From assembly GCA_902779035.1 (NCBI GenBank), contig CACZAH010000015.1:1-36260 (forward strand): a stretch of 36,260 bases of DNA, given 5' to 3'. This document shows, in pieces, positions 1 to 36,260 of the stretch. This DNA is from an uncultured Erysipelotrichaceae bacterium (lineage in GTDB: Bacteria; Bacillota_I; Bacilli_A; RF39; UBA660). The position numbers were made by a program, and so were the translations under genes. Below the pieces are notes generated by a model. The model made no database searches. It saw nothing but the letters and a program-made list of their open reading frames with translations, and was not told the DNA's origin. Within the stretch, counting starts at the first letter, position 1; each line of letters opens with the position of its first letter.

Positions 1-42
1 ATCTTCTATTTTAATATCATCTGTTACTGCAATCTCATCCAT
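1..42 (-). CDS. ORF6N-domain protein, 5' end only (runs off the left edge)
   Basis: The first 14 codons read MDEIAVTDDIKIED, matching the start of the ORF6N paralogues elsewhere in the window (IKIEDMIYEIRG in the other copies). The start codon at 42 directly follows the stop codon of the upstream paralogue, and its ribosome binding site AGGAGG lies inside the last codons of that gene, so the two genes are translationally abutted. Only the N-terminal tip is visible, so intactness and length are unknown. It shows that the left cluster is a tandem array continuing outside the window. Confidence 0.75.
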   Translation of the reverse strand, partial: MDEIAVTDDIKIED

Positions 43-967
43 TTATAATCTACCTCCTATAATTTTAGCAATATCATTTATTACAGTCGCACACACATTT
101 TTATCATGTATTACATCTATACCTGACTTTCTATATCCAATATGATTTATAGAATTACCTGAATGATATACCTTATTATTATCTATTACGAAATACCTAT
201 CATGAAAAGTATCATCATAATATATAGTTAAATTATTATAATCCCTATTATACTTTTCTATATCTAATTTAGATAGTTTACTTCTTTTACCAGTAATTAG
301 AATAACCTTGCACTCTAAACTTCTTATCATATCTAGAAATGTTTTATCAGTATATCGATCCACTACAATCAATTCATCTTTAGCTTCTCCAAATATATCT
401 AATACTTTTGAATAAGCATCATATACTTTACCATTAAAATATACATGATTTATTTTTTTAGCAGTCTCTAACTTATCAAATGATTCTTGTAATAATTTTA
501 TATCTACTGTATTTTTATTAATTCTTTCATTATCTTCAAGAACCATATTGTTTATATATTTTTGCTCAATCAAATTACTAGAAATATAGTGTCTCATTGC
601 AACAAACGCATCCATTATTCTTAATACTCACTTCGGTTGCAACTTTAGTCTTAAGAATTGTAGCTAACATAGCCACTCCTTGTTCTGTAAAAACTCTAAC
701 TTTATATCTTCTTCCGCCATGTGTCCCACCAGTACTTGAGGTCAAATTTTTTGACCTCAAATTATTATATTCCTCATTTTCTAACACCCACGAAAATCTC
801 TCAGGAAACTTACTAGGATTATTTCTTACAGCTTGATTAACTTCCTTTGTTCCATTTTTACATCCATAAAGGATTGCTAAATCAGAATCAAGCATTACAT
901 ACTTACCTCTAATTTCATATATCATATCTTCTATTTTAATATCATCTTTAACCATAACATCTTTCAT
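43..967 (-). pseudogene. ORF6N / PLD-like protein, frameshifted
   Basis: Two reading frames together make one ORF6N protein. The N-terminal part starts at 967 (MKDVMVKDD, preceded by a strong GAGGAGG site) and carries the ORF6N signature IYEIRGKYVMLDSDLAILYG and VFTEQGVAMLATILKTKVATEVSI. The frame is then lost near 616-622, where one extra A turns the expected SIKIMDAF into SIKNNGCV. The C-terminal part continues from MDAFVAMRHY at 615 and ends with a phospholipase-D-like motif, HDRYFVID followed by GNS, a variant HxK motif with Arg for Lys. ORF6N is a KilA-N-type DNA-binding module first described in phage antirepressors; the function of this chromosomal family is not known to me. The C-terminal frame might still be translated alone, but I see no ribosome binding site for it. 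A sequencing error is the main alternative to true decay. Confidence 0.8.
736..760. repeat. Palindrome inside the frameshifted ORF6N gene
   Basis: Arms TTGAGGTCAAA (736-746) and TTTGACCTCAA (750-760) are perfect 11-bp inverted repeats around a TTT centre. On the coding strand they encode LRSKNLTS. The three other ORF6N copies have different palindromes at the equivalent codons, so symmetry rather than exact sequence is conserved. Confidence 0.85.
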
Positions 968-980
968 GAATTTACCTCCT

Positions 981-994
981 CTTAGTGCACTAAG
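981..994. promoter_or_regulatory. Perfect 14-bp palindrome at the predicted transcription start (possible operator)
   Basis: CTTAGTGCACTAAG is its own reverse complement. It sits between the -10 box (1001-1006) and the ribosome binding site of the ORF6N gene starting at 967, where a repressor or the ORF6N protein itself could block initiation. The operator role is inferred from position only. Confidence 0.5.
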
Positions 995-1000
995 GCATAC

Positions 1001-1027
1001 ATTATCACAAGCAATATTCATTGTCAA
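1001..1027 (-). promoter_or_regulatory. Candidate promoter of the left ORF6N array
   Basis: A perfect -35 box TTGACA (1022-1027) is followed after 15 bp by GATAAT (1001-1006) preceded by TGT, an extended -10. The 15-bp spacer is short, which the extended -10 may offset. It lies downstream of the ackA terminator, so the array probably has its own transcription. Confidence 0.5.
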
Positions 1028-1130
1028 ACAAACACTTTATCAATAATTACACCTTTATCTATACACTATTTTAAAATCTGTATATCAATATTTAAAATAC
1101 GGTATTATTGGGAGTGCAGAAAAATCAAAA

Positions 1131-1161
1131 ATAAAAATAGAATGATTATTCACATTCTATT
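1131..1161 (-). terminator. Rho-independent terminator after ackA
   Basis: Arms AATAGAATG (1136-1144) and CATTCTATT (1153-1161) form a 9-bp stem, and the minus strand then runs into TTTATTTTT. The stem overlaps the ackA stop codon and ends the lysS-ackA operon. Confidence 0.75.
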
Positions 1162-2332
1162 TAACTAATTCATATGTATCTCTTGATATCATTACTTCTT
1201 CATCCGTTGGAACTACAAAGCATTCAATACTTGAATCATCAGATGATACTTTAACAAATTTTCCACGACAGTTATTAGCTTCACTATCTGCTTTTACTCC
1301 TAGTGATTTTAAAGATTCCATGATTTCCATTCTTGTATCTATTCCATTTTCTCCAATACCTGCAGTAAATATAATTGCATCTGCTCCATCTAGTAATACA
1401 TAATATCTTGCTATATAGTTTACTATACTTCTTACAAACATTTTTTCAGCTAGAATACATTTTTCATTACCCTCTTTAATACCATCTTCTATATCTCTTG
1501 AATCTGATATACCACCAGTAATTCCTTTAAATCCACTTTCTTTATTTATTAAATGATCGATATCATCTGCACTATAACCTAAGTTTTTAATTAAGTAAGG
1601 TATAATTGATGCATCCATATCACCAGTACGAGTACCCATAATAACTCCAGCATTAGGAGTAAATCCCATCGATGTATCTACTATCTTACCATCTTTAACA
1701 GCACTTATACTACATCCACTACCAATATGACAAATAATAAGTTTTTTATTTTCTTTATAGTGTTCTTCCATAGTCTTAGTAATATATTTATGACTTGTTC
1801 CATGAGCACCATATTTTCTAATACCATGATTTTCATATAATTCATAAGGTAATGCATATAGATAAGTTTCTTTGGCCATTGTTTGATGGAATGCAGTATC
1901 AAATACTACTACATGTTTCGCACTACTAACAATATCCATAAATGCATTAATACCAACTAAGGCAGCTGGATTATGTAGAGGAGCTAGTGGAGATAATGAA
2001 TCAATAGTTTTAATTACTTCATCAGTAACTAATACACTCTTATCAAACTTATCTGCTCCTTGTACTACTCTATGTCCAATTCCTTTAATCTCATCTAAAC
2101 TGTCTACTATTTTATTATCTAGTAATTCTTTAACTAATATTTTTACTGCTTCTGCATGGTTAGTTAAGTTAGCTTCTTTCTTAATCTTTTCTCCATTTAA
2201 TTTATAACTATAAAAACTATTATCAATACCAATTCTCTCAAAGTTACCTGATATTAATACTTTTTCGATAGGCATTTCATACATTTGAAACTTTAATGAT
2301 GAACTACCACAATTAACTGCTAAAATCTTCAT
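1157..2332 (-). CDS. ackA: Acetate kinase
   Basis: This 391-residue protein interconverts acetyl phosphate plus ADP with acetate plus ATP, the ATP-yielding last step of acetate fermentation. It has the full set of acetate kinase signatures: NCGSSSLKF at residues 7-15, GHRVVQGADKF with the substrate-binding Arg, VVFDTAFHQTM, YGAHGTSHKYI with the conserved His, MGTRTGDMD with the phosphate-contacting Arg, and IFTAGIGENG near the C-terminus. Length is normal for the family (about 395-400). It follows the histidine phosphatase gene by 9 bp and its ribosome binding site overlaps that gene's end, so it is the last gene of the lysS operon. No pta is visible in the window. Confidence 0.97.
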   Translation of the reverse strand: MKILAVNCGSSSLKFQMYEMPIEKVLISGNFERIGIDNSFYSYKLNGEKIKKEANLTNHAEAVKILVKELLDNKIVDSLDEIKGIGHRVVQGADKFDKSVLVTDEVIKTIDSLSPLAPLHNPAALVGINAFMDIVSSAKHVVVFDTAFHQTMAKETYLYALPYELYENHGIRKYGAHGTSHKYITKTMEEHYKENKKLIICHIGSGCSISAVKDGKIVDTSMGFTPNAGVIMGTRTGDMDASIIPYLIKNLGYSADDIDHLINKESGFKGITGGISDSRDIEDGIKEGNEKCILAEKMFVRSIVNYIARYYVLLDGADAIIFTAGIGENGIDTRMEIMESLKSLGVKADSEANNCRGKFVKVSSDDSSIECFVVPTDEEVMISRDTYELVK

Positions 2333-2341
2333 ATAATCCTC

Positions 2342-2875
2342 CTATATTTCATACTCTATTAATCTTAAATTAGGTATCTCAAGCTTACTCATATCTCCAT
2401 CTTCTGGTATAGGATGAAGACAATAATGAATTGCACGAAGTACTGCGCTATGAGTTACTACTAAAACATTTTTATCCTTATATCTTACTTTTATATCCTC
2501 TAAAAATTCTGATACTCGAGCAAGTAAATCTTGTACTCTTTCAATTTTATTATTATCTGTATTTATAAAGAAATTCCAACACTTTACTGTATCAACTTCT
2601 TCAATATGTGCACCTTCACACATTCCCCAGTTGCGTTCAACTATTCTATCATCTATATTTATTGGATACTTATCAAATGTAATAATTGATGCAGTATCTA
2701 CTGCTCTTTTAAGCGGAGATGAAATAACAACATCTATATCAAGTTTATCTACTGTATCTCTTAACTCTTCTGCATCCTTAATACCTTTTTCCGTTAAATC
2801 CCACTCTGTTTGTCCTTGAATTAAACCTAATTTATTTCTAATAGTCTCTCCATGACGAACAACATATAATATCAT
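2342..2875 (-). CDS. Histidine phosphatase (phosphoglycerate mutase-like) family protein
   Basis: The 177-residue protein starts with the catalytic motif VVRHGET (His at about residue 8, which becomes phosphorylated in this family) and has the second catalytic His in VVTHSAVLRAIHY. WGMCEGAHIEEV and SSPLKRAVDTA supply the other phosphate-pocket residues. The family includes cofactor-dependent mutases, CobC-type alpha-ribazole phosphatases and broad-specificity phosphatases. At under 200 residues it is a phosphatase rather than a glycolytic mutase, but the substrate cannot be told. It starts one base after the lysS stop codon and is followed closely by ackA, so it is co-transcribed with both. 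Confidence 0.88.
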   Translation of the reverse strand: MILYVVRHGETIRNKLGLIQGQTEWDLTEKGIKDAEELRDTVDKLDIDVVISSPLKRAVDTASIITFDKYPINIDDRIVERNWGMCEGAHIEEVDTVKCWNFFINTDNNKIERVQDLLARVSEFLEDIKVRYKDKNVLVVTHSAVLRAIHYCLHPIPEDGDMSKLEIPNLRLIEYEI

Positions 2876-2876
2876 A

Positions 2877-4361
2877 TCATTTTCTTTCCTTCATTGTTGG
2901 AAATAATAATACATCACGTATTGATGATTGTTCTGTAAATAACATAATTAATCTATCAATTCCATATCCTATACCACCAGCAGGAGGCATACCATACTCT
3001 AATGCTTCAACAAAGTCATAATCAATATCATTTGCCTCATCATTACCCAAATCTTTTTCTTTTAACTGTGCTTCAAATCTTTCAAGTTGATCTATTGGAT
3101 CATTTAACTCAGTGTATGCATTCGCACATTCATGTCCTGAGATAAATAATTCAAATCTCTGCGTAAATCTAGGATCCTCTGGATCTTTCTTAGTAAGAGG
3201 AGAAATTTCAATTGGATGGCCATACAAGAATGTTGGTTCAATCAATGTTTCTTCTACATACTTCTCAAAGAATTTATTTATAATATGACCATATTGTTTT
3301 TCATGTTCTTCAAGTTCAATATTATGTTCTTCGGCTAATTTGATACACTCATCAACACTAGTTATTGCTTTAAAATCAATACCTGTTTTTTCTTTTATTG
3401 CATCAGTCATACTAATTCGCTTCCATTTACCAGATAAATCTATATCATGTCCTAAATAGTTAAATGTAGTTTTTCCACATACTTTATTAGCTATTTCTTG
3501 ATACATCTCTTCTGTTAGATCCATCATACCATCCAAATCAGAATATGCTTGATACACTTCCATCATTGTAAACTCTGGATTGTGCTGTGGATCCATACCT
3601 TCATTTCTAAATACTCGCCCTATTTCATATACAGATTCCATTCCACCTACAAGAAGTCTTTTTAAGTTTAACTCTAAGGCAATACGTAAATACATATCTA
3701 TATCTTGTGTATTATGATGTGTAATAAATGGACGTGCAGCAGCTCCAGATAAAAGATTAGTTAATATTGGAGTTTCTACTTCAGTAAATCCTTTATTATC
3801 TAAGAAGTTTTGAATACATCTAATAATTTTAGGACGCATAAATGCAACCTTCTTAGATTCTTCATTCATAATTAAATCTACATAACGTCTTCTATATCTC
3901 TCTTCTATATCAGTTAATCCATGGAATTTCTCTGGAAGTGGTCTTAATGCTTTTACTAAATGATTATATTTTAAACACTTAATAGTAACCTCACCAGTTC
4001 TTGTTTTCATAATCTTACCATGCACACCAACTATATCACCAATATCAGCTGTTTTAAATAAACTATAAGATTCTTCGCCAATATCATTAATAGAAATATA
4101 TACTTGTATTTTTCCAGTTTTATCTTGAATAGACATAAATGAAGCTTTTCCCATTTTCCTTATAAACATTATTCTACCGGCAATAGTAGCAGTATCATCC
4201 ATATTCTCAAATGCATCATGATCTACATCTTGATATTTTTCTTTAATATCAGCTGCAAAATCAGTTCTTTCAAATCTTTCGCCAAATGGGTCAATTTCAA
4301 GATTTCTAATATTCTTTGCTTTTTCTCTTCTAGCTATTTCTTGATCTGTAAACTCTCTCAC
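2877..4361 (-). CDS. lysS: Lysyl-tRNA synthetase, class II
   Basis: The protein (494 residues from the chosen start) charges tRNA-Lys. It has the N-terminal OB-fold anticodon-binding domain (IAGRIMFIRKMGKASFMSI) and the class II motifs: motif 1 in the FLDNKGFTEVETPIL segment, motif 2 around RVFRNEGMDPQHNPEFTMME, and motif 3 GMPPAGGIGYGIDRL near the C-terminus. An in-frame ATG upstream would give 512 residues, but the GTG at 4361 has AAGGAG seven bases before it and gives REFTDQEIARREKAKNIR, the usual LysRS N-terminus, so I prefer GTG. A strong promoter lies just upstream at 4387-4415. It is the first gene of the lysS-phosphatase-ackA operon. Confidence 0.97.
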   Translation of the reverse strand: MREFTDQEIARREKAKNIRNLEIDPFGERFERTDFAADIKEKYQDVDHDAFENMDDTATIAGRIMFIRKMGKASFMSIQDKTGKIQVYISINDIGEESYSLFKTADIGDIVGVHGKIMKTRTGEVTIKCLKYNHLVKALRPLPEKFHGLTDIEERYRRRYVDLIMNEESKKVAFMRPKIIRCIQNFLDNKGFTEVETPILTNLLSGAAARPFITHHNTQDIDMYLRIALELNLKRLLVGGMESVYEIGRVFRNEGMDPQHNPEFTMMEVYQAYSDLDGMMDLTEEMYQEIANKVCGKTTFNYLGHDIDLSGKWKRISMTDAIKEKTGIDFKAITSVDECIKLAEEHNIELEEHEKQYGHIINKFFEKYVEETLIEPTFLYGHPIEISPLTKKDPEDPRFTQRFELFISGHECANAYTELNDPIDQLERFEAQLKEKDLGNDEANDIDYDFVEALEYGMPPAGGIGYGIDRLIMLFTEQSSIRDVLLFPTMKERK

Positions 4362-4386
4362 AAAATCACTCCTTCTTCGTTGATTA

Positions 4387-4415
4387 ATTATATCATTATT
4401 TTTAAGTATTTGCAA
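4387..4415 (-). promoter_or_regulatory. lysS promoter
   Basis: -35 TTGCAA (4410-4415), 17-bp spacer, -10 TATAAT (4387-4392), about 26 bp upstream of the lysS GTG. TTGCAA is self-complementary; on the plus strand the same box lies 17 bp before TATTAT (4433-4438), so it could also serve the opposite direction. Confidence 0.75.
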
Positions 4416-4436
4416 TTAATTTAAATATATGTTATT

Positions 4437-4466
4437 ATGTATACAGGAAGCAATGCTTCATATAAT
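4437..4466 (+). promoter_or_regulatory. Candidate promoter of the antisense RNA
   Basis: A perfect -10 TATAAT (4461-4466) has ATGTAT 18 bp upstream (4437-4442). The arrangement mirrors the toxin promoter on the other strand: in both, exactly seven bases separate the -10 box from a GGATA sequence where transcription should begin. The -35 is weak. A second possible plus-strand promoter uses TTGCAA (4410) and TATTAT (4433). Confidence 0.5.
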
Positions 4467-4468
4467 AT

Positions 4469-4507
4469 AAAAAGGATACATTTGAATGGTGTAATCAGAT
4501 GTTATCC
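4469..4507 (-). terminator. Predicted 3' end of the small-peptide mRNA
   Basis: On the minus strand GGATAACAT (4507-4499) pairs with ATGTATCC (4481-4474) with one bulged A, followed by TTTTTATATT. It ends the transcript of the 23-residue peptide before it can enter the lysS promoter. The same bases form the 5' hairpin of the plus-strand RNA. Confidence 0.55.
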
Positions 4508-4558
4508 CAATTTTTGGTGTAGCATCTAAAACAGCTTATTATGTTTCAGATGCTTTTT
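4474..4558 (+). ncRNA. Candidate antisense (antitoxin) RNA, about 85 nt
   Basis: The RNA is predicted to begin at about 4474, seven bases after a TATAAT box, and to end at an intrinsic terminator with arms AGCATCTAAAACA (4521-4533) and TGTTTCAGATGCT (4542-4554; 12 of 13 paired) followed by five T. It is fully complementary to the 3' untranslated part of the small-peptide mRNA but stops two bases before its stop codon. Its own sequence resembles, block by block, the leader of that mRNA: GGATA..TTTGAAT, TCAGATGTTA.CCC and GCTTATTAT occur in the same order in both. This is the layout of type I antitoxins that overlap the toxin 3' end, such as RatA or SR4 of Bacillus subtilis. No transcript data were available. 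Confidence 0.55.
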
Positions 4559-4560
4559 AC

Positions 4561-4632
4561 TTACCTTGTAATAAGTAATATAACAATGATAAGTAAAACT
4601 AAAATAACAAAATACATTTCTTTTTTAGTCAT
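4561..4632 (-). CDS. Small hydrophobic peptide, candidate type I toxin (23 aa)
   Basis: The ORF starts at 4632 with ATG, nine bases after a strong AAAGGGG ribosome binding site, and ends in TAA at 4561. The peptide has a charged start (MTKKEMYF), one continuous hydrophobic stretch of Val, Ile and Leu long enough to span a membrane (residues 7-21), and a final Arg. This is the form of membrane-damaging type I toxins such as Ibs or TisB, though I see no clear sequence match to a named family. It has its own strong promoter, a leader that can mask its ribosome binding site, and a convergent antisense RNA. It lies alone between dusB and lysS. An alternative is a harmless small membrane protein. 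Confidence 0.6.
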   Translation of the reverse strand: MTKKEMYFVILVLLIIVILLITR

Positions 4633-4641
4633 ATTATCATT

Positions 4642-4695
4642 CCCCTTTCACATAACCAAAACCCACCAAAATAATAAGCATTTTGAGTAAAGGGG
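4642..4695 (-). promoter_or_regulatory. Ribosome binding site and its anti-SD sequence in the leader
   Basis: In the minus-strand transcript CCCCTTT (4695-4689) is exactly complementary to the ribosome binding site AAAGGGG (4648-4642), with about 40 bases between. The seven-pair helix would hide the start of the 23-residue peptide. Such self-sequestration is typical of type I toxin mRNAs. The CCCC part also belongs to the block that can pair with the mRNA 3' end, so the two structures exclude each other. Confidence 0.6.
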
Positions 4696-4727
4696 TAACA
4701 TCTGAAATTCAAACATATCCGAATAGT

Positions 4728-4756
4728 ATTGTAACAAACTTATACTATCAATACAA
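4728..4756 (-). promoter_or_regulatory. Promoter of the small-peptide gene
   Basis: -35 TTGTAT (4751-4756), 17-bp spacer, -10 TACAAT (4728-4733). Predicted start at about 4720 gives a leader of about 88 nt, long for such a small gene. It begins only a few bases beyond the dusB stop codon. Confidence 0.7.
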
Positions 4757-4763
4757 GTATAAA

Positions 4764-5735
4764 TCATATGTTTTTAAGGAAATCATCAAGTAAATTTATG
4801 ATTTCTTTTTTAGTCTTTGTTTTAAATATTTTCTGCTTTAATTCTTTAGTACTAGGTATACCTTTTAAGTAATATGCAATATGCGTACGCATCTCAAGAA
4901 GTGCAACTTTCTCATTCTTAGTACTTAGAAGTAAATCCATATGTCTTTTAATCATATCAAACTTCTCTTTGATAGTTACTTCATTTGGTAATGTACCACT
5001 ATCTAAATAATCTACACATTCTTTAATAAGCCAAGGATTACCTAGTATACCTCTACCTATCATTACTGCATCACATTTAGTATAATTCAGCATATATTTT
5101 GCATCAAAACAAGATTTAATATCTCCATTACCAATTACAGGAATAGATACATTTTCTTTTACTTGTTTAATTATATCTAAATCTACTACTCCACTATAAC
5201 CTTGAGCACGTGTTCTACCATGTACTGTAATTGCGCTTGCTCCTGCTTTTTCAACAATCTTTGCTATTTCTACTGCATTAATGCTATTAGCATCCCAACC
5301 ACTTCTAATTTTAACTGTAACAGGAACAGATACATTATCAACTACTGCCTTAACTATTTCATATACTTTATCTGGACTTTTTAATAATGCACTACCAGCT
5401 TGAGCAGATATAGCAACCTTAGGTACAGGACATCCCATATTTATATCTATAATATCAGGCTTCATAGTACTCTCTATATACTTAGCAGCACTTACAAAAG
5501 AATCTTTATCACTACCAAATATTTGTTGTGCGATAGGTCTCTCAAAATCAGTCATATAAAGCATATCTATAGTCTTTTTATTACCATAAGTAATTGCTTT
5601 ATCACTAACCATCTCTGCAACTATTAACCCTGCACCAAACTCTTTAATAATAGTTCTATAAGCACTATTACTAATACCTGCCATTGGCGCCATTACTACA
5701 TTATTTTTAATTTCAACACTACCTATCTTAAACAT
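4764..5735 (-). CDS. dusB: tRNA-dihydrouridine synthase
   Basis: This 323-residue flavoenzyme reduces uridines in the tRNA D-loop. It shows the Dus TIM-barrel signatures: MAPMAGISNSAYR at residues 15-27, DINMGCPVPKV with the catalytic Cys at 102, HGRTRAQGYSG (FMN/tRNA contacts), GNGDIKS and MIGRGILGNPWL (FMN phosphate). Length matches the DusB subfamily of Firmicutes. It follows the J-domain gene by three bases and is the last gene of the queA-miaA-J-domain-dusB run, three of whose members act on tRNA. I see no good terminator after it; the next promoter on the strand (4728-4756) follows at once. Confidence 0.93.
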   Translation of the reverse strand: MFKIGSVEIKNNVVMAPMAGISNSAYRTIIKEFGAGLIVAEMVSDKAITYGNKKTIDMLYMTDFERPIAQQIFGSDKDSFVSAAKYIESTMKPDIIDINMGCPVPKVAISAQAGSALLKSPDKVYEIVKAVVDNVSVPVTVKIRSGWDANSINAVEIAKIVEKAGASAITVHGRTRAQGYSGVVDLDIIKQVKENVSIPVIGNGDIKSCFDAKYMLNYTKCDAVMIGRGILGNPWLIKECVDYLDSGTLPNEVTIKEKFDMIKRHMDLLLSTKNEKVALLEMRTHIAYYLKGIPSTKELKQKIFKTKTKKEIINLLDDFLKNI

Positions 5736-5738
5736 AAA

Positions 5739-6509
5739 TCACCTAGTCTTTTTTCTATCTACAGTATCACTACTACTATCATTCATCACAGATTCATAAT
5801 ATCGAATCTTCTCTATGTTTACTCTAGCATCTTTCTTTACACCAAACAAATCTTTATTAAGCATATCTATTCTCTCTTTAATATTATTACTAAATTCTTT
5901 ATATTCTTTATCCATCTTATTAATATTCTTTAATTCTTCTTTATATCTTTTTATCTTAAAAAACCTAACAAGCACTAATATTAATTCTAAATATATGATA
6001 GATATACTCATTATAGAAAAATAAACACTTTTAAATACTAAACCAATAGATATTAATAATAGTAAAATATTAAACTTATCAATACCCCTAAATCTTTTTA
6101 GTCTAACTATCTTAGATTTAATTAATCTTTCATTTAACTTTAAAGTATTATACAAACTTAATGCATTATTATACTCTATAAATAATTTATACTCATCATG
6201 ATATCCATCTTCTATTTTTTTATTTAATAATACTAATTCCTTATTTAACTTATTAATAATACTAGTAATATTTATAATATCTACACTACTTTTATTAGAC
6301 TTCTTAACCTTATTATTACTATCTATATTAACACTTACACTATTAGTTTCTAACTCTTTTTTAACTTCATTAATTAGCTTCATAACAGTATCATCCCCAT
6401 TATTTAAATCAGGATGATACTTCTTTATTAGTTTCTTTAATCTTCTTTTAACACCACTATCATATACACCATTATACTTTAAATAAGTATAAATCTCTTC
6501 CTTAGTCAT
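5739..6509 (-). CDS. J-domain membrane protein
   Basis: The 256-residue protein starts with a short J-like domain: helix residues about 3-28, then KKYHPDLNNGDD with the HPD tripeptide at 32-34 that stimulates DnaK ATPase in DnaJ proteins. A predicted coiled-coil region (about 75-130) precedes two adjacent hydrophobic segments (about 147-185, KFNILLLLISIGLVFK and onward), and a second coiled coil makes up the C-terminal third. It has no Gly/Phe-rich or zinc-finger regions, so it is not DnaJ itself. It is probably a membrane-tethered co-chaperone, with unknown client. It lies between miaA and dusB with single-digit spacing, so it is co-transcribed with them. Confidence 0.75.
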   Translation of the reverse strand: MTKEEIYTYLKYNGVYDSGVKRRLKKLIKKYHPDLNNGDDTVMKLINEVKKELETNSVSVNIDSNNKVKKSNKSSVDIINITSIINKLNKELVLLNKKIEDGYHDEYKLFIEYNNALSLYNTLKLNERLIKSKIVRLKRFRGIDKFNILLLLISIGLVFKSVYFSIMSISIIYLELILVLVRFFKIKRYKEELKNINKMDKEYKEFSNNIKERIDMLNKDLFGVKKDARVNIEKIRYYESVMNDSSSDTVDRKKTR

Positions 6510-6516
6510 AATACTC

Positions 6517-7392
6517 CTATTTATTATTAATATAATCTAATACATCACTAACCGTATTATTAAAATTATTAAAGTCTACATTAAACCACTTTACATCTAA
6601 TTGATGATTAAAAAATGTATATTGTCTTTTAGCATAATGTCTACTATTTTGTTTAATTTTATCTAAACAACTATCTAAGCTAGCATTACCTTCAAAGTAT
6701 GGAAATAACTCTTTATAACCAATTGGTGTTAATACTGCCTTAGTTCTGATATTACTATCAAAAACCTTCTTTGCTTCATTTAATAGACCTTCATTAACCA
6801 TTATATCTACTCTTTTATTTATTCTATCATAAAGTATATTTCTATCAGTCGTAAGTCCAATAAACAATGTATCATAAAGTAATTTATCAGTCTTATCTTT
6901 TTTACTATAAGCAAGTTTAGTAGACTCCATATAGTTTAAAGCTCTAACCAGTCTTTTACGATTATTCTTATGAATAGTATTGTCTTTATCCATACTCATT
7001 ACTTTATTATATAACTCATCATTACTTAGCTCATCATAGGTATTATTATCATCATTTATAAACTCATAATCATATAAAGCTGCTTTAATGTATAAGCCTG
7101 TTCCTCCAACTAATATTGGAGTTTTACCTCTTTTAATTATATCATCTATATATAGTCTACAATCTTTTTGATAATCAAATACTGTATAATCTTCAGTAAT
7201 ATCTTTGATATCAAATAGATGATGCGGAATATTTTCTTTTTCTTCTTCTGTTACTTTTGCAGTTGCAATATCTAATCCCTTATATACCTGAGTAGAATCT
7301 GCATTAATAACTTCACCATTAATCTTTTTTGCAAGTTCTACACTTAATTTAGTCTTACCTACGCAAGTAGGTCCTAATATAACTATTACCAT
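6517..7392 (-). CDS. miaA: tRNA dimethylallyltransferase
   Basis: This 291-residue enzyme adds a dimethylallyl group to A37 of tRNAs that read codons beginning with U. The P-loop GPTCVGKT is at residues 7-14 (most family members have Ala where Cys10 is). It is followed by INADSTQVYKGLDIATAK and IPHHLFDIKD, the conserved substrate and catalytic region, and GGTGLYIKAALYDYEF. The C-terminal part has KQNSRHYAKRQYTFF, the usual tRNA-binding helix. Length is slightly under the typical 300-315. It sits three bases after queA on the downstream side, in a run of tRNA-modification genes. Confidence 0.95.
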   Translation of the reverse strand: MVIVILGPTCVGKTKLSVELAKKINGEVINADSTQVYKGLDIATAKVTEEEKENIPHHLFDIKDITEDYTVFDYQKDCRLYIDDIIKRGKTPILVGGTGLYIKAALYDYEFINDDNNTYDELSNDELYNKVMSMDKDNTIHKNNRKRLVRALNYMESTKLAYSKKDKTDKLLYDTLFIGLTTDRNILYDRINKRVDIMVNEGLLNEAKKVFDSNIRTKAVLTPIGYKELFPYFEGNASLDSCLDKIKQNSRHYAKRQYTFFNHQLDVKWFNVDFNNFNNTVSDVLDYINNK

Positions 7393-7395
7393 AAA

Positions 7396-8433
7396 TCACC
7401 TTATAAACATACTATCGCCAAAAGAGAAAAACCTATAATTATTCTTTATAGCTTCATTATATGCATTCATAATTATTTCTTTAGAAGAAAATGCACTAAC
7501 TAACATTAACAGTGTTGATTTAGGTAAATGAAAATTAGTAATTAATCCATCTATAGCTTTAAACTTATATCCAGGATATATAAATATATCTGTAAACCCA
7601 CTACATTCTCTAAAATCCCCGTATTCATTCATAATAGTTTCAAGTGTTCTAGTTGTAGTTGTTCCAACACTAATAATACGTTTCCCTTCTTGCTTTGCTT
7701 TATTTAATATATCAGCAGTACTTTTATCCATAGAATAAAACTCGCTATGCATCTTATGCTTTGTTACATCTTCAACATTAACTGGCCTAAAAGTACCAAG
7801 ACCAACATGTAAAGTAATAAATACAATCTTAATACCTTTTTCCTTTATCTTTTCAATTAACTCATTAGTAAAATGTAACCCTGCAGTAGGAGCAGCCGCA
7901 CTACCTATATTTTTAGCATATACTGTCTGATATCTATCTTTATCATTTAGCTTTTCATGAATGTAAGGAGGAAGTGGCATCTCACCTAATTCATCAAGAA
8001 TTTCATATAGTATACCATTATAAATAAGTTTAAATACCCTAATACCTTCATCTCTAACCAAAATACATTCAGCCTTTAATTTATCACTAAAAACTACAAT
8101 AGTACCAACCTTAATTCTTTTTGCAGGTTTGACTAAACACTGCCAAATATCTTTTTCTTCTTCTTTTAACATAAGTATTTCAATCGCAGCCTTAGTATCC
8201 TCTTTTACACCATAAAGCCTAGCAGGAATTACTTTAGTATCATTCATAACAAGTATATCATTACTGTCTAATTCATCAATAATACTATCAAACTTACTAT
8301 GCTTAATATCCCCAGTATTTTTATCCAATATCATTAACTTAGATGAATCCCTTTTTTCCAAAGGAGACTGAGCAATTAATTCAGCAGGTAAATCATAATT
8401 AAAATCATCAGTTCTTAATTTTTCAGTTTTCAT
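7396..8433 (-). CDS. queA: S-adenosylmethionine:tRNA ribosyltransferase-isomerase
   Basis: The 345-residue protein makes epoxyqueuosine in tRNA from the preQ1 base, using the ribosyl part of SAM. Signatures are [23 protein letters not shown] at the N-terminus (residues about 11-33), [32 protein letters not shown] and [16 protein letters not shown] near the C-terminus. Length is typical. It is the first gene of the operon queA-miaA-J-domain-dusB, with a ribosome binding site CGGTGA and a promoter just upstream. No preQ1 riboswitch is seen, and tgt is not in the window. Confidence 0.95.
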
Positions 8434-8448
8434 GCAATCACCGCAGTT

Positions 8449-8457
8449 ATTTTACCA
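8449..8457 (-). promoter_or_regulatory. Extended -10 promoter of queA
   Basis: TGGTAAAAT, an extended -10 element, lies about 15 bp before the queA start and downstream of the terminator of the preceding gene. The -35 region (TTTCTT) is poor. The predicted leader is very short. Confidence 0.4.
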
Positions 8458-8464
8458 TGGAATA

Positions 8465-8493
8465 GAAAAAAAAGAAACTCTGGTTTGAGTTTC
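8465..8493 (-). terminator. Terminator of the surface-protein gene
   Basis: GAAACTC (8474-8480) and GAGTTTC (8487-8493) form a 7-bp stem, followed on the minus strand by eight T. It separates the large repeat-protein gene from queA. The 100 bases between it and that gene's stop codon hold nothing else I can identify. Confidence 0.8.
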
Positions 8494-8595
8494 TAAATAG
8501 ATTCTGCAACTTTGACTGAGAAATTTTTTAAACATCCATTTTTTTATTCGCATGTTCCCACTCGTTGTTATAGAATCTAAAAATCAATTTGTTTA

Positions 8596-10827
8596 TCATG
8601 GAAAGCAAATAGGGTCTTTTGTTTTTCCTATGTCTACTATTGTTTTAGGATTTTTTGGCTTTGTAGAATACAAACATTTTTCTTCAGTATTATATTTTTC
8701 ATTAGAAACAAGGTTAATCCAACTCTGGCCTTTCTTTATACATGACGCTCCCCTAACGTGGCATTTACCATCAATACGATCAAAATAGCGGCCATCACCA
8801 CATTCTTTATGAAAATGTTGACACTTATAAGTTATTTTTAATCCATCCATCCAAGGAACTAACTCATAAGCTTCACCTGCAGGTGTGCCATATCCAAAAC
8901 AAGTACAGCAATCAGGTGCACAAGGATACTTTTGAAGGAAAGAATCACTTGATGATTTACCTGAGCTAGATGAGCTACTCTTACTGTTACTACTGTTTTT
9001 ACTACTACTACTGTTTTTACTACTACTACTGTTTTTACTACTACTACTGTTTTTACTACTACTATTGTTTTTACTATTGCTGTTATTATAGGTATTATTG
9101 TTATAACTATTGCTATTGCTATTGCTATCGCTATTGTTGTTATTATAAACTTCATCACAATTTGAACATCTATATGTTGTTGTTTCTGCTATTGGCACAG
9201 AATAAATTCTGTTTTTACAACTAGAATCACTGTATACTGTTATTGTTCCTTTTCTTACTCTTAAATCGCTATTAATAGTTAAATCTCTAACCTCTTGTTT
9301 ACCATTTGTAGGAACTTTTACACAACTTCCTTCTACCCACAATGAGCCATTATTATATGTTCTCCATTTATAATAATATGTATCTGTATTATCTATTATA
9401 TTAAATATAAATCCATTATTAATAACTGTCCCATTAGTTTGTGAACTTGATAAGTTTCTACCTACTGAAATTGTAAGTGGAGGACAATTAGAACACTTAT
9501 ATGTTTTGCTTTCAATAGTTTTTATTTTATTTTTACAACTTGCATCTCTATATAAAGTTACATTTACTTTTCTTGTTCCATTTACAGTAAACGATCCTTC
9601 ATGTTCTCCCTCTGTTACTTTAGTACACTTAGTATTATAATTATTACTACCATTTAAATAGTTTGACCATATATAATAATATGAATGTGCTTTATCTCTT
9701 ATTTTAAAATCAATGTTAATTTTATACTTTGTATCTTTTGAAATTGATGTAACACTATTCTGTGGTTTAAATGTTGCATCTACATCATTAGGACATCCCC
9801 CTCTACAAGTATATGTTTTACTATCAACAGATGTAACCTCACTTGTACAACTAGAATCACTATATACAGTAACATTTGCCTTTCTTTTACCATTTACAGT
9901 AAATGATCCCTTATGTTCTCCTGGCACAACTTTTTTACACTCAGTTCTATAATTAACTTCATCATAAAAATAGTTTTTCCATATATAGTAATATGTCTTA
10001 CTTGTATCTTTAACATCAAAAATTACGTTAATATTATACTTTTTATTAGCTGACACACCTGTTGCATTACCTTCTGGTTTAAAAGTTACAACAACAGGAT
10101 TATCTACTGTGTTAGTATCTTGATTGTTATTTACACTTTCGTTAGTTGTATTTGAATTATTATTTTGCTCTGTATTAGTTATTGCATTTGTATTTGTGTT
10201 TGTATTGTTGTTAGTGTTAACATTATTTTCTTTATTATTATCATTAGCGTCTACACTATGTTCTTCCTTAACTGCAGGCATTGTTTCTTTATATACACAC
10301 TTATTACCATTTAATGTATAGCCCTTTAAACATACACGTTTTACACCAATTTCCTCTTGATAAGAATTTAATGAACCAACGTTTCTCTCTAAATAGCTTT
10401 TAAGTGCAGTCTCATCTTCATAAAAAACAGATCCATTTTGAGTAACATCCGCTGCAACTATTTGTAGCTCTGATAATTTACTTGCATCATCATCTTCTTC
10501 TTCATAATAAGAATAATTAATATATTTAGATAATAAATCTAAATCATTCTTATCTACTTTATTATCTGAATTAATATCACCTAGTATAGCAGCATCTACG
10601 CTCATTTCTTTAACGCATTTATCGCCTTCAAGAGTATATGTATTATCAAAGCAATAATATTCTGTAATAGAGTTACCCATTAATTTTGATAAACTACCAG
10701 TTATAATTAAAACAACAACTAAACATATTAATGTAATTGATATCACAATTGATAATACTTTTTTTATTCTTCTATTCCTTATTTCTTCATTACTCGGTCT
10801 TCCAACATGAACATTCTTTTTAAACAT
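8596..10827 (-). CDS. Membrane-anchored repeat protein with dockerin-like domain
   Basis: The 743-residue protein has a basic N-terminus, one transmembrane segment at about 23-43 and a large outside part. Residues 84-95 (DINSDNKVDKND) form a calcium-binding dockerin-type loop, with a second, weaker one near 127-138; the pair is flanked by two short Cys motifs of the form C..GYTLNGNKC. After an Asn-rich linker come three related beta-rich repeats of about 100 residues (near 245-345, 350-450, 455-555), each with YYYIWKNY-like and YSDSSC motifs and Cys pairs. A Ser/Asn/Lys linker (about 565-625) leads to a Cys-rich C-terminus (CAPDCCTCFGYG). It has its own promoter and terminator. The function is unknown; surface adhesion or assembly is plausible. 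The dockerin assignment rests on the loop pattern only. Confidence 0.7.
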   Translation of the reverse strand: MFKKNVHVGRPSNEEIRNRRIKKVLSIVISITLICLVVVLIITGSLSKLMGNSITEYYCFDNTYTLEGDKCVKEMSVDAAILGDINSDNKVDKNDLDLLSKYINYSYYEEEDDDASKLSELQIVAADVTQNGSVFYEDETALKSYLERNVGSLNSYQEEIGVKRVCLKGYTLNGNKCVYKETMPAVKEEHSVDANDNNKENNVNTNNNTNTNTNAITNTEQNNNSNTTNESVNNNQDTNTVDNPVVVTFKPEGNATGVSANKKYNINVIFDVKDTSKTYYYIWKNYFYDEVNYRTECKKVVPGEHKGSFTVNGKRKANVTVYSDSSCTSEVTSVDSKTYTCRGGCPNDVDATFKPQNSVTSISKDTKYKINIDFKIRDKAHSYYYIWSNYLNGSNNYNTKCTKVTEGEHEGSFTVNGTRKVNVTLYRDASCKNKIKTIESKTYKCSNCPPLTISVGRNLSSSQTNGTVINNGFIFNIIDNTDTYYYKWRTYNNGSLWVEGSCVKVPTNGKQEVRDLTINSDLRVRKGTITVYSDSSCKNRIYSVPIAETTTYRCSNCDEVYNNNNSDSNSNSNSYNNNTYNNSNSKNNSSSKNSSSSKNSSSSKNSSSSKNSSNSKSSSSSSGKSSSDSFLQKYPCAPDCCTCFGYGTPAGEAYELVPWMDGLKITYKCQHFHKECGDGRYFDRIDGKCHVRGASCIKKGQSWINLVSNEKYNTEEKCLYSTKPKNPKTIVDIGKTKDPICFP
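8995..9084. repeat. 18-bp tandem repeat in the surface-protein linker
   Basis: Five units starting GTTTTTACTACTACTA at 8995, 9013, 9031, 9049 and 9067 encode SSSKNS in the minus-strand gene; a (GCTATT)n tract encoding Asn-Ser lies close by (about 9109-9139). The unit is a multiple of three, so copy-number change would alter linker length without breaking the frame. Confidence 0.85.
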
Positions 10828-10855
10828 AATACTAATCTCCTTACCCTATGTAGAT

Positions 10856-10884
10856 AGAATATCACAATAATGTGCTATAGTCAA
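10856..10884 (-). promoter_or_regulatory. Promoter of the surface-protein gene
   Basis: -35 TTGACT (10879-10884), 17-bp spacer, -10 TATTCT (10856-10861). The ribosome binding site AAGGAG lies in front of the ATG at 10827. Confidence 0.7.
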
Positions 10885-10955
10885 TTATTTATTTGCTTTT
10901 GTACTGTTAATCTATATTTAAGTTGCTTAGTATATATTTTTTAAAGCACATAATC

Positions 10956-11441
10956 CTAATCGTGCAATATATTAACTACTTCACCAATATATATAGTATG
11001 AATATCAGAATCACTATAAAGTTTATCTTTTATATCACTTGGTATAGAATTAATATCCATATCTTGTGAATATAACTTCTTACACACTAATGTTTCCTTT
11101 GCTTCTTTAAATGTAGTTATATTATCTAGAAATTTTGGAGTTAATTTAGTTAGGCTAACTTTATCTTTATCTCTACCCGATACACTTCCTAGTATTCCTA
11201 AGGCTTTCTTATATTCATCACTATAGAAACTAACAGTAAAATATTTATTATTTTCTAATAGTTCATGTGTATAACGACTCTTTCTAACAAATACTGTAAC
11301 TACTTCTTTTTGCCATAAAGTACCTAGTGTTCCCCAACTAATTGTCATAGTATTGTATTTATTTTTATCACCCACTGTAAGTAGTGCCCAATCTTTATTA
11401 AACTTCTTAAATATATTTACATTATAATCATCTATTTTCAT
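10956..11441 (-). CDS. Flavin reductase-like, FMN-binding protein
   Basis: The 161-residue protein has the pattern of the flavin reductase-like split-barrel family: DWALLTVGDKNKYNTMTISWGTLGTLWQ near residues 18-45 (FMN phosphate region), VTVFVRKSRYTHELLENNKYFTVSFYSDEYKKALGILGSVSGRD at about 48-90. Family members bind FMN and often transfer electrons, but a physiological substrate cannot be assigned. It lies 77 bp downstream of the CapA-like gene and may be co-transcribed with it. Confidence 0.75.
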   Translation of the reverse strand: MKIDDYNVNIFKKFNKDWALLTVGDKNKYNTMTISWGTLGTLWQKEVVTVFVRKSRYTHELLENNKYFTVSFYSDEYKKALGILGSVSGRDKDKVSLTKLTPKFLDNITTFKEAKETLVCKKLYSQDMDINSIPSDIKDKLYSDSDIHTIYIGEVVNILHD

Positions 11442-11518
11442 AAATTATTCCTTTCTAATTTTACCAAATTCATCTAATGAAGCATTAATACTCCAACTAT
11501 TTATATCATTAATTACTC

Positions 11519-12733
11519 TTAATTTATCATCTCTAGTGCGGGAACAATATAGTATTCCATAGAACCATCTTTATTTAAATTTACTTTAAATAGCGCGGTA
11601 TCAATAGTTTCATTATTAAATAAGAAATTACCCAAATTATATATAATTGGTTTATCATTATATACCTCTACACCCTGTAATGTATGTGCATGATGTCCCA
11701 CAACCATATCAGCTCCGGCATCTATATATGCATGTGCACTACTAACCTGTTCATCTTCTAACTCGTGTGAATTCTCACGTCCAAAGTGTATTATTGGTAT
11801 TACGTAATCTGAGCTACTTCTTAATTCCTTTATTAAATTAATCATATCAGTAGGGTCATAACACCTAAATACACCACCAGTATCATTTGTTGCGCCTGGA
11901 GTCATTATATTTTTTTCAGCACGCGTTGCGGATACAAAAGCTATCTTATAACCATTTATTATAAAATAATAAGGTTTCTTTGCTTCTTCTATATTGTGTC
12001 CGGCACCAATATGTGGAATACTGTATTCGTTAAATGCATCAAGCATATCATTAAATGCATCTAATCCATAATCATAAACATGGTTATTAGCTAGAGTTAC
12101 CATATCTACACCCATCTCATCATATATAGATAATCTTTCAGGTTTAGCTTTAAATGTATATGTTTTATTTGGAAGTGCATATCCTCTATTACTTACGGTA
12201 AACTCAGAATTTGCAATCATTATATCACTAGTAGTCATAATATTAAGCATCTTACTTCCAAGAACTCCGTTTATTCCACCACGAGAATCATAAACAGGAG
12301 CAATAAACCAATTATCTGCAAGCGATACATCACCTACAAAACTAATTGTACTTGTATCTTTAGACTCTACTATTTTAACATTATCCATATTATCATATGC
12401 TTTATTATATAAATCATTTAATACTATATATGAATTATTAGTAACTCGATGCCACATACTTGAATTATAATCACTATTTTCAAGTAACTTATCTAACTTT
12501 TTTAAAGAGCCTTTATAATTAGTATCTACCCACTTAATAAAAGATGTATCTACATCATAATCTTTTAATTTATTTGATATTTTACTCACCAAATCAATCT
12601 TTTTAACACTTTTACTCTTATCTCTATTCTTACTATACTTACTAAGTAATATCATTAAACTAATTAATAAAATGATTACTACTATAAATATAAATAATCC
12701 AATTTTTACACTTTTCTTTAATCTTCGTTTCAT
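11519..12733 (-). CDS. CapA-family membrane-anchored protein
   Basis: The 404-residue protein has a basic N-terminus and a transmembrane anchor at about 12-32, then a linker and a CapA (poly-gamma-glutamate synthesis type) metallophosphatase-like domain. Motifs are FVGDVSLAD near 130, TLANNHVYDYGLDA, IPIIHFGRENSHE and VVGHHAHTLQGVE, followed by YNLGNFLFNN, which together carry the family's putative metal ligands. No capBC or pgs genes are nearby, so capsule synthesis cannot be claimed; many such orphan CapA proteins have no known role. It is preceded by an extended -10 promoter and a GGGTGA ribosome binding site. Confidence 0.85.
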   Translation of the reverse strand: MKRRLKKSVKIGLFIFIVVIILLISLMILLSKYSKNRDKSKSVKKIDLVSKISNKLKDYDVDTSFIKWVDTNYKGSLKKLDKLLENSDYNSSMWHRVTNNSYIVLNDLYNKAYDNMDNVKIVESKDTSTISFVGDVSLADNWFIAPVYDSRGGINGVLGSKMLNIMTTSDIMIANSEFTVSNRGYALPNKTYTFKAKPERLSIYDEMGVDMVTLANNHVYDYGLDAFNDMLDAFNEYSIPHIGAGHNIEEAKKPYYFIINGYKIAFVSATRAEKNIMTPGATNDTGGVFRCYDPTDMINLIKELRSSSDYVIPIIHFGRENSHELEDEQVSSAHAYIDAGADMVVGHHAHTLQGVEVYNDKPIIYNLGNFLFNNETIDTALFKVNLNKDGSMEYYIVPALEMIN

Positions 12734-12757
12734 AAATCACCCTACTTTGATAACAAT

Positions 12758-12766
12758 AGTATAACA
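12758..12766 (-). promoter_or_regulatory. Extended -10 promoter of the CapA-like gene
   Basis: TGTTATACT matches an extended -10 box about 25 bp before the start codon at 12733. The -35 region is weak (TTGCTT at a 14-bp spacing). Confidence 0.45.
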
Positions 12767-12822
12767 CACATTAAAAAAAGCAACATAACTACTATGACTG
12801 TCACTTTTTCATACATGTGCAA

Positions 12823-13227
12823 TTATTTAGTCTTTTTTGTATCGTCGTTATATAGTTCTCCTATTTCACGACTAGACATACTATCAAAGTCTAACTTATC
12901 TGGTTTTTGACTCTTGTGTGATAATTTCCAAAAAAATGATTTCGAATCATATCTTTGCTTAGCTAATTCTATTAATGCTTTTTTCTCTTCTTTTAACCTC
13001 TCTATTTCTTCTTTACGTTCTTCTTCTCTAATTTTTTCTTCAAACTGTAACATAAATGCAACTTTTTCTTCAAAAGTATTAATTGGAATATCACACGATT
13101 TCCTAAATTCTGCAAATTTAGCTGTTAGACTATCAGCGTATGAATCATTCATATGCTGATACATCATATCATATTTAGTAACCAATAAATTATAACGTGC
13201 TCTTGTTATTCCATCAAAATTATTCAT
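12823..13227 (-). CDS. Hypothetical small coiled-coil protein
   Basis: The 134-residue protein is not recognised. It has no signal peptide or membrane segment. Residues about 60-98 are a highly charged helix (EEKIREEERKEEIERLKEEK), likely a coiled coil, and the rest is helical and polar. It starts after a strong GGAGG site and has its own consensus promoter. It is divergent from the TetR gene at 13375, and a palindrome between the two promoters overlaps both -35 boxes, so it is the most likely target of that regulator. Confidence 0.65.
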   Translation of the reverse strand: MNNFDGITRARYNLLVTKYDMMYQHMNDSYADSLTAKFAEFRKSCDIPINTFEEKVAFMLQFEEKIREEERKEEIERLKEEKKALIELAKQRYDSKSFFWKLSHKSQKPDKLDFDSMSSREIGELYNDDTKKTK

Positions 13228-13247
13228 TTCCTACCTCCACTAAATTA

Positions 13248-13276
13248 AGTTTAACAGAATAGTTTTTTATTGTCAA
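13248..13276 (-). promoter_or_regulatory. Promoter of the small coiled-coil gene
   Basis: -35 TTGACA (13271-13276, perfect), 17-bp spacer, -10 TAAACT (13248-13253). Confidence 0.75.
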
Positions 13277-13291
13277 CTATCAGTTTAGTTG
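13274..13291. promoter_or_regulatory. Candidate TetR operator between divergent promoters
   Basis: CAACTA (13274-13279) and TAGTTG (13286-13291) form a 6-bp inverted repeat with a 6-bp spacer that overlaps the -35 boxes of both divergent promoters. A second small palindrome, CAACA-ATA-TGTTG (13299-13311), lies in the spacer of the plus-strand promoter. Position suggests autorepression plus control of the divergent gene. Confidence 0.5.
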
Positions 13292-13317
13292 AATAACGCA
13301 ACAATATGTTGTATAAT
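13289..13317 (+). promoter_or_regulatory. Promoter of the TetR gene
   Basis: -35 TTGAAT (13289-13294), 17-bp spacer, -10 TATAAT (13312-13317). Confidence 0.75.
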
Positions 13318-13374
13318 TGTATTACCTATTAATCAAACAACATATGCATAATTTGTCATATTAAAGGAGGCTAA

Positions 13375-13944
13375 ATGAAAAAACAACCACAAGTAACAGA
13401 ACTAACAAGAAAAAAACTCATAAATAGTTTTTGGAATTTATATAAAGAGAAAGATATAACAAAAATAGGAATTAAAAATATATGTGATTGTGCAAAATAT
13501 GATCGAACAACATTTTATCGATATTATAATGATATAACAGATATATTAAATAAATTAGAAGATGAAATTATAATTAGTATTGCAAATAGCATTAGTAAAA
13601 ACATTAATGACAAAAATAGTAATAAAATTAATTATGATGGCTTTAATATATTTAATAATAAATATGGCGAATACATTACTATTTTTTACAAAAATGGTAA
13701 CCGCAATTTTTATAATAAACTAAAGCGAATAATTAAAAAGGATGTTTATAAATATTTTAATTTTAGTATAGATAATGCTGATATTGAAGAATTTATTTTT
13801 GAATTTGTATTCTCTTCACTTATTAACTCTTATGTTTATTGGTATAATCATAAAAATATCATGAGTTTAAAATCATTCGTAGAATTTGCAAACAATGTAA
13901 TATCTAATGGTATAAATATAGTTTTAAAAAATACACATAAGTAA
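13375..13944 (+). CDS. TetR/AcrR-family transcriptional regulator
   Basis: The 189-residue protein has an N-terminal TetR DNA-binding domain: LINSFWNLYKEKDITKIGIKNICDCAKYDRTTFYRYYNDITDILNKLE at about 15-62, with the helix-turn-helix in IKNICDCAKYDRTTFYRYY. The C-terminal ligand-binding part is helical and not recognisable by eye, though the FVFSSLINSYVYWYNH segment resembles the C-terminal domain of DhaS-type regulators. It starts at ATG after AAAGGAGG. It is one of only two plus-strand genes and is divergent from the small coiled-coil gene, with a shared palindromic control region. The ligand is unknown. Confidence 0.88.
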   Translation: MKKQPQVTELTRKKLINSFWNLYKEKDITKIGIKNICDCAKYDRTTFYRYYNDITDILNKLEDEIIISIANSISKNINDKNSNKINYDGFNIFNNKYGEYITIFYKNGNRNFYNKLKRIIKKDVYKYFNFSIDNADIEEFIFEFVFSSLINSYVYWYNHKNIMSLKSFVEFANNVISNGINIVLKNTHK

Positions 13945-13968
13945 AAAGGCAAGCATAACTTGTCTTTT
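13944..13968. terminator. Bidirectional terminator between convergent genes
   Basis: AAAAGGCAAG (13944-13953) and CTTGTCTTTT (13959-13968) form a 10-bp stem with one G-T pair. The minus-strand side runs into TTTTT, and the plus-strand side ends in a T-rich arm. It separates the TetR gene from the convergent gene at 13970-14990. Confidence 0.65.
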
Positions 13969-13969
13969 G

Positions 13970-14990
13970 CTATTTTAATATAGTACCTCCCCACTCAACT
14001 AAAGTAAAACCTTTTCTTTCTACTTTAGTTAATTGTTGTTCCTTTATGTCTATTTTCTCATCTAATGGCATATATTCCATATTAATTCTAATCAATGTAT
14101 CTGGTTTAGGTGTGATTAAAAGAGGCATATTATTATTTTGTTCTTCCAACGTTTCAAACCTTATGTAATTATATTTATTACTATCTAACTTGGGCAACCA
14201 ATATATTATAAACTCTTCTTGTTCTTTATAGTTTAATCCTAATATTTCTAACTTCTCTTCTAAGAAACTGAGTGCATCTTCTCCCTTAACAATAAAACCT
14301 TCTTCTTTTATTCCGTTTGATTCAGTATTAATTCCTTCCCAAAACAATGAGTATAACTTTCTTCCTGTTCTTTTATCTATAAGAGTACCATCAGGATTAG
14401 CTTCTATATCCCAATAATCATTATATTTAGGATATGTTACTGTTAATTTATCAGGATTTCCTAGTTCTACTTTAATACTCATAGTATCTTCTGGATATAG
14501 ATAAATTATTGGCTTTAAATCTTCATCTCCACTATTAGTTATACTGTTAAATAATGTCTCTAATTCTTCTTTAACACTTTTATAATTATTAGGGTACATC
14601 ATATATCCTGAAGAACTTATTCTTTTATTGTTATCATATACAATACTTATAGAAAATGTATCTCCATCTAATACATTTTTATCTGACTTATTAAACCCAT
14701 CCCAACTACTTACATTATATTTATTTAGTATTTTTTCTATATCATTTAATATACATTTATCTACATTATACTCTTCTTCATTAGAACTACCATATCTTTT
14801 TATGTAACATACAATTATTATTACATTCAAGTTTATAATATGTATCACTATTAATCATATATCCATTAGTATATCTAAACTCAATACTTTTAATATCTTT
14901 AATACTTTCTTTTTGCTTTTGCCTAAATATAATAAAAAGTAATAAAACAGATATAACAATAATTATTACTATCAATATTTTTAATTTCAT
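13970..14990 (-). pseudogene. Membrane-anchored protein of unknown function, frameshifted
   Basis: Two overlapping frames form one protein. The first (14990 to about 14810) starts after a good promoter-proximal region with a transmembrane anchor (KILIVIIIVISVLLLFIIF, residues 4-22) and runs to YYKLECNNNC. The second frame continues with CYIKRYGSSNEEEYNVDKC and runs to 13970. The frame change lies near 14808-14815 and corresponds to one extra base. The C-terminal part contains KPIIYLYPEDTMSIKVEL and DYWDIEANPDGTLIDKRTGRKL, then LFWEGI and FIIYWLP, a domain I recall from hypothetical proteins of gut Firmicutes but whose function is unknown. If read through, the product would be about 340 residues and extracytoplasmic. 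A sequencing error or a recent inactivating mutation are both possible. Confidence 0.65.
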
Positions 14991-15040
14991 AATCTCACAA
15001 CCTTTACTAAAATAATTGTATCATTAAATACTAAATATTG

Positions 15041-15066
15041 AAAGAAAAAGTGAGCCTAAGCCCACT
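15041..15066 (-). terminator. Terminator of the beta-rich protein gene
   Basis: AGTGAGC (15049-15055) and GCCCACT (15060-15066) form a 7-bp stem with one wobble pair, followed on the minus strand by TTTTTCTTT. It overlaps the stop codon of the gene. Confidence 0.75.
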
Positions 15067-15601
15067 AATTAGTTAATGTAAGTGTTGCAGTATCAATAGG
15101 TAGATTATCATAATTTGTATCTGTTAGTGTAATTGTTCTTGTAGCTCCTACAGCGTTAATTATTTCTACTGTTGAGGTTTGGGTAGTTAATGTAGTACTC
15201 TGTACTTCAGTACTAAATTCATGGTCACCATCTGATGCTGTTTGCTTAAAATATATTGTAGGGGCACCTGTTGTAGCATATGGAACATTATCAAATACTG
15301 CATCGCCTGTTGAATCTGTAGTAATTACACTACCATATTCTGTACCTGTTGCATCAGTTCTCATAAAAGTTGCACCCACTATTGGCGTACCAGCTATAGT
15401 ACCAGTATCAGTAACGTGTAAAGTTAAAGTACCTGTTGCAGAAACAGTAAATGCATAGTTATTAGTTGCAGCGTCTACTGTAATACTAGCAGGATCAATG
15501 GAAGTATTATCATATCCTGTAACATCAGCTGTAACAGTATAAGTACCATTAATTAAGTCAGTAGTACCAGTACCATTTGTAATATTAACTATCTTTGCCA
15601 T
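15065..15601 (-). CDS. Thr/Val-rich beta-sandwich protein of unknown function
   Basis: The 178-residue protein is not recognised as a named family. It is rich in Thr, Val, Ala and Asp, and by pattern is all-beta. Two similar units are visible: an N-terminal one with LINGTYTVTADVTGYDNTSIDP and a middle one, ATGTLTLHVTDTGTIAGTPIVGATF, that resembles carboxypeptidase-regulatory or prealbumin-like folds (GDAVFDNVPYATTG). It ends with NYDNLPIDTATLTLTN, and the upstream gene ends with a related YYDNLPIERGEIIL. There is no signal peptide, membrane segment or sorting motif, which is odd for such a composition. Its base composition looks clearly richer in G+C than its neighbours, which may point to acquisition. 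It overlaps the upstream gene by 13 bases. Confidence 0.6.
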   Translation of the reverse strand: MAKIVNITNGTGTTDLINGTYTVTADVTGYDNTSIDPASITVDAATNNYAFTVSATGTLTLHVTDTGTIAGTPIVGATFMRTDATGTEYGSVITTDSTGDAVFDNVPYATTGAPTIYFKQTASDGDHEFSTEVQSTTLTTQTSTVEIINAVGATRTITLTDTNYDNLPIDTATLTLTN

Positions 15602-15927
15602 AAAATTATCTCACCTCTTTCAATTGGCAGATTATCATAATAATAATCTGTTAATAAAAAGGTAATAGAATCAGGATTTTCATTTATAATACTACGATTA
15701 AATCTAAAACAATAATTGTTACTATTAATATAGATAGTAGTAGTTATTCTATCATTTAAAGATATTGCTACTACTCTATATATTTTATTATTTTTTAAAC
15801 ATATATTAAGTTTATTATTATATGTTTTTTTATTATAAACTAAATTATTACAATCATCATAAATAAGCACGTCTGCTTGATTAATATTGTTATAACCTAG
15901 CCCTAAAAAATTTAATGTTATATTCAT
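15589..15927 (-). CDS. Small beta-rich protein of unknown function
   Basis: I start this gene at the ATG at 15927 (MNITLNFLGLGYNN), 112 residues, because it has AAAGGTG just upstream; a GTG at 15942 would add five residues. The protein is Asn- and Tyr-rich, likely beta-stranded, and ends with DYYYDNLPIERGEIILWQR, which resembles the C-terminus of the overlapping downstream gene. No signal peptide or known domain is visible. The shared tail suggests both are versions of one module. The 13-base overlap implies translational coupling. Confidence 0.55.
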   Translation of the reverse strand: MNITLNFLGLGYNNINQADVLIYDDCNNLVYNKKTYNNKLNICLKNNKIYRVVAISLNDRITTTIYINSNNYCFRFNRSIINENPDSITFLLTDYYYDNLPIERGEIILWQR

Positions 15928-15995
15928 CTTATCACCTTTCACTTTATTATATTAAAGTATTAAAAAGTGAATTATATCATTCAACTAAAAAAAGA

Positions 15996-16499
15996 TTATT
16001 TAATCTTAATCTTTCTTAATAATACACAAACAGTAACAAAATTAGCTATAATAGTTGCAGCATCAAAGAGTGCAGCGGTATATGCTTTTATACATATATC
16101 ATATATTAACCATAATATAGTTGTAAGGATTATCATAATCTTAAACTTAGTTACTTCTTTTATGTTCATAAACCATAAATATACTGTTGAAGCTACTAAT
16201 GGAAGTAAACCTATTATTCCTAAATTATTAAAGTATAATGATAATCCAATAGATAAAATAGTTATTATAATTATACTTTTAATATCTAATTTATCTTTAT
16301 AACAAATTATATTTCTTATTAAATTTATAAAATTTACAACAGCACCAACATACCCACCTAAAACTATATTACTAATTACAGCTAAGCCTACTTGTATAAT
16401 CTGCATAAGTATTATTTGTTTCTTGTTATTTAACAAACCAGATAAAGTCAGTGCAATAGAGGCAAGTAACGCGACTATATTTCCTATTATTAAACCCAT
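15996..16499 (-). CDS. YgjV-family inner membrane protein (second copy)
   Basis: The 167-residue protein is almost entirely hydrophobic with five or six membrane segments. The pattern of short helices, an early LxxSxxLxNKKQIILMQIIQ stretch, GGYVGAVVNFINLIRNIICY and LWLIYDICIKAYTAALFDAATIIANF is that of the YgjV family, whose function is unknown. It overlaps the upstream paralogue by 10 bases, so the two are co-translated and may form a heteromer. The start at 16499 lies in the end of that gene, with AGGGAG upstream. Confidence 0.7.
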   Translation of the reverse strand: MGLIIGNIVALLASIALTLSGLLNNKKQIILMQIIQVGLAVISNIVLGGYVGAVVNFINLIRNIICYKDKLDIKSIIIITILSIGLSLYFNNLGIIGLLPLVASTVYLWFMNIKEVTKFKIMIILTTILWLIYDICIKAYTAALFDAATIIANFVTVCVLLRKIKIK

Positions 16500-16993
16500 T
16501 TTATCTCCCTCTTTAATCCTATTATAATAGATACAATTGATACTATATTAGCAGTCGCTCCTGCAATTGATAAGACATAAATATTATATATAAGCCATAA
16601 TATATAACAAAATAAAGCCGTCTTTTTTACTGTTTTACTATTTCCTAACCATGTTGGAATTATATAAATAATTGCAGCTACTAGTGGAAATAATGATAAT
16701 ATATTAGTAAATGTATAGATAGATACACCAATATATATTAAAATAAATATTATTAAGAATAATACACTTGATAATCTTTTATTCTTTTCTTTTAAAACTA
16801 TAAAAATATCTCTAAATATAGCAATCACTTTAGTTATACATCCACTATATGCACCAAGCATTAAATAATGAACTAAATTTATTATATTTGATATAACCAT
16901 ACATAAAAGTATATCTTTTTTATTCACTTTTTGATATGCATAAAGTGATATTAAAAATGCAATAAAGCCTAATATTTGTGCTGCTACATACAT
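16490..16993 (-). CDS. YgjV-family inner membrane protein (first copy)
   Basis: The 167-residue protein has the same length and topology as its neighbour: AAQILGFIAFLISLYAYQKVNKKDILLCMVISNIINLVHYLMLGAYSG at the N-terminus, then FRDIFIVLKEKNK, and LWLIYNIYVLSIAGATANIVSIVSIIIGL at the C-terminus, matching the YgjV-type pattern more closely than the second copy does. Function is unknown. The ribosome binding site AGGAGA is followed by the ATG at 16993. The tandem arrangement suggests duplication followed by divergence. Confidence 0.75.
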   Translation of the reverse strand: MYVAAQILGFIAFLISLYAYQKVNKKDILLCMVISNIINLVHYLMLGAYSGCITKVIAIFRDIFIVLKEKNKRLSSVLFLIIFILIYIGVSIYTFTNILSLFPLVAAIIYIIPTWLGNSKTVKKTALFCYILWLIYNIYVLSIAGATANIVSIVSIIIGLKREIKWV

Positions 16994-17041
16994 ATATCTT
17001 TCTCCTACTAATAAGATTATAACACATAAAAGAAAAAAGAA

Positions 17042-17413
17042 CTATCTTGTTCTTATATACTCCTCTACTAAACGTATTCTTATTTTATCTTTTTCTCTAT
17101 TACTTCTTTTTAAAAATTCTAAATAATTATTAATATCTTGAACATAATAATTACCAAGAAGTTCCTTTTTACCTTCCATATTATCTTGTACACATTCAAT
17201 ATCATCAGTTACTTTATAAAATCCATTATCTTTCTTTATAAGGTTGTACTTTTCTTTTAAATGTTCTAAACCTGTACTTGTTACTGCAATATCTAAATCA
17301 ACTGCATTATCCATAATACCACGAAGTACTAAAGCACCAGATGATAATACAACAAACTCACTCTTATCAAGACACATACTATCAATTAAATTAATTAATT
17401 CTAATTTTTTCAT
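17042..17413 (-). CDS. Small nucleotidyltransferase-like protein
   Basis: The 123-residue protein has a segment resembling the pol-beta nucleotidyltransferase core: VVLSSGALVLRGIMDNAVDLDIAVTSTG (about 22-49), with a Ser-Gly pair followed by the DLDI acidic pair that would bind metal. The third acid may be in DDIECV. It is short compared with AbiEii or MNT-type enzymes and might be a minimal or inactive domain. It follows the large coiled-coil gene by two bases, with AAGGTG inside the upstream gene's end, so the two are co-transcribed. Confidence 0.6.
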   Translation of the reverse strand: MKKLELINLIDSMCLDKSEFVVLSSGALVLRGIMDNAVDLDIAVTSTGLEHLKEKYNLIKKDNGFYKVTDDIECVQDNMEGKKELLGNYYVQDINNYLEFLKRSNREKDKIRIRLVEEYIRTR

Positions 17414-17415
17414 AT

Positions 17416-18834
17416 TTACACCTTCTTATCTTTCACTTTTTTTATTTTAATCTTATTTCTTTCATCTTGTTTATTTAATTTCTTATTAAGTTTATCTATC
17501 TCTTTTAATTTTTTATTAAGATTTTCTTCTAATTTATTTAAATCTTTAATATTATTTTCACCTAAATAAGTGGACTCCTTAATAGATTTAATCTCAGTTA
17601 ATGAATCCATTATAAGTAATTCTGTTAACTTAGTTTTATCTTTAGTAGCCTTAATCATGTTAGATAAATCTTCATACTTATAATCTATTTTAATCTCACT
17701 TTTAGTATCTAATCCTTTACGTAAATCCTTTAATCCTTTATTTATCAAGGCAGAACCTAATGTAATATTAAATAAATTAACTTTACTAAAAGGTAGAGTA
17801 AGAATCCCTGTTGCAACACGAAGACATGATGCAATCATACGAGTATAACCAGTAGTTTTAGTAATACGACTTACCTCTTTTGTTACTTTATCTACCTCTT
17901 TATTCATCTTATCAATAATCATTGTAGCACTATCAACATCTTTTTTAACTATTTCTTCATTTCTTTTAAGTTGTCTAATCTTATAACCATCAAACTTATT
18001 TAATACTTTAATAGTTTTTTTAGACTCTAATTTATTATCTACATTTTTCTTATTTGTTTTATATATTTTAATATTTTTTATACTACTAATTTTACCACTA
18101 TTAGCTTTGTTTTTTTTAGGAATACTTTCTCTATTAATTTCTATATTTTTAGTAATACCATTATTAACATTAATACCTACATTCTTTTTGAAAGATACAT
18201 TACTAATAGTACTTATTATATTATTATCTTTTTCTTTATTATTAATTATATTTTCATAATAATGTATTATTTCATAAGACCTTTTTAGTTCTTCCTCATT
18301 TCTAGGCACCTTAAAGTAATTAAGTTTACTTATATCAATATTATTTAATTTAGTTAACTCATTTTTTAATGTATTAACATTATTATAAATATTATTAATC
18401 TCACTAGATAAATCCTCTTTATGTGTATCAGGATACTTTAAATTAATATCTACTTTTTTAATATCCTTTTTTACAGAGTTAAGTAAACTCTTACTAGTAT
18501 TAATAATCTTTTTAGTTTCTTCGACATCTTTTATAGTTTCTGTATCAATACCCTTTTTCTTAACAGGCTCAATAATATAATAGTCATATTTATCAAAATC
18601 AAATTTTTCTTTTTTAACATCTACCTCTATTACTTTATCACCTAATTGTTTTAAATCTCGATAATTTTTTATTTCCTTTTTTTTATGAAAAGAAAATATA
18701 ATTCTTGTCTCTTTTTTAATAAGTTTGTTTTTTAAAAGCTTAATTTTAAATCTCTTACGATATAAAAAACTAATAATTCTATCTTTAATAGAACCTTTAA
18801 CTCTACCAGAGTGACTTGAATTATCATCAAACAT
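17416..18834 (-). CDS. Large coiled-coil protein of unknown function
   Basis: The 472-residue protein is not recognised. It is very rich in Lys, Asn and Ile. Long helical coiled-coil stretches are predicted at about 95-185, 295-335 and 400-465, with an Asn/Lys-rich, probably disordered region at about 195-285. One hydrophobic patch (about 335-375, MIASCLRVATGILTLPFSK and LFNITLGSALI) could be a membrane hairpin or a buried helix pair. There is no signal peptide. It lies just downstream of lepB in a run toward the nucleotidyltransferase-like gene. A cell-envelope or scaffolding role would be a guess. Confidence 0.6.
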   Translation of the reverse strand: MFDDNSSHSGRVKGSIKDRIISFLYRKRFKIKLLKNKLIKKETRIIFSFHKKKEIKNYRDLKQLGDKVIEVDVKKEKFDFDKYDYYIIEPVKKKGIDTETIKDVEETKKIINTSKSLLNSVKKDIKKVDINLKYPDTHKEDLSSEINNIYNNVNTLKNELTKLNNIDISKLNYFKVPRNEEELKRSYEIIHYYENIINNKEKDNNIISTISNVSFKKNVGINVNNGITKNIEINRESIPKKNKANSGKISSIKNIKIYKTNKKNVDNKLESKKTIKVLNKFDGYKIRQLKRNEEIVKKDVDSATMIIDKMNKEVDKVTKEVSRITKTTGYTRMIASCLRVATGILTLPFSKVNLFNITLGSALINKGLKDLRKGLDTKSEIKIDYKYEDLSNMIKATKDKTKLTELLIMDSLTEIKSIKESTYLGENNIKDLNKLEENLNKKLKEIDKLNKKLNKQDERNKIKIKKVKDKKV

Positions 18835-18861
18835 ATTACACCTCAGTTTAAAAACAGAAAC

Positions 18862-19371
18862 TTATATAGTTCCCATCTTATTTAATGGCCAAATTCTTAA
18901 TATTGGCTTCCCTATTATATCACTCTTTTTAACAAGACCAACTCGCGTATCTCTACTATCTAGAGAATTACGGCGATTATCTCCCATTACAAAATAATAG
19001 TTTTCTGGTATTTTCTTTTTACCAGTAACACGCTCAAGAGTAAAATCACGTGTTTTATCTACAAAATCGTCATGTGTTCTTTTACCATTTATGTATAGAA
19101 ATCCATCTTTATACTCTAGTGTTTCTCCTGGGAGACCAATAACCCTTTTAACAATACGTTCTTTCTTACCATTAATTTTTGCATCAATTACAACAATATC
19201 ATCACGCATGTACTTTTTAGCAAGTTTATTAAGTATTAAAACTTGACCGTTTTTTAAAGTGGGATCCATAGATGAGCCAGATACTATTACGGGGGTTGCG
19301 ATAAATGTTCTAATTAACACAACTACTAATATAATTACTACATATGGTATTAATTCTTTTATAATTCTCAT
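18862..19371 (-). CDS. lepB: Signal peptidase I
   Basis: The 169-residue enzyme cleaves signal peptides from secreted proteins outside the membrane. It has one N-terminal membrane segment (about 8-27), the catalytic Ser34 in SGSSMDPTL, the catalytic Lys75 in RIVKRVIGLPGE and the conserved MGDNRRNSLDSRDTR box near residue 133. Small size and a single anchor are typical of Gram-positive SipS-type enzymes. It lies downstream of rplS after a terminator and is followed by the coiled-coil gene. Confidence 0.95.
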   Translation of the reverse strand: MRIIKELIPYVVIILVVVLIRTFIATPVIVSGSSMDPTLKNGQVLILNKLAKKYMRDDIVVIDAKINGKKERIVKRVIGLPGETLEYKDGFLYINGKRTHDDFVDKTRDFTLERVTGKKKIPENYYFVMGDNRRNSLDSRDTRVGLVKKSDIIGKPILRIWPLNKMGTI

Positions 19372-19383
19372 AAATCACCTACT

Positions 19384-19407
19384 AAAATAAGGCTACAAGT
19401 AGCCTTA
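19384..19407 (-). terminator. Terminator after rplS
   Basis: TAAGGCTA (19388-19395), loop CAAG, TAGCCTTA (19400-19407), then TTTT on the minus strand. It sits between rplS and lepB. Confidence 0.8.
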
Positions 19408-19410
19408 ACA

Positions 19411-19764
19411 TTATGCTCTTTCCTTAATTTTAGGAGTTTTAACTGATTTTAAAACATAATTTAGTTTTGCGCGTCTAACTTTACCACGTCTAACAACCTC
19501 AATTGAATCAATACGAGGTGAATGCATTGGGAAAGTTTTCATAGTACCAACATTACCAGACATTTTTCTTACTGTAAATGTTTTACTAATTCTAGAACCT
19601 TGAATCTTCATAACAAGACCTTCATAAGCTTGAATTCTTGTTTTAATATTTCCACGAGCATCTTTTTCATCAATTTTGATATTTACTTTTACAGTATCAC
19701 CAACACGAAACTCTGGAATATCAGTTCTCATTTGTTTTTCAGTTATCTTATCAACTAAATTCAC
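19411..19764 (-). CDS. rplS: 50S ribosomal protein L19
   Basis: The 117-residue protein has the L19 signature throughout: DIPEFRVGDTVKVNIKI, GNIKTRIQAYEGLVMKIQGSRISKTFTVRKMSGNVGTMKTFPMHSPRID and VVRRGKVRRAKLNYV. It binds at the 30S-50S interface. I take the GTG at 19764 as start, with AAAGG upstream. It has its own promoter and terminator. The leader of about 70 nt may hold an L19-type autoregulatory element, but I cannot identify one by eye. Confidence 0.96.
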   Translation of the reverse strand: MNLVDKITEKQMRTDIPEFRVGDTVKVNIKIDEKDARGNIKTRIQAYEGLVMKIQGSRISKTFTVRKMSGNVGTMKTFPMHSPRIDSIEVVRRGKVRRAKLNYVLKSVKTPKIKERA

Positions 19765-19840
19765 AACGTCACAACCTTTCTTTTATATTATGCTCATTAT
19801 AAATTAAATCTATAAACATTATAAGCGGAACACGTATATA

Positions 19841-19869
19841 ATATTACCATATTTTTTATAATTTAACAA
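19841..19869 (-). promoter_or_regulatory. rplS promoter
   Basis: -35 TTGTTA (19864-19869), 17-bp spacer, -10 TAATAT (19841-19846). The start lies about 70 bp before the rplS GTG. Confidence 0.6.
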
Positions 19870-19887
19870 GTGTTTTTTAAAGTTTTA

Positions 19888-19916
19888 TAGAAATAATAAT
19901 TATTTCATGTTAAAAT
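19888..19916 (+). promoter_or_regulatory. galE promoter
   Basis: -35 TAGAAA (19888-19893), 17-bp spacer, TAAAAT (19911-19916) with TGT in front, an extended -10. The ribosome binding site TTAGGAGG precedes the ATG at 19946. Confidence 0.5.
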
Positions 19917-19945
19917 TATTATAGAAGTAATTTAGGAGGTATTTT

Positions 19946-20941
19946 ATGAAGATATTAGTTACAGGTGGTACAGGATATATTGGTTCACATACAGTAGTTG
20001 AACTACTTAATAATAATTATGATGTAGTTATTGTTGATAATCTATCTAACTCAAAAAAAGAGGTTATTAATAAAATAGAAGATATAACTAGTAAAAAGGT
20101 TAAATTTTATGAAGAAGATGTATGTAATAAAGAAATAATGCGTACTATATTTAAGGAGAATAAGATAGATGCAGTTATACATTTTGCAGGTTATAAAGCA
20201 GTTGGTGAATCTGTTAAAAAGCCTTTAATGTATTATAGAAATAACTTAGATTCTACTTTAACTTTACTTGAAGTAATGAGTGAGTATGGAGTTAAAAAAA
20301 TAGCATTCTCATCTAGTGCGACTGTATATGGTAAACCAGAAGTATTACCAATTAAAGAAAATTCTAAGTTATATACTACTAATCCTTATGGATCTACTAA
20401 GTTAATGATAGAAGATATACTTAGAGACTTATATAAATCTGATAATAGTTGGAGTATTGCCATACTAAGGTACTTTAATCCAATAGGTGCGCATAAATCT
20501 GGTTTAATTGGTGAAAACCCTAATGGTATTCCTAATAATTTAATGCCATATATAATTAAGGTAGCAAATAAAGAGTTAGAATGTTTAGGAATATTTGGAA
20601 ATGACTATGATACTAAAGATGGTACTGGAGTTAGAGACTATATCCATGTTGTAGATTTAGCTAAAGGTCATATTGCTGCTGTAAACAAAATACTATCAGA
20701 TACAGGTTGTAATGCATATAACTTAGGTACAGGCACTGGTTATAGTGTGCTTGAAATAGTTAATACATTTATTAAAGTTAATAATATAGATGTACCTTAT
20801 AAGATTAAAGATAGACGTCCAGGAGATATTGATTGTTGCTATGCTGATCCTAGTTATGCTTTAAAAGAGTTAGGATGGAAAGCAGAATTAAGTTTAGAAG
20901 ACATGTGTAAAAGTGCATATAATTTTGCAAAAAGAAAATAG
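19946..20941 (+). CDS. galE: UDP-glucose 4-epimerase
   Basis: This 331-residue short-chain dehydrogenase-type enzyme interconverts UDP-glucose and UDP-galactose with bound NAD. It has the Rossmann motif GGTGYIGS (7-14), the catalytic triad Ser124 in SSSATVYG, Tyr148 and Lys152 in NPYGSTK, plus VRDYIHVVDLAKGH and YNLGTGTGYSVLEIV. Length is typical. It stands alone on the plus strand with its own promoter and a terminator shared with the convergent tyrS, so it probably serves surface glycan precursor supply rather than galactose catabolism; no galK or galT is present. Confidence 0.96.
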   Translation: MKILVTGGTGYIGSHTVVELLNNNYDVVIVDNLSNSKKEVINKIEDITSKKVKFYEEDVCNKEIMRTIFKENKIDAVIHFAGYKAVGESVKKPLMYYRNNLDSTLTLLEVMSEYGVKKIAFSSSATVYGKPEVLPIKENSKLYTTNPYGSTKLMIEDILRDLYKSDNSWSIAILRYFNPIGAHKSGLIGENPNGIPNNLMPYIIKVANKELECLGIFGNDYDTKDGTGVRDYIHVVDLAKGHIAAVNKILSDTGCNAYNLGTGTGYSVLEIVNTFIKVNNIDVPYKIKDRRPGDIDCCYADPSYALKELGWKAELSLEDMCKSAYNFAKRK

Positions 20942-20958
20942 GTTTTAAAGCCTATTTT
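20935..20958. terminator. Bidirectional terminator between galE and tyrS
   Basis: AAAATAGG (20935-20942) and CCTATTTT (20951-20958) form an 8-bp stem with T-rich sequence on both outer sides. It overlaps both stop codon regions. Confidence 0.75.
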
Positions 20959-22181
20959 TCATATATTCCAATATAATATTTCTTTTTACCACGACGTATT
21001 ACTACTATCTCATTATCTATTGCAATATCCTTATTTATTACATAATCTAAATCTGTAATCTTATTACCATTAATACTAATAGAGTTACCAGATATAAGTT
21101 CTCTTGCTTCTCTTTTTGATGAACATATCTTATTATCAACAAGTAAATCTAGTAAAGTAACACTACTTTCTATTTTAAATGTAGGAACTTCCTTTAAACC
21201 AGTCTTAACATCAGATGCAGAAAGTTTAGATATATTTCCACTAAATAAACACTCACTTATATTTACAGCTTTTAAATATTCATCTTTACCATGTAAGAAC
21301 GTAATAACTTCCTCTGCTAGTTTCTTTTGAGCAATTCTTTTTTCTGGACATTCATTATGTTCTTTTTCAATATTTTCAATATCTTCTTTAGTTAAAAAAG
21401 TTAACTTCTTCAGATAATCTATCACAACAGTATCATCGCTATTAATTAAATATTGATATAATTCATATGATGATGTTTTATTTTTATCTAACCATAAAGC
21501 ATTACCTTCTGTTTTACCAAACTTAACCCCTCTATTATCAAGTACTAAAGGCATAGTCATGCCATATAATTCTACACCCAATTTTTTTCTAGCTAGTTCA
21601 ATACCTGTAGTAATATTACCCCACTGATCAGATCCTGCTACTTCGAGTGTTACACCTTTATTCTCATATAGTGTTACAAAATCTAATCCTTGTAATATAG
21701 TATAAGCGAATTCACAGAATGTAATACCTGACTCTAATCTTCTGCTTATAATATCTTTATCTAACATATAATTAACATTAATAAATTTACCATAATCTCT
21801 TAAGAAATCTATAGTATTAATATCTTTAATCCAATCATAATTATTAACTACTTCAAAACCAAATATCTCACTAGCCTGTTTTGTTAATCCTTCAACATTT
21901 GCCTCTACTTGCTCACGAGTTATCATCTGTCTTTCAGCTGATGGTTTAGGATCCCCAATAAGCCCAGTAGCACCTCCAACAAGAAGTATTGGTTTATGTC
22001 CATATTTTGCAAGTCTAGTAGCAATTAAAAATGATGAAAAATGTCCAATATGCATTGAATCAGCGGTTGGATCAGTTCCAATATAAAAAGTAACACTTTC
22101 ATTATTTAATTTATTTTTTATTTCCTCACTACTAATATCTTTAATTAATCCTCTCCATTCTAAATCTTCAAAACAATTCAT
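20952..22181 (-). CDS. tyrS: Tyrosyl-tRNA synthetase
   Basis: The 409-residue class I synthetase has HIGH at residues 44-47, a KMSKS-type loop KFGKT at 220-224, the tyrosine-specific VAGSDQWGNI and GGATGLIGDP, and a C-terminal S4 RNA-binding domain (LLDLLVDNKICSSKREARELISGNSISING). KFGKT in place of KMSKS is normal for bacterial TyrRS. Expression is controlled by the T-box leader immediately upstream. Its product is probably the only TyrRS visible in this region. Confidence 0.97.
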   Translation of the reverse strand: MNCFEDLEWRGLIKDISSEEIKNKLNNESVTFYIGTDPTADSMHIGHFSSFLIATRLAKYGHKPILLVGGATGLIGDPKPSAERQMITREQVEANVEGLTKQASEIFGFEVVNNYDWIKDINTIDFLRDYGKFINVNYMLDKDIISRRLESGITFCEFAYTILQGLDFVTLYENKGVTLEVAGSDQWGNITTGIELARKKLGVELYGMTMPLVLDNRGVKFGKTEGNALWLDKNKTSSYELYQYLINSDDTVVIDYLKKLTFLTKEDIENIEKEHNECPEKRIAQKKLAEEVITFLHGKDEYLKAVNISECLFSGNISKLSASDVKTGLKEVPTFKIESSVTLLDLLVDNKICSSKREARELISGNSISINGNKITDLDYVINKDIAIDNEIVVIRRGKKKYYIGIYEK

Positions 22182-22207
22182 TCTATCACCTTCCTAATAT
22201 AATAAAA

Positions 22208-22390
22208 AAGTATTAGATATAGGGGCGAGTTATCGCGGTACCACCCTACTTCATAATACTTTTATTATGCACTTTATAATTATAACGCATTACCGTTTAG
22301 TATGTATTTCATTATTATATCTTGTTTAGTTTTCACCAGCCACTAAATCTCTAATTACTAATATAATAATTACTTCAATTCACTAATTAC
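22208..22390 (-). promoter_or_regulatory. T-box leader of tyrS
   Basis: The minus strand holds the T-box sequence AGGGTGGTACCGCG (22247-22234), which pairs with the end of uncharged tRNA. A terminator stem AAGTATTA (22261-22254) / TAATACTT (22215-22208) with a following T-run sits just before tyrS. The distal Stem I element AGAGA-stem-GGCTGGTGAAAA lies at 22352-22324. A Tyr codon TAC at 22306-22304, after GAAA, is a good candidate specifier; another TAC is four bases further on. Uncharged tRNA-Tyr would allow read-through into tyrS. Confidence 0.93.
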
Positions 22391-22396
22391 AGAAAT

Positions 22397-22425
22397 ATTA
22401 TATAAATATTTATTCTATTTGTCAA
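22397..22425 (-). promoter_or_regulatory. Promoter of the T-box-tyrS transcript
   Basis: -35 TTGACA (22420-22425) and -10 TATAAT (22397-22402), both perfect, with a 17-bp spacer. The -35 box overlaps the stop codon of the upstream gene. Confidence 0.9.
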
Positions 22426-23177
22426 TCATCTATAATTTTTTTAATAGAACTTATTTTAAATTCATCATTTTTTATAATTGTTCTACAAAACTCACATTTA
22501 TTTCCTGTAGTAGTCGCACCACAATTTGGACATTTTATAATATCATTAACATTTTTGTTAAAATCCTTTCTATATGTTACTTCAAATCTTTCAGTTACCA
22601 TATTATCTCTACTACCGCTTATAATATATCCTTTAGAATTAATAGTATAGGTTATATAGGATATTTCAATCATAGCTGATAGTGTCTGTTTAGCAATTGT
22701 ACTATCAAGTTCATATATTATAACTCTGTTTCTTACTATATTATTAATAATTTTCTTTTGTCCTATTTTTAAATCTAATGTAATACCTGTATAGTAATTT
22801 TGAAATAATTGCTTGGTACTTAATATCTTCATTTCACTATAATCAAGATTATTATATGCATTTTCAAATCTCAAAAATATATCGTAAAAATAATCTTTTA
22901 ATAAATCTAAATTATCAGTATTAAACATTGCTAATTTAGACTTAGAAACATCATTATATACATTTTTATTAATTTTATTATCATTTCCAATTGTTTCATT
23001 AGTTGAAACAGTTCTAACAACATTATTTTTAAAAAAGATATGATTTCTACTTCTTCTAAATGCATTCACAATAAGTCTTATAATGAAATAATAAAATAGA
23101 AATTCTCCTATTAGCGCAATTACTACCATAATTATTGTTGTTGAATTATATAATCCTAATTCTTTCAGTGAATTCAT
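22422..23177 (-). CDS. Tim44-like domain membrane protein with zinc ribbon
   Basis: The 251-residue protein has a membrane segment at about 15-38, a Tim44-like region (about 85-205: LDLLKDYFYDIFLRFENAYNNLDYSEMKILSTKQLFQNY and the beta-rich YRKDFNKN part) and a C-terminal zinc ribbon CPNCGATTTGNKCEFC. Bacterial Tim44-like proteins are found near membranes, with unclear role. It overlaps the deoC stop codon by four bases (ATGA), showing translational coupling. It ends in TGA at 22422, confirming TGA as stop. Confidence 0.75.
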   Translation of the reverse strand: MNSLKELGLYNSTTIIMVVIALIGEFLFYYFIIRLIVNAFRRSRNHIFFKNNVVRTVSTNETIGNDNKINKNVYNDVSKSKLAMFNTDNLDLLKDYFYDIFLRFENAYNNLDYSEMKILSTKQLFQNYYTGITLDLKIGQKKIINNIVRNRVIIYELDSTIAKQTLSAMIEISYITYTINSKGYIISGSRDNMVTERFEVTYRKDFNKNVNDIIKCPNCGATTTGNKCEFCRTIIKNDEFKISSIKKIIDD

Positions 23178-23827
23178 TCTATAACCTCACTATCATTCAT
23201 AATCTCCACACCGTGACTTGTTCCTACTCTACTAGCTCCTGCTTCAATTAATTTAATCATATCTTCCTTACTTTTAATACCTCCGCTAGCTTTAATCTCT
23301 ACCAAATCGTTTTTATGTTTATTAATAATATCTACACTATCAACATCAACACCGCCAGTAAAGCCCGTACAAGTTTTTATATAATTAACAAAGCATTCAT
23401 TACATATTTCAGTCACTTTAATAATTTCTTTATCAGTAAGTAAATTAGTCTCAATAATAACCTTTAATACTTTACCGTCAATCGCATCCCTAACCTCTTC
23501 AATCTCATCTTTTACATATTCATAATCTTTATTCTTTATTGCAGATATATTCATAACCATATCAATCATATCCGCACCTAGTTCTATTGCAGTTATTGCC
23601 TCAAATACTTTAACCTCTCGAATAGACTCCCCTGATGGAAAACCAACTACGGTACACACTTCAATATTAGTATCTTTTAATAACTCTTTAGCAAGTCTAA
23701 CATAATAAGGATATACAACAACAGCAGCAAAATCATAATTAATTGCTTCATTACACAATGACTCAATATCCTTTAGTGTAGCTTTATTATTTAAATTAGT
23801 ATGTTCTATATATTTATTTAATTGCAT
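23174..23827 (-). CDS. deoC: Deoxyribose-phosphate aldolase
   Basis: The 217-residue enzyme cleaves 2-deoxyribose 5-phosphate into acetaldehyde and glyceraldehyde 3-phosphate in deoxynucleoside salvage. It has the Schiff-base Lys151 in YIKTCTGFTGGV, a second conserved Lys in EIKASGGIKS, and the DMIDMVMNI and VCTVVGFPSG motifs. Size is normal. It is coupled to the following Tim44-like gene by a 4-base overlap and preceded by the HAD hydrolase gene with eight bases between. Confidence 0.94.
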   Translation of the reverse strand: MQLNKYIEHTNLNNKATLKDIESLCNEAINYDFAAVVVYPYYVRLAKELLKDTNIEVCTVVGFPSGESIREVKVFEAITAIELGADMIDMVMNISAIKNKDYEYVKDEIEEVRDAIDGKVLKVIIETNLLTDKEIIKVTEICNECFVNYIKTCTGFTGGVDVDSVDIINKHKNDLVEIKASGGIKSKEDMIKLIEAGASRVGTSHGVEIMNDSEVIE

Positions 23828-23835
23828 TATTCCTC

Positions 23836-24456
23836 CTATAATATCTTCTTTAATTCTTTAATATCAGTTATTCTTTTTTCATAATCAGGATATCTGTTCT
23901 TATAATCTATTAATATAGAATTTATACCTGCATCATTAGCTCCTTTAATATCTATATCTACATTATCACCAATCATAATTACATCTTCTTTATTTGTATC
24001 TCCAGTTATATATAAATACCCATCAACATTTGGTTTGGGCTTAAATTTATCCGCACCAACTATTTCTCTAAAATATTTTAATAATTCAACATGTTTTAAT
24101 CTATTTGCTTGACAATCACTAAACCAATTAGTAAGTACATATAATTCATATTTACAATATAAATAGTTTAATACTTCTTTAGTACCATCAGGTACATAGT
24201 ATATCCAATTATTACTAATTGCATCTAATAATTTATCAAATAGTTCCATAGTATAATTTAAATTCATATCTTCATTTATAAATCTAAGAAGCTCCTTTTT
24301 ATTATATATACCTGTGCTATCCTCATATTTACCAATAGATTTATATAATTTCATTCCATCTTCATAAGTTCCATTAATAATACTACTATAATCATATATA
24401 TATCTATCATTAAACATCATTAATGTATTATCTAAATCAAATATTATCTTCTCCAT
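23836..24456 (-). CDS. HAD-superfamily phosphatase, leaderless start
   Basis: The 206-residue protein has HAD motif I FDLDNT (residues 5-10), motif II in VLTNWFSD, and motifs III and IV in KPKPNVDGYLY and MIGDNVDIDIKGAND, with a helical cap between I and II. It is a HAD-IA-type phosphatase of unknown substrate, perhaps a nucleotide or sugar phosphatase given deoC next door. The ATG at 24456 is only six bases from a TATAAT box and has no ribosome binding site, so the mRNA is probably leaderless. It is the first gene of a HAD-deoC-Tim44-like run. Confidence 0.85.
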   Translation of the reverse strand: MEKIIFDLDNTLMMFNDRYIYDYSSIINGTYEDGMKLYKSIGKYEDSTGIYNKKELLRFINEDMNLNYTMELFDKLLDAISNNWIYYVPDGTKEVLNYLYCKYELYVLTNWFSDCQANRLKHVELLKYFREIVGADKFKPKPNVDGYLYITGDTNKEDVIMIGDNVDIDIKGANDAGINSILIDYKNRYPDYEKRITDIKELKKIL

Positions 24457-24462
24457 AAGTTA

Positions 24463-24491
24463 ATTATACTAAAGTAAATTAAAAGAAGCAA
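24463..24491 (-). promoter_or_regulatory. Promoter giving a leaderless HAD transcript
   Basis: -35 TTGCTT (24486-24491), 17-bp spacer, -10 TATAAT (24463-24468), then TAACTT and the ATG. The -35 box lies within an arm of the upstream terminator hairpin. Confidence 0.6.
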
Positions 24492-24505
24492 TAATCTTGC
24501 TTCTT
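24477..24505 (-). terminator. Terminator upstream of the HAD gene
   Basis: AAGAAGCAA (24483-24491), loop TAATC, TTGCTTCTT (24497-24505), followed by TTAATTT on the minus strand. It ends the transcript of the IS-interrupted gene or of a small RNA beyond it. Confidence 0.7.
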
Positions 24506-24836
24506 AATCTTACAATCTAATTGTAACAATTTAACTACATTATCACCTTCAATCTATAAACAGTATAGATTATAATTATTAAAAATAAATGGTAAGTGTG
24601 TTAAAAAAAGGTGAAATTATATTCTAAGTTTCTTTATCTCTTTTCTTAATATTTTTACACCCCTTTTATCTTTAGAATTATCAAGCACCTTATTCATTCG
24701 ACTTACAAACAGCTCATTACTTAGTATAAGTGGGAATTCTTGAATAATGGCTCGAATACTCATACGATAGAATACACTATCCATAAAGTCATTTAAATAA
24801 TTATCAATTACTTCATCATTTGATGTATGACTTAAT

Positions 24837-24844
24837 AATACTAT
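24837..24844. repeat. Target-site duplication, left copy
   Basis: AATACTAT directly left of the IS, identical to 26545-26552 on the right. Eight bases is the usual duplication length for IS66. Confidence 0.93.
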
Positions 24845-24874
24845 GTTACAGTTTTGTGACTTACACTAGAAAAG

Positions 24875-24908
24875 AGGTGAAATATTAGAAAAATCTTTCA
24901 CCTTTTTT
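24875..24908. terminator. Terminator within the IS left end
   Basis: AGGTGAAA (24875-24882) and TTTCACCT (24896-24903), then TTTTT on plus and CTTTTC on minus. It would stop transcripts entering the element from the left, and the transposase transcript. Confidence 0.65.
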
Positions 24909-26439
24909 ATGCAATTATCGGATTTTTAGTAAATGCACGTCTTAAAGCATCCAACAAATCAATGCCTTGTTTCTTATACGTTAAAATGCAACTCTTAACG
25001 TTAGCATAATCATAAGCGCCTCCAGTACTTCGAAATTTTCCAATCTTCTGTTTAATTTTTAAACTTCTTTGGTCAACTTCACCTCTGCTATTAGTTGCTG
25101 GAACGTTAAAATCTTTTAAGAAATATAAAATCTGCTCTAACTCACTTTCATCTTCAAATCTAGCTAAAAGTCTTCTCTCATCATCATATACGCCATTATT
25201 ATCGGGATTAGAATGCATCCATTCTGATTTCCATTTTGAAAAAATGTCTTTAAATTCAGCATATATTTTCTCTATCTCTTCCTGTGAATATGACTCAATT
25301 CCTTTTTCAATTGCAATTTTTCTTTCATGAATACACTTCTGAATAAACTTTTCCATTTCTTTCGCTCCAGAGTGATCAACATAATCATAAACGCCTTTTA
25401 TATATCTTAAAATATGAGATGCACATTGCGATAATGTTATTCCAAAACCATTATAAACATCAGTGCCATCTTTAACAATTACACCTTGATAATTATCCAG
25501 AATAGTTTTATCACTCCATGTCTTATGATCTTTCTTATCACTAATAGTGAGTTTAGTGTGTTTTTCATTTGATACACATAGATCATAATAACTATCACCA
25601 TTAATTTTTATTGTACTATCATCGGCATTAACATAATACGCATCATTTAACTTTTCTTCGATGTTGTTAATTTCTGGATATAAATTTTCTGCTAGTTTAT
25701 TATTCCAAGAAAGAATAGTGCTTTTTGCTAGAGTTATTCCATTATTTGTTACATCTTCAATAAATGCTTTAACACCATCGGTTGAGTTATTAAAATTAAC
25801 ATTTAATAAGCAAGATATACCTTTTAAATTATTCCCATATTGTATAGCTCTATTATGATATTCAGGAATATCATATGTTCCATCATTTTTTTGAAAATAT
25901 CTATATTCTGTAATTATTTTAGTAATAACAATATCTATAACTTTAGCTGATTTATATTTCTTATTTTTATTTTTACTATTTTTATTAACCTCAACAATTC
26001 TATATTCTACATTACCAGAATCAATTAATTGTTGTAATTTTTCTTTCGATAGGTTAGTGCTTTTTTCGCCTTTGGGTTTTCCCTTAGGTTTATCAGATTT
26101 TTGACGACGATTAGTAATAACTTTTTTATACCCATTTGTACTAGAAGGTTTACTTGAATTACTACTATCTTTTTTTGATTTAGTTTTTAATCTTAAAATT
26201 TCTGCCTCTAATTTTTTTATTTTGTTATCTTTTTTAATAATAATTTTTTCTAATTTATTACATCTAGATTCAAGTTCCTTACATTCTTTAACATGTAATT
26301 TTTCTTTTTTAATAGCATCTTTTTCTAACGCATCAATTTTTGTATATGCTTCATCTAATTTCTTTTCTAATTTTTCGATTCTATCTAAAGCATCAAATAA
26401 CTGCTTTGATATACTTGATTCAATACCTTTTTTCGTCAT
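24907..26439 (-). CDS. IS66-family transposase
   Basis: The 510-residue protein has an N-terminal leucine-zipper-like coiled coil (about 15-88), the IS66 marker KKDSSNSSKPSSTNG (89-103), a basic linker, and a DDE catalytic domain: VNADDST (Asp273 or 274), VKDGTDVYNGFGITLSQCASHILRYIKG (Asp324 or 327 and the YxGxxLxxCxxHxxR motif) and TNSRGEVDQRSLKIKQKIGKFRSTGGA with Glu454. The zinc-binding region common in other IS66 transposases is absent. The frame is open throughout and the element's ends are intact, so it may be active. It is in the same orientation as the gene it interrupts. Confidence 0.95.
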   Translation of the reverse strand: MTKKGIESSISKQLFDALDRIEKLEKKLDEAYTKIDALEKDAIKKEKLHVKECKELESRCNKLEKIIIKKDNKIKKLEAEILRLKTKSKKDSSNSSKPSSTNGYKKVITNRRQKSDKPKGKPKGEKSTNLSKEKLQQLIDSGNVEYRIVEVNKNSKNKNKKYKSAKVIDIVITKIITEYRYFQKNDGTYDIPEYHNRAIQYGNNLKGISCLLNVNFNNSTDGVKAFIEDVTNNGITLAKSTILSWNNKLAENLYPEINNIEEKLNDAYYVNADDSTIKINGDSYYDLCVSNEKHTKLTISDKKDHKTWSDKTILDNYQGVIVKDGTDVYNGFGITLSQCASHILRYIKGVYDYVDHSGAKEMEKFIQKCIHERKIAIEKGIESYSQEEIEKIYAEFKDIFSKWKSEWMHSNPDNNGVYDDERRLLARFEDESELEQILYFLKDFNVPATNSRGEVDQRSLKIKQKIGKFRSTGGAYDYANVKSCILTYKKQGIDLLDALRRAFTKNPIIA

Positions 26440-26544
26440 ATTACCTTACCTATCTATTAATAAAATATCATAAAACTAGAAAAAGGTAAATAAAAAGAAT
26501 GAAATATATCACCCTTAATTACAGTTCAGTTGCAAAACTGTAAC

Positions 26545-26552
26545 AATACTAT
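26545..26552. repeat. Target-site duplication, right copy
   Basis: AATACTAT directly right of the IS, identical to 24837-24844. It lies within the codons for DPIVLL of the interrupted gene. Confidence 0.93.
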
Positions 26553-26975
26553 AGGATCAAGTGCAATACTTGTTTTAATTATATATTTATATTCTTCTAT
26601 AGTATCATTAGCTAATTTACTTAGTTTCTTATTATTTACTCTTTTTAAAAACTCATCTTTATAAAAATTATAATGTTCCTGTTTATCATTACCACTATTT
26701 AATATAGTTAATATCTCATTAATAATAGTTATACGTTCATTAGTATATTCATCTTCTATATCTTTTACATCTTGTAAGATTAGACCAATATTATTAATTT
26801 CTGCATCATCAAACATATAATTACAATTTTCAACTATATATTTTAGATGCAATAAATCACCAATTTCTATAAATGCTTCCCCATACTCTCTTGACACATT
26901 ATTATTAAATATTAATCCCTGTACAAATTTGAAATCTTCATAAACTTCATAATCATCTGTAATCATTTTATGCTC

Positions 26976-29258
26976 CTACTTTCCCAATTCTTTATGTATA
27001 TCCATATAGTTTTTAACTGGAATAAATTTTATTTTATCTTTAACATCACTTGGTACTTCATCTAAAGAATCCATATTATCATAAGGTATAAACATTGTAG
27101 TTATATTATTAATAAGCGCACCAACACATTTTTCCTTAATACCACCTACAGGAAGGATATTGCCACGAAGAGTAATCTCACCTGTCATCGCAATATGTGA
27201 ATCTATTTTCATATGACTAAACGCACTTATAATAGATGAGGTTAAAGCAACACCCGCACTAGGTCCTTCCTTACTAACTGAACCACTTGGTATATGAATA
27301 TGAATATCATTATTCATTAAATCTTCATATCTAATATTAAATTTCTTATAGTTAGCCTTAATATAACTTAAAGCAATAGATGCACTTTCTTTTATTACAT
27401 TGCCAAGTAAACCAGTTAGTATTAACTTACCTTTTCCTTTATAGTAATTTACTTCTATTGGCAATATGTCTCCTCCATAAGATGTACAAGATAGACCATT
27501 TACTACTCCTATTTGTGATACTAATCTATTACTTTTTATATTCCGTGCTTTACCTAAATAATCACTTAAATTATCATTACTAATCTCGATATTATTAATG
27601 TTTATATTATCTTTTAAAACACTAGTTACCACTTTTCTACATATCTTAGATATATTTCTTTCTAAACTTCTTACTCCACTTTCCATAGTATAATTTCTAA
27701 TAATATTAAGAATTATATCATCATTAATATTTATATCTATATTATGTTCTTTAAGAATGTTAGGAACTAAATAATTACGCGCAATATCTAACTTTTCATA
27801 TTCTGAATAACCATTTATTTTAATTATTTCTAATCTATCAAGTAAAGGTGTAGGTATATCATCAATGCTATTTGCCGTTAATATAAATAATACTTTAGAC
27901 AAATCTACTTCTTCATCAATATAATTATCTACAAATGTACTATTTTGATTACTATCAAGTATAGATAACAATACCGATATAGGATCCCCTTTATAAGTTT
28001 TAGGCATCTTATCTACTTCATCAATAAGTATAACCGGATTCATTACTTTAGTCTTAATTAAACTAGATATAATCTTACCATATGTTGCATTAACATAACT
28101 ACGCATATGTCCTAGTATTTCAGCTTCATCAGTAATTCCAGCAACACTTATCTTAATAAATTTTCTATTAATACTACGCGCAATAGTCTTAGATAGACTA
28201 GTCTTACCTACTCCAGGTGGACCTACTAAACATATTATAGGACTACTAATATTTTGATTATTCTTTTTAACTGCTAAATATTCTATTATTCTTTCCTTTA
28301 CTTCATCTAATCCAAAATGAGTACTATTAAGTTTATCACTTATTAAGTTTAAATCAGCTATATCCTCAGTAATTATACCCCAAGGTATATTAATTAGTGC
28401 ATCTATATAACTTCTAATACTGCTTATATCAGGAGATATATCAGGAATACTTTCTAATCTATTAACCTCTTTATTAATCTTATCTTTTATATTATTTGGT
28501 GCATCTATACTAGATAATTTCTTCCTTAATTTATTAATTTCTTCTATTTTATAAGAGTAATCTCCAATTTCTTCTTTAATAACCTTTAACTTTTCTTTTA
28601 GTATATATTCTTTTTGATTATTATCTAATATTCCTTTTACTTTTATATCCAAACTTTTTTCTATTTCATATAACTCTTTTTCTTTATATATGTCATATAT
28701 GATCATTTCACTTCTTTTAATCAAGCCTAACTCATTTGCATACTCACATATTCTTTCTTTTTTTAAAGGCATATAATTAACTATTATATCAATCATATTA
28801 GATAATGAATTAATATTATCTATTCTTGATAATACTCCATTACTTATAGTAGCTACACTATCTATACATTTTTTTAGTTCATACTTAATCTTTCTTGTAA
28901 TAGCAGTTATATAATCATCATCTATATTATCATTAATTTCTGTAATTGAAGCTTCTATTAATTCATCTACTTTAATAAAGTCTAATACACTAACTCTTCT
29001 AATTCCTTCAATAGTAACCCTAGTATTACCACTAGGAAGCACTATTTTATTTTTAATAATACCTAATACTCCTATCTTTTTCAAATTTGTTATATCTGTA
29101 TTATTACTATTAAAGCAGTTACAAACTAGTATATTATTATCATGAAAAATAGTAGATAGTTCAATCAATGATTTACTAGTATCATCACCAAACTCAAGTC
29201 TAATTTCATTATTAGGAAGTAGTACTAACCCCTTTAATATAATTACTGGTAAATTCAC
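26976..29258 (-). CDS. lon: ATP-dependent protease Lon
   Basis: The 760-residue LonA protease degrades damaged and regulatory proteins. It has the N-terminal substrate-binding domain, a helical region, the AAA+ module with Walker A GPPGVGKT (346-353) and Walker B VILIDEVDK (about 409-417), and the C-terminal protease domain with Ser667 in EGPSAG and Lys710 in GGIKEK. The start is GTG at 29258, with GAAGGAGGT five bases upstream. A good promoter precedes it. The following gene starts nine bases after its stop codon. I see no CtsR or CIRCE operator. Confidence 0.96.
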   Translation of the reverse strand: MNLPVIILKGLVLLPNNEIRLEFGDDTSKSLIELSTIFHDNNILVCNCFNSNNTDITNLKKIGVLGIIKNKIVLPSGNTRVTIEGIRRVSVLDFIKVDELIEASITEINDNIDDDYITAITRKIKYELKKCIDSVATISNGVLSRIDNINSLSNMIDIIVNYMPLKKERICEYANELGLIKRSEMIIYDIYKEKELYEIEKSLDIKVKGILDNNQKEYILKEKLKVIKEEIGDYSYKIEEINKLRKKLSSIDAPNNIKDKINKEVNRLESIPDISPDISSIRSYIDALINIPWGIITEDIADLNLISDKLNSTHFGLDEVKERIIEYLAVKKNNQNISSPIICLVGPPGVGKTSLSKTIARSINRKFIKISVAGITDEAEILGHMRSYVNATYGKIISSLIKTKVMNPVILIDEVDKMPKTYKGDPISVLLSILDSNQNSTFVDNYIDEEVDLSKVLFILTANSIDDIPTPLLDRLEIIKINGYSEYEKLDIARNYLVPNILKEHNIDININDDIILNIIRNYTMESGVRSLERNISKICRKVVTSVLKDNININNIEISNDNLSDYLGKARNIKSNRLVSQIGVVNGLSCTSYGGDILPIEVNYYKGKGKLILTGLLGNVIKESASIALSYIKANYKKFNIRYEDLMNNDIHIHIPSGSVSKEGPSAGVALTSSIISAFSHMKIDSHIAMTGEITLRGNILPVGGIKEKCVGALINNITTMFIPYDNMDSLDEVPSDVKDKIKFIPVKNYMDIHKELGK

Positions 29259-29285
29259 TCTACACCTCCTTCAAATTTGCTTTTT

Positions 29286-29314
29286 ATTATACACATTTGA
29301 AAATACTTTGTAAA
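29286..29314 (-). promoter_or_regulatory. lon promoter
   Basis: -35 TTTACA (29309-29314), 17-bp spacer, -10 TATAAT (29286-29291). The leader is about 20 nt. Confidence 0.75.
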
Positions 29315-29336
29315 TGGTATTCGCAAATTTTAGCAG

Positions 29337-29358
29337 AAAAAAAGAAGATTAACCTTCT
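29337..29358 (-). terminator. Terminator after spo0A
   Basis: AGAAG (29343-29347) and CTTCT (29354-29358) form a 5-bp stem with one further wobble pair and a 4-base loop, followed by seven T on the minus strand. It overlaps the spo0A stop codon. Confidence 0.65.
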
Positions 29359-30112
29359 ATACTTTATGATACTCTAATCTAAGCTTATCAGCTATTGTTA
29401 CCATGAACTCAGAATTAGTTGGTTTTGCCTTATCAATATCAACACTATGACCAAATAATTCTTCCATTAAGTCCCAATCTCCACGGTTCCAACTTACCTC
29501 AATTGCATGTCGTATCGCACGTTCTACTCTTGATACAGTTGTATCGAACTTAGTAGCAAGTTCTGGATATAACTCTTTAGTAATACCACCTATTACATCA
29601 GGTCTATCAAATATAATCTCTACTCCATCTCTTATATATTGATATCCTTTAATATGTGATGGAATACCTAAATCATGTAATGTCTTTGTAATAGACGATT
29701 TTAAATTGTTGGTATGAAGGTCAATTACTTTACCTTCTTTAGCATTACTTAACTGTAGTATTCTTTTTTCTAAATCATCAAAATCATATGGTTTTAAAAG
29801 ATAATATTTAACTCCATATTCTGAAACTTGTCTAATAACATCCATTGCATTATAACTAGTCTCAACTATTATCTTTTTATCCAACCCTTTATTCTTTAAC
29901 TCTTCAAGTACCCAAAGTCCATCTTTATTAGGCATAATAAGATCAAGTAAAACTACATCATAATCATCATGCTCTTCAATTAGTTTTACGCCTTCTAATC
30001 CATCACTAGCAACATACTTAACTTCAATCTCACTACTATCACTAAAATATTCTTTTACTGCTTCAACTAACTGCTCATTGTCATCAATCATTAACAATCT
30101 AGTTTTCTTCAT
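29357..30112 (-). CDS. spo0A: Sporulation master regulator Spo0A
   Basis: The 251-residue response regulator has an N-terminal receiver with acidic pocket Asp10, Asp11, phosphoacceptor Asp57 in VLLDLIMP and Lys107 in LLKPYD. The C-terminal domain is diagnostic for Spo0A: ITKTLHDLGIPSHIKGYQYIRDGVE and the DNA-recognition helix region TTVSRVERAIRHAIEVSWNRG. It indicates that the organism forms spores or descends from spore-formers. The gene lies between lon and tpiA with its own upstream region, which holds a 0A box. No other sporulation gene is in the window. Confidence 0.96.
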   Translation of the reverse strand: MKKTRLLMIDDNEQLVEAVKEYFSDSSEIEVKYVASDGLEGVKLIEEHDDYDVVLLDLIMPNKDGLWVLEELKNKGLDKKIIVETSYNAMDVIRQVSEYGVKYYLLKPYDFDDLEKRILQLSNAKEGKVIDLHTNNLKSSITKTLHDLGIPSHIKGYQYIRDGVEIIFDRPDVIGGITKELYPELATKFDTTVSRVERAIRHAIEVSWNRGDWDLMEELFGHSVDIDKAKPTNSEFMVTIADKLRLEYHKV

Positions 30113-30138
30113 GTTATCCTCCTATCAATTACAACTAC

Positions 30139-30194
30139 ATTATACAACAATAAAATTCACATCTCTAGAGTATATTTTAGCTAGTTTTGTCGAA
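30139..30194 (-). promoter_or_regulatory. spo0A control region with 0A box
   Basis: A consensus 0A box TGTCGAA, within TTTTGTCGAAT, lies at 30188-30194 on the plus strand. A -10 box TATAAT is at 30139-30144 on the minus strand, about 26 bp before the spo0A ATG, but its -35 region (TAGAGA) is poor. The layout suggests that Spo0A acts on its own promoter. Confidence 0.6.
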
Positions 30195-30220
30195 TTGGTT
30201 TTGGGGCGCAAAAAAAGTTA

Positions 30221-30931
30221 TTAATTACTACTTAACAACTTCATCATTTTCAATACTTCCACACTACTACAACTTGATTTACCTACCATAAATCCATCAA
30301 GCGCACTAATAGTTAGTAAATCACTTAAATTAGTAGAATTAACACTTCCACCATATAATAATAAAGCATTAATTCCAATATCATTTAGTATCTCTTTAAT
30401 ATAATTTACAGAATCAATTATATCAAACTTACTTAAGGTATTTCCTGTGCCTATTGCATACACTGGCTCATACGCAATTATAATTCTATCACACTTAATA
30501 CCCTTAAGTCCATCAATAATTTGTTTTTTTATAACTTTTTTACTATTACTTGACACTTTATCATCTAAAGACTCTCCAATACACATAATTGGTATCATAT
30601 TATTATCAACTATTGATTTAATTTGTTTATTGACTATTTGATCAGTAATATTAAAGTACTCTCTACATTCACTATGTCCAACTATTGCATAATTTACACC
30701 TAGCTTTTTAGCATGAAGTACTGAATTACATCCAGTATATGCACCTCTAGACTCAAAGTATATATTTTGAATCCCTATATTCTTATATTTATTAATAAAA
30801 TACGGAATATATATAGTCTCTGGACAAATAATTATATTATCATCCACTTTATCTGTTTTTGCCATAAACTCTTTTATATCATTTGGCTCCATATACATCT
30901 TCATATTTAACACGAGTAGCTTATTTTTCAT
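30221..30931 (-). CDS. tpiA: Triosephosphate isomerase
   Basis: The protein (236 residues from the chosen start) interconverts dihydroxyacetone phosphate and glyceraldehyde 3-phosphate. It has the catalytic His in VGHSECREYF, the catalytic Glu in IIAYEPVYAIGTGNT, and the phosphate loop LLYGGSVN. The N-terminal motif is LNMKMYM, where most TPIs have GNWKMN; the Asn and Lys are kept. I choose the ATG at 30931, preceded by GAGGG, rather than the ATG at 30985, which would add 18 residues with no TPI similarity. The start overlaps the glycosyltransferase 3' end by 11 bases. It is shorter and more divergent than the usual 250-residue enzyme, so a dedicated second TPI elsewhere cannot be excluded. 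Confidence 0.88.
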   Translation of the reverse strand: MKNKLLVLNMKMYMEPNDIKEFMAKTDKVDDNIIICPETIYIPYFINKYKNIGIQNIYFESRGAYTGCNSVLHAKKLGVNYAIVGHSECREYFNITDQIVNKQIKSIVDNNMIPIMCIGESLDDKVSSNSKKVIKKQIIDGLKGIKCDRIIIAYEPVYAIGTGNTLSKFDIIDSVNYIKEILNDIGINALLLYGGSVNSTNLSDLLTISALDGFMVGKSSCSSVEVLKMMKLLSSN

Positions 30932-32153
30932 GGAACCCTCTTTTAAATATATCTTTCGCTCTTCTAAAGAACCCTCTTTTCTCATTTGTATTTCTTCCTT
31001 TTAAAGCAAGATTATATACATCTAATACTTTTTCAGCATAATATTTAGCAGAATATTGATTAGAATTAATGAGTGCTTGAGCACCTAGTTTCTTACAGTG
31101 TTCTTTATCACCCATTAGTTTTTCAATAGAACTCTTATACTTCTTCTTATCTTTAAATAAATAGCCATCTACATCTTCTTTAATAACAGTATTAAATGCA
31201 TCATCATCAAGAGCCACCACAGGAATTCCAGCAGCCATAGCCTCAATTACAGTAAGACCTTGTGTTTCAGTATGCGAAGCAGTTACAAAACAGTTCGCAA
31301 GATGATAATAATTAGGAACATCATTCCAAGGTACTTTACCTGTAAATATTACATTATCCCCTAACTTTCTAGCTTTTTTCTTAAGATCTTCTAAATCAGG
31401 TCCCCCACCAACTATTAGTAATTTACACTTCTTATTCTTTCTTACTAAACTAGCATGATTATCAATTAGAAAATCAATACTTTTCTCTTTCGCAATACGT
31501 CCGACAAATAGTATTACAAAATCATCACTCTTTATATTATATTTTTCTTTTAAATTACCTACCTTCTTAAAATCAATATTCTCTTTATAAAATCTTTCAA
31601 CCTCAATACCAGTAGGTATAATATGAACATTACGATTATATTTATATTTTTCTTTAAATAAATCATAAGTCTTTTTAGTAGGTACAATTAATTCAGTAAC
31701 AGTCTTATCACAATAAAACTTAGTAAAATATTCAACTATCTTTTTACTAGTAGAATCAAAATGACCACGAGTTATATAATGTACATAATCCTCATACATT
31801 GTGTGATAAGTATGAACTATAGGTATATCTAATTGTTTTGCCATAATTCTAGCAAAAGTACCTATTCCAAACTCAGTATGAGAATGAATTATATCTAAGT
31901 TCCATTTTCTAATTTTATTAATAGCCTTAATTGGATATATACCACTTAATCTATAATCATATATTCCAGTAGGAATACCTGGAATTCTTATAATATTCTC
32001 CTTACCAAAATCATAAGATAAAATATCATTATTAACTGTTACAATATATACCTCATGCCCTAATTTACGTAAAGCATGTTCTAACATTAATATACTAGTC
32101 GCAACACCATTAATATGAGGTGCATATGTATCTGTAAAAAGCCCTATTCTCAC
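30921..32153 (-). CDS. GT4-family glycosyltransferase (probable diglyceride glucosyltransferase)
   Basis: The 410-residue protein begins MRIGLFTDTYAPHINGVATSI, the sugar-acceptor loop of GT4 enzymes such as the monoglucosyldiacylglycerol synthases. It has HSHTEFGIGTFAR and HTYHTMYEDYVHY, the donor-binding VGRIAKEKSIDFLI, and the EX7E motif ETQGLTVIEAMAAGIPVVA. Lys- and Arg-rich C-terminus (FFRRAKDIFKRGF) fits attachment to acidic membranes. By similarity it probably makes glycolipids or lipoteichoic acid anchors from UDP-glucose, but the acceptor is inferred. The start is GTG at 32153 with AAAGGAGG seven bases before. Its end overlaps tpiA. Confidence 0.88.
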   Translation of the reverse strand: MRIGLFTDTYAPHINGVATSILMLEHALRKLGHEVYIVTVNNDILSYDFGKENIIRIPGIPTGIYDYRLSGIYPIKAINKIRKWNLDIIHSHTEFGIGTFARIMAKQLDIPIVHTYHTMYEDYVHYITRGHFDSTSKKIVEYFTKFYCDKTVTELIVPTKKTYDLFKEKYKYNRNVHIIPTGIEVERFYKENIDFKKVGNLKEKYNIKSDDFVILFVGRIAKEKSIDFLIDNHASLVRKNKKCKLLIVGGGPDLEDLKKKARKLGDNVIFTGKVPWNDVPNYYHLANCFVTASHTETQGLTVIEAMAAGIPVVALDDDAFNTVIKEDVDGYLFKDKKKYKSSIEKLMGDKEHCKKLGAQALINSNQYSAKYYAEKVLDVYNLALKGRNTNEKRGFFRRAKDIFKRGFHEK

Positions 32154-32229
32154 TACAAATCCTCCTTTAATCTACTATTATTGTATCATACTTTTATATT
32201 TAATGAAAAGAAAATGCCAAGATAATCCA

Positions 32230-32286
32230 TTAAACATAATACCTTTCTGGAATTTTTTCAGATTTATTCTTTGCTGCCTCATTCAT
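32230..32286 (-). pseudogene. ORF6N micro-remnant (18 codons)
   Basis: The ORF starts at ATG 32286 after a strong AAGGAGG site and reads MNEAAKNKSEKIPERYYV before TAA. The start context is identical to that of the intact ORF6N genes, and NEAAKNKSEKIPER aligns with INEAVKNNPEKFPGR inside them. So the first codons have been joined to a point some 40 codons further in, by deletion, probably at the repeated AATGA(A). It is the decayed last member of the cluster. Confidence 0.7.
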
Positions 32287-32312
32287 TTAACCTTTTCCTC
32301 CTTAATTAATAC

Positions 32313-33179
32313 TTATAAATTCAATAGTTCTAATATCTTAATTAAATATTTTGTATCACGAAACTCATTAATTGCAAAACTCTTTTTACCTAAATCTTTA
32401 AAACTCGCACCACACGTATAAAATAATTTCCTATCTAATATAATAAATCTATCATGAAATGAATCATCATTTATGAATGTTATATTACTATACTGACTTT
32501 CATATTTTTCTTTTAATGTATCATCTATATTTTTTGATACAATTATTATCTTTTTATCTAAATCTTTTAATATATCAAGTAACTCTTTGCCAGCATAATT
32601 ATCTATTATTATTATTTCATCTTCTGCTCTATCTAATATATCTAAAAGTAGTGAATATGCATCATAGAATTCTCCTTTAAAAAAGATATGATTTTTAGCA
32701 ATATCCTCACAATCAAATTTATCAAATAATTCATTAATTCTTTTAGTATTATCATCTACTTTTTCTTCTAATAATAAAACTCGATGTGGTAGAAATGTTT
32801 TATTATAATTAATATAATGTCGCATTTTTACAAATGTATCCATGATTGTGATAGAAACACTTGTTGCAACCTTAGATTTCAATATTGTCGCAAGCATATA
32901 TATACCTTGTTCTGTAAATACTCTTGGATTTGACCTAGACTTACTACTTATATTTGCGGTCGAAAATTTCGACCACAAATTTTCTTTTTCAGAATCATCT
33001 AGTACAAAACTAAATCTTCCCGGAAATTTTTCAGGATTATTCTTTACTGCTTCATTAATTCTTTTTGTCTCTACCTGATAAAGTTTTCCTAAATCTGAGT
33101 CCAACATCACCTGTACTCCTCTAATCTCATAAATCATATCTTCAACCTTTATATTTTCTAATTCAATTATTTCATTCAT
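32313..33179 (-). CDS. ORF6N / PLD-like protein
   Basis: The 288-residue protein starts MNEIIELENIKVEDMIYEIRG. The ORF6N domain (about 8-125) contains VQVMLDSDLGKLYQVETKRINEAVKNNPEKFPGRFSF and PRVFTEQGIYMLATILKSKVATSVSI. A helical link (125-160) leads to a phospholipase-D-like domain (about 165-288) with LDRAEDEIIIIDNYAGKELLDIL and the variant motif HDRFIILD followed by GASFKDLGKK. ORF6N is a DNA-binding module; the C-terminal domain has lost the Lys of HKD and may not be a nuclease. It is downstream of a nearly identical-ended paralogue with 21 bases between. Role unknown; phage-related or defence-related regulation is possible. Confidence 0.85.
   Translation of the reverse strand: MNEIIELENIKVEDMIYEIRGVQVMLDSDLGKLYQVETKRINEAVKNNPEKFPGRFSFVLDDSEKENLWSKFSTANISSKSRSNPRVFTEQGIYMLATILKSKVATSVSITIMDTFVKMRHYINYNKTFLPHRVLLLEEKVDDNTKRINELFDKFDCEDIAKNHIFFKGEFYDAYSLLLDILDRAEDEIIIIDNYAGKELLDILKDLDKKIIIVSKNIDDTLKEKYESQYSNITFINDDSFHDRFIILDRKLFYTCGASFKDLGKKSFAINEFRDTKYLIKILELLNL
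32952..32980. repeat. Palindrome inside ORF6N copy at 32313-33179
   Basis: A 14-bp inverted repeat with one-base centre (32966): core GGTCGAAA / TTTCGACC, extended outward by TTTG / CAAA. One mismatched pair (32957 with 32975) becomes a G-U pair in the coding-strand RNA. Encodes LWSKFSTA. Confidence 0.85.
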
Positions 33180-33200
33180 TTAACCTTTTCCTCCTAATAA

Positions 33201-34067
33201 TTATAAATTCAATAGTTCTAATATCTTAACTAAATATTTCGTATCGTGAAATTCGTTAATTGCAAAACTTTTCTTACCTAAATCTTTAAAACTTGCCCCA
33301 CATGTATAAAATAATTTCCTATCTAATATAATAAATCTATCGTGAAATGAATCGTTATTTATAAATGTTATATTACTATACTGACTTTCATATTTTTCTA
33401 TTAATTTATCATCTATATTTTTAGATACAATTATTATTCTTTTATCTATACTCTTTAATATATCTAACAATGTTTTACCTGCATAGTTATCTATTATAAT
33501 TATTCCATTTTTTGCTTTATCTAATATATCTATAAGTAGTGAATATACATCATACATTTGTCCCTCAAAAAACAATTTACTAGCTTCTTTTTCTTTAAAT
33601 TTATCTAGCGTATTTTCTAAAGTCAATAATCTATTCTCATGATTAATTAATATTTCATTATTAATTAAACTATTAGAAAAATATCTTCGCATTTTTACAA
33701 ATGCATCTATAATTTGAATATTTACCTTAACTGCTATATCACTTTTTAATAAACCAGATAACATCATTATACCTTGTTCAGTTAAAACATATGGTAAATA
33801 TTTAAAATGTAGGCCTGTTAAATTATTATTTTTATTTAAGGTCACAAATTGTGACCTTAAAGATAATACATCAATTTCCTCATTTGTGAGTTGAAAACAA
33901 AACTTATCAGGAAATCTATTTATATTTCTCTTAATAGTTTGATTTAAAACCTTAGTTTCTACTTGATATAATTTAGCTACATCTTGTGACAGCATCACTT
34001 GTACTCCTCTAATCTCGTATATCATATCTTCTATTTTTATATTTTCTAATACAACCATTTCATTCAT
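33201..34067 (-). CDS. ORF6N / PLD-like protein, divergent middle
   Basis: The 288-residue protein shares its first 25 codons (ENIKIEDMIYEIRGVQVML) and its last 120 or so with the 32313-33179 gene; the final 48 residues, HDRFIILDRKLFYTCGASFK onward, differ at two positions only. The middle, from about residue 27 to 160, is clearly different: SQDVAKLYQVETKVLNQTIKRNINRFPDKFCFQL, LRSQFVTLNKNNN and YVLTEQGIMMLSGLLKSDIAVKVNIQIIDAF. This gives it another presumed DNA-binding surface. The start is ATG at 34067 after GGAGGAAAGGG. It is expected to be transcribed with the copies on both sides. Confidence 0.85.
   Translation of the reverse strand: MNEMVVLENIKIEDMIYEIRGVQVMLSQDVAKLYQVETKVLNQTIKRNINRFPDKFCFQLTNEEIDVLSLRSQFVTLNKNNNLTGLHFKYLPYVLTEQGIMMLSGLLKSDIAVKVNIQIIDAFVKMRRYFSNSLINNEILINHENRLLTLENTLDKFKEKEASKLFFEGQMYDVYSLLIDILDKAKNGIIIIDNYAGKTLLDILKSIDKRIIIVSKNIDDKLIEKYESQYSNITFINNDSFHDRFIILDRKLFYTCGASFKDLGKKSFAINEFHDTKYLVKILELLNL
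33835..33861. repeat. Palindrome inside ORF6N copy at 33201-34067
   Basis: Perfect 13-bp inverted repeat: TTTAAGGTCACAA (33835-33847), centre A, TTGTGACCTTAAA (33849-33861). Encodes LRSQFVTL. Confidence 0.9.
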
Positions 34068-34104
34068 TTTACCCTTTCCTCCTTAAACATAATATATCAA
34101 TTAA

Positions 34105-34414
34105 TATATTGTCGCACGCATATATATATTCCTTGTTCTGTGAATACTCTTGAATTATATCTTCAACCACCATAGTTATTCTCTAAACTTGAGGTCGAAA
34201 TTTTCGACCTCAAGTTCTCAGTTTCAATATCATCTAATATAAAACTAAATCTTATTGGAAACTTTTCAGGATTATTCTTTACTGCTTCATTTATTCTTTT
34301 TGTCTCAACCTGATAAAGTTTAGCTAAATCTAAGTCCAACATTACTTGTACTCCTCTAATCTCATATATCATATCTTCGACTATAATTTCACCTCTTTCA
34401 ATAATGTTTTCCAT
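34105..34414 (-). pseudogene. ORF6N gene, degraded 5' part only
   Basis: It starts MENIIERGEIIVEDMIYEIRG at 34414 and follows the ORF6N pattern to LENNYGG, then meets TGA. Beyond the stop the same frame continues RYNSRVFTEQGIYI, so CGA has changed to TGA. A little further on an AT repeat has gained two bases relative to the intact gene, shifting the frame (ICVRQY for MLATIL), and homology ends at about 34105; the PLD-like part is gone. It is closest to the 32313-33179 copy (VETKRINEAVKNNPEKFP). It still has a good promoter, so it probably provides the promoter of the cluster. Confidence 0.8.
34186..34216. repeat. Palindrome inside the degraded ORF6N copy
   Basis: Perfect 15-bp inverted repeat: AACTTGAGGTCGAAA (34186-34200), centre T, TTTCGACCTCAAGTT (34202-34216). 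It is the longest of the four. Encodes LRSKISTSSL. Confidence 0.9.
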
Positions 34415-34444
34415 AATACGTCTCCTTTTTAAAGTTGTATAATA

Positions 34445-34473
34445 CTTATATCAAATGAGGATAACCAAGTCAA
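34445..34473 (-). promoter_or_regulatory. Promoter of the right ORF6N cluster
   Basis: -35 TTGACT (34468-34473), 17-bp spacer, -10 TATAAG (34445-34450), about 25 bp upstream of the first start codon of the cluster. Confidence 0.6.
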
Positions 34474-34500
34474 ATGAATGATTTTAGTTTTCTACATACT

Positions 34501-34530
34501 AAAAAACACCAATAATAAATTATTGAGTGT
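34501..34530 (-). terminator. Terminator after the GNAT gene
   Basis: ACAC-CAATAAT and ATTATTG-GTGT arms form an 11-bp stem with one bulge on the minus strand, followed by six T. It separates the acetyltransferase gene from the ORF6N cluster. The remaining bases to 34603 are A/T-rich with no gene. Confidence 0.65.
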
Positions 34531-34603
34531 CAAATAATTATATTCTGTTTATTTAGTAATGTAGAATTTGTAAAATCATAAAATTTAATTTTTTTTCATT
34601 TTT

Positions 34604-35155
34604 TTAATTCTTATTAATCATTTTATAAACCTTTTGATTATAATACTTATCTCCTATTTTGTATCCATCTTCTCGAATTGATTCTAAAGTCATTCCAATA
34701 CTTTCTGCAAGTTTAACAGAAGAATCATTAATGTCTGCAATAGATGCTTCTATTCTATGAATATTAAGCTTTTTAAATGCAAAATCTATTACCTTTATAA
34801 CTGCTTCTTTTGCGTAACCTAATCCATTATAATTATAGCCAATAATATAACCAATCTGAGTATTATTATTTAAAAAATCTCTTGAGTGCAACTGAATAAG
34901 ACCAATTATTTCTTGTGTCTCTTTAATTACTATTCCCCATCTAAAATGATTACCATTAGAATAATACTCTTTATACTTTTCAACAAGTGGTTTATAATCT
35001 TCAAAACTATTAAATGGTATCTGATAATAATATTTATAATATTCATAGTTATTGTAAATATTATTATATAGTTTAATAGCATCTTCATCTACAATCTTCC
35101 TAAGTATTAATCGTTCCGTTTCTAACTCTTCATATAAGTCAATTTTTTCTTCCAT
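34604..35155 (-). CDS. GNAT-family N-acetyltransferase (RimJ/RimL type)
   Basis: The 183-residue protein starts with ELETERLILRKIVDEDAIKLY, the usual opening of RimJ/RimL-type GNAT enzymes, and contains WGIVIKETQEIIGLIQLH, IGYIIGYNYNGLGYAKEAVIKVIDFAFKKLNIHRIEASIADINDSSVKLAESIGMTLE, which includes the acetyl-CoA-binding loop (here YNYNGLGYAKEA in place of Q/RxxGxG/A). The family acetylates N-terminal amines of ribosomal proteins or small molecules; the target is unknown. It has a consensus promoter and its own terminator. Confidence 0.87.
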   Translation of the reverse strand: MEEKIDLYEELETERLILRKIVDEDAIKLYNNIYNNYEYYKYYYQIPFNSFEDYKPLVEKYKEYYSNGNHFRWGIVIKETQEIIGLIQLHSRDFLNNNTQIGYIIGYNYNGLGYAKEAVIKVIDFAFKKLNIHRIEASIADINDSSVKLAESIGMTLESIREDGYKIGDKYYNQKVYKMINKN

Positions 35156-35182
35156 AACTACTCCTTTTTAATAACTATAATA

Positions 35183-35211
35183 ATTATACTTTAATTAAAA
35201 CTGTTTTTCAA
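35183..35211 (-). promoter_or_regulatory. Promoter of the GNAT gene
   Basis: -35 TTGAAA (35206-35211), 17-bp spacer, -10 TATAAT (35183-35188). It overlaps the 3' end of the yitT pseudogene. Confidence 0.75.
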
Positions 35212-36075
35212 GCTCACCTTTAATACCTAAGCCTTCACTTTTAACCATAAATATCGATATATTTAGTTTTTTCATATGTCTTTCTAACTTAATTAATCCA
35301 TATTTAGTTAATACAGTATAAATAATGTAAGTTCTAGAATCATCATATCCACCTTTAGCATCCCAATAAGTAAAATCTCTATTTAATTCATTTTTAATAT
35401 AATCATTAATAATCATTGGATTTTCTTTACAGAATATAAAGGCTGTTGAACATATATTTTGCTCATGCATTTTATCTGTCATAAAGCTATCTACTGCAGA
35501 TGAAATTATAGATTAGATCATTATAGATATTCCATATCTTAATCCTGCAATTGTGTATATAAATATATTAACTACTAAACCTAGTTTACCTACTGAAAAT
35601 TGATTATTCATTTTAGCAAGAGCAAGTCCTACTATATCTGTTCCACCCGTAGATGCACCACTAGATAAAATCATTCCTACTCCAACACCGCTTAGTAATC
35701 CACAATTACTACGTTTGCCAAAACATCATCTATTAATAATCTACATGGTATTAATGATAACATTATAGATTGTATTGAAACTGCAAATAATGTTCTAAAG
35801 AAGAATGTTTTACCGATTGACTTATATGCTATTATAAATAAAGGAACATTTATTACATAATAGATAATGCCACTAAAATCAAACGATGTATTAATTTTAA
35901 AAACATCTATTACAAAACTTCTAATTATTTGTGATATACCTAATATTCCTCCAGTATATAAATTATTAGGTACAATAAATAGATTAATTGCAAAACAAAA
36001 TATAAAAGAGCCTACTATTGCTTTTATAAAATCCATATAATTCCAATTTAATAATTGATTAATTTTTTCTCTCAA
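35195..36075 (-). pseudogene. YitT-family membrane protein with DUF2179 domain, broken twice
   Basis: Three pieces form one YitT protein. The first has the N-terminal membrane part (FIKAIVGSFIFCFAINLFIVPNNLYTGGILG) and loses its frame near 35703, where one T is missing from ATTTGTGG. The second frame continues CGLLSGVGVGMILSSGASTGGTDIVGLALAKMNNQFSVGK to GISIMI, then a TAA replaces the expected Tyr codon at about 35515. The same frame goes on SIISSAVDSFMTDKMH into the DUF2179 domain (ICSTAFIFCKENPMIINDYI onward) and ends at 35195. The start is uncertain; a TTG at 36075 gives a family-like length of about 293 residues. YitT proteins have no firmly known substrate. With two lesions it is likely non-functional. 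Confidence 0.85.
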
Positions 36076-36122
36076 GTCGCCTAAAGTGTTGCTGTAATGA
36101 TTAAAGTATGATAATATATAAG

Positions 36123-36219
36123 TGCGAAGAATGAATAATATGAATCTTAGAAAGTGGCTTGTATCGGCTAATCTTGATTCATTCTTCGCAAAATTATGAT
36201 TCATTGAGATTAGTCGATA
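36123..36219. promoter_or_regulatory. Overlapping inverted repeats upstream of yitT
   Basis: TGCGAAGAATGAAT (36123-36136) and ATTCATTCTTCGCA (36177-36190) are perfect 14-bp inverted repeats 40 bases apart. TATCGGCTAATCT (36162-36174) pairs with AGATTAGTCGATA (36207-36219) at 12 of 13 positions. The two stems interlock and cannot form together. They could be alternative structures of a leader RNA, or DNA-level sites. I find no known riboswitch or T-box motif. The rest of 36076-36260 shows no gene. Confidence 0.55.
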
Positions 36220-36260
36220 AAAGCTTCTTTTAATATATGAATAATGAAGTAGAAAAAAAT

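Follow-up and report, generated by a model that had tools for sequence, protein, structure and literature searches.

The locus studied here raises the question of why neighboring ORF6N genes share both ends but differ strongly in the middle, and of what a long palindrome does in that divergent part. The evidence from the window (the whole stretch of DNA that was analyzed, 36,260 nucleotides) and from related genes points to the palindrome as the predicted binding site of the very domain in whose codons it lies.

The ORF6N Gene Cluster and Its Mosaic Structure

Gene B (33201–34067, minus strand, 288 aa) encodes an ORF6N DNA-binding domain and a PLD-like C-terminal domain, an assignment based on the Pfam profile PF10543 (105 bits), the PDC-S05 profile (E 4.5e-85) and the PLD fold of its C-terminal part. 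The paralogue A (32313–33179, minus strand, 288 aa) was assigned by its ORF, its profile matches and the mosaic test and has ends like those of B and a middle like that of the adjacent remnant C. Both ORFs are intact, and with 105.4 and 105.1 bits both pass the PF10543 gathering score of 27.8. Remnant C (34105–34414, minus strand), an N-terminal ORF6N fragment ending after TEQG, was identified by its ORF, the ORF6N profile (77.5 bits) and the mosaic test; its frame is open from 34163 to 34414, and the homology continues to about 34105 with one in-frame TGA. A broken ORF6N gene in two overlapping frames, gene D (43–1027, minus strand), carries the helix TKEVNQAVRNN. The small remnant E (32228–32290, minus strand), found by eye downstream of A, consists of an ORF6N start codon fused to the helix region (MNEAAKNKSEKIPERY) and has lost the palindrome; the fusion is possibly a deletion at a short ATGAATGA repeat. 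The cluster is adjoined by a YitT/DUF2179-type gene (35195–36204), which appears split into several frames.

The original prediction, made from the letters of the sequence, described A and B as genes with conserved ends and a divergent middle. The DNA identities agree with this: 27 of 30 nucleotides are identical in the first 10 codons, identity is about 55–64% in the middle, and it reaches about 92% in the final ~200 nt. The C-terminal similarity reaches further than described: within the final ~375 nt, the majority of 45-nt blocks are 84–95% identical. Both genes are encoded on the minus strand. The claim that the degraded copy C shares its middle with A also held, with 77–93% identity through the helix region and only 18/30 at the 5′ end. 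At 100 sites where A matches only B or only C, a first run is of B type and the remainder is overwhelmingly of C type, a switch with p 1e-4 in a max-chi-like permutation test. The breakpoints of A fall around codon 25 and 3′ of the ORF6N domain.

A Palindrome at a Fixed Place in ORF6N Genes

In gene B, the palindrome TTTAAGGTCACAA[A/T]TTGTGACCTTAAA (33835–33861, core 33840–33856) has perfect arms of 13. That of A (32952–32980), with the core GGTCGAAA[A/T]TTTCGACC (32958–32974), has a single mismatch in its arms of 14, and that of C (34186–34216), AACTTGAGGTCGAAA[A/T]TTTCGACCTCAAGTT, has perfect arms of 15. In the sense of the coding strand the cores read GGTCGAAATTTTCGACC (A), GGTCACAATTTGTGACC (B) and GGTCGAAAATTTCGACC (C). 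Broken genes retain the palindrome: C keeps its 15 perfect pairs despite decay, and D carries GGTCAAAA with its center at 748.

An odd palindrome of 25–33 bp is found at this place in nearly every ORF6N gene examined, in at least six phyla. The 223 well-covered distinct ORF6N domains of the sample came from the own genome and from relatives, from further genomes, and from plasmids and viral contigs; the sequences include those of metagenome-assembled genomes, and E-values and trees rest on short domains. A palindrome score of at least 7 was reached in 203 of the 223 domains. At a score of at least 9, 169 of 218 domains qualified, compared to 8 of 218 equal-length stretches just downstream in the same genes. 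With amino acids and local codon use fixed, synonymous codons account for just half of the pairing (5.41 pairs of 12 expected, 11.15 observed, z = 57), and 182 of 183 genes were individually significant (p < 0.05). The gene set for this null was preselected at a score of at least 7; therefore the unselected comparison is the one with the downstream stretches.

The palindrome is read in a second frame in 10 genes, compared to 148 in the usual one, and there encodes unrelated peptides such as FLVEIFDQK or QLVTNCDRF, so selection acts on the nucleic acid. The mismatches within the arms (33 G·T/T·G and 40 A·C/C·A) have no excess of RNA wobble pairs, which argues for duplex DNA and not RNA as the molecule under selection.

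Some copies contain two successive palindromes (locus L039, 3001–3903; L186, near 2678 and 2721). In L039 the helix matches GGTCACAA, the second of the two, and does not fit GGTCGCAA; such a copy looks transitional between one site and another. The loci L172, L174–L176 and L178–L184 include tandem N-terminal ORF6N fragments, spaced about 330 bp apart, that precede a full gene, as well as single ORFs of 430–455 aa with two ORF6N domains; most of the domains have a palindrome of their own. A 31-bp near-perfect palindrome, TATCAGCGTATGAATCATTCATATGCTGATA, lies at 13131–13161 of the window outside any ORF6N gene.

Helix and Wing Residues Covary With the Palindrome

Site positions were numbered outward from the central A/T. 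The recognition helix follows the pattern T-K-x-[IL]-N-x-x-V-x-x-N, which corresponds to residues 38–48 of B (TKVLNQTIKRN, codons at 33924–33956, minus strand) with the reading positions K39, V40, Q43 and R47. Residue 47 goes with position 3 of the site (R with C in 157 cases, N with A in 42, and one case each of H with A and R with T). At residue 43, E corresponds to CG at positions 5–4, L to TT, K mostly to TC and R to G at position 5, while Q corresponds to CA, but to CC when residue 40 is T. Residue 39 goes with position 7, K being paired with G in 151 of 151 cases and R or G mostly with A. In total, helix and site agree in 199/200 cases at position 3, 177/189 at position 4, 187/197 at position 5 and 167/173 at position 7. 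The code was read mainly from Bacilli genes; it also holds in plasmid, viral and non-Bacilli genes (position 3, 48/48).

All four sites of the window are given correctly by these rules, namely GGTCACAA for B, GGTCAAAA for D and GGTCGAAA for both A (helix codons at 33036–33068, minus strand) and C (helix codons at 34271–34303, minus strand), which share the helix TKRINEAVKNN. Furthermore, the wing residues H87–Y90 of B (33798–33809, minus strand) covary with the outer arm, Y90 going with G at position 8 and K89 with A at position 10. Counted backward from TEQG, residue -5 covaries with position 8, residue -6 with position 10 (1.14 of 1.33 bits) and residue -8 with positions 11 and 12.

The helix codons that predict the site all fall outside the palindrome. 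For the covariation analysis a tree was built without the helix code columns and the palindrome region, and its 102 columns give it limited resolution. On this tree, the minimum number of changes is 18 for position 3 and 19 for residue 47; in independent pairs on supported branches position 3 agrees in 5 of 5 cases, while control columns mostly reach 0–3. Since helix and site are close together, recombination co-inherits both, which accounts for their co-inheritance but not for repeated matched change. Template-switch mutation at quasi-palindromes can also maintain perfect pairing, but would not yield the covariation with helix and wing. Because residues outside the palindrome covary almost perfectly with it, the ORF6N domain is predicted to read the palindrome of its own gene, and we consider it very probable that the protein binds there. 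From the code, B would prefer sites containing GGTCACAAWTTGTGACC and A sites containing GGTCGAAAWTTTCGACC.

Exchange of Helix, Site and Wing as One Module

Helix, palindrome and wing fit within about 180 bp. Among the relatives, 93 gene pairs have C-terminal DNA that is at least 82% identical, and in at least 25 of these the modules are only 58–70% identical and usually differ in recognition helix and palindrome. The reverse pattern was observed in 7 of 41 pairs among relatives. On the evidence of the sequences, paralogues with conserved ends swap helix, site and wing jointly, as a single module. Since the module carries all three together, a new specificity would come with its matching site.

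The exchange of specificity modules between paralogues had been part of the original prediction and is supported by the mosaic of A, with ends from B and a middle from C, and by the pairs in relatives. The likeness to HsdS subunits that it drew stands as an analogy of behavior and does not extend to family; the Pfam profiles detected no HsdS or methylase-specificity domain in A or B. It correctly placed the palindrome in the divergent, exchanged middle and missed that this palindrome is the predicted cognate site of the exchanged binding domain.

Among the 20 ORFs of the window that were scanned, no site-specific recombinase was found, as a shufflon-type inversion system would have beside the exchanged genes; there is just an IS66-type transposase, about 6 kb away. 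Homologous recombination at the conserved flanks suffices for the exchange. In Bacteroidota plasmids, two ORF6N genes (L277, L278) are located directly behind integrase or recombinase genes.

Sites Outside the ORF6N Genes and in Bro-N Genes

The genome-wide occurrence of the sites was determined by pattern searches. In the own genome, the general pattern is matched with 0–1 mismatches at 7 places, which are exactly its 7 ORF6N domains, and the search found no regulon elsewhere in this genome. The 68 strict sites found in 23 relatives were assigned by coordinate comparison: 63 lie at ORF6N loci, 4 inside Bro-N genes and 1 elsewhere, compared to 3 matches in all for a reversed control pattern. 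Strict sites are thus almost confined to ORF6N and Bro-N loci. Paralogues within one genome often differ in their site.

Beside several ORF6N loci (L302, L303, L304, L208, L209, L173) there are arrays of 4–6 palindromes of differing specificity, 40–110 bp apart. Three paralogous loci of one genome have the array placed after a conserved leader and ahead of the start codon. In a second genome, two paralogous genes are followed by arrays with similar spacers and changed palindromes. The arrays of L302 and L303 are located downstream of the gene. Some array sites are identical to the in-gene site of a paralogue, and many do not match the site of the adjacent gene. An origin of the array sites as leftovers of coding sequence was rejected, as the spacers, inspected by eye, are not ORF6N coding.

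All 14 Bro-N-type genes examined (among L310–L313 and L319–L343) have an embedded palindrome with a score of 5–14 in the segment EGSQL...VQLK. The core appears to follow the residue pair of the helix motif YWxx (SD with TGCACG, TD with TGTACG, KV with GGTTAC and NV with GGTCAC), in a small sample and with no tree control. This suggests that the entire ORF6N/Bro-N superfamily may be self-addressed.

Phage genomes were considered as targets. In viral contigs, AGGTCACAAWTTGTGACCT occurs in 30 stretches, most of them intergenic, and several resemble terminators. Two control palindromes of the same composition occur in 1 and 13 stretches, respectively; as the viral copies are not clearly above these controls, they are not used as evidence.

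Two readings would dispense with a site in duplex DNA. A hairpin in the messenger governing translation or stability would agree with long perfect stems within a coding sequence; G-U pairs are not above A-C mismatches, however, and both the helix-residue covariation, which is of the DNA-recognition type, and the isolated array copies outside genes fit duplex DNA better, so that we regard this reading as very improbable. The other holds that the palindrome has no function at the DNA level and merely encodes the conserved peptide L[RK]S[QK]xxT, which does belong to the ORF6N family in most members. It is already contradicted by the second frame with its unrelated peptides, the synonymous null, the covariation of helix and wing, the non-coding array copies and the predicted structure, in which the peptide region is the least ordered, and retains hardly any credibility.

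Protein Structure and Family Membership

The predicted model of B has a mean pLDDT of 73.6, with a helix at 38–47 that holds the reading residues and a strand at 93–95. Residues 71–88, which comprise the palindrome-encoded stretch and the following codons, have a pLDDT below 50. In the model the palindrome thus falls in the codons of a poorly ordered loop, which would tolerate dual coding. The C-terminal half has a PLD fold, with NucT (6ehi, E 9.5e-5) and Zucchini (4ggj, E 4.2e-4) as Foldseek matches. The motif H242-D-R244-x4-D249 is invariant in 21 proteins and has Arg in place of the Lys of the PLD motif HxKx4D; the domain is possibly a nuclease. No named family was found for the C-terminal half in Pfam and NCBIfam. 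The PADLOC profile PDC-S05, an unvalidated defence candidate (PMC12988326), is matched by A and B over residues 4–286 (E 2.4e-91 and 4.5e-85, respectively), and the PLD domain may make the ORF6N gene a defence or exclusion gene. The window neighbors scanned do not form a neighborhood of defence genes; they are mostly housekeeping genes and the IS66 transposase. On the Treponema saccharophilum plasmid pTS1 (L279), the ORF6N gene at 3001–3897, whose embedded palindrome is perfect, has a DNA methyltransferase gene on one side and hsdS on the other, and a Fic gene follows. Short ORF6N proteins lacking the PLD part (L277, L280, L282, L284) also have the palindrome, which therefore belongs to the N-terminal module.

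Proposed Role of the Embedded Site

We propose a self-addressed gene, in which an ORF6N dimer would read, with helix 38–48 and the following wing, the 25–33 bp palindrome inside the same gene, placed in the codons for the poorly ordered loop between helix and wing. The site would act as an autogenous operator, at which the bound protein blocks elongation or initiation and keeps its own expression low. The protein would also silence any other copy bearing the same site; as silencing needs the same site, paralogues with different palindromes would be mutually independent. Arrays beside some genes would be extra operators or decoys for paralogues. We think that this combination of own-site reading, module exchange, autogenous operator and arrays is probably correct as a whole. 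The cognate site does lie within the transcription unit of its own regulator, and an autogenous operator appears to be the most likely role. For autoregulation as such we see an even chance, the position of the sites being the evidence for the operator and array steps. The arrays downstream of L302 and L303 do not suit a promoter operator. Exclusion or decoy roles range from rather unlikely to tentatively possible.

A broader reading, which we consider possible although it would be the less probable outcome, takes the ORF6N and Bro-N genes as mobile genes that together make up a closed, self-referring system, in which each has its own target in the codons of the binding domain, often has arrays, and belongs to a compatibility or exclusion group. 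With hardly any targets elsewhere in the genome, the proteins of such a system would mainly affect family copies, and specificity would evolve through swapping of the helix-site-wing module.

There are two further explanations of the self-addressed site, in both of which the PLD domain may take part. In homotypic exclusion, the resident ORF6N protein would silence an incoming gene with the same palindrome or cut it via the PLD domain; this would drive diversification of the helix-site module, and the arrays would be decoys or immunity sites. The full-length matches to PDC-S05, the invariant catalytic-type His/Asp with a PLD fold near that of NucT, the presence of the genes on plasmids and viral contigs, the different sites of paralogues in one genome and the multi-specific arrays are in agreement with it. 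A cutting enzyme would, however, attack its own gene, the palindrome also occurs in short proteins lacking the PLD part, the defence role of PDC-S05 is unvalidated and the intergenic copies in phages do not clearly stand out from a control palindrome, so that we judge homotypic exclusion unlikely. Still less probable is a recombination hotspot, where the protein would nick its own gene after binding it, and mosaics, duplications and remnants would arise when paralogues serve as templates for repair. The mosaics, the PLD-like domain and the clusters that mix intact genes with truncated N-terminal copies would be explained, but the palindrome persists in genes with no PLD part, and the breakpoints of A, lying elsewhere, speak against the palindrome as the crossover point.

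If the self-addressed reading is correct, a DNA-recognition code would be available for a large, widespread and uncharacterized family whose proteins are associated with phages and defence, and for each ORF6N member the gene itself would reveal the predicted target. A protein-coding stretch would at the same time be the predicted binding site of the encoded protein, surviving changes of frame and specificity, and swaps of specificity between paralogues with no loss of the matching site would be explained. This raises the question of why a DNA-binding protein needs its only strong site inside itself.

Comparison With Known Systems

Along their length, A and B correspond to PDC-S05, and in the N-terminal domain to Pfam ORF6N, while the embedded site, the recognition code and the arrays are undescribed for PDC-S05, ORF6N and Bro-N in the literature found. 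The literature searched, which included few subscription papers, gave no paper in which an embedded site is linked to ORF6N, KilA-N or Bro-N.

Operators of autogenous repressors are known within genes, such as lacO2 inside lacZ and lacO3 at the end of lacI, and here, too, a DNA-binding protein is predicted to act on a palindrome in coding sequence. The ORF6N site differs in that it lies in the binding domain's own codons, at a fixed place across phyla and in more than one frame, appears to co-evolve with protein specificity and hardly occurs elsewhere in the genome. One parS site lies in spo0J of Bacillus subtilis, so that ParB/Spo0J also has its palindromic target inside its own gene; parS is near-invariant and occurs elsewhere as well, whereas ORF6N sites change along with the protein and remain at family loci.

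HsdS subunits of type I restriction-modification systems exchange target-recognition domains. Conserved ends and a specificity module exchangeable between paralogues are common to both, but no sequence relation was found, and HsdS genes are not known to carry a target inside the exchanged module. In phage immunity regions, a repressor and its cognate operators are swapped as a block. Specificity and cognate sites likewise move jointly and create compatibility groups, with the difference that the operator-like site of ORF6N genes is located inside the coding sequence of the DNA-binding domain. As far as the sequences tell, none of the known families tested or found combines a target site within the domain with matched change of specificity, and the embedded site appears to be a new way to keep a DNA-binding protein matched to its target.
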